Of a DNA stretch of 64,000 nt, positions 1 through 64,000 are shown in pieces (position 1 is the first letter of the stretch; every line of letters begins with the position of its first letter). The stretch is from Thalassotalea crassostreae (GTDB lineage: Bacteria > Pseudomonadota > Gammaproteobacteria > Enterobacterales > Alteromonadaceae), in contig NZ_CP017689.1 in the NCBI RefSeq assembly GCF_001831495.1, forward strand, positions 2,976,001 through 3,040,000, written 5' to 3'. The position numbers were made by a program, and so were the translations under genes. The notes beneath the pieces were generated by a model. The model was not told the origin of the DNA and did not search any database. It was given only the letters and a program-made list of their open reading frames with translations.

Positions 1-579
1 TTTATCAGCGATTTCACGCATTCTTGCCCAATCTACAACACCAGAGAATGCTGAGAAACCACCAATGATCATTTCAGGCTTGTGCTCTAATGCTAGACGC
101 TCAAGTTCTTCATAGTCGATATCACCTGTTTCAGGATGAAGACCATATTGAAATGCTTCGTATGACTTACCAGAAAAGTTTACATGAGAACCGTGAGTTA
201 AATGTCCACCGTGCGCTAGGCTCATACCTAGTACTTTTCCGCCTGGCTTAACAAGTGCTTGGAAAACCGCTGCGTTTGCTTGTGAACCTGCGTGAGGTTG
301 AACGTTTGCATAAGTTGCACCGAATAACTCTTTTGCACGATCGATTGCCAATTGCTCTGCAATATCAACGAACTCACAACCACCGTAATAACGCTTACCA
401 GGGTAACCTTCTGCGTATTTGTTAGTTAATTGCGAACCTTGAGCTTCAAGTACACGAGCGCTACAGTAGTTTTCTGAAGCAATAAGTTCAATGTGGTGTT
501 CTTGACGTTCAGCTTCATTAGTCATTGCTTGATGTAATTCTGCATCGAAATCAGCAATATTCATATCACGAGTTAGCAT
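1..579 (-). CDS. glyA: Serine hydroxymethyltransferase, N-terminal part (cut by window edge)
   Basis: PLP enzyme that interconverts serine plus tetrahydrofolate with glycine plus methylene-THF, the main one-carbon entry point in the cytosol. I translated it by eye from the ATG at 579 ([19 protein letters not shown]), followed by family-typical stretches [26 protein letters not shown] and [16 protein letters not shown]. The frame is open for all 193 codons to base 1, so the C-terminal part, including the PLP lysine, lies outside the window. GAGGAAATCCC just upstream of the ATG gives a ribosome binding site. It is transcribed in the same direction as the isc operon but separated from it by a terminator, so it is its own unit. 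Confidence 0.95.
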
Positions 580-610
580 GGGATTTCCTCTGGTTTAATT
601 ATTTATCAAC

Positions 611-630
611 GCTTAAGTGATCATTTAAGC
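611..630. promoter_or_regulatory. Imperfect palindrome upstream of glyA
   Basis: GCTTAAGTGATCATTTAAGC is palindromic in 9 of 10 base pairs and lies about 32-51 bp upstream of the glyA start codon, where an operator would be expected. No regulator can be named from the sequence. The rest of the 580-788 gap holds only the fdx terminator; no iscX gene follows fdx. Confidence 0.35.
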
Positions 631-733
631 ATTAAAAGTGTAATTTATTTAGGCGGGTATTTTGCCCGATCGTAAAGCGCTTGTATATGACTTTCTACTG
701 AGGTCTAATGACTATCATATTCCGATAATAAAT

Positions 734-753
734 AAGGAGCCTAAAGGCCCCTT
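734..753 (-). terminator. Probable rho-independent terminator of the isc operon
   Basis: On the minus strand an 8-bp stem AAGGGGCC / GGCTCCTT (one G-T pair) with a 4-nt loop is followed by ATTTATTAT. It lies 36 bp beyond the fdx stop codon and before glyA. The T-rich tail is weak. Confidence 0.55.
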
Positions 754-788
754 AAAAACGTTACGATTTACTTTTAGTACAGTAACAA

Positions 789-1127
789 TTAGTGGTTTTC
801 AGACACCATATTTACCGTATACTTTGGAATTTCAACGACCAGATCTTCATCAGCAATAATCGCCTGACAACCTAAACGAGATTCAGGTTCTAAACCCCAG
901 GCTTTATCTAGCATATCATCTTCAAGTTCATCACTTTCTTCAAGCGAATCAAAACCTTCACGCACGATCATATGGCAAGTAGTACAAGCACATACTTTTT
1001 CACAAGCATGTTCTACACCAATATTGTTCTTTAAAGCGACGTCTAAAACTGTTTCACCAGTATCCGCTTCTACTACTAACCCGTCAGGGCACAACTCTTC
1101 ATTAGGAAGAAAAATAATTTGTGGCAT
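789..1127 (-). CDS. fdx: ISC-type [2Fe-2S] ferredoxin
   Basis: 112-aa adrenodoxin-like ferredoxin that supplies electrons for iron-sulfur cluster assembly on IscU in the cytosol. The four cluster ligands are visible at Cys42, Cys48, Cys51 and Cys87 (C-x5-C-x2-C ... C), the spacing I know for E. coli Fdx, inside the motif HACEKVCACTTCH. A fifth cysteine, Cys46, sits within the loop. It is the last gene of the operon, 2 bp after hscA, and is followed by a hairpin terminator. The length is normal for the family. Confidence 0.96.
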   Translation of the reverse strand: MPQIIFLPNEELCPDGLVVEADTGETVLDVALKNNIGVEHACEKVCACTTCHMIVREGFDSLEESDELEDDMLDKAWGLEPESRLGCQAIIADEDLVVEIPKYTVNMVSENH

Positions 1128-1129
1128 GA

Positions 1130-2995
1130 TTAAACCTCGTCAACCGAGTGACCTGCTAATGCGGTGCGGATTGAAGAATCCATACGACGCTCAGCAAAAG
1201 TCGCGGTAATTTTATCTACTTTTTCAATTGCTTCCTCAATGGCAGCAATATCGTCTAATTGTGAAACCGAATTCATATTAGCCAACTCATGATTGATGGT
1301 TGTTAATTCTTCTTCAGTTAATAAATTTTTTCCATCAACAGCTAATGCTGCTGTAACACTTTCAAATACTCGTGCCGCTTCTACTTGCTGCTCTTTTAAC
1401 ATTCGAGCAGCCATATCTTCTTTAGCATTAGTCATCGAATCTTTAAGCATGGTGATAATATCAGTTTCGCCTAAACCAAACGACGGTTTGACTTCAATTG
1501 ATGATTCAACACCTGTCGATTTTTCCATGGCAGTAACGCTTAGTAAGCCATCCGCATCCACTTTGAAAGTAACTCGTATATGAGCGGCTCCAGCTGTCAT
1601 TGCAGGAATACCACGTAATTCGAAGCGCGCTAACGAACGACAATCTTCAACAAGTTCACGTTCGCCCTGCAATACATGAATTGCCATCGCTGTTTGACCA
1701 TCTTTAAAGGTGGTAAATTCTTGCGCTTTAGCGACAGGGATTGTGGTATTTCGATCGATTACTTTTTCAACCAATCCACCCATGGTTTCTAAACCAAGCG
1801 ACAATGGAATGACATCAAGTAATAACATTTCACTGTCAGGTTTATTTCCAGCTAAAACATCTGCTTGAATCGCTGCGCCTATGGCCACAACTTTATCAGG
1901 ATCAATTGACGTTAATGGCTGGCGTTTGAAATAGCTGCCTACTTCAGTTCGTACTAATGGCACTCGAGTAGAACCGCCAACCATGACAACTTCTTGCACC
2001 TCGTCAGCGCTAACGCCTGCATCTTTTAATGAGCGGCGACAGGCACGCAATGTTTTAGCAACTAATGGCTTAATCAATGCATCAAACTCAGTGCGACTTA
2101 CCGTACCTGAGTGCTCAGCACCGTCTTCATCGACTAACGTATATTGGGCGCTATCTTTATTACTTAACTGCTCTTTAACTTGGCAAGCAGTGTGCAGAAC
2201 TTGGCGTTCCATAGAAGCATTTAGTGGTCTTTCTAAAGAGGTATTCGACAAAATATGGTCGACTAAGGCGATATCAAAATCATCACCACCTAAGGCAGAA
2301 TCACCACCGGTCGCCAATACTTCAAAGACCCCTTTAGACAGTCTTAATATTGAGATATCGAATGTACCACCGCCTAAGTCATAAACCGCAATCACACCTT
2401 CTTGACCGCTATCTAAACCATAAGCAACAGCGGCAGCTGTTGGTTCATTCAATAATCGTAAAACATTGACACCAGCAAGCGTTGCAGCATCTTTAGTACT
2501 TTGACGTTGTGCATCATCAAAATATGCAGGTACGGTAATAACGACACCTTCTAAGTCGCCACCTAAAGCCGCTTTGGCACGTTCAACAAGATTAGACAGG
2601 ATTTGTGCTGATACTTGCACTGGATTAATTTCACCAGCACGAGTGCTAATCGTTGGGTGATTATCATCGCCAGCAAACACATAAGGCAACGCTGGATATT
2701 TACTTTCGATATCTGCTTTTGAACGGCCAATTAAACGTTTTACCGATACGATAGTATTAGCAGGATCTTCAATAGACAATTCTTTAGCAGCATTACCAAC
2801 TAAAACTTGTTCAGCTTGATAGCTAACAATTGACGGTAGAATATCATTACCACTTTCATCAACTAATGTTTCCGGAAGGCCACTTTTAACACTAGCAACC
2901 AAAGAGTTAGTCGTACCTAAATCGATGCCCGCTGCTAAGCGATGTTGATGAGGAACGGTACTTTGTCCCGGCTCTGCAATTTGTAATAATGCCAT
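1130..2995 (-). CDS. hscA: Hsp70-type chaperone HscA for iron-sulfur transfer
   Basis: 621-aa specialised Hsp70 that uses ATP to release the cluster from IscU to acceptor proteins. The N-terminal ATPase domain shows GIDLGTTNS near residue 23, [12 protein letters not shown] near 180, [11 protein letters not shown] near 205 and [13 protein letters not shown] near 335. The substrate-binding domain follows ([11 protein letters not shown] near 393) with a helical lid at the C-terminus. The N-terminal extension before the ATPase ([12 protein letters not shown]) is typical of HscA rather than DnaK. The gene is flanked by hscB and fdx in the standard order. Its client motif LPPVK is present in the IscU of this operon. 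Confidence 0.97.
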
Positions 2996-3047
2996 AGTGT
3001 GTTCTTAGTTCTTTATTTGCTTGTTCTTTATTTACTTCAGGGACTGT

Positions 3048-3572
3048 TTAGTCAAACAGGCTATCTTCAATTCGCTCAAGTTCAATTTGCAGCTTTTGAT
3101 AAAACTTCAGTTTACGCAGCAGTCCGCCCGCTTTTTCATTACTTTCTTTTTCATCAATAAGAATAAGCTGTTCAAATTGTTGCCATAAATGCTGAGACTG
3201 CACATCTAACGTTTCTTGTGCTGCAAATAACGCTGCATCACTATCAGACGCGTCACTAATATCGGCCAGCATTTCGCGCAGTTCCATTTGCTCCATTAAG
3301 AAGCTCACATCACCCACTGTTTCTTGTTCAGAAGGTAACTGGGTATCTCTTAATTTAAGTAAATATTCACCACGAGCGATAGGTAATTTTATCGTTTGAT
3401 ATGCATCGTTAATTTGAGCGGATTTTTGCACAGCAAGAAGCTGTTCTTGAGCCGAAGAATGCGCAAAACGGTCGGGGTGGACCGTTTTTTGTAACGCTTG
3501 ATATGTTGCAGACAACTCAGTTAAATCAACGCTAAATTTGGCTTCAATGCCAAATAACTGAAAATAATTCAA
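3048..3572 (-). CDS. hscB: J-domain co-chaperone HscB
   Basis: 174-aa Hsc20 family protein that delivers IscU to HscA and stimulates its ATPase. The N-terminal J domain carries the diagnostic His-Pro-Asp at residues 32-34 (KTVHPDRFAH). The C-terminal half is a helical IscU-binding domain, rich in Glu and Leu. It sits between iscA and hscA. The 52-bp gap to hscA is the largest within the hscB-fdx part of the operon. Confidence 0.95.
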   Translation of the reverse strand: MNYFQLFGIEAKFSVDLTELSATYQALQKTVHPDRFAHSSAQEQLLAVQKSAQINDAYQTIKLPIARGEYLLKLRDTQLPSEQETVGDVSFLMEQMELREMLADISDASDSDAALFAAQETLDVQSQHLWQQFEQLILIDEKESNEKAGGLLRKLKFYQKLQIELERIEDSLFD

Positions 3573-3621
3573 ACTTTAATTCCCAAAAAAATAGCTAGAA
3601 TAAATCTCTAGCCATTCAACG

Positions 3622-3945
3622 TTATACGTTAAAGCTCTCACCGCAACCACATTCGCCTTTGGCGTTTGGATTGGTGAATTTGAAGCCTTCATTTAAGCCT
3701 TCTTTAACAAAATCGAGTTCGGTACCATCGATGTGTACTAATGATTTTCCATCAACAATGATGTTCACATTATCAATAGTAAATACTTCGTCGTCAGCAT
3801 TTAAGTCGTCGACGAACTCAAGTACATAGGCAAGTCCAGAACAGCCAGTGGTTTTTATACCAAGACGTAATCCTAAACCTTTACCGCGATTAGCAAGAAA
3901 CGAACGTACTCGTTCACTTGCCGCTGGCGTCATTGTAATAGCCAT
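3622..3945 (-). CDS. iscA: A-type iron-sulfur carrier IscA
   Basis: 107-aa A-type carrier that takes [2Fe-2S] or [4Fe-4S] clusters from the scaffold to target enzymes. The three conserved cysteines lie at Cys35 ([10 protein letters not shown]), Cys99 and Cys101 (GECGCGESF), matching the family. It starts 9 bp after the iscU stop, so the two are almost certainly co-translated. Confidence 0.96.
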
Positions 3946-3954
3946 GTTTACTAC

Positions 3955-4338
3955 CTAGCCTTCTTGTTTCGCTTTGTAATCTTCAATTGCAGCTTTGATT
4001 GCATCTTCCGCTAAAATCGAACAGTGAATTTTCACTGGAGGAAGGGCTAATTCTTCTGAAATATCAGTGTTTTTAATTTCGCCAGCTTCTTCAATAGATT
4101 TACCTTTAACCCACTCAGTTACTAAAGAACTTGAGGCGATAGCACTACCACAACCGTAAGTTTTAAATTTAGCATCTTCGATAATGCCTTCGTCATCAAT
4201 TTTTAATTGTAACTTCATTACGTCACCACAAGCTGGTGCGCCAACCATACCGGTTGCTACTGATGGATCGTTTTTGTCAAATGAACCCACGTTACGTGGA
4301 TTTTCATAATGATCGATTACTTTTTCACTATAAGCCAT
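3955..4338 (-). CDS. iscU: Iron-sulfur cluster scaffold IscU
   Basis: 127-aa scaffold on which clusters are built from IscS sulfur and iron. Ligand cysteines are seen at Cys37 (GAPACGDV), Cys63 (TYGCGSAIASSS) and Cys106 with His105 (VKIHCSILAEDA). Asp39, whose substitution stabilises the cluster in homologues, is present. The HscA recognition peptide LPPVK is at residues 99-103. It is separated from iscS by 46 bp that contain part of a hairpin overlapping the iscS stop codon. Confidence 0.97.
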   Translation of the reverse strand: MAYSEKVIDHYENPRNVGSFDKNDPSVATGMVGAPACGDVMKLQLKIDDEGIIEDAKFKTYGCGSAIASSSLVTEWVKGKSIEEAGEIKNTDISEELALPPVKIHCSILAEDAIKAAIEDYKAKQEG

Positions 4339-4363
4339 AATTTACCCCTAATTTATATTGTTG

Positions 4364-4390
4364 CACTAATCGCTGCGAGCAAGATTAGTG
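4364..4390 (-). other. Hairpin over the iscS stop codon (iscS/iscU boundary)
   Basis: CACTAATC and GATTAGTG form a perfect 8-bp stem with an 11-nt loop. In the mRNA (minus strand) the iscS UAA stop lies in the 5' arm and the hairpin ends about 25 nt before the iscU ATG. There is no T-run, so a terminator is unlikely. An mRNA processing or stability element, or a brake on translational coupling between iscS and iscU, is a reasonable inference. Confidence 0.45.
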
Positions 4391-5599
4391 ACCAGCCCAC
4401 TCTACTGTGTCTAAATCGATACCATCTTGGAACATTTCCCAAAGAGGTGACATATCACGTAGGTGACCAATTGCTTTTTTAATTAATTCAATTGCGTAAT
4501 CTATTTCTTCAGTTGTGGTAAAACGACCGAAACTAAAACGAATTGAACTGTGCGCCATTTCATCATTTAAACCTAACGCACGTAATACGTATGAAGGTTC
4601 AAGACTTGCAGATGTACATGCAGAGCCTGAAGAAACCGCTAAATCTTTCAGAGACATAATCAATGATTCGCCCTCAACGAAGTTGAAGCTCACGTTCAAG
4701 TTACCTTGATAACGTTGGTCGAAATCACCGTTTACGAATACTTGTTCCATGTCTTTAATGCCGTTCCATAAACGGTCACGCATTGCAGTTACATGCTCTA
4801 AATCTTGTGTCATTTCCGCTTTAGCTAGACGAGCAGCTTCACCGAAACCTACAATTTGATGTGTTGCTAACGTGCCGCTACGCATACCACGTTCATGACC
4901 ACCACCGTGCATTTGAGCTTCTAAACGGATACGAGGTTTACGACGAACATAAAGTGCACCTATCCCTTTAGGGCCGTACATTTTATGAGCTGAAATAGAC
5001 AATAAATCTACTTTGGCTGCTTGCATATCAACAGGAATTTTACCTACTGATTGAGCCGCATCTACATGGAAAATAATCTTACGAGAACGACAAAGCTCAC
5101 CAATTGCTTCGATATCTTGAACAACACCAATTTCATTGTTTACATGCATGATACTTACCAAAACCGTATCATCACGCATTGCTGCTTCTAGCATTTCAAC
5201 GCTAATAAGGCCATCTGCTGCTGGATCTAAATAGGTAACTTCGAAACCTTGACGTTCTAATTCACGACAAGTATCTAAAACCGCTTTATGTTCTGTTTTT
5301 GACGTAATGATGTGCTTACCACGTTTATGGTAAAAATGGGCAGCACCTTTGATAGCAAGGTTATCTGATTCAGTTGCACCTGATGTAAAAACGATTTCAC
5401 GAGGATCAGCGTTGATAAGATCTGCAATATCGTTACGAGCGATATCAACAGCTTCTTCCGCTTGCCAGCCGAACTTATGCGAACGAGATGCTGGGTTACC
5501 AAAGAAACCATCATTCGTCATATATTGCATCATCTTTTCGGCAACACGCTTATCTACAGGTGTTGTTGCTGAATAATCAAGATAAATTGGTAATTTCAT
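4385..5599 (-). CDS. iscS: Cysteine desulfurase IscS
   Basis: 404-aa PLP enzyme that removes sulfur from L-cysteine and passes the persulfide to IscU, TusA and ThiI. The PLP Lys206 is seen in [12 protein letters not shown] and the persulfide Cys328 in [17 protein letters not shown]. Both positions and the total length are those of E. coli IscS. It is preceded by iscR with a 33-bp gap and followed by iscU. Confidence 0.98.
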
Positions 5600-5632
5600 G
5601 GATTGTTTTTCTCCAACTAAACGGTGGTTTTA

Positions 5633-6142
5633 TTACCACTCGTTAATAATATTTCGTGTTGATATTAAAGTATTTAAGCCTTTAGTGGCATGAGCTGTAC
5701 TCTCGTGCTCCGCATCTTGGCGACTTGATACTTTTTGAACGTCACCTTGATTGACTAAATCACTCAAGGTAATGCTACTTAAAAAATCAGCGATACGTTC
5801 GCTTAAACCGTGCCATAAGTTATGGGTTAAACATTGCTGACCGGCTTGGCAATTGCCTTTACCTTGACAGCGAGTTGCATCCACGCTTTCATCGACCGCA
5901 CTAATTACATCTGCGACTGCAATTGCAGCGCTACAGCGTCCAAGACGGTAACCACCGCCTGGTCCACGTACACTATTGACTAGGCCATTCTTACGTAATC
6001 GTGAAAACAATTGCTCTAAGTAAGACAATGAAATACCTTGGCGCTCAGAAATATCTGCTAAAGGTACAGGACCACTTTCAGCGTGGATAGCCACGTCAAG
6101 CATTGCTGTAACCGCATAACGGCCTTTAGATGTAAGTTTCAT
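5633..6142 (-). CDS. iscR: Rrf2-family iron-sulfur sensing repressor IscR
   Basis: 169-aa winged-helix regulator that binds a [2Fe-2S] cluster and represses its own operon when clusters are plentiful. The N-terminal [18 protein letters not shown] and the recognition helix [19 protein letters not shown] are family hallmarks. Ligands Cys92, Cys98 and Cys104 plus His107 are all present. The C-terminal tail after about residue 130 is divergent. It is the first gene of the isc operon, and the promoter upstream carries two IscR-like operators. Confidence 0.97.
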
Positions 6143-6261
6143 TTTTTCACCCTGACTTTCTACAATTCGTGTAAAAAAAGCAGTTTATTAACTAATAAAT
6201 TTCATTTTTTCGTTTTTCTAAATCCCTAAATTTTCGAGCAATAACAAGGGATGTAGCGCGC

Positions 6262-6318
6262 ATTTTACATAACCAAGTAAATTAGTCAAGTAAATACCCA
6301 ACCATTTTACTCAGGTAT
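6262..6318 (-). promoter_or_regulatory. isc operon promoter with two abutting IscR type-1 operators
   Basis: Two 25-bp sites that fit the type-1 IscR consensus (ATAxxYGACTAxxxTAGTCxxGTAT) lie end to end at 6269-6293 and 6294-6318. On the minus strand the upstream one reads ATACCTGAGT - AAAAT - GGTTGGGTAT. The downstream one contains TTGACT, which doubles as the -35 box (6284-6289), followed after 16 bp by TAAAAT (6262-6267). Occupation of the downstream site would block RNA polymerase directly. Two type-1 sites in the iscR promoter is also the E. coli arrangement. Confidence 0.8.
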
Positions 6319-6373
6319 TCCTTGATTGGCAATATTAATTACGAAATGGGTTAGATGAATTGGCTATAAACAA

Positions 6374-7129
6374 TTATTTATTTCTTGCCTCAGCAGTTCG
6401 ATCAATTGACGCGAGAATGCCACGTAGCATTTTTAATTCTTTACCATCAGGTCGGGCACGGTTAAATAGTCGACGAACTTTTGTCATTATCATGCCAGGG
6501 TGCTTTGGTTGCACAAAACCAGTTTTCTTCATCGCAGATTCAAAATGCTCATAAAAACGCTCAGTTTCTTCTACTAACGGATATTCACTTTCTTCTTCTG
6601 CAACAACATCTGACTCTTTCTTTTCGAATTGTGCTTGCTCTGCTTCTAAGAAATTCATACGAATTTCATAGCTAAGGGTTTGTACCGCCATAGCTAAATT
6701 AAGCGAACTGTATTCTGGGTTTGCCGGAATTGCTACGTGATAATGACAAAGCTGCAATTCTTCGTTAGTCAAACCCGAGCTTTCACGGCCAAACACTAAA
6801 GCAACAGGATATTTCTGACCTTCTTCGACGAACTTCTGTCCACAACTTCTTGGCTCTAACATCGGCCAAGGAAGCGTACGAGAGCGAGCGCTAGTACCAA
6901 CAACTAAACCACAATCCGTTATCGCTTCTTCCATTGTCGCAACAACTTTGGCGTTCGCTAATACATCAGTTGCACCTGCCGCTAATGCTTGCGCTTGACC
7001 GTTAGGCAATTCGATCGGGTCAACTAAAACCAAGTTCTTTAAGCCCATGGTTTTCATGGCGCGGGCGGCACTACCTATATTTCGGCAATCGGAAGTATTT
7101 ACAAGGACAATGCGAACATTCTCTAACAT
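6374..7129 (-). CDS. trmJ: tRNA (cytidine/uridine-32-2'-O-)-methyltransferase TrmJ
   Basis: 251-aa SPOUT-class enzyme that methylates the ribose of nucleotide 32 in the anticodon loop of some tRNAs using SAM. SPOUT motifs are clear: [20 protein letters not shown] (residues 11-30), [15 protein letters not shown] near 112 and [17 protein letters not shown] near 133, which forms the knotted SAM site. The C-terminal region is the short helical dimer extension. It lies upstream of iscR in the same direction, in the usual gammaproteobacterial order, but the isc promoter separates the two. Confidence 0.94.
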
Positions 7130-7171
7130 AGCAGCAATCTTAATTTTAATGGGTTGTTCAATTTGGCGGCG

Positions 7172-7203
7172 ATTTTATCACAATTACACTCGATTGTTAG
7201 CAA
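7172..7203 (-). promoter_or_regulatory. Possible trmJ promoter
   Basis: On the minus strand TTGCTA is followed by an AT-rich GTGATAAAAT about 18 bp later, some 45-75 bp upstream of the trmJ ATG. The spacing of the best hexamers is not ideal, so this is a weak call. The rest of the 7130-7478 gap is AT-rich and otherwise shows only the suhB promoter. Confidence 0.35.
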
Positions 7204-7379
7204 AAATTAGCGAAATTGATTACAAATTAGAACAAATTTTTTATTCGCTTAATCAACCGTAAAATCAATATTTTAAAAATGTTTAATATAAGTAAACCTA
7301 CTGTTTCACTTATGTTTTTGAGCAAAACCTGCATTTATCGACTATAAATAATCATCATCTTTGCAATTTCACTTGCGAT

Positions 7380-7408
7380 TCGCTTATTAAATTTTTATTT
7401 GTTATAAT
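7380..7408 (+). promoter_or_regulatory. Possible suhB promoter
   Basis: A perfect -10 TATAAT lies at 7403-7408, preceded by AT-rich sequence without a good -35 box. The leader to the suhB ATG at 7479 would be about 65 nt. Confidence 0.4.
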
Positions 7409-7478
7409 GCGCGCCGCAAAATACTGACGAATGAGTTGGTATTGAAATTGTTCTTTATAAAAATAGGGTAGTCTGAAT

Positions 7479-8282
7479 ATGCATCCGATGCTAAATATCG
7501 CCGTGCGCGCTGCGCGTGGAGCCGGTAGTTTAATTGCACGCGCTTTCGAAAACGCTGATAAAGTGGAAGTAGAAGCAAAAGGCAGCAACGACTTTGTTAC
7601 AAACGTAGACAAAGACGCTGAACAAACAATTATTTATACGATTCAAAAGTCGTATCCAAAGCACACCATCATTGGTGAAGAATGTGGCATCATTACTGGT
7701 GAAGATAATGACTACCAATGGATCATCGACCCTATCGATGGTACAACAAATTTTGTTAAAGGCATTCCTCACTTCGCTGTATCTATTGCTTTAAAAGTAA
7801 AAGGCAAATTAGACCAAGCTGTTATTTATGATCCAATTCGTGGCGAATTATTTACTGCAAGCCGCGGTAACGGTGCACAATTTAACAATGCCCGTGTGCG
7901 TGTTAAAGCTCATAAAGAATTAGCCGGTACAATCTTAGCAACAAGTTTCCCACATAAACAAAAAGCAAGTACTGACGCATACATGGGTATGTTCAAAGAC
8001 TTATTCTTAAAAGCTGCTGATGTTCGCAGTGGCAGTTGCCCTTCGTTAGACTTAGCTTACGTAGCTTCAGGTCGTGTTGACGGTTACTTCCAAATGGGTA
8101 CTAAACCTTGGAATACTGCTGCCGGTGAATTAATGGCAATTGAAGCTGGTGGTTTGGTAACAGACTTTACTGGCGGTCACAATCATTCTAAATCTGGTAA
8201 TATCGTTGCTGCAAGCCCGCGTTTAACAAAAGAAATGTTAACGGTTATGCGCCCTCATTTATCGCCAGCGATGAAACTGTAG
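7479..8282 (+). CDS. suhB: Inositol-1-monophosphatase family protein SuhB
   Basis: 267-aa Mg-dependent phosphatase of the IMPase family. In E. coli SuhB also binds the NusA/rRNA antitermination complex, which may be its main role. Metal ligands are visible: Glu67 in GEECG, and Asp84 and Asp87 in DPIDGTTNF, with a third Asp in the C-terminal KPWNTAAGELMAIEAGG block. The start has the standard MHPMLNIAVRAAR beginning. It is divergent from trmJ and followed by a strong terminator. Confidence 0.95.
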   Translation: MHPMLNIAVRAARGAGSLIARAFENADKVEVEAKGSNDFVTNVDKDAEQTIIYTIQKSYPKHTIIGEECGIITGEDNDYQWIIDPIDGTTNFVKGIPHFAVSIALKVKGKLDQAVIYDPIRGELFTASRGNGAQFNNARVRVKAHKELAGTILATSFPHKQKASTDAYMGMFKDLFLKAADVRSGSCPSLDLAYVASGRVDGYFQMGTKPWNTAAGELMAIEAGGLVTDFTGGHNHSKSGNIVAASPRLTKEMLTVMRPHLSPAMKL

Positions 8283-8344
8283 TAACAATAATTGAATTAT
8301 AACTATTAAAGCGTCTAACGCTTAAGTAGTTAATTTGGTACTCT

Positions 8345-8376
8345 AAAGCCTAGATGTTGTATGCATCTAGGCTTTT
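8345..8376 (+). terminator. Rho-independent terminator of suhB
   Basis: AAAGCCTAGATG and CATCTAGGCTTT form a perfect 12-bp stem with a 6-7 nt loop, followed by TTATTTT. It marks the left edge of the accessory pocket before secF. Confidence 0.85.
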
Positions 8377-8514
8377 TATTTTGAGAAAGATTTCTTATAA
8401 GAGTTTTCGGTTCTACTTCTGCTTTGTGCCATTAGCTGCCCGTTAGCAACCTCTAATATAAGAGAAATTTAATAAAGAATTTGGGACTGCTGTTGGTTAA
8501 ACTTTTATCTTTGC

Positions 8515-8796
8515 CTACGAAGTTAAAACAATGCCAACTATCAAGTAAAAAAGGATACAGTTTAGTGCTAAAACTAGCTTTAAGCTTACAATACTTATTT
8601 CTGTAAAGGTCTTCATTAAATTCAATGGATTGTAATAAAAAAAGAATACTTTCTTCGTGTGGTTGATGTCTGACTTTGCAAACGCTCCATCAAATATATC
8701 TTTGTACAAACTAGGTAACTTATTCTTTAAGGAGAAATATACATACATTTGTAATACAACCGAGAAGAGTATTAAACCTAACAAGTATTCAGTCAT
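8515..8796 (-). CDS. Small hypothetical membrane protein (93 aa)
   Basis: I do not recognise a family. The protein has one hydrophobic segment at residues 3-22 (YLLGLILFSVVLQMYVYFS) and a longer one at about 67-92, separated by a polar, basic and aromatic stretch, so two membrane helices are likely. GGA lies about 8 nt before the ATG. It sits between the suhB and secF terminators together with another small ORF and repeats. In related genomes, as I know them, suhB and secF are close neighbours, so this is probably inserted DNA. It could be a non-functional ORF. Confidence 0.5.
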   Translation of the reverse strand: MTEYLLGLILFSVVLQMYVYFSLKNKLPSLYKDIFDGAFAKSDINHTKKVFFFYYNPLNLMKTFTEISIVSLKLVLALNCILFYLIVGIVLTS

Positions 8797-8874
8797 TTTA
8801 ATCCGTTAAATTATCATAGTTAAGAGGCTGGTTATCGCTCGCAGCGGTCGCTCGCCACTGCATTTATTAATCAA

Positions 8875-8916
8875 TAACTTACGCTAGATTCTAGACCGAC
8901 GCAAATGTGCCACTTG
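8875..8916. repeat. Direct repeat copy 1 (about 41 bp)
   Basis: A 42-bp stretch beginning TAACTTACGCTA and ending CGACGCAAATGTGCCACTTG. It matches 9383-9423 at all but about five positions. It lies just upstream (minus-strand sense) of the 93-aa ORF and directly behind the stop codon of the 119-aa ORF. TTATCGCTC upstream (8832-8840) is also shared by both copies. Confidence 0.65.
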
Positions 8917-8919
8917 CCG

Positions 8920-9279
8920 TCATTCAACTTTGGCTAACTTGTTATCGTTATCTCTCTTCCAACGTGGGTTTTGCCAATGCAGGTAGAATGGAGCCTTATA
9001 GTACAAGGATAAAGCTATAATATTAGAGATACATAAAAGTATGTAAAACACCCACCAGTTTGAGTAGTAGATAATATCTTGCTTTAAAATTAGTATTAAA
9101 ACGGTGACTGCACATACAGCCCAAGCGGGATACATATCGCTATAATTAATTTTTAAAATTGACTGGCAAGTTCGACATTCAACCCCAAATCCATTCATAT
9201 AAGAAATCCTATCTACTAATGTGATATGCCTGTCACAAACAAGACAGTGAGTTTTGGATTTTTCAGGTGATTTAGACAT
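8920..9279 (-). CDS. Hypothetical zinc-ribbon membrane protein (119 aa)
   Basis: No named family is recognised. The N-terminal 40 residues hold two CxxC knuckles (HCLVCDRH near 12-15 and VECRTCQS near 35-38), as in a treble-clef or zinc-ribbon fold. Two or three hydrophobic segments follow (about 51-66 and 74-92), and the tail is basic (HWQNPRWKRDNDNK). This suggests a small membrane protein with a cytoplasmic zinc-binding head. It lies in the suhB-secF pocket and is bracketed by the two 41-bp repeats, as if each small ORF travels with one repeat. Confidence 0.6.
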   Translation of the reverse strand: MSKSPEKSKTHCLVCDRHITLVDRISYMNGFGVECRTCQSILKINYSDMYPAWAVCAVTVLILILKQDIIYYSNWWVFYILLCISNIIALSLYYKAPFYLHWQNPRWKRDNDNKLAKVE

Positions 9280-9382
9280 TATTTATTATTCTAGTGATTT
9301 TTATTATTGGCATTAAAAGAGTTTAGGTTAAGCTTTATTTTACTTCCGCTTATCGCTCATTATAGCCCTTGGGCTTTTGATT

Positions 9383-9423
9383 TAACTTACGTTATTTTCT
9401 AGTACGACGCAAATGTGCCATTG
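9383..9423. repeat. Direct repeat copy 2 (about 41 bp)
   Basis: TAACTTACGTTATTTTCTAG then TACGACGCAAATGTGCCATTG, the partner of 8875-8916. It lies about 104 bp upstream of the 119-aa ORF start. The common core CGACGCAAATGTGCCA is identical in both copies. Confidence 0.65.
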
Positions 9424-9486
9424 TGAGACGGTCAATAAACCGGTTAAAAAACGCCAAAGCAGCGTATGCATATTCAGAAAAATTAT

Positions 9487-9601
9487 ACCGTCATTACGGC
9501 GCAGGCCGTAACCCCTTTCAGGTTCGAAGTGGCTTTATTATATGCGCTTTTAACGGCTCGCTATTACTGGAGGAGGTTGCGTTCTGCAACGCAATGACGG
9601 T
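9487..9601. repeat. REP-like double hairpin element
   Basis: An outer 7-bp inverted repeat ACCGTCA (9487-9493) / TGACGGT (9595-9601) is abutted on its inner side by two perfect hairpins, TTACGGC-GCAG-GCCGTAA (9494-9511) and TTGCGTT-CTGC-AACGCAA (9577-9594). Both have 7-bp stems and 4-nt loops. The whole 115 bp could fold as a three-way junction. Inverted pairs of small hairpins next to a fixed short sequence resemble REP doublets (BIMEs) moved by RAYT transposases; no such transposase is in the window. A further hairpin GAGCGC/GCGCTC follows at about 9619-9639. Confidence 0.6.
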
Positions 9602-9810
9602 GCGCACTTTCTTATTCTGAGCGCGCTTCTTTGGCGCTCTTTATCGGATATTTTTTAGCTCGTCTAATCGCTCTAACTGGAAGCAGAACCTCCGCTTTAC
9701 TTAACTCTATCCTAGTGAAAATTATGAGGATGTAAACCCACAATATAAAACATAAAATTTGCGCACAGGGTCGACTTGCTCCCAGAATCAAACTGAAGCG
9801 CCGAAACGAT

Positions 9811-9988
9811 ACCATCCCTGGTGTTTTGGCATACCTTCATAATTAGGAAATAATAGAGAGCGTCGCTGACTTGAATGGATTCACTAGTGCCGTGGTCACA
9901 TGGATGTGAAGGAACGGCGACTGGTTCGGGTAAGGCACACGAACAAACCATCATCCCTGATGAATTCGATGTAGGTACATCCTGTACC
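9811..9988. repeat. Array of very short hairpins with ATCC-type loops
   Basis: Within 178 bp there are five short palindromes built round ATCC or its complement: ACCATCCCTGGT (9811-9822), TGAATGGATTCA (9872-9883), TCACATGGATGTGA (9896-9909), TCATCCCTGATGA (9951-9963) and GGTACATCCTGTACC (9974-9988). CACTAGTG (9882-9889) is also present, and GCCGT/ACGGC encloses the third. The density is far above background. It looks like a decayed or intact intergenic repeat element. The frames open across it on the minus strand (9612-9954) show no protein-like features. Confidence 0.5.
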
Positions 9989-9989
9989 C

Positions 9990-10015
9990 AAAAAAAAGGC
10001 AGCTAACGCTGCCTT
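9990..10015 (-). terminator. Rho-independent terminator of the queA-secF gene block
   Basis: On the minus strand AAGGCAGC-GTTA-GCTGCCTT is a perfect 8-bp stem with a 4-nt loop, followed by seven or more T residues. It lies 22 bp past the secF stop codon. Confidence 0.92.
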
Positions 10016-10036
10016 ATCATTATCTGTTTTCACCCG

Positions 10037-10984
10037 TTATAGAGGGAAACCTTCTTGATCGACACCTTCTTTTTCAACTTCTTCAGGGATAAGATCTTCT
10101 TTCGAGATACCTAAACCTAATGCTACCGTTGAAGCAACATAGATTGACGAGTATGTACCAATGATAATACCGAACAATAATGCTGTTGAGAAACCGTGAA
10201 TTAGGGCGCCACCTTTAAAGAACAATGCTAGCAATACTAGGAATGTCGTTAAAGAGGTGATCATGGTACGACTAAGCGTTTGCGTTAAAGAAATATTAAT
10301 GATTTCTTCCGGCGAACCTTTACGTACTTTTCTGAAGTTCTCACGAATACGGTCAGATACAACAATTGTATCGTTGAGCGAGTAACCTATTACCGCAAGT
10401 ACCGCGGCTAATACTGTTAAGTCAAACTCTAAACCCAATACTGAGAACAAGCCGAGAGTTAAAATAACATCGTGTGCAAGTGCCGTTACTGAACCTAATG
10501 CAAAGCGCCATTCAAATCGAAACGCAACATACACTAAGATACAGATAAGTGCTGTTAGCATTGCTAAACCGCCCTGCTCAGTTAGTTCATCACCAACACC
10601 AGCACCTACAAACTCAATACGACGCATAGTGATGTTATCACCAGTACCTTGCTCTAGAATGCTTAAGATCTGATTACCTAACATTTCAGCTTTAACGCCG
10701 TCTCGTTGACCTAATCGAATCAATACATCATTTGCGTTACCGAAAAGTTGAACAATCGCATCATCGTAACCGCCACTTTCCATTACCGCTCGGATCTTAC
10801 CAAGGTCGGCAGGTTGCTCAAAACCAACTTCAAGTAACGTACCACCAGTAAAATCTAAGCCCCAATTTAATTTATTGGTTGCCAACGAGGCAAGTGAGCC
10901 AATAACTAAGAGAATACTTATTATTGAAGCTACCTTTCTGTATGACATAAAGGCTAATGTGTCTTTAATTTTTAATAATTGCAT
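10037..10984 (-). CDS. secF: Protein translocase subunit SecF
   Basis: 315-aa inner-membrane subunit of the SecDF-YajC complex, which uses the proton gradient to help pull secreted proteins out of SecYEG. The N-terminal helix (near residues 15-33) is followed by the periplasmic P4 domain (WGLDFTGGTLLEVGFEQP). Helices 2-6 include the conserved AAVLAVIGYSLNDTIVVSDRIREN near residues 190-213. It is 14 bp after secD and is the last gene of the unit. Confidence 0.96.
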   Translation of the reverse strand: MQLLKIKDTLAFMSYRKVASIISILLVIGSLASLATNKLNWGLDFTGGTLLEVGFEQPADLGKIRAVMESGGYDDAIVQLFGNANDVLIRLGQRDGVKAEMLGNQILSILEQGTGDNITMRRIEFVGAGVGDELTEQGGLAMLTALICILVYVAFRFEWRFALGSVTALAHDVILTLGLFSVLGLEFDLTVLAAVLAVIGYSLNDTIVVSDRIRENFRKVRKGSPEEIINISLTQTLSRTMITSLTTFLVLLALFFKGGALIHGFSTALLFGIIIGTYSSIYVASTVALGLGISKEDLIPEEVEKEGVDQEGFPL

Positions 10985-10998
10985 AATTAATTCCTAGC

Positions 10999-12849
10999 CT
11001 AAATTGAAAGCTTATCAATTTTCTTACCACCCCATAGCGCGTTCACACACGCTCGTGTACCTATAATTGAGGTAAACATTGAAGTAATAATACCGATTGA
11101 AAGAGTTACGGCGAAACCTTTAATTGGGCCAGTACCTACAGCAAATAGGATTAAAGCAGCAATTAGCGTTGTAATATTGGCGTCAAAAATTGTCGAGAAC
11201 GCAGAGTCATAACCTTGATGAATCGACTGCTGAACAGTTTTTCCTGCCCTGATTTCTTCTCGTATCCGCTCAAAGATAAGGACGTTCGCATCGACCGCCA
11301 TACCAACAGTAAGAACGATACCTGCCATACCTGGTAGCGTTAAAGTCGCTCCTGGAATTAATGACATAATACCAACGATTAATACCAAGTTTGCTGCAAG
11401 TGCTAAGTTAGCAATAACACCAAATTTACGGTAGTAAACCATCATAAATAATAATACTAAAGCAAAGCCCCATAAGATGGCTTGCATACCTAGCTCAACG
11501 TTTTCAGCACCAAGTGAAGGACCAACTGTTCGCTCTTCTACAATCGCAATTGGTGCAATCAAGGCACCAGCACGAAGTAAAAGTGCCAAGTTGTGAGCCG
11601 CTGCAGGTGAGTCTTGACCAGTAATGCGGAAGCTCTTACCAAGACGAGCTTGAATAGTTGCAACACTGATAACTTCTTGATGTTGAGTAAACTTCAAGCT
11701 GCCATCGGCATTTTTCTCGCCAGTTGCTTTTGATTCAATAAATACCGTCGCCATTGGCTTACCGATATTATCTTTGGTCGCATTTGAGAATAAGCTACCA
11801 CCTTTGTTATCTAAATCGATATTAACTTGCGGTTGGCTAGTTTGTTGATCAAGTGATGATGTTGCACCTATGATGTGCTCACCACGTAACATGATGCGCT
11901 TTTTCAATAACTGAGGACGACCATCTTGTTCATAAACTAAAAATGAACCTGGAGGAACTCGACCGTTTACAGCGTCATAAACATCGTGCTCTTGGTCAAC
12001 CATATGAAATTGTAAGGTTGCAGTTGCACCTAAAATCTCTTTCGCTAATGCAGTATCTTGGATACCCGGTAATTCAACAACAATATGCTTTGCACCTTGA
12101 CGTTGAACTAAAGGTTCAGCAACACCTAGCTCATTTACACGATTACGTATAATGGTAATGTTTTGCTGTAGAGCATATTCACGAGTTTCTTTTAACTTGG
12201 CATCAGTCATTGTTACTCGTAACGAAAGATTATCTTCGTTATCAACAAATAAATAGTCGCCATAGGTGCGTTTTAAAACGTCTTCACCACTGCTTAAGTC
12301 TGCCGTGTCTTTAAATATAACTTCAACGCCGTTGCCAAACTCTTTTACACCACGATAGCGAATTTTTGCATTTCGTAATTGAGTACGAAAATCGCCAACC
12401 ATGTCTTCTTGCACACGATTCATTGCTGTTTTCATGTCTACTTCCATTAAGAAGTGAACACCACCAGATAAATCGAGACCAAGTTTCATTGGCACACCAC
12501 CAAGACTAGCTAGCCAGTCAGGTGTTGCTGGAGTTAAATTTAAAGCAACTGAATATTCATTACCTAATTTTTTAGATATCAACTTTTTCGCTGCTTGCTG
12601 TGCTTCATAGTCACTAAACGTAACCATAACTTGGCCGTTTTTAAGTGCAGCACTTTGATATGTTGTTTGTGATGAATCGAGCTCAGCTTTCACTAAATCA
12701 AGTGTTGCTAAGTCAGCTTTTACACCTTTTGTACCAGAAATCTGTACAGCTGGATCTTCACCATAATAGTTGGGTAATGCGTAAAGCGAGCCAAGGGCGA
12801 TGATAATCACCACCATTAACGACTTCCACAATGGGTATTTGTTTAACAC
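10999..12849 (-). CDS. secD: Protein translocase subunit SecD
   Basis: 616-aa partner of SecF. An N-terminal helix ([20 protein letters not shown]) is followed by a large periplasmic P1 domain containing [18 protein letters not shown] second periplasmic segment has the [20 protein letters not shown] and VELPGIQD motifs. The C-terminal part has about five helices, including [17 protein letters not shown], which carries the proton-relay Asp. It lies 9 bp after yajC and 14 bp before secF, so the three are one transcript. Confidence 0.97.
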
Positions 12850-12858
12850 AATTTTTCC

Positions 12859-13194
12859 TTACAGAGACTTCATAGTCCCTTTTGGTAATACTGCAGAAAC
12901 TGCACCTTTTTGTACTGTTAGCTCAATACCTTCAGCAACAGTTACTTTAATAAAGTCTTTTTCGTCTGATACTTTTGATACTTTACCAACAACGCCACCT
13001 TGAGTTAGTACTTCATCGCCTTTAGCAATTGCTGCCATTAAGTTTTTGTGCTCTTTAACACGCTTTGCTTGTGGGCGGTAAATCATGAAATAAAATACCA
13101 CACCAAACACTAACAACATAAGCAACATTTCCATGCCACCGCCTTGTTGTGCTGGTTCGCCGGCTGCATAAGCTTTGCTAATAAATAAATCCAT
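12859..13194 (-). CDS. yajC: Preprotein translocase subunit YajC
   Basis: 111-aa single-helix membrane protein associated with SecDF. The hydrophobic helix is at about 21-41 (GMEMLLMLLVFGVVFYFMIYRPQ). The conserved RPQAKRVKEHKNLMAAIAKGDEVLTQGGVVGKV follows on the cytoplasmic side. Order tgt-yajC-secD-secF is conserved in gammaproteobacteria. Confidence 0.96.
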   Translation of the reverse strand: MDLFISKAYAAGEPAQQGGGMEMLLMLLVFGVVFYFMIYRPQAKRVKEHKNLMAAIAKGDEVLTQGGVVGKVSKVSDEKDFIKVTVAEGIELTVQKGAVSAVLPKGTMKSL

Positions 13195-13254
13195 ATGATC
13201 CTCTAACTTCTATTTTAATTAAATTTTAATAATGAAAAACAAACTTTATCGTTA

Positions 13255-14400
<1,146 letters not shown>

Positions 14401-14468
14401 TTACCATGTAGCGAAACAGGCCACAGGTTTGTTTTAACAATTTAGCTAGTTTCTAAATTGCCGTTTTA

Positions 14469-14495
14469 TTAATAATTAGCGAGTCTAATTATTAA
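14469..14495. other. AT-rich hairpin between queA and tgt
   Basis: TTAATAATTAG and CTAATTATTAA form a perfect 11-bp stem with a 5-nt loop (CGAGT), starting 11 bp beyond the queA stop. There is no clear T-run, so it may be an RNA processing or stability element rather than a terminator. Confidence 0.4.
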
Positions 14496-14505
14496 CTAGT
14501 TTTAT

Positions 14506-15555
14506 CTATTTCGCCTGTTGGCGCGTTAAAAACATAGCGTCACCGTAGCTAAAGAAACGATACTTTTCCTCAATCGCGACTTTATAGGCATTCATCATAT
14601 GCTCATATCCGGCAAAGGCACTGACTAACATTAATAGTGTTGACTCTGACAGATGAAAATTTGTGATCAGCGCATCAATTAGCTGAAATTCATAACCTGG
14701 GGTGATAAAAATATCGGTATCACCATAAAATTCAGCTAACGGCTTATCGTTTTGTAATGCAAATTGCGCTGCGCTTTCCAATGAACGAACCGATGTAGTA
14801 CCAACTGCTACTACTCGATTTCCTGCTGCTTTAGTGGCATTGATTGCTTCAACAACCTCTTGGCTCACTTCAACATATTCAGAATGCATTACGTGATCTT
14901 CAATTTTGTCTACTCGCACTGGCTGAAAAGTTCCTGCACCTACATGCAAAGTAATAAATGCTAGTTGAACGCCTTTTTCTTTTAATCTATCTAGTAACTG
15001 ATTCTCAAAATGTAATCCGGCAGTTGGCGCCGCTACCGCGCCTGGCTTTTCATTGTAAACCGTTTGATAACGTTCTTTGTCCGAGTTTTCATCTGGGCGA
15101 TCGATATACGGAGGCAGCGGCATATGACCGATATCTTCTAAAATATCGAATACACTTTCTTCACCTGAAAATTCAATCTCGAACAAGGCATCATGGCGGG
15201 CAACCATGGTCGCTTTTACTTTGCCTTCAAGTAATAATTCATTGCCAGGTTTAGGTGACTTACTACAACGAACATGGGCAAGTACGCGATGTTGATCGAG
15301 TACACGCTCAACCAACATTTCAAATTTTCCACCGCTGGCCTTGGTACCGAATACACGAGCAGGGATCACACGAGTATTATTGAAAACCAATAAGTCACCG
15401 GCATTTAATTGATCAATAATTTGATCGAAACTTAAATGTTCTAAGTCGCCGCTATTGCCATCAACAGACATCAATTTCGATGCACTTCGCTCAGCCTGCG
15501 GATAACGAGCAATTAACTCGTTAGGAAGTTCGAAAGAAAAATCAGAAACTCGCAT
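14506..15555 (-). CDS. queA: S-adenosylmethionine:tRNA ribosyltransferase-isomerase QueA
   Basis: 349-aa enzyme that transfers the ribosyl part of SAM to preQ1 in tRNA to make epoxyqueuosine. Family motifs: [19 protein letters not shown] at the N-terminus, [16 protein letters not shown] near 55, [12 protein letters not shown] near 171, and [21 protein letters not shown] near 297. It is the first gene in the queA-tgt-yajC-secD-secF direction, with a 114-bp gap to tgt. Confidence 0.96.
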
Positions 15556-15766
15556 AAATCACACCAAACCTTATCTAAATTACCGTCATAAATTTCTCTA
15601 AATCCTTGTTTTGAATGACAACAAAATAGGTTTAAAAACTCTGTAATTAGACAGGCACAAAATTAAACTAATAAAAAACGCGTCAGTGTAGTGCTGACAA
15701 GGCTTAAAAGCAAGGAAAAGTTATCTTGAAAAAGTGCAACAATGTTGTTGTTCGGTGTAATTAATA

Positions 15767-15793
15767 GCCGCTTTAGTTGGGGGCCTAAAGCGC
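15767..15793 (-). terminator. Hairpin after the small ORF upstream of queA
   Basis: GCCGCTTTAG and CTAAAGCGC pair over 9 bp with one bulge and an 8-nt G-rich loop. On the minus strand it follows the 74-aa ORF stop, but the following sequence (TATTAATTAC) is only mildly T-rich. The 15556-15766 stretch between it and queA shows nothing else I can support. Confidence 0.4.
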
Positions 15794-15796
15794 ATT

Positions 15797-16021
15797 TTAA
15801 TCGTTGTTTTTAGCGGTTGTAGTTTGTTTGTTTTGAATTGAAGATTGAACACCGAAGAATCGGTCTGGTTCATAATCGCTTTGAATATAGTCTATTTCGA
15901 CCTTCACAACACTGTTTTTGGCGGTTTTGGGTTTTGTTAATTTACTGCGGCCAATGATTTTACCGAGTAGATCTAGGATTTTCAAACTTAAGCTCCCTTT
16001 AAGTTGGTTTGTATAAGTCAT
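15797..16021 (-). CDS. Small hypothetical protein (up to 74 aa)
   Basis: No family recognised. The translation is basic at first (KIIGRSKLTKPKTAKNSVVKVEIDY), then SDYEPDRFFGVQSSIQ, with a polar Gln/Thr/Lys tail and no membrane segment. The ATG at 16021 has no ribosome binding site. A TTG at 15985 has AAGGGAG seven bases upstream, so the protein may be about 62 aa. A hairpin follows the stop. It could be a real short gene or a chance ORF in the queA-tRNA gap. Confidence 0.4.
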   Translation of the reverse strand: MTYTNQLKGSLSLKILDLLGKIIGRSKLTKPKTAKNSVVKVEIDYIQSDYEPDRFFGVQSSIQNKQTTTAKNND

Positions 16022-16193
16022 TTTATAATGAACTTAGTTATAGTTAGCGCAGACATTAAAATTTGTTTCGAAGTCTCAGCTTAGTCGCTATTTTCAATTA
16101 TGCAAATTCAACTATGGCATTTTTAATTTTCTGCTTCAAAGTACTTTTGTTGGCGATTAATTAAGCGCTTGAACAAATTTATTAAAATTTCCC

Positions 16194-16221
16194 TTTACAG
16201 CCTGAAAAGCATAAGTATAAT
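16194..16221 (+). promoter_or_regulatory. Promoter of the tRNA-Trp gene
   Basis: TTTACA (16194-16199), a 16-bp spacer and a perfect TATAAT (16216-16221) lie 13 bp before the mature 5' end of the tRNA. Confidence 0.65.
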
Positions 16222-16234
16222 GCGAAGCCATTGC

Positions 16235-16311
16235 AGGGGTGTAGTTCCAATTGGTAGAACGGCGGTCTCCAAAACCGACGGTTGGGAGTTCGAGTCTCTC
16301 CACCCCTGCCA
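16235..16311 (+). tRNA. tRNA-Trp (anticodon CCA)
   Basis: The sequence folds as a cloverleaf. Acceptor arms AGGGGTG / CACCCCT give 7 bp with discriminator G, the CCA end is encoded (16309-16311), and the anticodon arm is CGGTCTCCAAAACCG with CCA as anticodon. The T arm GGGAGTTCGAGTCTCTC includes TTCGA. It resembles E. coli tRNA-Trp closely but is 77 nt, one base longer in the D-loop region. It stands alone, with no second tRNA after it. Confidence 0.96.
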
Positions 16312-16404
16312 TCTCTTCTTTTTAAATCAAATTAAACTCAACCAGTTAAAGTAAAATCAAATAAACTAATTATTTAAATTAGTGTTTAATAACAGCGTAT
16401 TTAG

Positions 16405-17274
16405 CTATTCAAATATTACCGTTTTATTTCCTTTGACAATAACTCTATCTTCTAGATGATATCTGAGACCTCGAGCAAGCACCGCTTTTTCAACGTCACG
16501 ACCTAAACGTTTCATATCTTCTAATGTACAACTGTGATTTACACGAATAACATCTTGCTCAATAATTGGCCCTTCATCTAAGTCTTCTGTCACATAATGA
16601 CTGGTTGCACCAATAAGCTTAACTCCTCTCTCAAAGGCTTTCGCATAAGGGTCGGCGCCAATAAAAGAAGGTAAAAAGCTATGGTGAATATTAATTAACT
16701 TACCGCGATATTGCTCGCACATTTGAGCCGGTAGAATTTGCATATAACGTGCCAGTACAATGCTTTGTGCATTGTGCCTTTCAATAATCTCAGACGTTTT
16801 ATCAAACCCTGCCTGTTTATTATTTTTGTCAATTGGTACGTAGTGAAATGGAATGCCATGCCATTCAACCATGCTGCGTAAATTTTCATGGTTTGAAATC
16901 ACACACGAAATCTCGCATGGCAGTTCTTTGGTTTGCCAACGATATAGTAAATCCGCTAAACAATGGGACGCATGACTCGCCAAAATTACCATTTTCTGAC
17001 GTGATTCAAAATCGCGAATATGCCATTTCATCGAAAATTTTTCTGCTAATGGCGAAAACGAGTTTCGAATACTTTGAAGATCATACTTGTCGGCATCAAT
17101 AACAATGACATTACGCATATAAAACCATTTATTTTCAACATCGGTATGATGATTGGACTCAATAAGCGAACCACCCATATCGGCGTAATGCTGGGTCACC
17201 GCAGCGACGATACCGACGCCATCAGGACAAGATATTACTGAACAAATGGTAAGGAGATTTTTCGCGCTAGTCAT
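16405..17274 (-). CDS. purU: Formyltetrahydrofolate deformylase PurU
   Basis: 289-aa enzyme that hydrolyses 10-formyl-THF to formate and THF, balancing one-carbon pools. An N-terminal ACT domain (residues about 8-90, TICSVISCPDGVGIVAAVTQHYADMGG) is followed by a formyltransferase-like domain. That domain contains VISNHENLRSMVEWHGIPFHYVP near 127, INIHHSFLPSFIGADPY with the catalytic His near 196, and ATSHYVTEDLDEGPIIEQ near 226. It has its own unit between the tRNA and holD. Confidence 0.95.
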   Translation of the reverse strand: MTSAKNLLTICSVISCPDGVGIVAAVTQHYADMGGSLIESNHHTDVENKWFYMRNVIVIDADKYDLQSIRNSFSPLAEKFSMKWHIRDFESRQKMVILASHASHCLADLLYRWQTKELPCEISCVISNHENLRSMVEWHGIPFHYVPIDKNNKQAGFDKTSEIIERHNAQSIVLARYMQILPAQMCEQYRGKLINIHHSFLPSFIGADPYAKAFERGVKLIGATSHYVTEDLDEGPIIEQDVIRVNHSCTLEDMKRLGRDVEKAVLARGLRYHLEDRVIVKGNKTVIFE

Positions 17275-17454
17275 ACTCTACTCTAATTATATTTACTCAT
17301 GCTTTCGCTACACGTTACTTGTCATTGCTGTAAATATCAACGCTAGCTTATGCTGTTGCTCAACTTTTTCTTTGTTCGGCAATAATTTAGCCACCGTTAA
17401 CGGGTGATATTTCGCTGATGTCGTTGTATTGGCGCTTTCGATCTGTCATCATAA

Positions 17455-17483
17455 TTGACCAACTATGAATACTTTTTTATAAA
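17455..17483 (+). promoter_or_regulatory. holD-rimI promoter
   Basis: TTGACC, a 17-bp spacer and TATAAA lie about 50 bp upstream of the holD ATG. Confidence 0.55.
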
Positions 17484-17534
17484 GCCATTTGTGCTTTAAA
17501 AGCTTATTTAAATATCGAGTCACAGTCGGATAAA

Positions 17535-18098
17535 ATGAATATCAACGAGCGTCAATTTAAACAATTACAAACGATGGGAGTGAGCTTATGGCAATCTCGT
17601 AGCGGTGTTTTTGTTAATGTTGAAGACGAGAGTGTTAAGGCCGATAATAGTAAAACCAAAAGTACTCCGACCGACAGCAGTGATAATGCATGTAAAGACA
17701 ATGCAACTGATGTACCGTTAACAGCTCAAACCTCCGCTGACCCAAATGACAAGCTAACGGAGAGGCTAACCGACACTGCTGCAGAAAAGGAAACGGAAAC
17801 ATTAGTAACTACCGAAGAAGTCAAAATTACCTTTAGTGATAATTTATTAAAGCAAAGTATTGTCAATGATGTTGCTATTGCCTTAAACGTAAATATTGCT
17901 CAAATCAGTTTAAATGCCTTTGGACTTGACCTTGATGGGCTAAGCTGGCAGATCGGCCAAAGTGAACATTGTGAACTTGAGCAAAACCTTTTAACAACGC
18001 CTGCTATTGAAGACTTTAGCAACAATGCTGAATTAAAACGTGCGCTTTGGTTATGCCTAAGCCAATACCTAAATAGCAAACCCGCAGAAACACAATAG
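17535..18098 (+). CDS. holD: DNA polymerase III psi subunit HolD (divergent)
   Basis: 187 aa. The N-terminal RQFKQLQTMGVSLWQSR fits the conserved start of psi (xxQLxxLGIxxWxLR), which in E. coli links the chi-SSB contact to the clamp loader. A low-complexity linker rich in Asp, Thr and Lys covers about residues 30-95. The C-terminal half (ITFSDNLLKQSIVNDVA through ELKRALWLCLSQYLN) corresponds to the globular part. The call rests on the N-terminal motif and on the position directly before rimI, as in E. coli. The protein is longer than the E. coli one because of the linker. Confidence 0.75.
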   Translation: MNINERQFKQLQTMGVSLWQSRSGVFVNVEDESVKADNSKTKSTPTDSSDNACKDNATDVPLTAQTSADPNDKLTERLTDTAAEKETETLVTTEEVKITFSDNLLKQSIVNDVAIALNVNIAQISLNAFGLDLDGLSWQIGQSEHCELEQNLLTTPAIEDFSNNAELKRALWLCLSQYLNSKPAETQ

Positions 18099-18137
18099 CT
18101 GCAGTTTACTGATACTCTAAAAGATAAACGGTCCATA

Positions 18138-18581
18138 ATGATTCACAAAATTAGTACTTTTGACAAGCAAGATGCTGAACAAATTTATGCCATCGAAACG
18201 GCAAGTAATCCATTCCCATGGACCAAGAAAACACTGCTTAGCTGTATTGGCGGCCGATACATCACTAAACAAGTCAGTGTCGATGGAAGCGTTGTTGGTT
18301 TTTATGTTGGCGACTTAGTCATTGATGAGTTCACCCTCATGGAGATATGTGTTCATCCGGACTTTCAAGGTAAAGGCTTAGGGCAAGTTTTAATGAATGA
18401 TTTTATTGCAACTGCGCGAGCAAAAAATGTCGTTACCTGCCACTTAGAGGTTCGCGCAAAAAATATCGCAGCGCAAATGATGTATATGAAAAACGGCTTT
18501 ATTCAAGTGCATCGTCGCACTGGCTACTACCCAGCTGCCATTGGCTATGAAGATGCGCTAGTAATGACTCTTAGTCTTTAA
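18138..18581 (+). CDS. rimI: Ribosomal protein S18 alanine N-acetyltransferase RimI
   Basis: 147-aa GNAT acetyltransferase that acetylates the N-terminus of ribosomal protein S18. Motif A for acetyl-CoA is seen as ICVHPDFQGKGLGQVLMNDF near residues 71-90, preceded by DEFTLMEI. The C-terminal AAQMMYMKNGFIQVHRRTGYYP and EDALVMTLSL are typical. It lies 39 bp after holD, so the two are probably co-transcribed. Confidence 0.93.
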   Translation: MIHKISTFDKQDAEQIYAIETASNPFPWTKKTLLSCIGGRYITKQVSVDGSVVGFYVGDLVIDEFTLMEICVHPDFQGKGLGQVLMNDFIATARAKNVVTCHLEVRAKNIAAQMMYMKNGFIQVHRRTGYYPAAIGYEDALVMTLSL

Positions 18582-18762
18582 ATATTCTAAATTTATGTGA
18601 CTTAAATCACCTCAAAAACTAGCAATTGCTCAAATTCGCATTAATAAATACAAAAAAACAGCATTTTTGGCCATTCAACTACTGCTCTTCCCTCACCTTT
18701 TCGGTATAATGTTGCGCTTTTATGTCTGTATGATTTTTAATCATTAAACTTTCGATGTATTT

Positions 18763-18880
18763 AACTGCTTTTACTTTTTACTAAGCAGTTTGTTAATAAA
18801 CGGTTTAATAACGTTTTTCTCATAAATACAGACTAACAATAAATTTTTAATATCAATTTTGGCCCGCTAAAATTGATATT
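18763..18880 (+). promoter_or_regulatory. prfC leader with two perfect hairpins
   Basis: The 331-bp gap before prfC carries a perfect -10 TATAAT (18705-18710) without an obvious -35. Two strong inverted repeats follow: AACTGCTT / AAGCAGTT (18763-18790, 8-bp stem, 12-nt loop) and AATATCAATTTT / AAAATTGATATT (18849-18880, 12-bp stem, loop GGCCCGCT). The second ends 32 bp before the prfC ATG. Neither has a T-run. They would form in the untranslated leader of the release-factor mRNA. Confidence 0.5.
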
Positions 18881-18912
18881 TGTAAGCCAAACACAGCGAG
18901 TAATTGTAACCA

Positions 18913-20493
18913 ATGTCAATTCAACAGCAAGAAGTAGACAAACGTAGAACGTTTGCCATTATTTCTCACCCGGATGCGGGTAAGACAACCATTACTGAAA
19001 AAGTACTATTGTTCGGTCAAGCGATCCAACAAGCAGGTACAGTAAAAGGTAAAAAGTCAGGTCAGCATGCAAAATCTGACTGGATGGAAATGGAAAAAGA
19101 TCGTGGTATTTCAATTACAACCTCGGTAATGCAATTTCCCTATGCTGATTGTTTGGTAAATCTATTAGATACTCCAGGTCACGAAGATTTCTCAGAAGAT
19201 ACTTACCGTACTTTAACAGCGGTAGATTCCTGTTTGATGGTTATCGATACGGCAAAAGGTGTAGAGGATCGTACCATTAAATTAATGGAAGTTACTCGTT
19301 TACGTGATACGCCAATCATTACTTTTATGAACAAGATGGATCGTGATGTACGTGATCCGATTGAAGTGATGGACGAAGTCGAAGATATCTTGAAAATCAA
19401 GTGTGCCCCAATCACTTGGCCAATAGGTATGGGTAAAGAATTTAAAGGTGTATATAACCTGCTTGAAGACGAAGTTATCTTATATGCCACAGGTCAAGGC
19501 CATACCATTCAAGATAAAGTCGTTATCAAAGGTTTGCATAATCCTGAACTTGATGCCGCGATTGGTCATTTTGCCGAAGATTTCCGTGAAGAATTAGAGC
19601 TTGTACAAGGTGCTTGTCATGAGTTTAATTTGGAAGAATTTTTAGCTGGTGAATTAACGCCAGTATACTTTGGTACTGCACTTGGTAACTTTGGTGTTGA
19701 CCATATGCTTGACGGTTTAACGAAGTGGGCACCGACGCCACAATCTCGTTTAACAGATACTCGTGAAGTACAGGCAAATGAAGAAAAATTCACTGGCTTT
19801 GTATTTAAAATCCAAGCAAACATGGACCCTAAACATCGTGACCGTATTGCCTTTATGCGTATCTGTTCGGGTAATTACAGCAAAGGCATGAAGATGCGCC
19901 AAGTGCGTATTGGCAAAGACGTCAAAATTGCTGACGCAGTTACCTTTATGGCAGGTGATCGCTCAAACGTAGAACAAGCATACGCGGGTGACATCATAGG
20001 TTTACATAACCATGGTTCGATTCAAATTGGTGATACTTTTACTTCAGGTGAAGAAATGAAATTTGCCGGTATTCCAAATTTCGCTCCTGAAATGTTCCGT
20101 CGCATTCGTCTTCGTGATCCACTAAAAGCTAAGCAGTTACAGAAGGGCTTAATTCAACTTTCAGAAGAAGGTGCGGTGCAAGTATTTAGACCGTTATCAA
20201 ACAATGACATGATTGTAGGTGCCGTTGGTGTGCTTCAGTTTGAAGTTGTTGTTCATCGCTTGAAAACTGAATATAACGTCGATGCGTTATATGAACCAAT
20301 TTCAGTAGCGACTGCTCGTTGGGTAAGTTGTGATGATGAAAAAATCATGGCGACATTCGAGAAGAAAGCCTACGACAACTTAGCCCTTGATGGTGGTGAT
20401 AACTTAACTTATATCGCACCAACAATGGTAAACTTAAATTTAAATATGGAACGTTACCCAGAAGTAACATTCCATAAAACCCGTGAACACTAA
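18913..20493 (+). CDS. prfC: Peptide chain release factor 3
   Basis: 526-aa GTPase that recycles RF1/RF2 from the ribosome after peptide release. Translational GTPase motifs: [16 protein letters not shown] (P-loop, about residues 16-31), [12 protein letters not shown] (switch I), [15 protein letters not shown] (G3) and TFMNKMDR (G4). The domain II beta-barrel and a C-terminal RF3-specific domain ([19 protein letters not shown]) follow. It is followed by argS after 45 bp. Confidence 0.97.
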
Positions 20494-20538
20494 ATACCAA
20501 TTGGTAATTGCAAACGCGAAACAGAGATTTTATAAAAT

Positions 20539-22278
20539 ATGAATATTCGTCAACTTTTAAATGAAAAAGTTAAAGCTGCAATGATTGCAGCAGGTCTTCC
20601 TGAAGATACTAATCCAGCGGTTAGCATTTCAAACCGACCGCAGTTTGGTGATTACCAAGCCAATGGTGTTATGGGTGCAGCGAAGAAACTTAAAACTAAC
20701 CCACGTGAATTAGCGACCAAAGTTGTTGAGTGTCTTGAACTTGACGATATTGCTGACAATATTGAATTGGCGGGCCCTGGTTTCATCAACATCCACTTGA
20801 ATAAAGTTTGGCTTGCAAACCAATTAGTTGCAGCAAGCAATGATGAACATTTAAATGTGAGTCAAAATGCTCAACCGCAAACCGTCGTTGTCGATTACTC
20901 AGCACCTAACCTTGCAAAAGAAATGCACGTTGGTCACTTACGCTCTACCATTATTGGTGACGCAGTAGTTCGTGCATTAGAGTTTCGCGGTGAAAAGGTT
21001 ATCCGTCAAAACCATATGGGCGATTGGGGTACACAGTTTGGTATGTTGCTCGCTCATTTGAGTGATAAATTAGCCAGTAATGAAGTGGCTGAAACTGCCC
21101 TAGCTGATCTAGAAAACTTTTATCGTGAAGCAAAAATTCGTTTCGATGAAGAAGATGGTTTCGCTGATCGTGCCCGCGATTACGTTGTTCGTTTGCAAGG
21201 CGGCGACAGTGATTGTTTAGTGTTGTGGCAGCAATTCATCGATATCTCAATTCATCATTCTGAAGAAATTTACGATAAACTAAATGTTACCTTAACTCGT
21301 GATGACATCATGGGCGAAAGCGCATACAACCCTGACTTACCAGTAGTTATTGATGAGTTAATGGCAAAAAACATTGCCGTTGAAGACCAAGGCGCTAAAG
21401 TTGTATTTATTGAAGAAATGGCCAACAAAGATGGTGAGCCTTCAGTATTTATCGTACAAAAATCAGGTGGCGGTTTCTTATATGCAACAACGGATTTATC
21501 CGCATGTCGCTACCGTAGCGGTGAGTTAGGTGCCGATCGCATCATTATCTTCACAGATGCACGTCAAGCACTACATTTTAAACAAGTAGAAATTACTGCA
21601 CGTAAAGCTGGCTTCTTACCAAGTACAACCGCTTATGATCATTGTCCATTTGGAATGATGATGGGTAATGACGGTAAGCCATTTAAAACTCGTACTGGTG
21701 GCACGGTAAAATTAGCTGAATTACTTGAAGAAGCAGTTAGTCGCGCAACGGATTTAATGGCAGATAAAATTGCTGATTTCTCTGAGCAAGAGCGCAGCGA
21801 AATCGCGCGCAAAGTTGGTATTGGTGCGGTTAAGTTTGCAGACTTATCTAAAAACAGAACTTCTGATTACATCTTTAATTGGGAAACAATGTTAAGTTTT
21901 GAAGGTGCAACGGCGCCGTACCTGCAATATGCCTATACGCGTGTACAAAGTATCTTCAAAAAAGCGGGTATTAATCAACAAACGCTAACTAATGATATCT
22001 TAGTTAACGAACCGCAAGAAAAAGCATTAGCAGTTAAGTTGCTACAATTTGAAGAAGTATTAGATGCTGTGATCAGTGAGTGTACACCAAACTTACTGTG
22101 TAATTACTTATATGAATTAGCGTCACTTTATATGAGTTTCTACGAAGCCTGTCCAATTCTGAAAGAAGGCATTGAAGAAGAAACTAAGCTGTCACGTCTA
22201 CGTTTATGTAATGTTGTTGCTCGCACATTATATAGCGGTTTAGATGTTCTCGGTATTGAAGTAATGGATAGAATGTAA
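20539..22278 (+). CDS. argS: Arginyl-tRNA synthetase
   Basis: 579-aa class I synthetase. The N-terminal tRNA-binding Add-1 domain covers about residues 1-115. The HIGH-type signature is [21 protein letters not shown] near 122. The catalytic core has [10 protein letters not shown] and [10 protein letters not shown]. There is no classical KMSKS loop, as usual for ArgRS, but [14 protein letters not shown] near 380 replaces it. The C-terminal helical domain binds the anticodon ([18 protein letters not shown]). A terminator follows. Confidence 0.97.
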
Positions 22279-22305
22279 TTCTAGCTTTAAAAATATGAAG
22301 CCAAT

Positions 22306-22332
22306 AAAAGGTCTGCAATGCAGGCCTTTTTT
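22306..22332 (+). terminator. Rho-independent terminator of argS
   Basis: AAAAGGTCTGC-AAT-GCAGGCCTTTT is an 11-bp stem (one T-G pair) followed by TTGTTT, 28 bp after the argS stop. Confidence 0.88.
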
Positions 22333-22368
22333 GTTTATAAAATTAGCAATCTAAGATACAGTCAATAG

Positions 22369-23160
22369 ATGTTTACTGATAGTCATTGCCATTTAGATTT
22401 TAAAGAGTTCGACGCACATCGTGACGAGCTCATCGAGCAATGTGCAAAAGCCGATATTCATCGTTTTATCGTGCCAGGTATAACGGCTAACACATGGCCG
22501 AGGGTATTGCAGTTATGCAGCACTTATAAAGCAGCGTTACCGAGCCTTGGTTTACACCCTTGGTGGATAGATAAAGCGACGCCTGAAGATTTGCTGCTGC
22601 TTGAGAAACTATTAGATAAACACAAAAACACCATTGTTGCCGTCGGTGAAATAGGTATTGATGGAGGTCTGAATAAAGGCGAACAAGACATAGCAAAACA
22701 AAGCCAATACTTTGTCCAACAACTCAATATTGCTAAACAGCATAATTTACCTGTTATTGTTCACCATCGCAAAAGCCATCATTTAATAATCCCGCACCTG
22801 CAAAAAACAGCACTTAAACAGGGCGGGGTCATCCACGCATTCTCTGGCAGTTATCACCAAGCAAAAAGTTATATCGATTTGGGCTTTAAGCTTGGCATCG
22901 GCGGTACCATTACTTATCCGCGAGCAATAAAAACACTGAAAGCGGTCAGTCGGATCCCTCTTGAACACATTGTCTTAGAAACCGATGCGCCAGCGATGCC
23001 ACTTAATGGTTTTCAAGGCCAGCATAACTCGCCAATTAACATACCAATAATATTCGAGCAGCTTTGTAAAATTCGCCAAGAATCTGTGGCAGAAATAAAA
23101 CAAAAAATAGAGCAAAATATCGAAAGCTTATTTAATAAAATTCAAATAAAGTGCGAATAA
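22369..23160 (+). CDS. yjjV: TatD-family metal-dependent hydrolase (YjjV-like)
   Basis: 263-aa TIM-barrel hydrolase of the TatD DNase family. Metal ligands are visible in TDSHCHLD (residues 3-10), VGEIGIDG near 91, VIVHHRK near 125, AFSGSYHQA near 152 and LETDAPAMPLNG near 203. YjjV is thought to be a nuclease or deacylase-like hydrolase, so the substrate is not certain. It has its own start downstream of the argS terminator. The following 282-bp gap to cysJ is AT-rich and shows no feature I can name. Confidence 0.85.
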   Translation: MFTDSHCHLDFKEFDAHRDELIEQCAKADIHRFIVPGITANTWPRVLQLCSTYKAALPSLGLHPWWIDKATPEDLLLLEKLLDKHKNTIVAVGEIGIDGGLNKGEQDIAKQSQYFVQQLNIAKQHNLPVIVHHRKSHHLIIPHLQKTALKQGGVIHAFSGSYHQAKSYIDLGFKLGIGGTITYPRAIKTLKAVSRIPLEHIVLETDAPAMPLNGFQGQHNSPINIPIIFEQLCKIRQESVAEIKQKIEQNIESLFNKIQIKCE

Positions 23161-23442
23161 AACAAAAATAAATTTCCTATAACAGACAGCTAAATTTCTT
23201 ACAAACAATACTAAAAATGCAATTTAAGAGCTTTTACCTATAAGAAATAACAAATTGCACTAAATCCACTTTCATACCAAGTAAAAACATCAATCCCTTG
23301 TTTTAAAAGGGGATTATCGATATTGAGTGAAAAAACAAGGTGTATATAACAAATTGGAATAAGTTTGTTTATAACAGTCCTTTTATTGCTTTATAAACAC
23401 CACTAACATCCCGTTAACAATCACTCTACCGAAATAAAGATT

Positions 23443-25296
23443 ATGACTTCAGCGCAACTAGTGCAACAAGCAATTCAGACGGCATCACCGTTATCAACTC
23501 AGCAAAATGCTGCGTTATCACAATTAGTCGATCAACTTACGCCAATTCAACAAGCTTGGGTTAGTGGATACTTGTCGGCTATATCGCAATCAAACACATT
23601 AAGCTTACCGACTGCAGCAGAGCCTACTGCGCAAGCGGAACTTACAATTTTAGTTGGTTCACAAACTGGTAATGCAAAATCTATCGCGACTAAATTACAT
23701 GAACAAGCAAGCAGCCATGGGTTAGCGGTCAAATTAGTCAATATGTCTGACTACAAGCCAGCGAAACTTAAGAAAGAGCAGTTTGTTGCCATCGTAGTGA
23801 GTACCCATGGTGAAGGTGATGCACCAGACGATGCGATTACTTTGCATAAATTTTTATACGGTAAAAAGGCACCTAAGTTAGATGGCTTAAAATATTCGGT
23901 ATTAGCACTTGGTGATTCAAGTTACGAGTTTTACTGTAAAACAGGTCACGATTTTGACCAACGACTAGCAGAGTTAGGCGCAAGTCGATTATCTGACATT
24001 GTTGAATGTGATGTTGATTTTGAAGAAAGTGCAGATGCATGGGTAGATGCATCTTTAGCGCTTTTTGATGAACAATTAAAACAAATTAATGGCGATGCCA
24101 ATAACAGTCAGTCACCGGTTGTACCATTTACCGGTCTTGCGGCGAATGCTGCTGCATCAAGCTCAGCCTATTCTCGTAATACGCCTTTTAGTGCTGAGTT
24201 GTTAGCCAACCAAAAAATTACCTCTCGTAATTCATCAAAGGATGTTCGTCATATCGAACTATCTCTTGAAGATAGTGATATCAGCTACCAAGCCGGTGAT
24301 GCTTTAGGTGTTTGGTTTGATAACGATCCACAATTGGTTGATAAATTATTGGCGCTGCTGTCAATTGAAGAAAGCCAAACGGTTGATTTTGAAGGCCAAC
24401 AAATTTCAATTAAAACTGCATTGGTGAAGCACTTTGAACTCACCCAATTGCACCCTGGTTTTATTGAGAAGTACGCACAATTTAACGCCAACGACGAATT
24501 GGCAGCGTTATTAGCTGACAAAGCGGCGTTGCGCAGTTTTGTTACTGAGCGACAAGTTATTGACGTTGTTAGTCAATACCCAGTAGCTAAAGATTCGAGT
24601 ATTACTGCCGAGCAATTGGTTGCATCACTGAGAAAAATTAGCCCACGTCTTTATTCAATTGCCAGTGCCCAAGCGGAAGTTGAAGAAGAAGTACATTTAA
24701 CAGTAGCAGTAGTGGAATATGAAGCTTATGGCGAACGTCACTTAGGCGGCGCTTCAGGTTTCTTAGCACACCGAGCAGACGACGAGAGTATCACCGGCAT
24801 TAATATTTATGTCGAAGAAAACTCAAACTTTAGATTACCTCAAGATAACGACACTAACGTTATCATGATTGGCCCTGGTACTGGTATCGCGCCATTTAGA
24901 GCATTTTTACAACAACGAGAAGCAAACGAAGCTGAAGGTAAAAATTGGTTATTCTTTGGTAACCAACACTTTATTGATGATTTCTTATATCAATCAGAGC
25001 TTATTAGCTATCGTGATTCCGGTTTATTAACACGTCTTGATGTTGCATTTTCAAGAGATCAAGAACAAAAAGTTTATGTTCAAGATCGTATTAAAGAGCA
25101 AGGTGAAGAGCTATTTCAATGGTTATCTTCGGGCGCTCATCTTTATATCTGTGGCGATGGCAATCGTATGGCAAAGGATGTTCATCAAGCACTAATTAGT
25201 GTGGTTTGCGAACACGGTAAACAGTCAATTGAACAAGCAGAAGAATTTTTAGATAACCTACGCGAACAACGCAAATACCAAAAGGACGTGTACTAA
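23443..25296 (+). CDS. cysJ: Sulfite reductase (NADPH) flavoprotein alpha subunit
   Basis: 617-aa electron-donating subunit of assimilatory sulfite reductase. The FMN flavodoxin domain is at about 65-210 (LTILVGSQTGNAKSIA, STHGEGDAPDD). The FAD domain includes PRLYSIASAQ near 400 and GGASGFLAHRADD near 435. The NADPH domain has MIGPGTGIAPFRAFLQQRE near 477 and YICGDGNRMAKDVHQAL near 568. The C-terminus QKDVY is the family ending. The stop codon overlaps the cysI start by one base (TAATG), giving translational coupling. Confidence 0.97.
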   Translation: MTSAQLVQQAIQTASPLSTQQNAALSQLVDQLTPIQQAWVSGYLSAISQSNTLSLPTAAEPTAQAELTILVGSQTGNAKSIATKLHEQASSHGLAVKLVNMSDYKPAKLKKEQFVAIVVSTHGEGDAPDDAITLHKFLYGKKAPKLDGLKYSVLALGDSSYEFYCKTGHDFDQRLAELGASRLSDIVECDVDFEESADAWVDASLALFDEQLKQINGDANNSQSPVVPFTGLAANAAASSSAYSRNTPFSAELLANQKITSRNSSKDVRHIELSLEDSDISYQAGDALGVWFDNDPQLVDKLLALLSIEESQTVDFEGQQISIKTALVKHFELTQLHPGFIEKYAQFNANDELAALLADKAALRSFVTERQVIDVVSQYPVAKDSSITAEQLVASLRKISPRLYSIASAQAEVEEEVHLTVAVVEYEAYGERHLGGASGFLAHRADDESITGINIYVEENSNFRLPQDNDTNVIMIGPGTGIAPFRAFLQQREANEAEGKNWLFFGNQHFIDDFLYQSELISYRDSGLLTRLDVAFSRDQEQKVYVQDRIKEQGEELFQWLSSGAHLYICGDGNRMAKDVHQALISVVCEHGKQSIEQAEEFLDNLREQRKYQKDVY

Positions 25297-27035
25297 TGAG
25301 CAGTACTGACACGAAAACACAAAAACTTGCCGTTAATGAAGGCATTAAAACCAAAAGTAATTTTTTGCGCGGTACTATTAGCGAAGGTTTACAAGATGCA
25401 GTTACCGGTAGTTTAGCGGAAGATGACACCCAATTAACTAAATTTCACGGTTTTTATCAACAAGACGATCGTGATCTTCGTCAAGAACGCAGCGAACAAA
25501 AACTAGAACCACTATTTAGTTTTATGTTGCGTGCGCGTGTACCAGGTGGTGTTGCTACGCCAGAGCAATGGCTAGCAATTGATAGCATGGCTGATAATTA
25601 CACCATTTATGGTTCATTGCGCTTAACAACTCGTAATACTTTCCAGTATCACGGCATGTTAAAACCAAACATTAAAAATGTGATCCAAGGTTTGGATGAT
25701 ATTGGCTTAGATTCTTTAGCCGCATGTGGTGATGTAAACCGTAACGTTACCTGTAACACTAACCCAGTTCAATCGCATCTGCACCAAGAAGCGTTTGAGA
25801 TGGCTCGAGGTATTTCAGAGCACTTACTACCGCAAACCAAAGCCTATAGTGAGATTTGGTTAGACGGTAAGAAACAAGATCTGAACGACGTGCCAGCTGA
25901 AGAAGTAGAGCCTATTTATGGTGAAACTTATTTACCGCGTAAATTCAAAATTGCAGTCGCAGTGCCTCCGCACAACGATGTTGATGTATATACCAACGAT
26001 CTTGGATTAGTAGCTATTACTGAAGGTGAAGGCGAAACAGCCAAAATCATCGGTTACAACATCACTGTTGGTGGCGGTATGGGTTCAACTCATGGCGATG
26101 TAGAAACATATCCTCGTTTGGCGTCAGAGCTAGGTTTTGTTGAAGTTAAAGATGCAATCAAAGTATCGGAAGCGGTGTTAAAATCTCAGCGTGATCTAGG
26201 TAACCGAGTGGTTCGAAAAAATGCTCGCTTAAAGTATACCGTTGATCGCATTGGTCTTGATGCATTTCGTGACGCTGTTGAAGCGCACGCGGGCTTTAAG
26301 ATGCAACCTTCAAAACCGGTTAAGTTCACCTTACAAGGTGATCGCTTAGGCTGGGTTAAGGGTGTTGATAATAACTGGCACTTAACTCTGTTTGTCGAAA
26401 ACGGTCGTATTATTGATACCGATACTCGTCAATTAAAAACTGGCATGAAAGAAATCGCAAAAGTTCATAAAGGCGATTTCCGTATGACGGCAAATCAAAA
26501 CGTTATCATCGCTAATGTTCCTGAAGATGAAAAAGTAATGATTGAAGGCATGGCCAAACAATACGGCTTATACCGCACATTTAACGAAGGTGGCGTTAGT
26601 CCTATCCGTGGCAACTCAATGGCTTGTGTCGCGTTGCCAACTTGTGCTTTAGCAATGGCCGAAGCAGAGCGTTACCTGCCAACTTTAATCGATAAGGTTG
26701 ATGGTTTAGCCGCTAAACACAATATTAGCGAACAAGATATCGTGTTAAGAATGACAGGTTGTCCAAACGGCTGTGCTCGTCCATTTGCCGCAGAAATCGC
26801 CTTTGTTGGTAAAGGGCCTGGTAAATACAACATGTACCTAGGAGCCGATGGCTTAGGTACTCGCTTAAACAAATTACATTTAGAAAATATTGGTGAAGAC
26901 GATATTTTAGCTGAATTAGATCGCTTATTTTCATTGTTTGCAGAGCATAGATTGGAAGCAGAACGATTTGGTGATTTTGTTGTTCGTTATGGCGTTATCA
27001 AAGCAACGATTGAAGGAAAAGACTTTCACCAATAA
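25296..27035 (+). CDS. cysI: Sulfite reductase hemoprotein beta subunit
   Basis: 579-aa siroheme and [4Fe-4S] enzyme that reduces sulfite to sulfide with six electrons from CysJ. The cluster and siroheme cysteines are in CVALPTCALAMAEAERY and TGCPNGCARPF (about residues 440-495). Siroheme-binding arginines are in LRLTTRNTFQYHG and QHGM-type loops. It is made together with CysJ, and CysG in the same operon supplies the siroheme. Confidence 0.97.
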   Translation: MSSTDTKTQKLAVNEGIKTKSNFLRGTISEGLQDAVTGSLAEDDTQLTKFHGFYQQDDRDLRQERSEQKLEPLFSFMLRARVPGGVATPEQWLAIDSMADNYTIYGSLRLTTRNTFQYHGMLKPNIKNVIQGLDDIGLDSLAACGDVNRNVTCNTNPVQSHLHQEAFEMARGISEHLLPQTKAYSEIWLDGKKQDLNDVPAEEVEPIYGETYLPRKFKIAVAVPPHNDVDVYTNDLGLVAITEGEGETAKIIGYNITVGGGMGSTHGDVETYPRLASELGFVEVKDAIKVSEAVLKSQRDLGNRVVRKNARLKYTVDRIGLDAFRDAVEAHAGFKMQPSKPVKFTLQGDRLGWVKGVDNNWHLTLFVENGRIIDTDTRQLKTGMKEIAKVHKGDFRMTANQNVIIANVPEDEKVMIEGMAKQYGLYRTFNEGGVSPIRGNSMACVALPTCALAMAEAERYLPTLIDKVDGLAAKHNISEQDIVLRMTGCPNGCARPFAAEIAFVGKGPGKYNMYLGADGLGTRLNKLHLENIGEDDILAELDRLFSLFAEHRLEAERFGDFVVRYGVIKATIEGKDFHQ

Positions 27036-27051
27036 TGGTGAAAATCTTTAG

Positions 27052-27915
27052 ATGAATGACATTATGAGCGCGAACGGTACTAACACCCTAGTAGTTAACA
27101 AAGAGCTGGTTAACGAAGAGCTGGTTAACAAAGAGCTGGTTAACGATGAACGAATTGACGATAAAGTACTCAAAAGTGCGTCATCGTTAACAGCAAATTT
27201 CGATTTAGAAAAAGTAAATTCAGAACTTGTTAATCTAACTGCTGAACAACGTGTCGCCTGGGCCTTAGAAAATTTACCTGGTCAAGCGGTATTGTCGTCT
27301 AGCTTTGGTATTCAATCTGCGGTAATGTTACATCTAGTGACTCAGCAACAGCCTGATTTACCTATTATTTTAATTGATAGTGGCTATTTATTTGACGAAA
27401 CATACCAATTTATAGACCAACTAACCGAACGATTAAAACTGAACTTGAAGATTTACCAAGCCAATATTTCACCGGCATGGCAGGAAGCACGTTTTGGTAA
27501 GTTATGGGAAAATGGCTTAGATGGTATTAAGCAATACAATCAAATAAACAAAGTAGAACCGATGCGTCGTGCGTTAAACGACTTGCAAGTTAATACTTGG
27601 TTTAGTGGCATACGCCAAGGCCAGTCACAATCACGAGCAAATAAATCAATTGCAGAATACAGTTTCATCAAGGGTGAGCAACAAGCCGCAATCAAGTTGC
27701 ACCCAATCCTTGAATGGACTAACCGTGATATATACCAGTACTTACAAAAGCATAATTTACCTTATCACCCATTATGGGAAGAAGGTTATGTTTCTGTTGG
27801 TGATAAGCAGACAACGAAAAAATTAGAAGCAGGCATGAGTGAAGAAGAAACTCGATTCTTTGGTTTAGCTCGTGAATGTGGATTACATGAATACAATGAC
27901 GGAGGTGGTATTTAA
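27052..27915 (+). CDS. cysH: Phosphoadenosine phosphosulfate (PAPS) reductase with repeat-bearing N-terminus
   Basis: 287-aa enzyme that reduces PAPS to sulfite and PAP using thioredoxin. The PP-loop-type motif is [16 protein letters not shown] near residue 82. [20 protein letters not shown] and the C-terminal catalytic [16 protein letters not shown] are present. Homology to E. coli CysH begins at about residue 50. The preceding 45-50 residues are an extension built from a five-residue repeat (VNKEL / VNEEL), not needed for the fold. The stop overlaps the cysG start by one base. Confidence 0.95.
27094..27153 (+). repeat. 15-bp tandem repeat inside the cysH 5' end
   Basis: GTTAACAAAGAGCTG (27094), GTTAACGAAGAGCTG (27109) and GTTAACAAAGAGCTG (27124) are consecutive units, with a degenerate fourth unit GTTAACGATGAACGA (27139). 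The unit length is a multiple of three, so changes in copy number keep the reading frame. Confidence 0.85.
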
Positions 27916-29417
27916 TGGAAACGTTACCATTATTTCTTAAACTAACTAACAAGCCAGTATTGGTTGTTGGTGGTGGCGATGTTGCGTTAAGAAAAGTGCA
28001 AAGCTTAGTAAACGCAAATGCAATGGTAACCGTAGTTGCAACCAAAGTATGTGAGCAGTTACTTTCGATTAAAGAGCCTAATTTAAAGATTGTTATTAGC
28101 GAATATCAACAATCATTTTTACAAAACCAGCGATTAGTTATTGCCGCGACGAATGATTTAGCAGTAAACACTTTGATCCACGACCAAGCCGAAGCTGCCG
28201 ACATATGGGTAAATGTTGTCGATCAAAGCGATTTATGCGAATTCACTTTTGGCGCGGTCATTGATCGTAGCCCATTAATGATTGCTATTGGTAGTAATGG
28301 TAAAGCACCAGTATTAGCGCGTTTGTGGAAAGAACAACTAGAAAAGTCTATTCCTCGTTGGACTGGGAAGTTGGCCACTGTCGCAGCGCAATATAGAGCT
28401 GAAGTGAAAGAAAAAATTACCAGCTTCCAATCACGTAGACATTTTTGGGAATCAGTTTTTAGAGGTAAAGCAAGTCAAGCAGCGGCGATGGGGAATTGGA
28501 AAAAAGTCGACGCTTACTGCAAAGCAGAATTAAAAAATTCGGTGAAACAACAGCGCACTGAAGATAAACAAAAACGTCCTAATATGGGACAAGTTTTCCT
28601 TACTGGTGGTGGTCCAGGAAATCCGGATTTATTAACCATAAAAGCATTACAAAGCATGCAAATTGCCGACGTGATTGTCTACGATTCGTTGATTTCGCCA
28701 GAAGTATTGGCGCTTTGTCGCAAAGATGCGGAAATGATTTTAGTTGGCAAACAAGCTGGTAATCATATTATGGTTCAGGAAAACATTAATCAGCTTTTAG
28801 TCGATTTAGCAAAACAAGGTAAAATCGTTTGTCGTCTTAAAGGCGGCGACCCTTACATTTTTGGTCGTGGTGGTGAAGAAGCACAACTATTAGCAGATAA
28901 TCGCGTACCGTTTGAAGTTATTCCAGGAATTACGGCAGCAGCAGCATGTTCAGCCTCAACCGGTATCCCTTTAACTCATAGAGATTATTCGCAATCGGTT
29001 CAGTTTGTTACTGGTCATGCAAAACAAATTAGTAATTCCGCTAATCAAGGGAATGACAATCAAGAAGTGAATTGGAAGTCGTTAGCGCTAAGTAATAATA
29101 CCCTGGTCATCTATATGGGGGTAATGCGCAGTACCAATATTAAAACGCAACTGATTAAATATGGCCGTGATCCACACACCCCTGTTGCCATCATTGAAAA
29201 AGGTACTCGCGCCGATCAGCGTGTTATAACAGGAACATTGGATATGTTGGATATTCTTGTTGAAGAGCACAATATAGGCTCTCCTGCCCTAACCATTATC
29301 GGTGAAGTAGTATCCCTGCATAGAGAGTTATACAAAGGAAGTTTAGATGCAGACTTTGACATCAATGGTATTGTGGGCGCTGAAAATACAATTTCATTAG
29401 TTAATCCAGCTGCATAA
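27915..29417 (+). CDS. cysG: Siroheme synthase CysG (trifunctional)
   Basis: 500-aa fusion that makes siroheme from uroporphyrinogen III. The N-terminal dehydrogenase/ferrochelatase module (about 1-215) shows VLVVGGGDVALRKVQ near 15, VNVVDQSDLCEFTFGAV near 95 and the phosphoserine-type region MIAIGSNGKAPVLAR near 120. The C-terminal uroporphyrinogen methyltransferase (about 216-480) has VFLTGGGPGNPDLLT, VCRLKGGDPYIFGRGGEE and PGITAAAACSASTGIPLTHR. Placement after cysJIH fits its role as cofactor supplier for CysI. Confidence 0.96.
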   Translation: METLPLFLKLTNKPVLVVGGGDVALRKVQSLVNANAMVTVVATKVCEQLLSIKEPNLKIVISEYQQSFLQNQRLVIAATNDLAVNTLIHDQAEAADIWVNVVDQSDLCEFTFGAVIDRSPLMIAIGSNGKAPVLARLWKEQLEKSIPRWTGKLATVAAQYRAEVKEKITSFQSRRHFWESVFRGKASQAAAMGNWKKVDAYCKAELKNSVKQQRTEDKQKRPNMGQVFLTGGGPGNPDLLTIKALQSMQIADVIVYDSLISPEVLALCRKDAEMILVGKQAGNHIMVQENINQLLVDLAKQGKIVCRLKGGDPYIFGRGGEEAQLLADNRVPFEVIPGITAAAACSASTGIPLTHRDYSQSVQFVTGHAKQISNSANQGNDNQEVNWKSLALSNNTLVIYMGVMRSTNIKTQLIKYGRDPHTPVAIIEKGTRADQRVITGTLDMLDILVEEHNIGSPALTIIGEVVSLHRELYKGSLDADFDINGIVGAENTISLVNPAA

Positions 29418-29450
29418 AATTCGCTTAAAAAAGCTTGCAATATTAGGTGC

Positions 29451-30083
29451 ATGTTTTATTTTACCAACATGCACTTAAAATCATTTACAGCTAATTTTTA
29501 CCAAACTGCGCAAACCCTATGTAGAATAGGTGTCTATAGTTTAGCGTTATTTACAGTATTTAGTTGTTCAAACTTAAATTCACGTTCCGCTGAATACTGC
29601 GAAAATAATTGGAAGATCACTGGTTATTACACGCCGATAGAGCTCGACTTCAAATCAAAGCAAACACGTCTTATTCGTATTTCATCAACGCAAAGTTATA
29701 TGCTGAATGAAGACTTTGTCAACGCGGTAAAAATTGAAGGTTGGGGGAAAACCAAATTTGGTTGGTATCTCGGATATTACGGCAAAACTTGGCACAAACA
29801 ATCAAAACCTTTAAATGCTTATGGTCGCGCGTTAACGAAAGGTGCAATTGCCGTAGATAAAAACTTAATTGCTAAAGATAGCGTGGTCAAAATCCAAGGA
29901 TTAGAATCGATACTTAATATCGACCAATTTGTTGCTGTTGATGTAGGCAGTGCGATTAAACAAAAGCGAATTGATGTTTATACCGGCGAAGGTTTAAGCG
30001 CGAAACAAAAAACTTATGCGGTAACAGGTAACCACCAAGTCTGTTTCAATAGTTTAAGTCCTGCACCAGTGATTTCGTTATAG
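29451..30083 (+). CDS. Exported 3D-domain protein (MltA C-terminal-like)
   Basis: 210 aa. An N-terminal hydrophobic segment near 27-38 ends in SLALFTVFSC, which could be a lipobox with Cys39. The rest resembles the 3D domain, a double-psi beta-barrel found at the C-terminus of lytic transglycosylase MltA and in cell-wall stretch proteins: GYYTPIE near 57 and VAVDVGSAIKQKRIDVYTGEG near 162, where the three Asp residues that name the domain are expected. No catalytic MltA N-domain is present, so it may bind rather than cleave peptidoglycan. AGGTG lies just before the ATG. Confidence 0.7.
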   Translation: MFYFTNMHLKSFTANFYQTAQTLCRIGVYSLALFTVFSCSNLNSRSAEYCENNWKITGYYTPIELDFKSKQTRLIRISSTQSYMLNEDFVNAVKIEGWGKTKFGWYLGYYGKTWHKQSKPLNAYGRALTKGAIAVDKNLIAKDSVVKIQGLESILNIDQFVAVDVGSAIKQKRIDVYTGEGLSAKQKTYAVTGNHQVCFNSLSPAPVISL

Positions 30084-30134
30084 ACAGCGCAAGTGTTTAT
30101 CATTGCCGTTTAATGTAAAGTTTTACATAAAAAA

Positions 30135-30749
30135 CTAACTTGCGACCTTTTTACCTAACCTCAATCCTTGACGAGAAAAACGACTGAAGCCTCGGGTGAA
30201 TAAGAACCCCGCAAGCACCGCCACTAACAACATAATTCTAAATAATTCAAATTGACCGCGTATTTGTTTTTCCATGGTATTGGTTAAAGTATCTTCCACC
30301 AAAGTTAAACGTAAATAGCCGACTAAGTTATCGTTACGTATTTCGGCGATAAAAGGTGAGTATTGATCACTCTCATCAGTACTGCCGCCTTCAATGCCGT
30401 ATAACTCTTTTACCGGTGTTGCCAGTTCTGATTCAGCAATGACTTGCCCATTTTTATCATACAATCTTGCCGATAAGACCAAATCACTATTGGCCAATGA
30501 TTCTACAAATTGACGGATTTGCTTTTTATTTCCAGTATTTAATATCACAGCCGCGCTATTGACTGCTTGCTGTAAAAATTGGGTCGACACCTCACTTACG
30601 TGTTTATCTAGCCCGTCTTCACTGTCACTGACACCCGTTACTGATAAATGTAAAATCATGAGCAATAAAATAATTGCGACACCAATTTGCATCAACTTGT
30701 TATAGATTGACGTTACTTGTGGGTAAATTATTTCATTTGTATCTGTCAT
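30135..30749 (-). CDS. ytjB: SMP-family inner-membrane protein (YtjB/AhpA-like)
   Basis: 204 aa from the ATG at 30749; a TTG six bases upstream only extends the frame. A membrane helix at about 20-38 (LMQIGVAIILLLMILHLSV) and another near 170-187 (LFRIMLLVAVLAGFLFTRGF) flank a periplasmic sensor-like domain with ARLYDKNGQVIAES and LVGYLRLTLVEDTL. These phrases match E. coli YtjB (Smp), which is also divergent from serB. Function is unknown; no catalytic residues are seen. Confidence 0.8.
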   Translation of the reverse strand: MTDTNEIIYPQVTSIYNKLMQIGVAIILLLMILHLSVTGVSDSEDGLDKHVSEVSTQFLQQAVNSAAVILNTGNKKQIRQFVESLANSDLVLSARLYDKNGQVIAESELATPVKELYGIEGGSTDESDQYSPFIAEIRNDNLVGYLRLTLVEDTLTNTMEKQIRGQFELFRIMLLVAVLAGFLFTRGFSRFSRQGLRLGKKVAS

Positions 30750-30863
30750 CAGCAATACAACTTAATAAGTAATAAAAAAGTTAAAAAAGATATATACACT
30801 ATAGAGGGATTTTTGCGATTATAGAATCACTTTTTAGTGGTATAACCAAAGTTTAATTAAATT

Positions 30864-31907
30864 ATGACGTCGCCAACATTTTCAAGCTCTTATTCGATCA
30901 CCAACAATGAACTTCAACTTGCTTCCATGTTTAATGAGCAAGCAGAAAACTTACCTGTATCGCTAACACTATCAGCAAATAGTTTTAACCTTGTAGCTAA
31001 CGCACAACTATCAGCTATGGAGAACAGTACGACCGGCGCTAACGAATGCTACGAACTGGTTTTGTTTGGCGATACCAACATAGCCCACTTAAAATCAATA
31101 ATGTCGCTGCTAAACATTGATTCGATGATACTTAATGCAATCAATTCTCGCGCTGACAAAGTAAGTTATCGCTTTGATACCGGGTTAAATAATGTTGAAC
31201 AGATAAAGTCGGCACTCGATGAATATGCACTCAAAAATAACTTTGAATTAGCGTTAGTAAAAAACGCGCCATCGTTAAACGAACCTGGTCTATTAGTCAT
31301 GGACATGGACTCAACGACGATTCGAATAGAATGTATCGATGAAATTGCAAAACTTGCAGGTGTCGGCGAAGAAGTCAGTAAAGTGACCGAATTAGCAATG
31401 CAAGGAGAGCTTGATTTTGCCGAAAGTCTTCGTGCTCGTGTAGCAACTTTAAAAGATGCGCCGGAATCTATTTTACAACAGGTTGCAGATAATTTGCCGC
31501 TTATGCACGGTTTAGAAGTGTTATTAAAAATCCTTAAACAACACAATTGGAAAGTTGCCGTTGCTTCCGGAGGGTTTACTTATTACACCGAAATTCTTAG
31601 AGCGCAGTTAGGCTTAGACGCAACGCAAGCAAACGATTTAGAAATTGTCGATGGTAAACTAACCGGCAAAGTTTTGGGCAGTATTACCGATGCACAAGTA
31701 AAGGCAGATACCTTGACCAAATTGTCGTCTGAATATGGCATCAGCAATCAACAAACTGTGGCGATGGGCGATGGCGCTAATGATTTAACTATGATGCAAG
31801 CGGCAAACTTAGGCATCGCATTTGAAGCCAAGCCTGTGGTATTAAAACAAGCGAGCTGTGCGATAAACTTCTCAGGTCTTGATTGCATGTTGCACTGGCT
31901 AAAGTAA
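30864..31907 (+). CDS. serB: Phosphoserine phosphatase
   Basis: 347-aa HAD phosphatase for the last step of serine synthesis. HAD motif I is VMDMDSTTIRIECIDEIA near residues 146-163. Motif II lies in KVAVASGGFTYYTE near 231 and motif III/IV in AMGDGANDLTMMQAANLGIAFEAKP near 298. The N-terminal 130 residues form a variable regulatory region, as in E. coli SerB. ytjB on one side and radA on the other reproduce the E. coli neighbourhood. Confidence 0.96.
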   Translation: MTSPTFSSSYSITNNELQLASMFNEQAENLPVSLTLSANSFNLVANAQLSAMENSTTGANECYELVLFGDTNIAHLKSIMSLLNIDSMILNAINSRADKVSYRFDTGLNNVEQIKSALDEYALKNNFELALVKNAPSLNEPGLLVMDMDSTTIRIECIDEIAKLAGVGEEVSKVTELAMQGELDFAESLRARVATLKDAPESILQQVADNLPLMHGLEVLLKILKQHNWKVAVASGGFTYYTEILRAQLGLDATQANDLEIVDGKLTGKVLGSITDAQVKADTLTKLSSEYGISNQQTVAMGDGANDLTMMQAANLGIAFEAKPVVLKQASCAINFSGLDCMLHWLK

Positions 31908-31967
31908 CACTGTATATTTATACACTAAAAATATTTATCAATCTAATTGCTAGTGGCTAGAACATAA

Positions 31968-33350
31968 ATGGCTAAACCAAAAATCACTTTTGTTTGTAAT
32001 GACTGTGGCTCGGACTTTCCGCGCTGGATGGGACAATGTACCGATTGTAAAGCATGGAATACCTTAGTTGAAATGAAAATTTCGCCAAGCAAGGCGAAAG
32101 CAGCCAATAACAAAAGCTTATCTGGTTATGCTGGTGGCATTGGTGGCGGCTCGAAAAAGATTAACGAAATTGAGTCGTTAGATGCTGAAAAAAGAGCAAG
32201 TGGTATTGGTGAGCTTGATCGCGTCCTTTGTGGCGGTGTCACTAAAGGTTCAGTAAATATTATCTCTGGCGACCCTGGCGCTGGTAAAACCACATTATTA
32301 TCCGATCTTGTCGCTCGCATGTCTGCAGATACTGCGTCATTATATTGTACTGCCGAAGAATCATTATCTCAGTTTAAAAATCGAGTTGACCGTTTAAAGC
32401 TAGATTACAATCAAGATAACTTATTTTTATTATCTGAAACTAGTGTCGAAGCGATTATCGAAGAACTTGAATCTAATCAGATTAAATTTGCCGTTATCGA
32501 TTCAATTCAAGCGGTTGTTACTGATAACGCCAATGGAAGTCCTGGCTCGCCTTCGCAAGTAAAAAGCGCTGCTCAAGCATTAACTCAATACTGTAAGCAA
32601 AATGATGTCACCATGTTTCTTATTGCCCACGTCAATAAGAACAATGAAATAGCTGGCCCTCAAACCCTTGTTCATATCGTCGATGCGTTATTGCATATTG
32701 ACACCAACGACGGTCAGGTACGGACCTTACGCGCTAATAAAAACCGTTTTGGCGATATTGATACGGTTGGTATCTTCAAAATGACTGAACGCGGTATGAC
32801 TAGCGTCGACAATCCAAGTGAAATATTTTTATCCGGTTCATCGACTGAATCTCCAGGTTCCACAATCACCTGTATTCGTAAAGGAAATCGCAATCTGTTA
32901 CTTGAAATTCAGTGTTTAACCACAGAAACAGAAGCAGAATTTCCACAACGTGTTTGTGTTGGTCTTAATATGAACCGTATCAAAATGCTTACCGGCATAT
33001 TGCGTAAACATACTAAGACGAAAATTTACCATGACACGTTTTTTAATATTGTAGGTGGTTTAAAAATTGACGAGTCTGAAACTTGTATCGACTTGGCATT
33101 AGTCACTGCTCTATTGAGTAGCTTAAATGAATTTATCATGCCGCGTAGCACCTGCATTATGGGCGAGTTAAGTTTAAACGGCGATGTCAGACCAATTGAT
33201 AGCGGTGTTCCAAGAGTCAAAGAAGCCGCACAGCATGGTTTCACTGAAATATATATTCCTCATCGAAATTATCATAAATCTATGGAAGGATTGGGGGCAC
33301 GAATTGTTCCGGTCAAAACTATCCATGAATTAATGACCCTGATCAGTTAA
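31968..33350 (+). CDS. radA: DNA repair protein RadA
   Basis: 460-aa RecA-like branch-migration helicase used in recombination. The N-terminal zinc finger is CNDCGSDFPRWMGQCTDCKAW. Walker A is ISGDPGAGKTTLL near 98. The RadA signature KNRFGDID is near 257, and a C-terminal Lon-protease-like domain is seen (CIMGELSLNGDVRPI, RVKEAAQHGFTEIYIP). Confidence 0.97.
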   Translation: MAKPKITFVCNDCGSDFPRWMGQCTDCKAWNTLVEMKISPSKAKAANNKSLSGYAGGIGGGSKKINEIESLDAEKRASGIGELDRVLCGGVTKGSVNIISGDPGAGKTTLLSDLVARMSADTASLYCTAEESLSQFKNRVDRLKLDYNQDNLFLLSETSVEAIIEELESNQIKFAVIDSIQAVVTDNANGSPGSPSQVKSAAQALTQYCKQNDVTMFLIAHVNKNNEIAGPQTLVHIVDALLHIDTNDGQVRTLRANKNRFGDIDTVGIFKMTERGMTSVDNPSEIFLSGSSTESPGSTITCIRKGNRNLLLEIQCLTTETEAEFPQRVCVGLNMNRIKMLTGILRKHTKTKIYHDTFFNIVGGLKIDESETCIDLALVTALLSSLNEFIMPRSTCIMGELSLNGDVRPIDSGVPRVKEAAQHGFTEIYIPHRNYHKSMEGLGARIVPVKTIHELMTLIS

Positions 33351-33509
33351 AGAACAGAGCAATCTTTATCATTACCGCGAATAATTTGGCTTGAAATATG
33401 CTGATATGCAATCTAATTTGTTATTTCCTTCGACAGGTCGAGCAGTCAAAGGTAGAATAGCCGCTTTTTTGCACATGTTTAAATTACTCAGATAAGATCA
33501 TTACTAACC

Positions 33510-35798
33510 ATGCCGTACTCGTTTTTTAAGATATTTACATTTATATCTAGTCTTACTTTTGCAATCACTTTCTCTTCGCTTGTAAATGCTCAATCTTCCT
33601 TAGCGGATGCCACTTCAAGCAACGAAGTTAATGAGCCGTTAACACTTGAACGTATGTATTCTTCACCGGCATTAGCTGGTGAAAAGGTTATTAAATTAAA
33701 GTACACCGCAGACAGCAAAAAAATTACTTATTTAAAAACCAAGCAAGAAAATCGAAGTCGTTATGACTTGTGGCAGTACGATATTGCAACAGCTCAACAT
33801 AGTTTAATTGTTGATGCTGACTCGATTTTTTCAGGTATTGAGGTGTTAAGCGAGGAAGAAAAATATCGCCGCGAACGTTTACGTCTGCGTGGAAGCGGAA
33901 TTATCGAATACTTCTTATCAGCAGACAGCAATAAAGTTGTTTTCCCAATCAATGGTGATTTATATCTTTATACTTTTGATACAAAGAAAACTTCTCGCCT
34001 TACCGACGACGATGATTTTGAGACCGATATTAAATTTTCGCCAAAAGGTAATTTTGTTTCATTTATTAAGCAACAAAATATCTACATTATTGATTTAGAT
34101 GAAAAGACAGTACAAGCACTGACCACAGACGGCAGTGGTACCATCAAAAATGGTATGGCGGAGTTTGTCGCGCAAGAAGAGATGGACCGAATGAGCGGCT
34201 ATTGGTGGTCGCCGAATGAAAAATACATAGCATTTTTACGAGTAGACGAATCGCCCGTACCTACGGTGATTCGTAATGAAATTTATGCGGACAGCATTAA
34301 ACTGATAGAGCAACGATATCCTAGTGCCGGCAGCAACAATGTCGACATATCTTTGCGCACTGTCCGAGTAAGCGATGGCAGTATTAAAAAACTCAACTTA
34401 GGTACTGAGAAGGATATATATATTGCCCGGGTAAAATGGCTGCCCGATTCGAAAACGGTTAGTTATCAGTGGCAAGATCGCAGTCAGAAAAAGTTAGAAT
34501 TAAGGTTTCATAACCTCAATTCTAAAAAAACAAAAACGATCTTAACCGAGAGTTCTGATTACTGGATTAATATAAACGATGATTTAAAATTTTTATCCAA
34601 CGGCGAGCAATTTATATGGGCTTCAGAGCGAGACGGTTTTAAGCATTTATACCTTTATAAAAACAATGGTGAAATGATCACTCAATTGACCAAAGGTGAA
34701 TGGGTGGTAGACAAATTAGTCGCTGTAGATGAGAGTAAAGGTTTAGTATATTTTACCGGCCGCGCTGATACGCCGATGGAAAAGCACCTTTATAAAACAA
34801 CGCTTGACGGTAAAGCGCCAGAGCATGTGATCCCTTTGACAAAACGAGGCGGTTTTCATCAGATAACGTTCGCTGCGGATAAGCAAACATATATTGATAA
34901 TTACTCAAACATCAATACGCCGTGGCAATTAAGTTTACATAATGTCAGCGGTGCCCATCTTGACTATTTATTAGAAAACAAAGTTGACGAAGAACATCCT
35001 TTGTTTACATATAAAGATAACTTAGTGACGCCTGAATTCGGCTCTTTAATAGCAGATGATGGCAAAACAAAACTGTTTTACCGTCTCTACAAACCAACGA
35101 ATAAGCAACCAGGAAAGCGCTACCCTGTAATTGTAAGTGTTTATGGCGGACCGCACGCTCAACGAGTGAATAACAAATGGGTAGACATTGGCTTTAACCA
35201 GTATATGGCCAATAGAGGCTATGTGATTTTTCAATTGGATAATCGCGGTTCGAACTATCGAGGTACCGAGTTCGAGTTTATTATTAAAGATAAACTTGGT
35301 GCTGTTGAGTTACGCGATCAAATCAGCGGCGTAAAATATCTTCGCACTTTACCTTTTGTCGATAAGAACAATATTGGTGTTTATGGCCACAGTTATGGTG
35401 GCTATATGGCGTTAATGGCAATGTTTAATGGTAGTGAGTATTTTAAAGCAGGGGTAAGTGGCGCACCCGTAACAGATTGGTTGTTGTATGATACACATTA
35501 CACCGAGCGATACTTAAGCCATCCACAAAACAACGCTGACGGCTACACAAACAGCTCGGTATTTCCTTATGTGGCAAACTTTAATGACGATAGAGGGTTA
35601 CTCATTTATCACGGTATGGCCGATGATAATGTATTGTTTACTAACACCACCAAACTTATTAAAGCTTTGCAAAACAATAACAAACAATTTGAATTGATGA
35701 CCTACCCTGGTAGTAAACATTCGATGCGTGGTAAAAAGGTGAAAATGCACCTTTATAGTACTATTGAAAAGTTTTTCGACAACCAGCTAAAGAAATAA
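33510..35798 (+). CDS. Exported dipeptidyl peptidase IV-like serine peptidase (S9 family)
   Basis: 762 aa. A signal peptide (residues 1-28, FFKIFTFISSLTFAITFSSLVNA) sends it to the periplasm. The N-terminal beta-propeller (about 60-500) includes the DPP-IV landmark EFVAQEEMDRMSGYWWSPNE, whose paired Glu bind the substrate amino terminus. The alpha/beta-hydrolase domain (about 520-760) has VSVYGGPHAQRVNNKW, the nucleophile in GHSYGGYMALMAMF, the Asp in GMADDNVLF and the His in GSKHSMRGKK. It should remove N-terminal dipeptides, often Xaa-Pro, from peptides. A long hairpin follows the stop. Confidence 0.9.
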   Translation: MPYSFFKIFTFISSLTFAITFSSLVNAQSSLADATSSNEVNEPLTLERMYSSPALAGEKVIKLKYTADSKKITYLKTKQENRSRYDLWQYDIATAQHSLIVDADSIFSGIEVLSEEEKYRRERLRLRGSGIIEYFLSADSNKVVFPINGDLYLYTFDTKKTSRLTDDDDFETDIKFSPKGNFVSFIKQQNIYIIDLDEKTVQALTTDGSGTIKNGMAEFVAQEEMDRMSGYWWSPNEKYIAFLRVDESPVPTVIRNEIYADSIKLIEQRYPSAGSNNVDISLRTVRVSDGSIKKLNLGTEKDIYIARVKWLPDSKTVSYQWQDRSQKKLELRFHNLNSKKTKTILTESSDYWININDDLKFLSNGEQFIWASERDGFKHLYLYKNNGEMITQLTKGEWVVDKLVAVDESKGLVYFTGRADTPMEKHLYKTTLDGKAPEHVIPLTKRGGFHQITFAADKQTYIDNYSNINTPWQLSLHNVSGAHLDYLLENKVDEEHPLFTYKDNLVTPEFGSLIADDGKTKLFYRLYKPTNKQPGKRYPVIVSVYGGPHAQRVNNKWVDIGFNQYMANRGYVIFQLDNRGSNYRGTEFEFIIKDKLGAVELRDQISGVKYLRTLPFVDKNNIGVYGHSYGGYMALMAMFNGSEYFKAGVSGAPVTDWLLYDTHYTERYLSHPQNNADGYTNSSVFPYVANFNDDRGLLIYHGMADDNVLFTNTTKLIKALQNNNKQFELMTYPGSKHSMRGKKVKMHLYSTIEKFFDNQLKK

Positions 35799-35799
35799 T

Positions 35800-35843
35800 A
35801 GTGGATAGCTCAATTCATTGAAAAATGATTTGAGCTATCCACT
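35800..35843. terminator. Long hairpin, probable bidirectional terminator
   Basis: AGTGGATAGCTCAA and TTGAGCTATCCACT form a perfect 14-bp stem. The loop may itself close as TCATT-GAAA-AATGA. It lies between the convergent peptidase gene and the MoaF-like gene. The flanking T-runs (TTTAATT on the plus strand) are weak. Confidence 0.65.
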
Positions 35844-35880
35844 TTAATTAAGCATTGTTGCACTATTTTTCTGGACAACT

Positions 35881-36318
35881 CTATTTAGAGTCTACTTCAA
35901 GTCGTTCGATAATCGCGCCGTTGAAATGTATAACTTCTTGCTCTGTTCCATAACGTAATATTGCAGATGAATACATTGTGTTGTGCTTTAAGTCGATGAC
36001 TAGTGTTACAAAATCAGGTTTGTCTTTTTCTTGCCAATTGACGATGAACAAACGCTCGCCGATTTTTCTAGATTGGTAAGGTATATTACTTGCCTTATTG
36101 CCTTTACGCTGCCCACTAATCCATTCGTAACCTAATAAGCCGTCATCAAAACTAATCTTGAGTCCTCCACCGGTTTGATAAAAATACTCAAAGCTAACGC
36201 CGTCTAGCAAGTGCTCTGCTACGGCGTATTTATCGGATGCATCTGTTGACGCCTGCAGCGGAGCGGAAATTAATGCGGCTATAGCGAGCGTGAAATAAAG
36301 ATATATTACTTTGTTCAT
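35881..36318 (-). CDS. Exported MoaF-like calycin-domain protein
   Basis: 145 aa with a signal peptide (about 1-23, YFTLAIAALISAPLQAS). The mature part resembles the small beta-barrel MoaF/calycin domain: GGGLKISFDDGLLGYEWISG near 51-70, PYQSRKIGERLFIVNW near 79 and FVTLVIDLKHNTMYSSAILRY near 101. The binding partner is unknown. It lies 25 bp after the MBL gene and is probably co-transcribed with it. The family assignment is from recall of the motif pattern only. Confidence 0.6.
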   Translation of the reverse strand: MNKVIYLYFTLAIAALISAPLQASTDASDKYAVAEHLLDGVSFEYFYQTGGGLKISFDDGLLGYEWISGQRKGNKASNIPYQSRKIGERLFIVNWQEKDKPDFVTLVIDLKHNTMYSSAILRYGTEQEVIHFNGAIIERLEVDSK

Positions 36319-36343
36319 AATTATTTGCCTTTAATCCAAGCTT

Positions 36344-37204
36344 TTAACCTAGGTCTTTAATGAGCGTTTTTAACCAACGCTCTTCATTGATAAAACCCCA
36401 ACTCCAATCTTTATATTTTTCACCTATACCGTCTTTCAAAATCTGTTCACTACTTTTACCAGCAGCTAAAGCTGAGCTCACTCGCTCAATTGAATACTCA
36501 AGCATGGCTACAACTTGTTGTAATCCTTTTAAATCAGTAATGTCACCGTGACCAGGAATAATAACCACATCGCTTGGGTACGATTCTGTGACCTTTTTAA
36601 CGTTAGCTAAATAACCTTTAACTGAGCCGCCATGGTCTAAATCAATATAAGGGAATCGCCCCTGAAAGAATAAGTCGCCCATATGTAAAACATTAGTGTT
36701 TTTAAAATAAACAATACTGTCACCATCAGTATGACCATGAGGAAAATGTACTATTTTGACTTCTTCATTGTGTAAATGAATGGTGATACCTTGCTCATAG
36801 GTCACAACCGGTAAATCTGCGTCAGCTTGCTTATTGTCTTCTTTGACACGAGTGCGGACATTTTCGTGAGCAAAAATCGGCGCTTGCTTGCCAAAATAGC
36901 CATTACTGCCAGTATGATCACCATGGTAATGCGTATTTATAATGTATTTAAGCTCAGCTTTATTTAATGTTTTCATTGCCGCTTCGATTTTTTCTGCCAA
37001 TGGCGCAAATTTATCATCCACCAAAAGTAAACCGGCATCAGTTGCTAAAACACCGATATTTCCACCAGGGCCAGTTAAAACATAAACATCCCCCGCTACA
37101 TTTTCCGCTTTAATTTCAGCGTCTGAGAAATCTCGGGCAGCCATACAACTCATCGACATAACCAAGGACAAAGCTGCCATAAAACCTGATAAAGCTATTC
37201 GCAT
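36344..37204 (-). CDS. Exported metallo-beta-lactamase-fold hydrolase
   Basis: 286 aa with a signal peptide (about 1-22, ending MSCMAA). Metal ligands: HYHGDHTGSN near residue 92, a His in FPHGHTDGDSIVYF near 157, a following Asp/His in LHMGDLFFQGRFPYID near 174, and VIIPGHGDITD near 213. The HxHxDH motif predicts a dinuclear zinc site. The pattern is that of subclass-B-like periplasmic MBL hydrolases rather than a proven beta-lactamase; the substrate is unknown. GGAG precedes the ATG. Confidence 0.82.
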   Translation of the reverse strand: MRIALSGFMAALSLVMSMSCMAARDFSDAEIKAENVAGDVYVLTGPGGNIGVLATDAGLLLVDDKFAPLAEKIEAAMKTLNKAELKYIINTHYHGDHTGSNGYFGKQAPIFAHENVRTRVKEDNKQADADLPVVTYEQGITIHLHNEEVKIVHFPHGHTDGDSIVYFKNTNVLHMGDLFFQGRFPYIDLDHGGSVKGYLANVKKVTESYPSDVVIIPGHGDITDLKGLQQVVAMLEYSIERVSSALAAGKSSEQILKDGIGEKYKDWSWGFINEERWLKTLIKDLG

Positions 37205-37343
37205 TTTATTCTCCGCATTCTTTTAAATTATTATTTAGCTTCTTATTTAATTTTTTATTTAGTTTTAGTTATTTAACTGAACGCTAAACACCTATAGATA
37301 CAAGCCTAACAAACATCTTGTAATTTACCAGTGACACTAAGAG

Positions 37344-38468
37344 CTAGTTATTCTCATCTAGGTTTAAATCAAAACCTAAATCAAAGCTTAACTGCGGCTC
37401 ATGCAGCTGATTGTCGCTATCATCATTATTTTCTATTTTATTGAGTGAATCTTCCAATTCAGCAAAGCCAACACTAATTCCTATTAGCCTTACCTTTTTA
37501 CCCTCGCCACGTGCCAGCGCTTGCGGCAGTAATTTGGCAAACAATTGATTATCAACGCCCTTTTGTGAATTTTCGACCGTAGTCTGAGTAAAGTCTGCAA
37601 ACTTAATTTTAATGCCTTGTTTTATCACTTTAAGGTTTCTAACTTTTTCTAATCGCTGTTCAAATTTCGGCAATAAATTGTCGATTACTTCTAAGCATTG
37701 CTCTTCTGTTTCTATGTCTTCCATTAAGGTGGTTTCAATGGCTAGTGATTTTCTCACTCTTGTACTGACTACTTCTCGCTCATCTTTGCCGAACGATAAA
37801 TTAAATAACGAAGGGCCAAACTTACCAAAATATTTTTGCATGGTTGTGAGATTGCTGCTGCGCACGTCGGCACAAGTATAAAAACCTTTCGCTTGTAAAC
37901 GCGCCATGGTTTTTGGTCCAACGCCAGGGATTTTCTTTAACGGCAAATTTTCGACAAAATCTGATACTTTGTCGGGGGGAATAACACACTGACCATTAGG
38001 TTTATTTTCATCACTAGCTACTTTTGCTAAGAACTTATTTGGTGCAACTCCTGCTGAGGCCGTTAGATTAAGTTCATTATGAATTTCACTGCGAATTTTT
38101 TCAGCAATCAAGGTGGCACTACCTGAACATTGCTGGCAATCACTCACATCTAAAAACGCCTCATCTAAAGACAAGGGCTCGATTTTATCTGTATAGCGGG
38201 AAAATATTTCACTGATTTTCTTCGATACTGCTTTATAAACGTCCATCCGGCCAGGCACTAGCACTAATTGCGGGCACAATTTTAAAGCTTTAGAAACGGG
38301 CATAGCTGATCGAACGCCATACGCTCTTGCCTGATAGTTACATGTGGCAACAACACTGCGCGCAAGCCTGCCACCAACCGCGATTGGTTTATCAGCAAGT
38401 TCTGGATTATCTCTCATCTCTACAGCTGCATAAAAGCAGTCCATATCTATGTGAATAATTTTTCTCAT
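37344..38468 (-). CDS. dinB: DNA polymerase IV (Y family)
   Basis: 374 aa from the ATG at 38468, whose product begins MRKIIHIDMDCFYAAVEMRD as expected for the family. The frame is open upstream to 38630, but that part would cover the LexA box and is not protein-like for DinB. Catalytic motifs are DMDCFYAAVE and SLDEAFLDVSDC. The helix-hairpin-helix thumb has KIPGVGPKTMARLQAKGF. The C-terminus contains QLSFDL, a plausible beta-clamp-binding motif. It is an error-prone translesion polymerase induced by DNA damage. Confidence 0.96.
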   Translation of the reverse strand: MRKIIHIDMDCFYAAVEMRDNPELADKPIAVGGRLARSVVATCNYQARAYGVRSAMPVSKALKLCPQLVLVPGRMDVYKAVSKKISEIFSRYTDKIEPLSLDEAFLDVSDCQQCSGSATLIAEKIRSEIHNELNLTASAGVAPNKFLAKVASDENKPNGQCVIPPDKVSDFVENLPLKKIPGVGPKTMARLQAKGFYTCADVRSSNLTTMQKYFGKFGPSLFNLSFGKDEREVVSTRVRKSLAIETTLMEDIETEEQCLEVIDNLLPKFEQRLEKVRNLKVIKQGIKIKFADFTQTTVENSQKGVDNQLFAKLLPQALARGEGKKVRLIGISVGFAELEDSLNKIENNDDSDNQLHEPQLSFDLGFDLNLDENN

Positions 38469-38501
38469 AACGTAAAGTGATCTCTCACAGGCAACCAAAC
38501 A

Positions 38502-38517
38502 CTGTATATATAAACAG
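38502..38517. promoter_or_regulatory. LexA (SOS) box
   Basis: CTGTATATATAAACAG matches the LexA consensus CTGT-N8-ACAG exactly and ends 34 bp upstream of the dinB ATG. It lies in the divergent region between dinB and the MaoC-like gene, so it could influence both. Confidence 0.85.
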
Positions 38518-38602
38518 TTTAAGTGAAGCATTAATGCAATGCAATCTTTGCTATTGTATAAATTATATAAACCTAGATAAGTCGATAACACTGTTAAACA
38601 CC

Positions 38603-39406
38603 ATGTTTCAATATTTAAAACTACTGGCAAAGCGAGAACGTAAAACTTGGCAAGATAGCTTTGAGTTAATCTTTAATGTTAATGCTATTGCAGAGCAGAA
38701 AATCGATCGTTTTCGAAACCTGTTTAATATTGCGCGTGGTGAAGAGCTGCCAATAAGCTATGCTTTTATCGCGTCATTTAAGCCATTGATGAAAGTGCTG
38801 TCCGATAAGAAATTTGCTTTTTCACCGCTAGGACTCATTCATATTAGCGCCAATTTTAGTCTTAATTCGAAATTAGATTACTCACAACCTTTTGCGATAA
38901 GGTTTAAAGTTGACCAAAGTGGAATACATCCATTGGGCCACATTATTACGGTGACGTCACATTTTTTTCAAAATGATAAAGAGTGCTTAATCAATACCAA
39001 TACCATGTTGAAAAAAACTAAAACTCAAAAATCCACTCGCAAAGAACTTCCTCACTTTGATGGCAAATGCTCACTATTGGTTGATAAAACACTTGCTCGA
39101 CAATATGCAAAAGTAAGCGACGACTATAACCCAATTCATATAAGTAGTTGGTTAGCGAAGCTATTTGGAATGCAAGATGCAATTATGCACGGTATGTACC
39201 TTGGTCATTTAGTTTTAATTAATAATGATGTGAAAGCAAAGCAGGTTGAAATTAAGTTTAAAAAACCTTGCTTTTTACCAACCCAAATAGGCATTTTAAC
39301 TAATAGCGATGAAGCCACCGATATCGACGCCAATACTGAAAAGTACAAAACCTTTCAGGTATATTCATTGCCGGACAACCTTCATTTAGAGCTGGTTTGT
39401 AGTTAA
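38603..39406 (+). CDS. MaoC-like / hot-dog acyl dehydratase family protein
   Basis: 267 aa from the ATG at 38603 (MFQYLKLLAKRERKTWQD); an open frame continues upstream to 38477 over the LexA box but is unlikely to be translated. The C-terminal half has the MaoC dehydratase pattern: ARQYAKVSDDYNPIHISSWLAKLFGMQDAIMHGMYLGH near 175-212. The Asp and His in DDYNPIH are the usual catalytic pair for (R)-hydroxyacyl-CoA dehydratases. The N-terminal half would be the degenerate second hot-dog. The substrate is unknown. Confidence 0.75.
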   Translation: MFQYLKLLAKRERKTWQDSFELIFNVNAIAEQKIDRFRNLFNIARGEELPISYAFIASFKPLMKVLSDKKFAFSPLGLIHISANFSLNSKLDYSQPFAIRFKVDQSGIHPLGHIITVTSHFFQNDKECLINTNTMLKKTKTQKSTRKELPHFDGKCSLLVDKTLARQYAKVSDDYNPIHISSWLAKLFGMQDAIMHGMYLGHLVLINNDVKAKQVEIKFKKPCFLPTQIGILTNSDEATDIDANTEKYKTFQVYSLPDNLHLELVCS

Positions 39407-39540
39407 TACTAAATGCGGAAAATTACAGGCAATAAATCCTACTAATATTTTTCTTTATAACGTGGATTTTTAAACACTTAACTACTATATGTTAAGCAAT
39501 CACAGATACATTAATAACAATATAATGACTAAGGCTTCGT

Positions 39541-40113
39541 ATGCAAAATACCACTAGAACAAGAACATTAATCACTCTGCTGTTTAGCACCATGATAATC
39601 AGCGCCTGTAAAAGTACGAGCTCTACAGTTGACTACGATACAGATACCAATTTCAATCAATTTAAACACTATCAAATGGTTACTTCGAAACAACCAACCA
39701 ATAAGAAGCAACCTCCAATGGATCAAATGACAGCTGATAGAATCAGTTCTGCTATCGAGTCACAACTCAAAGCAAAAGCATTAACAAAAATGGATGCAGA
39801 AGCTGAGTTGCAAGTGAGTTATTTTACCGCAACAGAGCAAAAAGAAAATAAGTCGTCTCTAGGTATTAGAATTGGCGGAGCAAAAATTGGTGGTAACACT
39901 TCAACAGGGGTTGGCGTTGGAACTTCGGTACCGATAAGTTCTGACACCTCAACCATTACCCAAATAACCATTGATATCTATCATCAAGATAAGTTGATTT
40001 GGCGAGGGATTGACAGTTATGAAACTGATTCTGATGTAACACCACAAGAAAGAGAGAAAGAAATTAACGCGACGGTAGCCAACATTATGGCAAACTACCC
40101 GCCGAAAAAATAA
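39541..40113 (+). CDS. DUF4136-type lipoprotein
   Basis: 190 aa. A lipoprotein signal (about 1-23) ends in the lipobox IISAC with Cys23. The following domain (VDYDTDTNFNQFKHYQM near 30, ADRISSAIESQLKAKALTKMDAEAELQVSYF near 65, TQITIDIYHQDKLIWRGIDSY near 140, INATVANIMANYPPK at the end) matches the DUF4136 pattern of small envelope lipoproteins. A Gly-rich insert covers about 107-130. Function is unknown. A 61-bp palindrome begins 5 bp after the stop. Confidence 0.8.
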   Translation: MQNTTRTRTLITLLFSTMIISACKSTSSTVDYDTDTNFNQFKHYQMVTSKQPTNKKQPPMDQMTADRISSAIESQLKAKALTKMDAEAELQVSYFTATEQKENKSSLGIRIGGAKIGGNTSTGVGVGTSVPISSDTSTITQITIDIYHQDKLIWRGIDSYETDSDVTPQEREKEINATVANIMANYPPKK

Positions 40114-40118
40114 ATCGC

Positions 40119-40179
40119 AAACAAAACTGGGGTCAGAGTCAAGTTATTAAATAACTTGACTCTGACCCCAGTTTTGTTT
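40119..40179. repeat. 61-bp perfect palindrome (TCAGAGTCAAG-type hairpin)
   Basis: Two 30-bp arms (40119-40148 and 40150-40179) are exact reverse complements around the single base at 40149. The core is ACTGGGGTCAGAGTCAAGTT. It lies between the convergent DUF4136 and nqrM genes, so it can act as a terminator for both. The right arm ends in TTTTGTTT and, read on the minus strand, so does the left. Hairpins with GGGGTCAGAGTC cores recur in many proteobacterial genomes and are often linked to IS200/RAYT-type mobilisation. That link is from general knowledge and not visible here. Confidence 0.85.
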
Positions 40180-40186
40180 GTATAGA

Positions 40187-40408
40187 TTATATGTTTTTAA
40201 CGTCTATCGAGTTTTCACTTAGCGCAGCTTTGCGCTCTCGCTCTTTACGTTTCTCACACGGATTATCGCAGTTACAGGCTTTATCAATACCGAGACTGCC
40301 TAAACCGCCACAACTACCTGCTAATGTTTTTTGTTGGATAATATAACCGACAGCCATTGCCAAAAACATTACAACGAAAAAGCCGAAGGTTAAATAAAAT
40401 ATAGTCAT
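40187..40408 (-). CDS. nqrM: Na+-NQR maturation factor NqrM
   Basis: 73-aa membrane protein needed to assemble the Na+-translocating NADH:quinone reductase, probably by delivering iron to the NqrD/E site. A single helix (about 2-24) is followed by the cysteine motif SCGGLGSLGIDKACNCDNPCEKR, which holds four cysteines. It is 15 bp after apbE. The nqrA-F structural genes that normally precede this pair are not in the window. Confidence 0.93.
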   Translation of the reverse strand: MTIFYLTFGFFVVMFLAMAVGYIIQQKTLAGSCGGLGSLGIDKACNCDNPCEKRKERERKAALSENSIDVKNI

Positions 40409-40423
40409 GTTAGTTCTCTTTAA

Positions 40424-41476
40424 TTACTGCTCATTTTGCGACTTGGCAAAATACTGATTAAACTGTTCAGTAGCCTGTTCACTAAAGCCATCATCCGTTT
40501 TAGTGATCAAATACACCGCTAAAGCGTTTGCTGTAGCAAATTCATAACCTTTTTCAGGTCCCATCACCTCAATCGCCGTTGCCAAGCCATCGGCAGTCAT
40601 TGCAGAAGGATGAATCACAGTCACAGAAACTAAACGATGGTTGATTGGCCATCCAGATTTCGGGTCTATGGTATGAGAATAACGTACGCCATTCTCTTCA
40701 AAATAATTACGATAATCACCCGATGTAGCCACCGCGTTATCGCCCGGTATTATAACCTTTTGTACGGCACGAGTACCAGCAATTGGTTTTTCAACAGCAA
40801 CTACCCAACTTTGTCCATTTGCCTTACTGCCTTTGAGTCGCATTTCTCCACCAATATCAACAAGATAGTGATGAAATCCATTAGCTTCTAATAATTCAGC
40901 AACTTTATCGACAGCAAAACCTTTAGCAATTGCCGATAAATCAACATACACATTGTCTTGCATTTTTGACAATTGGCCGTCAATTAAACGAATTTTTTCA
41001 ATGCCTATTTGCGCTTTTTTCTGAGCAATCAATTCTGCAGATGGCACTGTTTCGGCGCGATTCTCAGGGCCAAAACTCCATAAATTAACTAAAGGCCCAA
41101 CGGTAACATCTAAAGCGCCTTCACTCACTTGTGCTAGACGAATCGATTCTGCAAGCACCTGCTCTAGCTCTTTCGACACCGAACGGCTATCTTGACCTTG
41201 ATGTTGATTGAATAAAGACAATTCAGAAGTTTTATCGTAGGTCGACATTTGTCTGTTAATTTTAACCAACAGGTCATCCACTTGTTTGGCCAACTGTAAT
41301 TTTTCAACTTCAGTTTTTTCACCCATGAGTTTCACTGAATAAACAATAGGTCCCATGGTATAACCGCTTAACATTAACTCATCTTGAGTGTCCTGCTCTG
41401 CAACCTTTTGATCGCCACAAGCGATTAATAAAAACAATAGGGAAAAAACAAATACGTGTTTGAAAATTGGCATCAA
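40424..41476 (-). CDS. apbE: FAD:protein FMN transferase ApbE (lipoprotein)
   Basis: 350 aa. It attaches FMN by a phosphoester bond to threonines of NqrB and NqrC (and RnfG/D). The lipoprotein signal ends LLFLLIACGDQ (Cys20). Motifs: LMLSGYTMGPIVYSVKL near 34, VDLSAIAKGFAVDKVAELL near 171, YLVDIGGEMRLKG near 197, and HTIDPKSGWPINHRLVSVTV near 271. Mg- and FAD-binding residues are in these blocks. It is paired with nqrM, consistent with an Nqr role. Confidence 0.94.
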   Translation of the reverse strand: MMPIFKHVFVFSLLFLLIACGDQKVAEQDTQDELMLSGYTMGPIVYSVKLMGEKTEVEKLQLAKQVDDLLVKINRQMSTYDKTSELSLFNQHQGQDSRSVSKELEQVLAESIRLAQVSEGALDVTVGPLVNLWSFGPENRAETVPSAELIAQKKAQIGIEKIRLIDGQLSKMQDNVYVDLSAIAKGFAVDKVAELLEANGFHHYLVDIGGEMRLKGSKANGQSWVVAVEKPIAGTRAVQKVIIPGDNAVATSGDYRNYFEENGVRYSHTIDPKSGWPINHRLVSVTVIHPSAMTADGLATAIEVMGPEKGYEFATANALAVYLITKTDDGFSEQATEQFNQYFAKSQNEQ

Positions 41477-41693
41477 GTGATTCTCACATTAGTACTGAAC
41501 AAGCACAGGCTAAAAAGTCGGCGCATTATAAACAAAATATCGGGTTAATTCATCCCTTGTGTTAACAATCGTTCTAGCCCATTGATAATCGGTCGTAAGT
41601 ATATGTGATGCTCCAAAAAATATTAGTGCAGTACATTTACGGCTTTCTATAATCATCGATATGGTGAGCAATAAATAAAGTGTTAGAGACAAG

Positions 41694-41716
41694 AAAGACG
41701 CCATCTAGGCGCCTTT
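41694..41716 (-). terminator. Terminator of the ETF-ubiquinone oxidoreductase gene
   Basis: On the minus strand AAGGCGCC-TAGAT-GGCGTCTT forms an 8-bp stem (one G-T pair) followed by TCTTGTC, 20 bp after the stop. The remaining 41477-41693 contains nothing I can support; a 64-residue open frame there overlaps this terminator. Confidence 0.6.
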
Positions 41717-41735
41717 TTTAAATTCACTATGCAAA

Positions 41736-43370
41736 TTACATGTTCGGGTAATTTGGTCCACCAGTACCTTCTGGTGTTACCCAAGTAATATTTTGGCTTG
41801 GGTCTTTAATATCACAGGTTTTACAGTGAATACAGTTTTGCGAATTGATCACAAATTTCTTATCTCCGTCTTCTGCTTCTTCTATCTCATAAACGCCTGC
41901 TGGACAATAACGTTGCGCAGGCTCTGCCCATTTCGCGTAATTAACAGCAACAGGAACTGACGCATCAGCAAGTTTCAAGTGACACGGCTGTTCTTCTTCA
42001 TGGTTAGTATTAGATAAGAATACCGAGCTTAGTTTATCAAAACTTATCACGCCATCAGGCTTAGGGTAGTTAATTACAGTACTTTCAGAAGCCAACTTCA
42101 GAGTCTCATGATCAAAACTATTGTCTGCAAAATTGAATGGTAATTTACCACCAAAGAAATTTTGATCAATCGTATTGTAAGCGCCACCTAAAAATGTGCC
42201 TAATTTGTGCATTGCTGCGCCAAAGTTACGAGTATTGTATAACTCCTCATATAACCAGCTTGATTTAAAGTTATCAGTAAATGCGGTTAAATCATTACCA
42301 CCTTCATCACCGCTAACTAGCGCGTCGAAAATAGTTTCCGCTGCTAACATACCAGACTTCATCGCTGTGTGATTACCTTTGATTTTGGCAAAGTTAATGG
42401 TACCTGCATCACAACCTACCATAACCGCACCAGGCATCGTCATTTTAGGAAGAGAGTTGAAGCCACCTTTTGCGATTGCTCGAGCACCGTATGATACGCG
42501 CTTGCCACCTTCAAGGTATTGAGCATATTTCGGATGATGTTTTAGACGTTGGAATTCATCAAATGGGCTTAAGTGCGGATTTGAATAATTAAGATCGATA
42601 ATTAAACCGACAAACACTTGATTGTTTTCGGCGTGATATAAGTAGCCACCACCTGTTGTATCGCTTTCTAACGGCCAACCTGCAGAATGAACCACTAAAC
42701 CTTCTTGGTGCTTAGCTGGATCGATATCCCAAATCTCTTTAAAGCCAATACCGTAATGTTGCGGCTGCTTGCCTTCATCTAGGTTGAACTTACTAATAAG
42801 TTCTTTACCTAAGTGACCACGACAACCCTCTGCAAACACTGTGTATTTAGCACGAAGTTCCATACCTGGCATGAAAGAATCTTTTTGATTACCTTCGGCA
42901 TCTAAACCCATATCGCCAGTAATGATACCTGCAACTTTACCATCTTCGTATATAACGTCTTGGGCAGGGAAGCCAGGGAATATTTCTACGCCCATTGATT
43001 CAGCTTGCTCAGCTAACCAACGACATACATTACCCATAGAGACAATGTAATTACCGTCATTGTGCATAGTTTTTGGTACAGAGAACCCAGGCAATTTAAT
43101 GCCTTTTTCAGCGCTATTTAATAAATAGATATCATCGCCAGTTACTGCGGTATTTAGCGGTGCACCACGCTCTTTCCAGTCTGGAAATAATTCAGTTAAA
43201 GAACGAGGTTCTAAAACTGCACCCGACAAGATGTGGGCGCCAACTTCAGAGCCTTTTTCAACAACACAGACCATTAATTCTTGATCTTTTTCTTGTGCCA
43301 TCTGCATTAACTTACAAGCTGTAGATAATCCTGATGGGCCGGCGCCGACGATTACGACATCAAATTCCAT
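41736..43370 (-). CDS. Electron transfer flavoprotein-ubiquinone oxidoreductase
   Basis: 544 aa from the ATG at 43370 (MEFDVVIVGAGPSGLSTA); a GTG 15 bases upstream only extends the frame. It takes electrons from reduced ETF and passes them to ubiquinone at the inner membrane. The FAD-binding GxGxxG is at the N-terminus. GGFNSLPKMTMPGAVMVGCDAGTIN lies near 310. The C-terminal [4Fe-4S] ferredoxin domain shows QNCIHCKTCDIKDPSQNITW. It is divergent from etfBA with a shared 377-bp control region. Confidence 0.96.
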   Translation of the reverse strand: MEFDVVIVGAGPSGLSTACKLMQMAQEKDQELMVCVVEKGSEVGAHILSGAVLEPRSLTELFPDWKERGAPLNTAVTGDDIYLLNSAEKGIKLPGFSVPKTMHNDGNYIVSMGNVCRWLAEQAESMGVEIFPGFPAQDVIYEDGKVAGIITGDMGLDAEGNQKDSFMPGMELRAKYTVFAEGCRGHLGKELISKFNLDEGKQPQHYGIGFKEIWDIDPAKHQEGLVVHSAGWPLESDTTGGGYLYHAENNQVFVGLIIDLNYSNPHLSPFDEFQRLKHHPKYAQYLEGGKRVSYGARAIAKGGFNSLPKMTMPGAVMVGCDAGTINFAKIKGNHTAMKSGMLAAETIFDALVSGDEGGNDLTAFTDNFKSSWLYEELYNTRNFGAAMHKLGTFLGGAYNTIDQNFFGGKLPFNFADNSFDHETLKLASESTVINYPKPDGVISFDKLSSVFLSNTNHEEEQPCHLKLADASVPVAVNYAKWAEPAQRYCPAGVYEIEEAEDGDKKFVINSQNCIHCKTCDIKDPSQNITWVTPEGTGGPNYPNM

Positions 43371-43636
43371 AGACTCACGTTCCACGTGCTTCCCCTTACA
43401 ATTTATTTTCTTTAAATTTTGTACTCAATATCTAAAATCCACAAATTCACGATAATGAGTAATTTTAATATTTACACTTTTATAGCATTTTCTTGGCAGC
43501 AAACCTATGCAATTTAGGCATTATATTTGCCAAAAGTCACATATTCTAGCATTTATCATTGACCTTTTGTAACTGACTTAGTAGTCTTTCGAGCCAAATT
43601 ACATTATCCTGCTTTTAGTGCATTCAAACGAAAGTT

Positions 43637-43652
43637 TCAAACAAGCGTTTGA
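43637..43652. promoter_or_regulatory. Candidate PsrA-type operator in the etf divergent region
   Basis: TCAAACAAGCGTTTGA has perfect 6-bp arms (TCAAAC / GTTTGA) with a 4-bp centre. A further TTCAAACG half-like copy lies 14 bp upstream. It resembles the PsrA operators that control fatty-acid degradation and etf genes in gammaproteobacteria. The rest of 43386-43747 is AT-rich without other clear signals. Confidence 0.45.
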
Positions 43653-43747
43653 CTATTATCTACAAATCAGGATATAAATAAACAAAAATATTTATATAAA
43701 GCACAATAAAGCGAAAATTTATTGTTTTAATCCATCTAGAGGTTGCT

Positions 43748-44497
43748 ATGAAAATACTTGTACCTATCAAACGCGTTATTGACTACAACGTCAAAGTACG
43801 TGTTAAGCCAGACAATTCAAACGTTGATTTAACAAACGTTAAAATGGCAATAAACCCATTTTGTGAAATTGCAGTAGAAGAAGCAGTTCGTTTAAAAGAA
43901 GCTGGCGTTGCTACTGAAATCGTTGCTGTCTCAATTGGCGACAAGTCTTGCCAAGAACAGCTTCGTACCGCATTAGCACTTGGTGCAGACCGTGCGATTC
44001 AAATTGACACGGCAGAGAGCCTTGATTCAATCAATGTGGCTAAACTATTACAAAAAGTTGTTGAAGAAGAACAACCACAAATCGTAATGCTTGGTAAGCA
44101 AGCAATCGATTCAGATAACAACCAAACTGGTCAAATGTTAGGTGCTCTAACAGGTATGCCACAAGGTACATTCGCTTCAATCGTTAAAGTTGAAGGCGAT
44201 AAAGTTAACGTTACTCGTGAAGTTGACGGCGGCCTACAAACTGTTGCATTAAACTTACCAGCTATCGTAACTACTGACTTACGTTTAAACGAACCGCGTT
44301 ACGCATCTCTTCCTAACATCATGAAAGCTAAACGTAAGCCTTTAGATGTTAAATCAGCTGCTGATTTTGGTATCGATTTAAGCCCTCGTACTACCTTAAT
44401 TAAGGTTACTCCTCCTGCCGAGCGTCAAGCTGGTATCATAGTTGAGTCAATTGACGAGTTAGTAGAAAAATTAAAAAATGAAGCGAAGGTGATCTAA
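43748..44497 (+). CDS. etfB: Electron transfer flavoprotein beta subunit
   Basis: 249-aa AMP-binding subunit of ETF, which collects electrons from acyl-CoA and other dehydrogenases. It begins [19 protein letters not shown] and has the family signature VAREVDGG-like [32 protein letters not shown] near 157-188. [22 protein letters not shown] lies near 123. The stop overlaps the etfA start by one base. Confidence 0.97.
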
Positions 44498-45423
44498 TGT
44501 CTATTTTAGTAATTGCAGAACATAACAATGAAAGCCTTAATGCTGACACTCTTAAAACAATTGCTGCAGCAGCGGCAATTGGTGGTGACATTAACGTATT
44601 AGTTGCCGGTAATAACTGTGACGCTGTCGCTGCTGAAGCAGCAAAAGCGACAGGGGTTAGCAAAGTATTAGTTGCAAACAATGCAGCTTATGAACATCAA
44701 TTAGCAGAAAACGTTTCTGCACTAGTTGCTGAGATTGCAGGCGACTATAGCCACATCTTAGCGCCGGCTTCAACAACAGGTAAAAACTTTATGCCTCGCG
44801 TTGCTGCATTATTAGATGTCGCTCAAATTTCAGATATCATCGCTGTTGAAAGTGCTGATACATTCGTTCGCCCTATCTACGCAGGTAATGCCATTGCGAC
44901 TGTTCAATCACTAGATTCAACAAAAGTAATTACTGTACGCCCTACAGGTTTTGATGCTGTAGAAACTACAGGTTCTGCTGACGTTGTTGTTCTTGATAAT
45001 GCAACAGATGCAGGTACTTCTAGCTTCGTAAACGCAGAGTTAACTGTTTCAGAACGTCCTGACCTTGGTGCAGCAAGTGTTGTTATCTCTGGTGGTCGTG
45101 GCATGCAAAATGGCGAAAACTTCTCAATGCTTGAAGGTATTGCTGATAAGCTAGGCGCAGCAATTGGTGCATCACGTGCAGCTGTTGATGCTGGATTTGT
45201 ACCTAACGATATGCAAGTAGGTCAAACCGGTAAAATCGTTGCTCCAGACCTATACATCGCAGTGGGTATTTCTGGTGCTATTCAACATTTAGCTGGTATG
45301 AAAGACTCTAAAATCATTGTTGCTATCAACAAAGATGCTGAAGCGCCAATCTTCCAAGTTGCTGACTACGGTTTAGTTGCAGACTTGTTTGACGCACTTC
45401 CAGAACTAGAAGCTAAGCTTTAA
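44497..45423 (+). CDS. etfA: Electron transfer flavoprotein alpha subunit
   Basis: 308-aa FAD-binding subunit of ETF. The C-terminal FAD domain has [40 protein letters not shown] near 196-235, and [31 protein letters not shown] near 245. It is translated with EtfB, and together with the divergent ETF-QO it completes the ETF-to-quinone branch. Confidence 0.97.
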
Positions 45424-45463
45424 TCAAAGTTTAAATGATGTCCTGAATAAGTTCAGGATGAAT

Positions 45464-45493
45464 AAAAAAACCAGCCTAGTTGCTGGTTTTTTT
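45464..45493 (+). terminator. Terminator of etfBA
   Basis: AAAAAAACCAGC-CTAGTT-GCTGGTTTTTTT is a 12-bp stem ending in a T-run, about 40 bp after the etfA stop. A smaller hairpin TCCTGAA/TTCAGGA lies just before it (45441-45458). Confidence 0.9.
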
Positions 45494-45526
45494 GTATAAT
45501 CAATTTGAAATAACTCGGAAATCATT

Positions 45527-45862
45527 ATGTCATCATTACAAGATCAATTATCGGCGCTCGTTTATTCAACCGACGGTGGTCGAATTAAAGAAGAGAAAGC
45601 TGAACCAACAGTCACCAAAAGCGATGGCTTTGCCAAAGTTCGAAGAGAAACAAAAGGTCGTAAAGGCAAAGGTGTTATCACCATTACAGGCTTAGGTTTA
45701 GCTCCTAAAGAATTAAAAGCGTTAGCGAAAAAGCTTAAAACAACCTGTGGCAGTGGTGGTACGGTGATCGATGAAGTGATCGAGATCCAAGGTGATAAAC
45801 GAGATCTAATTAAAACAGTTCTAGAAAAAGAAGGCTTCAAAGTGAAATTTATCGGTGGATAA
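45527..45862 (+). CDS. yciH: SUI1-family translation factor YciH
   Basis: 111-aa eIF1/SUI1 homologue. The N-terminal YSTDGGRI and the C-terminal SUI1 fold (GVITITGLGLAPKELKALAKKLKTTCGSGGTVIDEVIEIQGD) are clear. In bacteria it is thought to influence start-codon fidelity. It is monocistronic, with its own start after the etf terminator. Confidence 0.93.
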   Translation: MSSLQDQLSALVYSTDGGRIKEEKAEPTVTKSDGFAKVRRETKGRKGKGVITITGLGLAPKELKALAKKLKTTCGSGGTVIDEVIEIQGDKRDLIKTVLEKEGFKVKFIGG

Positions 45863-45904
45863 ACGTCACTTTCTTTAAATAAACATTTGCGTTAAAGCTA
45901 AGAA

Positions 45905-47212
45905 CTAAATCTTCAAATTGTCAAAATCCGGTCTCGGCATTTTCTCAAGATTGGCATACAAGTAAAATACAATTAACGCCATTGCTGCCGCGACCATAAA
46001 CAACCAGAATCCTCCAAACAAATCTAATATTATGCCTCCGCCTAGCGGGGCAAACGCATAACCGATTTCGTAAAACGAAGCGGCACCAAAGTATGCGCCG
46101 CGAAGATTTTGCGGTGCCAACCTATCAATATGAACATTCATGGTTGGGAATAATATCGCTTCCGCCAGACTCATCACAATGATGGCACTAATAAAGCCCC
46201 AGAACCAATCAAGCGGGTTTAGCGCCAGCCAAACTTGTGAAACCATCAATAAAATCAAACTCAACTGAATGCGTTTTATCAGTGTCATATTTGCCATCAG
46301 TTTTAATAGTAAAAACTGTGTCGAAATGATCACTAAAGCATTTGCAAATATCATAGAAGAGATTAATTCAATTAGCTTTGGTACTTCAGCACGAGTTAGG
46401 TACTGAATTAATGAGCTATCCATTTGTGCATAGATAAACATACACAAGATATTGGCGATGATCAGAACTTGCAGCAACTTGTCATGCATCAGTACCCGCA
46501 TAGTCTGATGAAAACTTGTTTTAGGTGATGCTTGTTCACCATCTTTATCATTAACATCGTTAGATGTATTGCTGAGTAAAGCTTGTTCTTTGTCTAGTCG
46601 AGCTTGCTCATTATCTAAAGCGAGTTTTTGATGATGGTTAAAACCCCAGCAAAGTAGGACGAGTAAAAACGCAAACGCCCCAGCAGTTAAATAGAAACTG
46701 GATTGCTCTCCCGTTAAGCCCATCCAAACCCCGACCATAGGCCCAATAGCACAACCGACATTGACGGCAAAATATAGCGACTGCATTGCTAATTCTCGCG
46801 TCTCTGTTTCATCAATGATGTCGCCAATAAGTGCCGAAACTAGCGGCCGCCAAAGTGCTGTAGCGATTGAACACAAGGTCATCACCACAACATAGCCAGT
46901 AACGGTGGTAACTTCGGCTAATAGAGAAAATGAAATAATGTAAAGAACGCCGCTCAAATACATCAGCTTTTTGCGACCAATGCGATCGGATAGCAGACTA
47001 CCAACAAAGCTTACTAATACAGAAATGATTGCTGCATTGGTGAGGATGAGCCCAATCTCAGTAGCGCTTAGTGCGAATTTTTCATAAAGAATTACGGCCA
47101 GAAAAGGCCATACCATGTAGTAACTACCACGGGTAATAAATGAGCCAAATAACAAAATCCACATCAGCCGTGGAAATTGTTTTAAGCGTTTGATAGAAAC
47201 ATCACTTTGCAT
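45905..47212 (-). CDS. MFS transporter (MdtH-like multidrug exporter)
   Basis: 435-aa major facilitator with about 12 membrane helices. The loop 2-3 motif is SLLSDRIGRKKLMYLSG near 75. A long acidic and Gln-rich cytoplasmic loop lies at about 195-230 (LDNEQARLDKEQALLSNTSND). The general pattern is that of MdtH-type drug exporters; the substrate is not predictable. It is separated from the next gene by 45 bp and may be independent. Confidence 0.8.
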   Translation of the reverse strand: MQSDVSIKRLKQFPRLMWILLFGSFITRGSYYMVWPFLAVILYEKFALSATEIGLILTNAAIISVLVSFVGSLLSDRIGRKKLMYLSGVLYIISFSLLAEVTTVTGYVVVMTLCSIATALWRPLVSALIGDIIDETETRELAMQSLYFAVNVGCAIGPMVGVWMGLTGEQSSFYLTAGAFAFLLVLLCWGFNHHQKLALDNEQARLDKEQALLSNTSNDVNDKDGEQASPKTSFHQTMRVLMHDKLLQVLIIANILCMFIYAQMDSSLIQYLTRAEVPKLIELISSMIFANALVIISTQFLLLKLMANMTLIKRIQLSLILLMVSQVWLALNPLDWFWGFISAIIVMSLAEAILFPTMNVHIDRLAPQNLRGAYFGAASFYEIGYAFAPLGGGIILDLFGGFWLFMVAAAMALIVFYLYANLEKMPRPDFDNLKI

Positions 47213-47257
47213 AAAACGAGAAAGAGAATTTGAATGTAAAAAGTATGGCTAGCTACT

Positions 47258-47881
47258 TTATACCGCATGCCAAGATTTGGCTAATAATAATTTTTCACCT
47301 AAGAAAACTTTACCTTCAAATACCGCGCCCGATTTAACAATACCAACCCCTTTAGGCGTGCCAGTCATGACGATATCGCCATCTTCTAAGGTGGTAAAAC
47401 TTTGTAATTCAGCAAGAATATCATCGGGTTTATACATCATTAGCTCAACACCACCTTGCTGTGTTAGTTTGCCATCAATGCTTAATTGCAACGTTAATTG
47501 CTGAACTAATTGCTGTTCAATATTATCAATAGCGACAAAGTGACTCAGCACCGCGGCACCATCAAATGCTTTGGCTCGCTCCCACGGTAAACCTTTTGCT
47601 TTCAATGTTGATTGCAGTTCGCGCTTAGTCAAATCTAAGCCAAAGCCTACAGCCACAAACTTACCTTGTCGGTACAAAAAACACAGCTCACCTTCATAAT
47701 GAAGTGCTTCTTGATGAAACGAATTTAACGTACTAGATATTGCTGAATTAGGTTTTGAAAACACTACCATATCGGTTGGAATTTCATTGCCTAATTCTTC
47801 AATGTGAGCAACATAATTGCGACCAACGCAAAGTACTTTTGACGGTGTGATTTTTTGATTTTCAAAGTTAACTGTATTCAT
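47258..47881 (-). CDS. Fumarylacetoacetate hydrolase family protein (YcgM-like)
   Basis: 207 aa from the ATG at 47881; the GTG at 47914 adds 11 residues without better support. FAH fold motifs: VLCVGRNYVAHIEEL near 17, PTDMVVFSKPNSAIS near 36, HYEGELCFLYRQG near 61 with metal-binding Glu residues, and GDIVMTGTPKGVGIVKSGAVFEG near 168. Such enzymes act on 2-oxo diacids or as acylpyruvases / oxaloacetate tautomerases. It follows the 3-hydroxyanthranilate operon by about 97 bp and may or may not belong to it. Confidence 0.82.
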   Translation of the reverse strand: MNTVNFENQKITPSKVLCVGRNYVAHIEELGNEIPTDMVVFSKPNSAISSTLNSFHQEALHYEGELCFLYRQGKFVAVGFGLDLTKRELQSTLKAKGLPWERAKAFDGAAVLSHFVAIDNIEQQLVQQLTLQLSIDGKLTQQGGVELMMYKPDDILAELQSFTTLEDGDIVMTGTPKGVGIVKSGAVFEGKVFLGEKLLLAKSWHAV

Positions 47882-47978
47882 TATTCGCTCGGTAAATTTA
47901 TGCCCGTGCCACACATTAAACCTGCGACACTAGGTTATAACTGGCAATACTAAACTGCCACTATAATACACAGCCTGC

Positions 47979-48983
47979 TTATAAATTAAAGAATGACATC
48001 GAATTAGCACCTAATATTTTTGTTTTCGCTTGCTCACTTAATACCTTATTTTCACGAACTAAGGTACCAACTCGCTGCTCACCTAACGGGAATGGTGAAT
48101 CTGAGCCTAGTAAAACTCTATCTTCGCCCATTACATTAGTAAGAAGTTGTAATGAATCATCACTAAAAACAGCAGAATCAACATAAAACCGATCGCAATA
48201 AGATGATGGAATATTCGGACAGTCTTGGCGAACAATATCTCTATGCTTCCATGCATTATCTACACGGCCTAATTGAAAGGCAAAGCTACCACCACCATGA
48301 GCAAAACAAATTTTCAAATCTTTGGAAATTCGCTCGAAGGCACCTGACAAGATCAACGACAAAATAGAAAGCTGGGTTTCAGCAGGCATTGCCACTAACC
48401 ATTGCAGCATGTATTTTGGCATGCGGTCACCACCAAGCATATCCCAGGGATGCACTAGTACTGAAATATTTTCACTCGCACAATGTTGTAAAAAGGTTAC
48501 GAGCCCTTCGTCATCTAGGTTTTTATCACCAACATGATTGCCGATTTGCACGCCAACATGGCCGTTTTTAGCCGCTCTGCTGACTTCTTCACAAGACTTA
48601 TCTATATCTTGTAATGGTACTTGCGCAAGTGCTTTTAAGCGATTGCTATCATGGCTACATATATCTAATGCTAAGTCGTTAAATAATTGCGCACAATAGT
48701 GAGCTTGCTCAGCTTTCTTTGCATAGGCAAATAAAATAGGAGTGGCACTCATAATTTGAATATCAATATTATCTCTATCCATTTCTGCAAGACGAACAGC
48801 AGGATCCCAACAAGCCTCATAGACAGGTCGAAAATCTTTATCGCCAAGCATCAACATTGCTTTACCTGGTTCTGTATGGCGCATCGAAGGCCAAGGATTC
48901 GAGCTAGGTTCAGCGCTAAACTTTGCTGCTAGATCTGGCCATTGTTTTGGCAGAAAGTGAGTATGCATATCAACTACAGGCAT
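47979..48983 (-). CDS. nbaD: 2-amino-3-carboxymuconate 6-semialdehyde decarboxylase (ACMSD)
   Basis: 334-aa amidohydrolase-fold decarboxylase. It diverts ACMS away from spontaneous quinolinate formation to 2-aminomuconate semialdehyde. Zinc ligands: MHTHF (His7, His9), a third His in [11 protein letters not shown] near 177, [20 protein letters not shown] near 227, and the Asp in [12 protein letters not shown] near 293. It is the last gene of the E-H-J-I-G-F-C-D operon. AGGAA precedes the start. Confidence 0.92.
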
Positions 48984-49045
48984 GATAATTCCTATTATTT
49001 TATTTGAACGTATGGTTTGTGTTTTCTACTTTTCGTACACCTTTG

Positions 49046-49600
<555 letters not shown>

Positions 49601-49623
49601 TCAATTATTTATTTCTATAAAAC

Positions 49624-50055
49624 CTATAAAGGTTTATAGGCAACTACTTTTATCTCGATTAAAAGATGTGGATGCGGCAATTGGTGCACTGCAACCGTCG
49701 TTCTTGCCGGTCCTGTTTCATCAAAATATTCACCATATACTTTGTTATAGCCAGCAAAGTCGTTCATGTTTACCAAGTAACTGCTTACTTCAACAACATT
49801 CGATAAATCAGCGCCTGCTGCTTTCAATATTTCATTTATATTATCGATCACTGCACGTGTTTGTTCGGTGATCGACAGATTGGTCGCTCCCATTTCATCA
49901 ACTTCAACACCAATAAAGCTATTATCAGGTCGTCTCGAACTAGTACCCGATACGTAAATGAAATCCCCTGCTCGTTTAAAGTGTGGAAAGCGACCTCTTG
50001 GTTTAGCCTTGCCTGAAATCACTTGGCTATCGTTTGGTTTTGTTATCTTGGTCAT
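49624..50055 (-). CDS. nbaF: 2-aminomuconate deaminase (RidA/YjgF family)
   Basis: 143-aa RidA-fold protein. The conserved catalytic Arg is in [25 protein letters not shown] near 117, with [18 protein letters not shown] near 32. RidA proteins hydrolyse enamines and imines, and here the position in the operon indicates deamination of 2-aminomuconate to 4-oxalocrotonate. It lies 29 bp after the nbaG-like gene. Confidence 0.87.
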
Positions 50056-50084
50056 ACATAGAACCTTTAAAATTGTTTACTTTA

Positions 50085-50876
50085 TTAACCGGCAGTAACA
50101 GTAAATTCCGCAACGCCAAGTTTTTCACAATGAAGTTTGACATGAACACCAGGTTTAATCGGTTGCGCTGCTGTTGCCGCACCGGCTAATACGATTGAAC
50201 CGGCAGGTAACACTTTTCCAGCTTCGCCAGCAACTCTCGCCGCGGCAGCTAAAGAACGATAGGGATTCCCTAAAATAGCGGCAGTAGAACCTATTTCAAC
50301 CGCTTCTCCATCAAATTCCATAACCATACCTAAGTTAGAAATATCAGTCGTTACTTGTTGCCATGCACCAATGGTAAAACCTGAAGAAGAACAATTGTCA
50401 GCAACCACATCTTCTAATGAAAATTTGAAATTATTGTAACGAGAATCAATAATCTCTAATGCTGGTGCGACCGCTTCAACTGCAGCCATCACTTCTGTCA
50501 TGGTGACATTCCCTGATAACGGTTTTTTCAGTAAAAATGCGATTTCTGGTTCCACTCGAGCATGGATGAATTTATCAAACGCTACTTCACCACCTTCTTC
50601 GATAAACATTTCATCGGTTAGTGGCCCCCAAATAAGATCATCAACCCCCATTTGGATCATTTTAGCGCGACTAGTAAAACCCATTTTTATGCCGACTTGC
50701 TGCTCGCCTCGATCAAGACGACGCTGCAACGACATATCCTGCACCAAATAAGCTTGCGTAAGTGATAATTGCTCACCTTGACTAGAAAGCTGCTCAATGG
50801 CGACGGCATTAAAAGCGGCATCATCAACCTGCTTAGCTAATTTTGAAAGTTTTTCATTCGTTGTAATGTCAGTCAT
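50085..50876 (-). CDS. nbaG: 4-oxalocrotonate decarboxylase (hydratase/decarboxylase family)
   Basis: 263 aa. It belongs to the FAH-related hydratase/decarboxylase family: VGIKMGFTSRAKMIQMGVDDLIWG near 60, metal ligands in HARVEPEIAFLL near 104, and VAPALEIIDSRYNNFKFSLEDVVADN near 131. A paralogue lies two genes upstream. Assignment as decarboxylase rather than hydratase rests on gene order as I recall it for the nba operon. The two enzymes normally form a complex because the decarboxylation product is unstable. It is 2 bp after the aldolase. Confidence 0.8.
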   Translation of the reverse strand: MTDITTNEKLSKLAKQVDDAAFNAVAIEQLSSQGEQLSLTQAYLVQDMSLQRRLDRGEQQVGIKMGFTSRAKMIQMGVDDLIWGPLTDEMFIEEGGEVAFDKFIHARVEPEIAFLLKKPLSGNVTMTEVMAAVEAVAPALEIIDSRYNNFKFSLEDVVADNCSSSGFTIGAWQQVTTDISNLGMVMEFDGEAVEIGSTAAILGNPYRSLAAAARVAGEAGKVLPAGSIVLAGAATAAQPIKPGVHVKLHCEKLGVAEFTVTAG

Positions 50877-50878
50877 AA

Positions 50879-51925
50879 TTATGCTCTTTGCTTTATTAAA
50901 TCTAAGGCGACATCAACAATCATATCTTCTTGTCCACCTACCATTTTTCGTTGCCCAAGCTCTACTAATATTTCTCGGGTATCTAGTCCGTAATGTTTCG
51001 CTGCCTGCTCAGCATGGCGTAAAAAGCTTGAATACACTCCTGCATAGCCTAGTGACAAAGTTTCACGGTCAACCTGTACCGGTCTGTCTTGTAATGGGCG
51101 CACTAGTTCGTCTGCCGCATCCATTAAGGTATATAAATCTGTTCCATGGTCCCAACCAAGGCGAGCCGCGGCGGCGATAAACACTTCAAGAGGTGCATTG
51201 CCAGCACCGGCGCCCATACCAGCAAGTGATGCATCAATACGAGTAACACCATGCTGAGCCGCAACAATTGAGTTGGCAACACCAAGAGATAAATTATGAT
51301 GAGCATGAATACCTAGCTCAGTTTCCGGTTTTAACACCTCTTTATAAGCTCTTGCTCGAGCGGCAATATCATCCATATTCATTGCCCCACCGGAATCCGT
51401 TATATACACACACTGGGCTCCATACGACTCCATTAATTTAGCTTGCTGTGCTAGAGCCTCTGGTTCACTCATATGTGACATCATCAAAAAACCACACGTA
51501 TCCATGCCAAGTTCACGAGCATATTCAATGTGCTGTTTGGCAACATCAGCTTCGGTACAATGAGTAGCAACACGCACAGATCGAACGCCGCTATCCCATG
51601 CCCATTTCAAATCTTCTTTCACTGCAATACCGGGCAAGATCAAAGTGGTTAATTTCGATGACTCAATCACATCCGCAACCGCTTCAATCCACTCTTTATC
51701 CGTATGCGCGCCAAAACCATAGTTAAAGCTTGAACCACCTAAGCCATCACCATGGGCAACTTCAATTGCATCAACACCGGCGCGATCTAAAGCCTTGGCA
51801 ATATTTTGCACGTGTTCAATGGAATAATTGTGACGTATCGCATGCATACCGTCCCTTAATGTCACGTCTTGTATATAAAGTTTTTTAGCCGTGTCATTGC
51901 TTGTATCATTTGTTTTGTTAGCCAT
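50879..51925 (-). CDS. nbaI: 4-hydroxy-2-oxovalerate aldolase
   Basis: 348-aa class II aldolase (DmpG/MhpE type) that splits 4-hydroxy-2-oxovalerate into pyruvate and acetaldehyde. Motifs: [18 protein letters not shown] near 18-35 with metal and catalytic residues, [19 protein letters not shown] near 197, and [14 protein letters not shown] near 238. It is 10 bp after the acetaldehyde dehydrogenase gene, with which it channels acetaldehyde. Confidence 0.95.
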
Positions 51926-51935
51926 AATTAAGTCC

Positions 51936-52934
51936 TTACGCTATAACGAAGTTGCTTTGCTCGGTACTATATTTACACTGCGCAATACGTTCTGCTGTGC
52001 CCTGTGCCGCCGAAGTCATAATGTCGAGATTTCCTGCGTAAGCTGGTAAATAGTGAGCAGCACCTTCAACCTCTAAAAATATCGACGACTTTAAACCAGA
52101 GAAATCGCCATAACCTGGAATATGCAGTGGTGCATCTTTTTCAAATCGCTCAAATTGCACTTGTTGTTTTAATCGATAGCCGGGTACATATGATTGTACT
52201 TTTTCGGTCATTGCTTCGATTGATTTAGCAATTTCGGCTTCAGTCGTACCGCTCTCTTCAGGTAGTTCACTTAACACCAATACCGTATCGCGCATCATCA
52301 TTGGCGGCTCTGCCGGATTCATAATGATAATGGCCTTACCTTTTACTGCGCCGCCTACCTGTTCAATGGCACGCGAAGTTGTTTGTGTAAATTCATCAAT
52401 ATTCGCTCGTGTTCCTGGACCGGCTGATTTAGATGAGATTGATGCTATGATCTCTGCGTAATGAACTTTACTAAGTTGACTAATAGCAGCAACCATTGGG
52501 ATTGTTGCTTGGCCACCACAGGTGACCATATTAACGTTGCCTTGCTCCAGGTTATCTTCAATATTTACTACCGGTACCGTATAAGGGCCGATTGCAGCCG
52601 GCGTTAAATCGATGACTTGTTTGTTGTGCTTTTGCAGAACATCATTGTGATGCTTATGGGCATAGGCAGAAGTTGCATCAAAAACTATCTTAATGTCTTC
52701 AAATTCTGGCAAGTTGATTAAGCCATCGATCCCCTGGTGGGTTGTGGCTACGCCAAGTCGCTTCGCTCTTGCAAGACCATCGGAATCAGCGTCTATGCCA
52801 ACCATTGCCGCCATCTCTAAGTTTTGAGATGTGCGTATTATTTTGATCATTAAATCAGTGCCAATATTTCCTGAACCGATAATCGCAACTTTTACTTTTT
52901 CAGTTGCCTTGGTTGTATTGGTTGCTACTGTCAT
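51936..52934 (-). CDS. nbaJ: Acetaldehyde dehydrogenase (acylating)
   Basis: 332-aa DmpF/MhpF-type enzyme turning acetaldehyde, NAD+ and CoA into acetyl-CoA. The Rossmann motif is [17 protein letters not shown] near 16. The catalytic Cys is in [19 protein letters not shown] near 134, and the substrate domain has [24 protein letters not shown] near 166. The stop is 1 bp from the aldolase side spacing of a tightly packed operon. It starts 1 bp after the hydratase gene. Confidence 0.96.
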
Positions 52935-52935
52935 T

Positions 52936-53763
52936 TTAATTATCCTTGCTATTGTCTGCCGCGAACGCTACGCGAACTGTACCTAAACCAGAGATGCGAG
53001 TTTCGATAGTGTCACCTGGCTGCACCGCCACCATAGGGCCTAACGCACCGGTCAATAAAATATCACCGGCTTTTAAAGGCGCACCGTTTTCAACGAAGGT
53101 TTTAGCTAACCATACCGCGGCATTTAGGGGGTTACCCAAACACGCTTGACCAGCACCCGTCGATATTTGCTCACCACGTCTTTCCATAACCATGCCGCAT
53201 AAACGCAAATCTAAATCGTCTAATGCAACAGGTTTACTGCCCAGCACAAACAACCCAGATGACGCATTATCAGCAATCGTATCGACAATATTAATATTCC
53301 AATCAGCAATGCGGCTGCCGACAATTTCAATTGCAGGTAAGGCGTAAGCGGTGGCATTAATAATGTCGACAACCGTTGGGTTGTTAACATCAATATCTGC
53401 TTTAAGTACCAAGGCAATTTCGGCTTCAACTTTAGGCTGCATAATTGCATCAAGTGCAACCGTTTCACCATCACCAATAAACATATCCGCATAAAGCACA
53501 CCAAAATCTGGTTGCTCTACACCTAATTGCTTTTGTACGCTTTTAGACGTTAGCCCAGCCTTAACCCCAACAGTTCGGCGCCCTGCTTTTTGCCAATATT
53601 GACTATTGATGTACTGCACTGCGTAGGCAGAATCCAGACACTGTTCGGGTAATAAATCTCGTACCGGCTCACAAGGCACGCCCTGTTGATAAGCCGTTCT
53701 AATATTTTTCGCAGCGTTAATTATGTCTTCACGCTCGCTTAATTGTTTAATCTTGTCTGTCAT
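52936..53763 (-). CDS. nbaH: 2-oxopent-4-enoate hydratase
   Basis: 275 aa from the ATG at 53763, chosen because AGGAA lies about 7 bases upstream; a GTG at 53805 would add 14 residues. Family motifs: [31 protein letters not shown] near 65, metal-binding [12 protein letters not shown] near 110, and [26 protein letters not shown] near 138. It adds water to 2-hydroxypenta-2,4-dienoate to give 4-hydroxy-2-oxovalerate. The distinction from its paralogue at 50085 is by operon order. Confidence 0.82.
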
Positions 53764-53831
53764 GATGATTTCCTGACTTGTTAATCTATTGTTTTGACGA
53801 TTCACGTTAGCTCAAGGCGAGTTCGGCTCAC

Positions 53832-55310
53832 TTAAAGCTTGATACAAATGTTGGTTGGTTCACTGTAGAAATTGAGCGAATGAACGCCACCTTCACGGCC
53901 AACACCAGAAAGCTTCATTCCGCCAAATGGCGTGCGTAGATCACGAAGATACCATGCGTTAACCCAACAAATACCGACATCCATTTGCTCAGCAACGCGG
54001 TGGGCACGTTGTAAATTTGTCGTCCAAACCGTTGCAGCTAAACCATAGCGACTGTCATTTGCCATATTGATCGCTTCATCTTCATCATCAAACGGTGTTA
54101 TGTGACAAACAGGGCCAAACACTTCTTCTTTTACAATTTTGCTTTGTTCACTTAAACCAGTAAAAATGGTTGGTTCAACAAATGCACCATTGTCACGAGC
54201 GTCACCAAACTTAGGAACACCGCCGCCGGTGACAACTGTCGCCCCATCACTAATCGCACTTTCATAGTAAGCAACAACTTTGTCACGATGTTTATGGGAA
54301 ATTACCGGCCCCATATCTGTGCTTTGATCTAACGGCCAACCAATTTTTAATTGTTCAGCTTTATCTTTTAATGCAGCAACAAACTTATCGAATATTGAGC
54401 GATGTACATACAAACGTTCGGTACATAAACAAACTTGACCGCCATTAGTAAAAACCGAACGAGCAGTACCCGCAACAGCCTCATCAAAATCGCAATCCTC
54501 AAAAATTATTCCCGCATTTTTGCCACCTAATTCAAACGACAATGCTTTTACGCCATCCGCCGAGGCTTTCATAATGGCCGAGCCTGTTCTAGATTCGCCA
54601 GTAAAGGTAACCGCGTCGACATGCTCATGTTGAGTTAGAAACTCGCCAGCCGACTGATGACCAAAGCCATGCAATAAATTAAACACACCTTTAGGAATTC
54701 CAGCATCGTGCATTACTTCGGCAAGCAACGTAGCCGTTGCTGGAGTTTCCTCCGATGGTTTAGCAACAATGACATTGCCAGCGGCCATCGCTGGCGCTAA
54801 CTTCCAAGTCATTAGTAATAACGGTAAATTCCATGGTGCAATCACGGCAACCACTCCAAGCGGTTTATTAACTGCGTAATTTAACGCTTTACTACCATCT
54901 TGCGTATGGGTGTGAAAACATTCGGTTGATTGAGATTTTGCTAAATCCGCAAAAATTCTAAAATTTGCGGCACCGCGTGGAATATCGATTGTAGTTGCTT
55001 GAAAAAAGGATTTACCGGTGTCAGCCATTTCAGCTGCGACAAATTCATCAAAGCGAGCTTCTATTCCATCAGCTACTTTATGCAAAAGTGCACAACGTTG
55101 GTCAACAGAAAGTTGTCCCCATTCACCTTTTAGTGCCCTTTTAGCCGACATTACCGCATCATCAACCATGGTTTTGTCAGCTTCAGCAACTTGATTAATT
55201 ATGCTGCCATCGACCGGGTTAATGTTATCAAACAACATGGCAGAACTAATAAACTCACCGTTTATATAGTTTCTCAGTACAGCATCTGCGTGGGGGATTG
55301 GAGTATTCAT
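53832..55310 (-). CDS. nbaE: 2-aminomuconate 6-semialdehyde dehydrogenase
   Basis: 492-aa NAD aldehyde dehydrogenase of the AmnC/NbaE/HMSD type. The NAD-binding APWNLPLLLMTWKLAPAMAAGN is near 160. The general-base Glu is in KALSFELGGKNAGIIFEDCDFDEA near 257. The catalytic Cys is in FTNGGQVCLCTERLYVHRS near 287. It oxidises the product of ACMSD and is the first gene of the operon. A palindromic site lies about 40 bp upstream. Confidence 0.9.
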   Translation of the reverse strand: MNTPIPHADAVLRNYINGEFISSAMLFDNINPVDGSIINQVAEADKTMVDDAVMSAKRALKGEWGQLSVDQRCALLHKVADGIEARFDEFVAAEMADTGKSFFQATTIDIPRGAANFRIFADLAKSQSTECFHTHTQDGSKALNYAVNKPLGVVAVIAPWNLPLLLMTWKLAPAMAAGNVIVAKPSEETPATATLLAEVMHDAGIPKGVFNLLHGFGHQSAGEFLTQHEHVDAVTFTGESRTGSAIMKASADGVKALSFELGGKNAGIIFEDCDFDEAVAGTARSVFTNGGQVCLCTERLYVHRSIFDKFVAALKDKAEQLKIGWPLDQSTDMGPVISHKHRDKVVAYYESAISDGATVVTGGGVPKFGDARDNGAFVEPTIFTGLSEQSKIVKEEVFGPVCHITPFDDEDEAINMANDSRYGLAATVWTTNLQRAHRVAEQMDVGICWVNAWYLRDLRTPFGGMKLSGVGREGGVHSLNFYSEPTNICIKL

Positions 55311-55349
55311 ATAATGTTCTCAATAGGAGCATGTTTCGATATCCACACT

Positions 55350-55368
55350 TTATGCAACCAAGGCATAA
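55350..55368. promoter_or_regulatory. Inverted repeat upstream of the nba-like operon
   Basis: TTATGC-N7-GCATAA lies 40 bp upstream of the first gene of the 3-hydroxyanthranilate operon and is a candidate operator. The surrounding 55369-55675 is very AT-rich with no gene and no other clear motif up to the MFS promoter. Confidence 0.4.
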
Positions 55369-55675
55369 TATAAAAATAATATTTAATCACTCATTTATAA
55401 TAATTTAGTTATAACTGAAACATTATCTAAGTTGTTAAAATTACGTTACTCTAGAGCAAGTAAAGTTAATACATAAACGCTAAAATTAGACATTCAAGCT
55501 GCAAAAATAAAACCTAAGCACCTGTTATATATAAAGTATTATGGTTATTGTATTTTTTAACCATGATATTAATTAGGCGCCAAATAGGCATTGGATTGAA
55601 ATTAAAACAGAGGTTTTATCGTTAATTTATTAAGCTCATAAATTTCTAAAATTATGTTTTTGTAAAATTAGATGC

Positions 55676-55717
55676 TTGACAGTCAGATTGTATACAATTA
55701 GATTTTATTGCATACAT
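55676..55717 (+). promoter_or_regulatory. MFS promoter with candidate GntR operators
   Basis: TTGACA (55676-55681), a 17-bp spacer and TAGATT (55699-55704) form the promoter. The 12-bp perfect palindrome ATTGTATACAAT (55687-55698) fills the spacer. A second related site TTGCATACAT (55708-55717) lies exactly 20 bp downstream, centre to centre. Binding in the spacer implies repression. Confidence 0.7.
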
Positions 55718-55736
55718 AAATTTGAGAGAGGCGATT

Positions 55737-57071
55737 ATGTCAACAGGATCTATCGAATCATCTAATACACACAACACGGATAAAACAATGAAAACAAAAA
55801 ATATATTTTACGGTTGGTGGATAGTTCTAGGCTGTATTATAGGTATATCTTTGGGCTATAGTGTTATCGCTATGTCTTTCGGCACATTTATAAAAGAATT
55901 TGAAACGTCATTTGGATGGAGTCGTGGTCAAATATCTTTCGGCTCTACCATTATTGGTATTACCGCTATTTTGTTTTTTCCTTATGTCGGCACGTTAGTC
56001 GATAAGTATGGGGTGAAGAAGGTGATGATCCCTTCTACCTTTCTATTTGCTTTTACCATTGCTTCAATGTCATTGCTTACCGCCTCTATCTGGCATTTAT
56101 ATGCAATGTGTATTTTAATCCCACTTCTTGGCGCAGGTACTGCCCCACTCACCTATTCAAAATTATTGGTAAGCTGGTTTGATAAAAAACGCGGTCTTGC
56201 ATTAGGTATAGGTCTTGCTGGTGTTGGACTCGGTACCACGTTAGTACCGATTATTGCGTCGAAGTTTATCGAACTTTATACATGGCGTGAGGCATATATT
56301 GCAATTGGCGTGCTAATACTTTGTCTCGCCTTTCCTATTGTAAAATGGGTGTTTAAAGAACAGCCTAGCGATCTCGGACTACATCCTGATGGCGATTCAG
56401 CGGCAGAAGTTGAGCAGCAAGCACTTAAAAATGCAAATGATAATGCGAAAGATAAAAACGTTAAAATTGGTTTCACCGCCAAGGAAGCATTAAAACAAAA
56501 AACATTTTGGTTAATGTTCGCATCTTTTGTTATTACCGGTTTAACAACCTCAACCTTGTTAGTACATTTGGTACCTATGATGATGGACCAAGGATTAACA
56601 CTAAAACAAGCTGTCGGTACCTTTGCTTACTTAGGAATGTCTATTATCGGTGGTCGCTTACTTGCTGGTTATCTAATGGACAAGTTTTTCGCACCATTTG
56701 TGGTGGTAGTCTTTATGTTTGGCCCAGTAATCGGATTAGCGGCATTTGCAATGGGGGCTACTGGTGAAGCAGCGGCACTATGTACTGGATTAATTGGTAT
56801 TGCCATTGGTGCTGAATTTGACGTTATGGCCTACTTTACCAGTCGCTATTTTGGTCAACGAAGTTTTGGTGTTATTTATGGCTATGGCTACTCAGGCTTT
56901 AAACTTGGTGCGAGTATTGGCCCATTAATTATGGGTATCGCATATGATGTAAATGGTCGCTATACCGAAGTACTTTGGGCAATGTCTGCCACTATGATCA
57001 TCGCTTGTGTCTGTATTTTAATGATGGGTAAATATCCACAATTACCAAAACGCACTATCGAAAAAACCTAA
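55737..57071 (+). CDS. MFS carboxylate transporter (oxalate/formate-antiporter-like)
   Basis: 444 aa from the ATG at 55737, which has GAGAGAGG close upstream; the TTG at 55722 is inside that site. Twelve helices are expected. The start of the membrane part, KNIFYGWWIVLGCIIGISLGYS, is typical of OFA and aromatic/monocarboxylate MFS carriers. GTLVDKYGVKKVMIPS near 80 is the loop 2-3 motif, and FKEQPSDLGLHPDG near 210 is characteristic. It probably imports the substrate of the downstream locus. Divergent from the nba-like operon. Confidence 0.85.
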   Translation: MSTGSIESSNTHNTDKTMKTKNIFYGWWIVLGCIIGISLGYSVIAMSFGTFIKEFETSFGWSRGQISFGSTIIGITAILFFPYVGTLVDKYGVKKVMIPSTFLFAFTIASMSLLTASIWHLYAMCILIPLLGAGTAPLTYSKLLVSWFDKKRGLALGIGLAGVGLGTTLVPIIASKFIELYTWREAYIAIGVLILCLAFPIVKWVFKEQPSDLGLHPDGDSAAEVEQQALKNANDNAKDKNVKIGFTAKEALKQKTFWLMFASFVITGLTTSTLLVHLVPMMMDQGLTLKQAVGTFAYLGMSIIGGRLLAGYLMDKFFAPFVVVVFMFGPVIGLAAFAMGATGEAAALCTGLIGIAIGAEFDVMAYFTSRYFGQRSFGVIYGYGYSGFKLGASIGPLIMGIAYDVNGRYTEVLWAMSATMIIACVCILMMGKYPQLPKRTIEKT

Positions 57072-57136
57072 ATTTTAATCAATCTAAACTCCCAGGATCA
57101 ATAACGCAGCCTTATTGTTATTGATCCGCCATTTTG

Positions 57137-57168
57137 GCATGTATACAAAACCTTCATTTTGCGTACAT
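57137..57168 (+). promoter_or_regulatory. Candidate GntR operators before the aspartate dehydrogenase gene
   Basis: ATGTATACAAA (TGTATACA palindrome at 57140-57147) and TTGCGTACAT (57159-57168) lie 20 bp apart centre to centre. This is the same two-site layout as in the MFS promoter, and the second copy differs from its counterpart by one base. They end 27 bp before the ATG. Confidence 0.6.
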
Positions 57169-57195
57169 TAAAAGTAAACCAACAAAGTAAAGACA

Positions 57196-58008
57196 ATGAA
57201 CAAAACATTAAATGTAGGAATTGCTGGATTAGGTACTATCGGATTAGTCGTAGCAAAAGCCCTAGAAGACGGTATCGACGGCTTAAAATTAACCGCAGTC
57301 ACGTCTGGAAACTTAGATAAAGCAAAACAAAATTTAACTACTATAAACTCAAGTGCAGATGTAATAAGTTCTGCCAAAATGGTTGAAAACGTCGACATTG
57401 TTATCGAATGCGCACCAACTTCGGCATTCATGAATATTGCCAAACCAACTTTAGAACAAGGTAAAACCTTAGTTACGGTTAGTGGAGCGGCAATTTTACA
57501 ACACCCTGAAATCATCGATATTGCCAAACAAAATGGAGGCCAAATTATTCTTGCGACTGGTGCACTGTTAGGGCTCGACGCCGTGCGTGCGGCAGCAGAA
57601 AGTACAATTCACTCGGTCAACATGGTCACGCGAAAGCCGCCAACTTCGTTAAAAACAGCTAAATATATTGTTGAAAAAAATATCGACTTATCTAACTTGC
57701 AGGAGCCTTTACAAGTATTTAAAGGCAGTGCTCGTGAAGGTGCGGAAAAATTCCCTTCTAATGTAAATGTTGCTGCCGCTCTTGGTTTAGCTGGCGTAGG
57801 TGCTGACAAAACTCAATTGGAAATTTGGGCTGATCCGACAAAAACCAGAAACACCCATTACATCAATGTTGACGCCGATAGCGCCAGCTTTGCTTTAACT
57901 ATTGAAAATGTACCAACTCTGGAAAATCCAGGTACCGGTAAAATTACTGCATTAAGCGTTATTGCAGCGGTAAGAGCCATTACCTCGTCAATTAGAGTTG
58001 GTAGTTAA
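57196..58008 (+). CDS. L-aspartate dehydrogenase family protein (NadX-like)
   Basis: 270 aa. The Rossmann start is VGIAGLGTIGLVVAKALED. The family core follows: TRKPPTSL near 142, GSAREGAEKFPSNVNVAAALGLAGVG near 173-198, and ADPTKTRNTHYINV near 211-224 with the conserved Asn-Thr-His of AspDH. ENPGTGKITALSVIAAVRAI replaces the usual NPKTS by NPGTG. Characterised members oxidise aspartate to iminoaspartate (oxaloacetate plus ammonia) or reverse this. In this catabolic setting the real substrate may be another amino or imino acid; no nadA or nadC is nearby. Confidence 0.83.
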   Translation: MNKTLNVGIAGLGTIGLVVAKALEDGIDGLKLTAVTSGNLDKAKQNLTTINSSADVISSAKMVENVDIVIECAPTSAFMNIAKPTLEQGKTLVTVSGAAILQHPEIIDIAKQNGGQIILATGALLGLDAVRAAAESTIHSVNMVTRKPPTSLKTAKYIVEKNIDLSNLQEPLQVFKGSAREGAEKFPSNVNVAAALGLAGVGADKTQLEIWADPTKTRNTHYINVDADSASFALTIENVPTLENPGTGKITALSVIAAVRAITSSIRVGS

Positions 58009-58031
58009 AAAATTTAATTTTGGAGAAAAAC

Positions 58032-58475
58032 ATGACGAAAAAAGTAATTAAACTAAAACACCTTGCGATGGCATCACAAGATCCAGATAAAAGCAGAGAT
58101 TTCTTTGTTAACGTTTTAGGCTGGTCAGTAGCTGGCGTTGTTGCAAGCAGAAATGCTAACGGTTATTACGTTACCGACGGTAATGTTAATTTAGCGATTT
58201 TAAATTTTAAAAATGGTCCTGCCGCAGGTAAAGAGTTTCCACAAGGCTATGTCGGTCTACACCATATTGGCTTCCAATGTGATGACATCGAGCAAATGGT
58301 TGTAGACTTCCAAGACAATGGTTATCAACCGAGACACGACGTTAATTTAGCGCAAGGTTTAGGCAAAAATCCGGCTAAAGATAATGCCGAATATAAAATG
58401 AACGGCCCGGAAAATATTATGATCGATATTTCTGAACGTGGCTGGGTTGGCACTGAAACATACAAAACATTGTAA
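58032..58475 (+). CDS. Single-domain VOC (glyoxalase/extradiol-dioxygenase fold) protein
   Basis: 147 aa from the ATG at 58032, with GGAG 6 bases upstream; a TTG at 58020 only extends the frame. The VOC pattern is visible: IKLKHLAMASQDPDKSRDFFVNVLGW near 4-30 with a metal His, YVGLHHIGFQCDDIEQMVVDFQDNGY near 74, and a late Glu in ENIMIDISERGW near 130. This gives a possible His-His-Glu metal site. It could be an isomerase, lyase or small dioxygenase; the sequence does not decide. Confidence 0.75.
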   Translation: MTKKVIKLKHLAMASQDPDKSRDFFVNVLGWSVAGVVASRNANGYYVTDGNVNLAILNFKNGPAAGKEFPQGYVGLHHIGFQCDDIEQMVVDFQDNGYQPRHDVNLAQGLGKNPAKDNAEYKMNGPENIMIDISERGWVGTETYKTL

Positions 58476-58506
58476 TATATTATCGATTGGGCACTAGAAT
58501 TTTGGC

Positions 58507-59235
58507 ATGCTAACGACAGAGATAAGCTTATTTATTATTAGCACATTAACATCGACCTTAGCAGCCATATGCGCTATGGGAGGTGGAATGATCTTAGTGT
58601 TAGTACTGCCATTTTTCGTACCGGCTAGCGCAATCATTCCAATTCATGGAATCGCTCAATTTGCCAGTAATAGCTCAAGGTTAATATTTTGCTTCAGTGC
58701 GATTTGTTGGCCATATGTCAGTCAATTTGTTATTGGAGCAGTGTTTGGTACCGCAATTTTTAGCGCACTTTTAATAAACTTATCGAGCCAATTTCTGCCC
58801 TTGTTTATCGCTTGTTATTTATTATTGTCTTTGTGGTTTAAACCAATACAAAACGTAATTAGCAAATTTGAAAATATGTATATGGCGGGGGCATTTCAAG
58901 CCGGTTTTGGTTTACTTGTTGGCGCACCAGGGCCAATCACAGTAACCTTACTTTATAAAAATTTAACCGATAAAGAGCAGATTATTGCGACAGCGTCATT
59001 GCTGATGGCGATAACAAACTTAAATAAGGTGCTAGTTTATCTGTTTATTGGTTTTATATTTAGCGATTACTGGACACTCATCTTAGCCTCTATTTTGGGC
59101 GCAACCTTGGGTTCTTTGATTGGTAATAAACTTCGAAACAAGATTAACAACGACTATTTCATGGTGTTACTAAAATCAATACTGACTATTCTTGCATTGA
59201 TTATCATCGGCAAATCGCTGATAGCACTTTATTAA
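58507..59235 (+). CDS. TauE/SafE (TSUP) family membrane transporter
   Basis: 242 aa, almost wholly hydrophobic with about 7-8 helices. TSUP landmarks are CAMGGGMILVLVLPFFVP near 22 and GAFQAGFGLLVGAPGPITVTLLYKN near 127-151. Characterised family members export sulfite, sulfoacetate or related organic anions. It lies 31 bp after the VOC gene and 8 bp before the ferredoxin, so it belongs to the same operon. Confidence 0.83.
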   Translation: MLTTEISLFIISTLTSTLAAICAMGGGMILVLVLPFFVPASAIIPIHGIAQFASNSSRLIFCFSAICWPYVSQFVIGAVFGTAIFSALLINLSSQFLPLFIACYLLLSLWFKPIQNVISKFENMYMAGAFQAGFGLLVGAPGPITVTLLYKNLTDKEQIIATASLLMAITNLNKVLVYLFIGFIFSDYWTLILASILGATLGSLIGNKLRNKINNDYFMVLLKSILTILALIIIGKSLIALY

Positions 59236-59243
59236 GGAAACTT

Positions 59244-59552
59244 ATGATTAAAATAACCTTTATTGAAGCCGATGGCAGTGAAAAAGTGGTAAATGCCGAA
59301 GCAGGCTTAAGTTTAATGGTGGCTGCCGTTGAAAATAACGTTAAAGGTATTCAAGCAATTTGCAATGGCTGTTGTAGTTGCGGTACTTGTTTAGTATCGA
59401 TTGAAAACCGTTTTATCGCGCATACATCGACAAAGTATTCAGGCGAAGAGCAGGTTCTAAGTAAATTGAATAAACAACAACCACAACACCGTCTAGCTTG
59501 CCAAGTCATTGTTAAAGAGGATTTAAATGGCATGAAAGTATCCGTTAACTAA
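59244..59552 (+). CDS. [2Fe-2S] ferredoxin (adrenodoxin/putidaredoxin type)
   Basis: 102 aa. Cluster ligands are Cys40, Cys46, Cys49 and Cys86 in the C-x5-C-x2-C ... C arrangement (CNGCCSCGTCLVSIENRF), with extra cysteines at 43 and 44. Such ferredoxins feed electrons to Rieske oxygenases or P450s. Neither an oxygenase nor a reductase is in the window, so its partner must be encoded beyond the right edge or elsewhere. It is the last gene of the plus-strand unit. It is distinct from the ISC ferredoxin at 789-1127. Confidence 0.9.
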   Translation: MIKITFIEADGSEKVVNAEAGLSLMVAAVENNVKGIQAICNGCCSCGTCLVSIENRFIAHTSTKYSGEEQVLSKLNKQQPQHRLACQVIVKEDLNGMKVSVN

Positions 59553-59589
59553 CGTTAACATTAATCCATTCGCGGCTTGAAAACTTGCT

Positions 59590-60252
59590 TTATTTTTGCG
59601 CCATTAAGTAATCTAAAGTCCCCATACTGGTGTTGGAGATGTGGTTTTTCATTGCCAAAGTTGCTTGTTCTTGGTTTCCACTAATTACCGCATCAACCAG
59701 TTGTTGATGTTCTGCAAAAGACGTTTCTAATCTATCTCTTTTCTTGAATAACCAAGGTTGACGATACAAACTTAAGCGCTTTCTTAAGGTGGAAATAGAT
59801 TGCTCTAGCGTTGTGTTGCGAGAGCCCATATGAATTGCTGAGTGAATTTGATTATTAATTGATGCAAACGTTTCGATATCTTCCACTTCTACTGCTAATT
59901 TAGATTGTTCATGCAACCGTTGTAATTGCTTACGCTCAACAACACTCATACGAGTGGCGCTTAGCCCAGCACAAAGAGCTTCTAACTCAGCAAGTGCTTC
60001 ATACATATCAGCCAGCTGCTCTATATTAAGCTCAATAACAGTGACGCCTTTATGTGCTTTTGACTCTACTAATCCGCTATTATGTAGTAACCTAAACGCT
60101 TCTCTGATCGGGGTTCGTGAAGCACCGTATTTATCAGCAATATCCTGTTCTTCTAAACGCTGTCCAGGTTTAATCTCGCCAGAGATTATCGCACTACAAA
60201 GTTGATTATATATTTTGTCAGATATGGTGATACCAGCCATCAGAAAAGCCAT
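59590..60252 (-). CDS. GntR-family regulator with FCD domain
   Basis: 220 aa. The N-terminal winged helix has EIKPGQRLEEQDIADKYGASRTPIREAFRLLHNSGLVES near 26-64. The C-terminal all-helical FCD domain has likely metal/ligand residues in INNQIHSAIHMGSRN near 130 and FAEHQQLVDAV near 175. It is convergent with the ferredoxin gene and downstream of the aldehyde dehydrogenase. The start could instead be the ATG at 60240. It is the only regulator in the second catabolic locus and the natural candidate to bind the TTGYATACAA-type sites. Confidence 0.92.
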   Translation of the reverse strand: MAFLMAGITISDKIYNQLCSAIISGEIKPGQRLEEQDIADKYGASRTPIREAFRLLHNSGLVESKAHKGVTVIELNIEQLADMYEALAELEALCAGLSATRMSVVERKQLQRLHEQSKLAVEVEDIETFASINNQIHSAIHMGSRNTTLEQSISTLRKRLSLYRQPWLFKKRDRLETSFAEHQQLVDAVISGNQEQATLAMKNHISNTSMGTLDYLMAQK

Positions 60253-60303
60253 GATTATTAGAGATATAAGCTAGTTTACGAAAACCTAACTAACATGCAA
60301 GAG

Positions 60304-60333
60304 AAAAATACAAACGTTGCATATTGCATACAA
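60304..60333 (-). promoter_or_regulatory. Candidate GntR operator upstream of gntR
   Basis: TTGCATACAA (60324-60333) lies in the 108-bp gap between the aldehyde dehydrogenase stop and the regulator start. A right half-site ATACAA (60308-60313) sits exactly 20 bp away, so the spacing again matches the other two promoters. It implies autoregulation. Confidence 0.55.
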
Positions 60334-60360
60334 CGCTTGCTATAAGGGTAGGGTTTTGGG

Positions 60361-61836
60361 TTAACTATCTAAGTTCATACAAAATACTTTTGTTTGCGTC
60401 ATTTCTTTAATCGCAAATTTTACGCCTTCTCTGCCCATACTGCCGCGTTTTGCACCACCAAATGGCATCGCATCCAATCGATAATCGCTAGAATCATTAA
60501 CCATTACACCTGCAACGTCTAATTGCTTAGAGACCTGCATAGCGGTATTGATATTGCTAGTAAATATGGCTCCATGAATGGAGAAATCGACATCATTAGC
60601 TTGTGCAATTGTTTGCTCAAGATTGCTAAAGGGAAATAAACTCACCACAGGACCAAATGCTTCTTGGCATACGAGCTTTTCATCGATAGCAACATTATCA
60701 AGGGCGCTAGGGTGATAACAAGCCCCTTCGCGCTTGCCGCCAACAAGTAAATTAGCGCCATTTTTAACCGCTTCATTTACCCAATTTTCGATACGTATTG
60801 CTTCATTTTCATTGATCATAGGCCCGACATCGGTTTTATCAAGACATTGATCACCAACCTTAAGCCGCTCGGTTTGCTCGATAAATTTGCGTTTAAATTG
60901 CTGGTAAATTCCTTGTTCGATATAGATACGTTGTACGCCGATACAGTTTTGACCTACCGCCCAATAGGAGCCAGAAACACAACTTTCAACAGCTTTATCT
61001 AAATCACAATCGTCCATAACAATAACAGGAGAGTTTGCGCCCAACTCCATTGCTAACTTTTTAATGCCGGCATTTTTAGCAATGATTTCTGCAGAAGCTT
61101 CACCGCCTGTATAAGTGACCATTGCCACATGTTTACTTGCCACCAATTGGTCACCAAAATCTTTGGCATAACCGGTTAACACATTCACTTGCCCTGTTGG
61201 CAAGCCACTTTCAATGAGTACTTCAACCAATTTCAAAGCAGATAATGGTGCTTGCTGCGAAGGTTTTAATATAACTGAGTTACCCGCAGCAAGCGCAGGT
61301 CCAAGCTTATGCGCTGCCAAATTTAATGGGTCGTTAAAGGGAGTGATTGCAACAATAACCCCTAAAGGGACATGTTCGTAATAACCAATTCGGTTTTCTC
61401 CGCCACTAAAACTATCAAATTTAACTGTTTCGCCAGTTAAACGCGTTGCTTCTTCTGCTGACAAATTAAGTGTATTTACACAACGGGTCACTTCTTTGCG
61501 AGCGGCAACAATTGGCTTGCCTGTTTCAACCGCAATGGTTAATGCAAACTCTTCAAGACGTGCTGTTATTTTCGATGCCGCAGTTTTTAATAACAAAGCG
61601 CGCTCATGACTTGCCTGGTTTTGATTTGCTTTAAACGCTTTGCATGCGCTAGAAATAGCTAACTCTACATGATTAACGTCAGCACAAGCCACACGTTGAA
61701 TTAATTCACCATCGAAGGCGTTAGTTATGTCCATGGTGCGTTTGGCACCTTGCCACACGCCATCAATTAAAATGGTATCACTAGAGTAACTAAGACAGTT
61801 TTGTTTTTCGTTCAAAGACGTGACTAAAGCTTGCAT
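60361..61836 (-). CDS. NAD(P)-dependent aldehyde dehydrogenase
   Basis: 491 aa. Catalytic landmarks: AITPFNDPLNLAAHKLGPALAAGNSVILKPS near 160-190, the general base in KKLAMELGANSPVIVMDDCDLDKA near 255, the nucleophile Cys in YWAVGQNCIGVQRIYIEQ near 290, and QEAFGPVVSLFPF near 392. QNCIGVQRI is the pattern of lactaldehyde / succinate-semialdehyde / sulfolactaldehyde-type dehydrogenases. It begins 1 bp after the ThDP enzyme stop, so it probably oxidises the aldehyde that enzyme releases. Confidence 0.9.
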   Translation of the reverse strand: MQALVTSLNEKQNCLSYSSDTILIDGVWQGAKRTMDITNAFDGELIQRVACADVNHVELAISSACKAFKANQNQASHERALLLKTAASKITARLEEFALTIAVETGKPIVAARKEVTRCVNTLNLSAEEATRLTGETVKFDSFSGGENRIGYYEHVPLGVIVAITPFNDPLNLAAHKLGPALAAGNSVILKPSQQAPLSALKLVEVLIESGLPTGQVNVLTGYAKDFGDQLVASKHVAMVTYTGGEASAEIIAKNAGIKKLAMELGANSPVIVMDDCDLDKAVESCVSGSYWAVGQNCIGVQRIYIEQGIYQQFKRKFIEQTERLKVGDQCLDKTDVGPMINENEAIRIENWVNEAVKNGANLLVGGKREGACYHPSALDNVAIDEKLVCQEAFGPVVSLFPFSNLEQTIAQANDVDFSIHGAIFTSNINTAMQVSKQLDVAGVMVNDSSDYRLDAMPFGGAKRGSMGREGVKFAIKEMTQTKVFCMNLDS

Positions 61837-61837
61837 A

Positions 61838-63463
61838 TTAAGGTTTATCCTTTCTCAGAACTAAGTCATCATATTCACGAGAGTTTAATATTGCTTCTAC
61901 GATAATTGGGCCGTCCCGATCAAAGGCAGATGTTAATGCCTGATCAAACTCATCAGGTGTAAAGGCTTTAACAACTGGCACGCCGAAAATATTGTCACCA
62001 CCAATAGTGCCACGCTCTCTAATTGGAGTACCATAAATTGGGTTACTTTTCTTTTCTTGTTTAATGCGTATTAACGCCAAGTCATTATCGGTAAACAACA
62101 CAAATACAATCTTAAGGTTTTCACGAACAGCAACAGCAAGCTCACCGGCGGTCATTAAAAATCCGCCATCGCCAACAACTGAACACACTTCGGTATCTGG
62201 ATTATTTAATTTCACTGCAATTGCAGAAGGAATTGCAAAGCCCATCGCCGACCAACCGTTGGTCATAATTTGTTTGCCAAATGCTGGTGTCGGCCATTTC
62301 TGACCAATTAAGTGGATATGAGCACCAACATCACACGTCATAATGCCATCTTGTGGACATTTGTCTCGTAAGATATCTAACGCAGCACATGGTCCAAATG
62401 CCCCTTTTTGCGAAGTCATTTGCGCAAACATATCAGCTTTTCGAATTGCAATGGCCGGTAAATCCCAGTGTTTTTCGTTAAATTTACCTTTAACCAGTTG
62501 ATCAATCGAGTACTTGATATCACCAATTACATCACAAGCTAAGGTGTATTCATTGGTGTCTAAGTCTGTAGCGACAATATCAACACTAACCAATGGCACA
62601 TTCGGGATCCAATCTTCATAATTAAATTCGATTTCATCATAGCCAATACTTAACACTAAATCGGCTTGCTGATGCGTTTGACCAACAACATCACTTAATG
62701 CATGAAATAGTACGCCGGTATAGCATGGGTGAGACTCGGGGATCATACCTTTTGCCATCGGGCTTATCACCATAGGTACTTTGTATTTTTCAGCGAAATT
62801 TATAATTTGCTCATCAATACCACTTGTTACTGCGCGCATGCCTAATGCAATGACAGGCTTTTTCGACTCTGCAAATAATAGCTGCATCTGTTTAATTAAT
62901 GCTTTATCGGCTTTGTTGGCACCAGGAACTGGATAAGGCTTAATATCTTGCTCTTCGGTTAATTCAGCACTCATACCAGCAGGTAAGCCAACATGAACGG
63001 GTCCTGGTACGCCTTCTAATGCAACCTTGGCCGCGTCAAAAATTATTTCTCTAACTTTATCTGCTTCTAAACGCGTGGTTTTTTTAGTAATTGGGGCGAA
63101 TAATGCTTGATGGTCAACGTTCATTTGCACAATGCGATCGCGCTTATTCGGCGCCATTTCATCAGTTAAAGCGATCATAGGTGACCTATCTAAATAAGCA
63201 CTACCAACTCCCGTTGCTAGATTAGTTGCGCCTGGTCCAAAAGTACCAAAACAAACACCAGGAACGCCAGTTACCCGGCCACAAACATCAGCCATAAATC
63301 CTGCGCCCCCTTCATGGGTTGCAAGAATGAAGTCAATGCCATCGGTTTTACGCATAGCTTCCATATAGTCTACCCAGCCACCGCTAGGTACACCAAAAAC
63401 ATGTTTAACGCCCAAGTCTTTTAAGGCATCGACAACTTGTTGCGCGACTAATTTTTTACTCAT
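61838..63463 (-). CDS. Thiamine-diphosphate 2-oxoacid decarboxylase / acetolactate-synthase-like enzyme
   Basis: 541 aa from the ATG at 63463; a TTG at 63475 adds four residues. The ThDP-activating Glu is Glu51 in ATHEGGAGFMADVCGRVTG. The central domain covers about 190-330. The C-terminal ThDP-binding motif is CSVVGDGGFLMTAGELAVAVRENLKIVFVLFTDNDL near 425-460. The sequence resembles the AHAS/benzoylformate-decarboxylase superfamily, but no small subunit gene is present and it is paired with an aldehyde dehydrogenase, so decarboxylation of a 2-oxoacid is likelier than acetolactate synthesis. A weak hairpin (63511-63527) separates it from the gene upstream. Confidence 0.87.
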   Translation of the reverse strand: MSKKLVAQQVVDALKDLGVKHVFGVPSGGWVDYMEAMRKTDGIDFILATHEGGAGFMADVCGRVTGVPGVCFGTFGPGATNLATGVGSAYLDRSPMIALTDEMAPNKRDRIVQMNVDHQALFAPITKKTTRLEADKVREIIFDAAKVALEGVPGPVHVGLPAGMSAELTEEQDIKPYPVPGANKADKALIKQMQLLFAESKKPVIALGMRAVTSGIDEQIINFAEKYKVPMVISPMAKGMIPESHPCYTGVLFHALSDVVGQTHQQADLVLSIGYDEIEFNYEDWIPNVPLVSVDIVATDLDTNEYTLACDVIGDIKYSIDQLVKGKFNEKHWDLPAIAIRKADMFAQMTSQKGAFGPCAALDILRDKCPQDGIMTCDVGAHIHLIGQKWPTPAFGKQIMTNGWSAMGFAIPSAIAVKLNNPDTEVCSVVGDGGFLMTAGELAVAVRENLKIVFVLFTDNDLALIRIKQEKKSNPIYGTPIRERGTIGGDNIFGVPVVKAFTPDEFDQALTSAFDRDGPIIVEAILNSREYDDLVLRKDKP

Positions 63464-63550
63464 TTGAATTACCAACTAAATTTAAGGTTAAATTTCATTA
63501 AGACAATTTATTAAGCTAATGGCTTAACTATTTCTCGTATTTTTAAAAGG

Positions 63551-64000
63551 TTACTGGGCTACGTAACCACTGGCATTACTGTGTACACTTTGGCTTGGAT
63601 TTAAACCCGCCATTTGCAAGAAGCTAAGAATGCTATCGTTGAATTCTTCTGGCTTTTCAAAAAATGCCGAGTGACCACAATTGTCAAATTCAACGATGAA
63701 CGAGCCGATTACTTGTTCTTGCATTAAACGTACCGCCTCAATTGGGAAGAGAATATCGTCTTGACCGCTAACAAACATAATAGGCACATTTAGATTAGCT
63801 AACTGCTCAGCAGATACTTTTTCATCGGCATAATTGCCTGATAAGTTACTTTTATCGGTTTTATTAAAACTGTTTATTTGCTGATAAAGTAACGCTTGCT
63901 CTGGCTGTTTTGTTTGAAAACTTAAACCTAATACCCTTTCTAACTGACTTAAACCTTTAGTTTCAAGACGCGCTTTATCCATTATTTCTGCGATATCGTT
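63551..64000 (-). CDS. Alpha/beta hydrolase, C-terminal part (cut by window edge)
   Basis: 149 codons plus stop are visible; the frame is open to base 64000, so the start and the nucleophile elbow lie outside. The catalytic Asp is in IMFVSGQDDILFPIEAVRLMQ and the His in FDNCGHSAFFEKPEEFNDSILSFL. The pattern is that of C-C bond or ester hydrolases with a GxSxG nucleophile. It has the same direction as the ThDP enzyme, 87 bp upstream, and could be in the same operon. Confidence 0.88.
   Translation of the reverse strand, partial: NDIAEIMDKARLETKGLSQLERVLGLSFQTKQPEQALLYQQINSFNKTDKSNLSGNYADEKVSAEQLANLNVPIMFVSGQDDILFPIEAVRLMQEQVIGSFIVEFDNCGHSAFFEKPEEFNDSILSFLQMAGLNPSQSVHSNASGYVAQ

Follow-up and report, generated by a model that had tools for sequence, protein, structure and literature searches.

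What does a locus degrade that brings together a ThDP decarboxylase, an aldehyde dehydrogenase (ALDH), an aspartate dehydrogenase (AspDH)-like enzyme, a VOC protein, a TauE/SafE (TSUP) exporter and a ferredoxin? These genes lie at the right-hand end of a 64,000-nucleotide stretch of Thalassotalea crassostreae DNA (hereafter the window). An earlier note had considered the locus catabolic, with no pathway assigned to exactly such a set. This view is supported by our analysis, and a literature search revealed no paper assigning close orthologues of the set to a defined pathway. We matched the open frames of the window to family models, and every gene named in that note is an open frame with a clear family match at the following positions:

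55722/55737-57071, + strand: MFS transporter, monocarboxylate/oxalate-like (family match; inside the span, missing from the earlier title)
57196-58008, + strand: AspDH-like dehydrogenase with NPGTG and GSAREG motifs (family match, alignment)
58020/58032-58475, + strand: VOC1, methylmalonyl-CoA-epimerase-like fold (family match, model)
58507-59235, + strand: TauE/SafE (TSUP) carrier 1 (family match)
59244-59552, + strand: 2Fe-2S ferredoxin (family match)
59590-60252, - strand: GntR/FCD regulator (family match; inside the span, missing from the earlier title)
60361-61836, - strand: ALDH (below each curated cut-off among the 25 of 45 families listed)
61838-63475, - strand: ThDP enzyme, acetolactate synthase-like group (below each curated cut-off among the 25 of 57 families listed)
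63551-64000, - strand: alpha/beta hydrolase (family match), interrupted by the window end; whole gene, L002:4551-5372
right of the window: VOC2, extradiol-like (74 bits against cut-offs of 320)

The NTH motif of the AspDH-like protein, THEGGAG and GDG...ND of the ThDP enzyme, and GQNC and MELG of the ALDH, all of which we take to be catalytic motifs, are present. VOC1 does not reach the cut-off of the methylmalonyl-CoA epimerase model (33 against 115 bits), and its predicted structure (pLDDT 89.7) is similar only to the epimerase fold. The block extends 5 kb beyond the window with the hydrolase, VOC2, an FAH-family protein, a second TauE/SafE carrier, a nitroreductase-like protein and a LysR regulator. 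VOC2, although scoring only 74 bits, has the His and Glu sites of a type I extradiol dioxygenase, with the Tyr aligned in 3b59 replaced; these sites presumably serve as ligands or active-site residues. No Hod-type cofactor-free dioxygenase was found among the best 60 of 268 matches of the alpha/beta hydrolase. Genes for a TonB receptor and a sodium symporter lie 14-20 kb beyond the window end, as does the kynureninase gene, at 19 kb.

On its left side the block adjoins a meta-cleavage operon for 3-hydroxyanthranilate (3HAA), the same gene set as in the 3HAA branch of bacterial kynurenine catabolism. It forms one gene run, in which the semialdehyde dehydrogenase, the aldolase and the acetylating acetaldehyde dehydrogenase each exceed a curated cut-off:

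47258-47914, - strand: small FAH-family protein at the end of the operon (below all cut-offs)
47979-48983, - strand: ACMSD-like decarboxylase (no NCBIfam match; labelled from position and context and from what we take to be features of the family)
49046-49582, - strand: 3-hydroxyanthranilate 3,4-dioxygenase (HAO, nbaC; 253 bits against 220)
49624-50055, - strand: Rid-family protein, likely a 2-aminomuconate deaminase (88 bits against 106)
50085-50876, - strand: 2-oxo-3-hexenedioate decarboxylase-like (dmpH-like; 242 bits against 351)
50879-51925, - strand: 4-hydroxy-2-oxovalerate aldolase (579 bits against 286)
51936-52934, - strand: acetaldehyde dehydrogenase, acetylating (460 bits against 282)
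52936-53763, - strand: 2-keto-4-pentenoate hydratase-like (dmpE-like; 342 bits against 350)
53832-55310, - strand: 2-hydroxymuconic semialdehyde dehydrogenase family, by context acting on 2-aminomuconic semialdehyde (843 bits against 693)

Unlike the known branch, the window copy lacks TDO and KMO alongside, has its own kynureninase nearby and is accompanied by about ten further conserved genes. A second 3HAA set of the same genome, with TDO and KMO, is found at a separate locus (L048).

The earlier note's idea of a widespread module required that the set be co-conserved, and this was borne out in a tblastn matrix of 18 genomes. As each genome was chosen for carrying VOC1, AspDH or ThDP, the matrix gives linkage and not frequency, and short contigs and unretrieved flanks were scored as absent. 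AspDH and VOC1 are neighbours in all 18 genomes, across Gamma- and Alphaproteobacteria, and mostly lie alongside 3HAA genes. TSUP2 is present in 16 and HAO in 15 genomes; ThDP, ALDH, ABH, FAH2, ACMSD-like and Rid genes are present in 14 each, and kynureninase, WDI589 and VOC2 in 13 each. The HAO counted at L011 is of a second type, HAO2. Moreover, the ThDP, ALDH and kynureninase genes are contiguous in Pseudokordiimonas caeni (G740) and three other genomes of its order. Taken together, these arrangements indicate that the set is co-conserved and tied to kynurenine/3HAA catabolism.

A sample of 196 genomes of the family gave the same association, with VOC1 in nine and HAO in 54, including all nine VOC1 carriers (hypergeometric value 5e-6, which ignores relatedness, the nine carriers belonging to three genera). 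The two genes are 9-19 kb apart in eight of these nine, and nine of the ten sample genomes with an HAO at least 66% identical to that of the window are VOC1 carriers. An HAO of 70% identity was also observed without VOC1 in one genome (G277). VOC1 is rare, being found in 1 of 274 class-sample genomes and in 2 of 385 and 6 of 147 genomes of two alphaproteobacterial samples, and AspDH at E 1e-60 was found in 2 of 295 order-sample genomes. No ThDP gene was found within 40 kb around the AspDH-VOC1 pair of Niveispirillum or within 60 kb around that of G1242, and the ~80 kb around a Shewanella block revealed no HAO, ACMSD-like or kynureninase gene.

Partly similar clusters occur elsewhere. A Nitratireductor OM-1 plasmid carries Rieske, SDR, hydrolase, VOC, ThDP, AspDH and ALDH genes and thus shares the ThDP-AspDH-ALDH trio and ring-cleavage type genes with the window. 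However, its ThDP enzyme is only 23% identical and of another family (PRK07064), which makes the set an analogue rather than an orthologue; its AspDH is about 31% identical, it has its own Rieske protein, and no HAO or ACMSD-like match was found in the stretch. Closer AspDH-ThDP clusters are found in Alphaproteobacteria, namely an Ahrensia MAG, Mesorhizobium, Nitratireductor indicus and Leisingera (ThDP 58-64% and AspDH 46-51% identical to those of the window). At L010 and L014, where scanned or annotated, they include a PuuE-like hydrolase and an amidase. They differ in an AspDH of the NPKTG type and, at L008, L010 and L014, in an ALDH of another subfamily, and searches with HAO and ACMSD-like queries, kynureninase not being among the queries, gave no match in these stretches.

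We propose, at a probability that we judge evenly balanced, that the locus belongs to a larger gene island that catabolises an exogenous kynurenine-type compound and degrades its aromatic part via 3HAA. Among 13 distinct carriers, TDO was found in five and KMO in two, using one query protein each at E limits of 1e-20 and 1e-40, with some carrier genomes of unknown or 88% completeness. Since eight of them gave no TDO match and eleven no KMO match, the input is probably exogenous. The TonB receptor, the symporter and the MFS transporter would import the compound. Kynureninase would then act on its amino- or 2-oxo-acid side chain, or on a ring-opened form, to free the (hydroxy)anthranilate part; alternatively, the same release might be achieved by the AspDH-like/VOC1 pair, the ThDP enzyme, the ALDH, and the FAH and alpha/beta hydrolases. 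VOC1 would tautomerise the substrate of the AspDH-like enzyme, possibly not aspartate but a bulkier iminoaspartate relative, for example an aroylpyruvate/aroylalanine pair, and the ThDP enzyme and ALDH would convert a 2-oxo acid to the aldehyde and then to the acid. The aromatic part would pass through HAO, the ACMSD-like enzyme, semialdehyde dehydrogenase, Rid deaminase, 4-oxalocrotonate decarboxylase, hydratase, aldolase and acetaldehyde dehydrogenase to pyruvate and acetyl-CoA, and the ferredoxin may maintain the activity of a ring-cleaving iron dioxygenase.

The aromatic reading in the earlier note was therefore right in kind, given the kynureninase and 3HAA ring-cleavage neighbours, but the ring oxygenase that it included was not seen beside the block. 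Neither a Rieske nor a P450 oxygenase was noticed among the open frames right of the window up to G000:C1:3065000, part of which was covered by a family-model scan, with P450 outside the search. The classical kynurenate route, which starts with ring dihydroxylation, would fit the ThDP enzyme and ALDH, but it was rejected: neither a Rieske nor an SDR gene was noticed within the island, and the genome encodes a single Ring_hydroxyl_A protein, located elsewhere at 1.778 Mb. A term search of a review on kynurenic acid for its bacterial breakdown gave just a reference (PMC11354673).

Could the AspDH-like enzyme simply use aspartate? Aspartate would then give oxaloacetate, the ThDP enzyme malonate semialdehyde and the ALDH malonate, and the nitroreductase-like protein would reduce malonate semialdehyde; it indeed scores 276 bits with the malonic semialdehyde reductase model, above the cut-off of 152. 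The AspDH-like protein reaches the AspDH model PRK13302 (341 against 253 bits), and it shares its family and catalytic region, which aligns with TM1643, with the NadX-type aspartate dehydrogenases TM1643 and 2dc1. However, the VOC1-linked clade has Gly for the Lys of NPKT and for the second Ala of GSAxEA, so that NPGTG and EG are found in all 11 VOC1-linked sequences aligned and N(P/A)KT and (E/Q)A in all seven others. The KT motif and the Ala, common to TM1643, 2dc1 and seven other sequences compared, appear to define the aspartate dehydrogenase family, and their replacement argues against plain aspartate as the substrate. In addition, such a route is superfluous for oxaloacetate, the nitroreductase-like protein has IstO as its nearest solved relative, and it is not evident why an aspartate pathway should be accompanied by HAO, ACMSD-like and kynureninase genes; we consider it distinctly unlikely. 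The clade change and the kynurenine/3HAA neighbours likewise disfavour the other suggestion of the earlier note, that cysteate or another amino acid sulfonate is converted to sulfoacetate and exported by TSUP, which now seems highly improbable. The AspDH-ThDP-ALDH logic and the two TSUP genes are in keeping with it, and SafD (sulfoacetaldehyde dehydrogenase) is the second-best model of the ALDH, but at 402 bits far under the cut-off of 700; the best is lactaldehyde dehydrogenase (508 against 650 bits). For a periplasmic binding protein of the Pseudokordiimonas island (L057:9445-10485), the sole NCBIfam match is SsuA (aliphatic sulfonate), which stays under its cut-off (71 against 163.5 bits). 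No sulfonate enzyme reached the cut-off among the window-genome proteins scanned, the extra genes of the other genomes lying mostly outside the scan.

It is also conceivable, though unlikely, that the AspDH-like enzyme and VOC1 act downstream of HAO. VOC1 would tautomerise and the dehydrogenase reduce ACMS or 2-aminomuconate, which are substituted or vinylogous iminoaspartates, and the ThDP enzyme and ALDH would process the resulting 2-oxo acid in a bacterial route comparable to the mammalian 2-oxoadipate branch. The AspDH-VOC1 pair shares a gene run with a second HAO gene at L011 and L029 and lies close to one at L031, with two opposite-strand genes between, and where no ThDP gene was found (L064/L065) it still accompanies 3HAA genes. 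The skeleton common to ACMS and oxaloacetate (PMC11650718) is consistent with this. However, in the four genomes with contiguous genes ThDP and ALDH adjoin kynureninase and not ring-cleavage genes, and the conventional lower pathway is present. A further explanation, that the block is devoted to a different aromatic acid and is just a frequent neighbour of 3HAA genes, agrees with its own GntR and LysR regulators, its divergent transcription units, the subsets without ThDP, and the Shewanella block, but it appears quite improbable, considering that the linkage holds across Gamma- and Alphaproteobacteria despite changed gene order and that ThDP-ALDH-kynureninase runs exist.

Several observations count against the proposed kynurenine-type island, namely the ThDP-free pairs, the Shewanella block, G277, the rarity of the genes, the finding of no hydroxylase yielding 3HAA in the island, and the kynureninase residues. 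The kynureninase has Trp and Gly-Thr at aligned sites, which we take to be residues of bacterial kynurenine-type kynureninases and which would favour anthranilate over 3HAA as the product. Furthermore, kynureninase alone would be enough to free the aromatic acid, which makes the additional side-chain enzymes look redundant unless the substrate differs from plain L-kynurenine. One doubtful extension is that the island is dedicated to an exogenous kynurenine relative in cyclised or oxidised form (xanthurenate, kynurenate or a TonB-imported metal-bound form). Once opened to a 2-amino-aroylpyruvate, this compound would be the substrate of VOC1, the AspDH-like enzyme (as a reductive kynurenine-type amino acid dehydrogenase), FAH, ThDP and ALDH, feeding kynureninase and 3HAA cleavage. 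If true, these would be genes for bacterial quinoline carboxylate breakdown free of ring hydroxylation.

The proposed island for kynurenine-type compounds would give functions to the ThDP enzyme, the AspDH-like dehydrogenase and two VOC proteins, so far known by family alone. Kynurenine is excreted by two Prochlorococcus strains, and it has been suggested that heterotrophs living nearby use it (PMC10654061). A patchy island for the consumption of kynurenine-type compounds, mostly unaccompanied by the genes making them from tryptophan, would tie this excreted pool to particular bacteria.

Every gene that the earlier note had named for the block (AspDH-like dehydrogenase, VOC1, TauE/SafE, ferredoxin, ALDH, ThDP and hydrolase genes) is indeed present; the span of the block also takes in an MFS transporter gene and one for a GntR/FCD regulator. 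The host genome is a single contig of 3.86 Mb, with the window at G000:C1:2976001-3040000; the block ends 5 kb beyond the window. Past the right edge follow the remainder of the hydrolase, VOC2, an HpaG-like FAH protein (FAH2), a second TauE/SafE, a nitroreductase-like protein and a PcaQ-like LysR regulator. A 3-hydroxyanthranilate (3HAA) meta-cleavage operon lies on the left side of the block, with one gene labeled ACMSD from its context. Four further genes were located to the right:

14-17 kb past the window end, TonB receptor
beyond the TonB receptor, sodium symporter
19-20 kb past the window end, kynureninase (325 bits; cut-off, 246)
L003:5088-6872 (fetched stretch), WDI589, 594 residues, without Pfam or NCBIfam match

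We fetched the surroundings of relatives after searches with ThDP, AspDH and VOC1. The 18 genomes compared comprise nine from the window's family (including Thalassotalea and Lacimicrobium), a Shewanella, the gammaproteobacterial MAG L011, Pseudokordiimonas with five more genomes of its order, and Niveispirillum. AspDH adjoins VOC1 in all 18. At a presence threshold of 38% identity over 60% of the query, which leaves uncounted the partial matches at stretch ends (ThDP in G368, VOC2 in G386, HMSDH in G324), TauE/SafE 2 was found in 16 genomes and the 3HAA 3,4-dioxygenase (HAO) in 15; ThDP, ALDH, hydrolase, FAH2, ACMSD-like, Rid and dmpH were each found in 14, and kynureninase, VOC2, the remaining lower-pathway genes and WDI589 (one relative with a signal-like start) in 13. 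No HAO, ACMSD-like or kynureninase gene was seen in the fetched Shewanella stretch. Gene order varies from group to group; ThDP, ALDH and kynureninase are contiguous in Pseudokordiimonas caeni (G740), G1167, G1159 and G1221.

Among 196 family genomes, VOC1 occurs in 9 and HAO in 54, and all nine VOC1 carriers have HAO (hypergeometric 5e-6, uncorrected for relatedness). HAO at least 66% identical to that of the window was found in ten, nine of them with VOC1; the tenth, G277, has a 70% identical HAO (G277:C1:2923661-2924173) without VOC1. HAO and VOC1 are 9-19 kb apart in eight carriers and on separate contigs in the remaining one. A second HAO-like gene, 48-51% identical to the window HAO, lies beside AspDH/VOC1/ferredoxin at L029:14247-14783, L031:2935-3474 and L011:3773-4303. 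LigB-type dioxygenase pairs lie within the islands of Pseudokordiimonas (L006:16942-18676) and G1167 (L082:7825-9560).

From gene content and linkage we assign the block and the 3HAA genes, with fair confidence, to one catabolic island. The earlier note had weighed aromatic degradation against conversion of cysteate to sulfoacetate with TSUP export; the sulfonate route is unlikely.

Reactions of the AspDH, VOC, ThDP, ALDH, FAH and hydrolase genes are predictions. The dehydrogenase scores above the cut-off of the PRK13302 AspDH model, and the TM1643 catalytic region is conserved in it. All 11 VOC1-linked sequences carry NPGTG, and in their GSAxE the Glu is followed by Gly; all 7 other AspDH in the comparison show N(P/A)KT together with Ala, as do TM1643 and 2dc1 in the alignments. 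The first motif pattern was matched by 112 of the best 120 of 7951 homologues (8 did not match), with Gly in 109, Ala in 2 and Lys in 1 at the motif site. Judged by these motifs, the VOC1-linked dehydrogenase is a distinct clade. Side chain is lost in both changes; a bulkier substrate would fit this if the two sites line the pocket, as we presume.

The ThDP enzyme, 86% identical to its Thalassotalea sp. ND16A counterpart, is nearest to acetolactate synthases, yet with 343 of 509 bits. We infer a decarboxylase from the adjoining ALDH and from ALDHs of another subfamily beside its 58-64% relatives (L008, L010, L014). These alphaproteobacterial clusters and L007 contain ThDP and AspDH relatives; a scan of L010 and the annotation of L014 also show a PuuE-like hydrolase and an amidase. 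A Nitratireductor plasmid cluster (L017:5998-16651), with its own Rieske, SDR, VOC, ThDP, AspDH and ALDH genes, looks like an independent analogue. VOC1 is the block's most conserved protein within Gammaproteobacteria (84-94%); its closest solved structures are methylmalonyl-CoA epimerases, and 28 sequences all share His10, His77, His78 and Asp132. In VOC2 the His and Glu residues that an extradiol enzyme should have are conserved, but the Tyr of the 3b59 alignment is not. XylT reactivates an iron dioxygenase, and the block ferredoxin could, by analogy, do likewise.

Tryptophan is probably not the island's input. The search for tryptophan 2,3-dioxygenase (TDO) gave hits in 6 of 14 genome handles, or 5 of 13 distinct genomes (G738 and G450 share identical places), and that for kynurenine monooxygenase (KMO) in 2 of 13, using the G000 (host genome) KMO at an E limit of 1e-40, which a distant KMO could escape. 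In G000 itself, both lie about 230 kb away in a second kynurenine locus (L048:3231-16071; G000:C1:3252-3265 kb), together with HAO, ACMSD-like and lower-pathway genes. Kynureninase gave no match within the 20 kb fetched there. Two Prochlorococcus strains are reported to excrete kynurenine (PMC10654061). The block enzymes may act on a side chain before 3HAA release, or on nitrogen-bearing ring-cleavage products after HAO, which are similar to oxaloacetate (PMC11650718).
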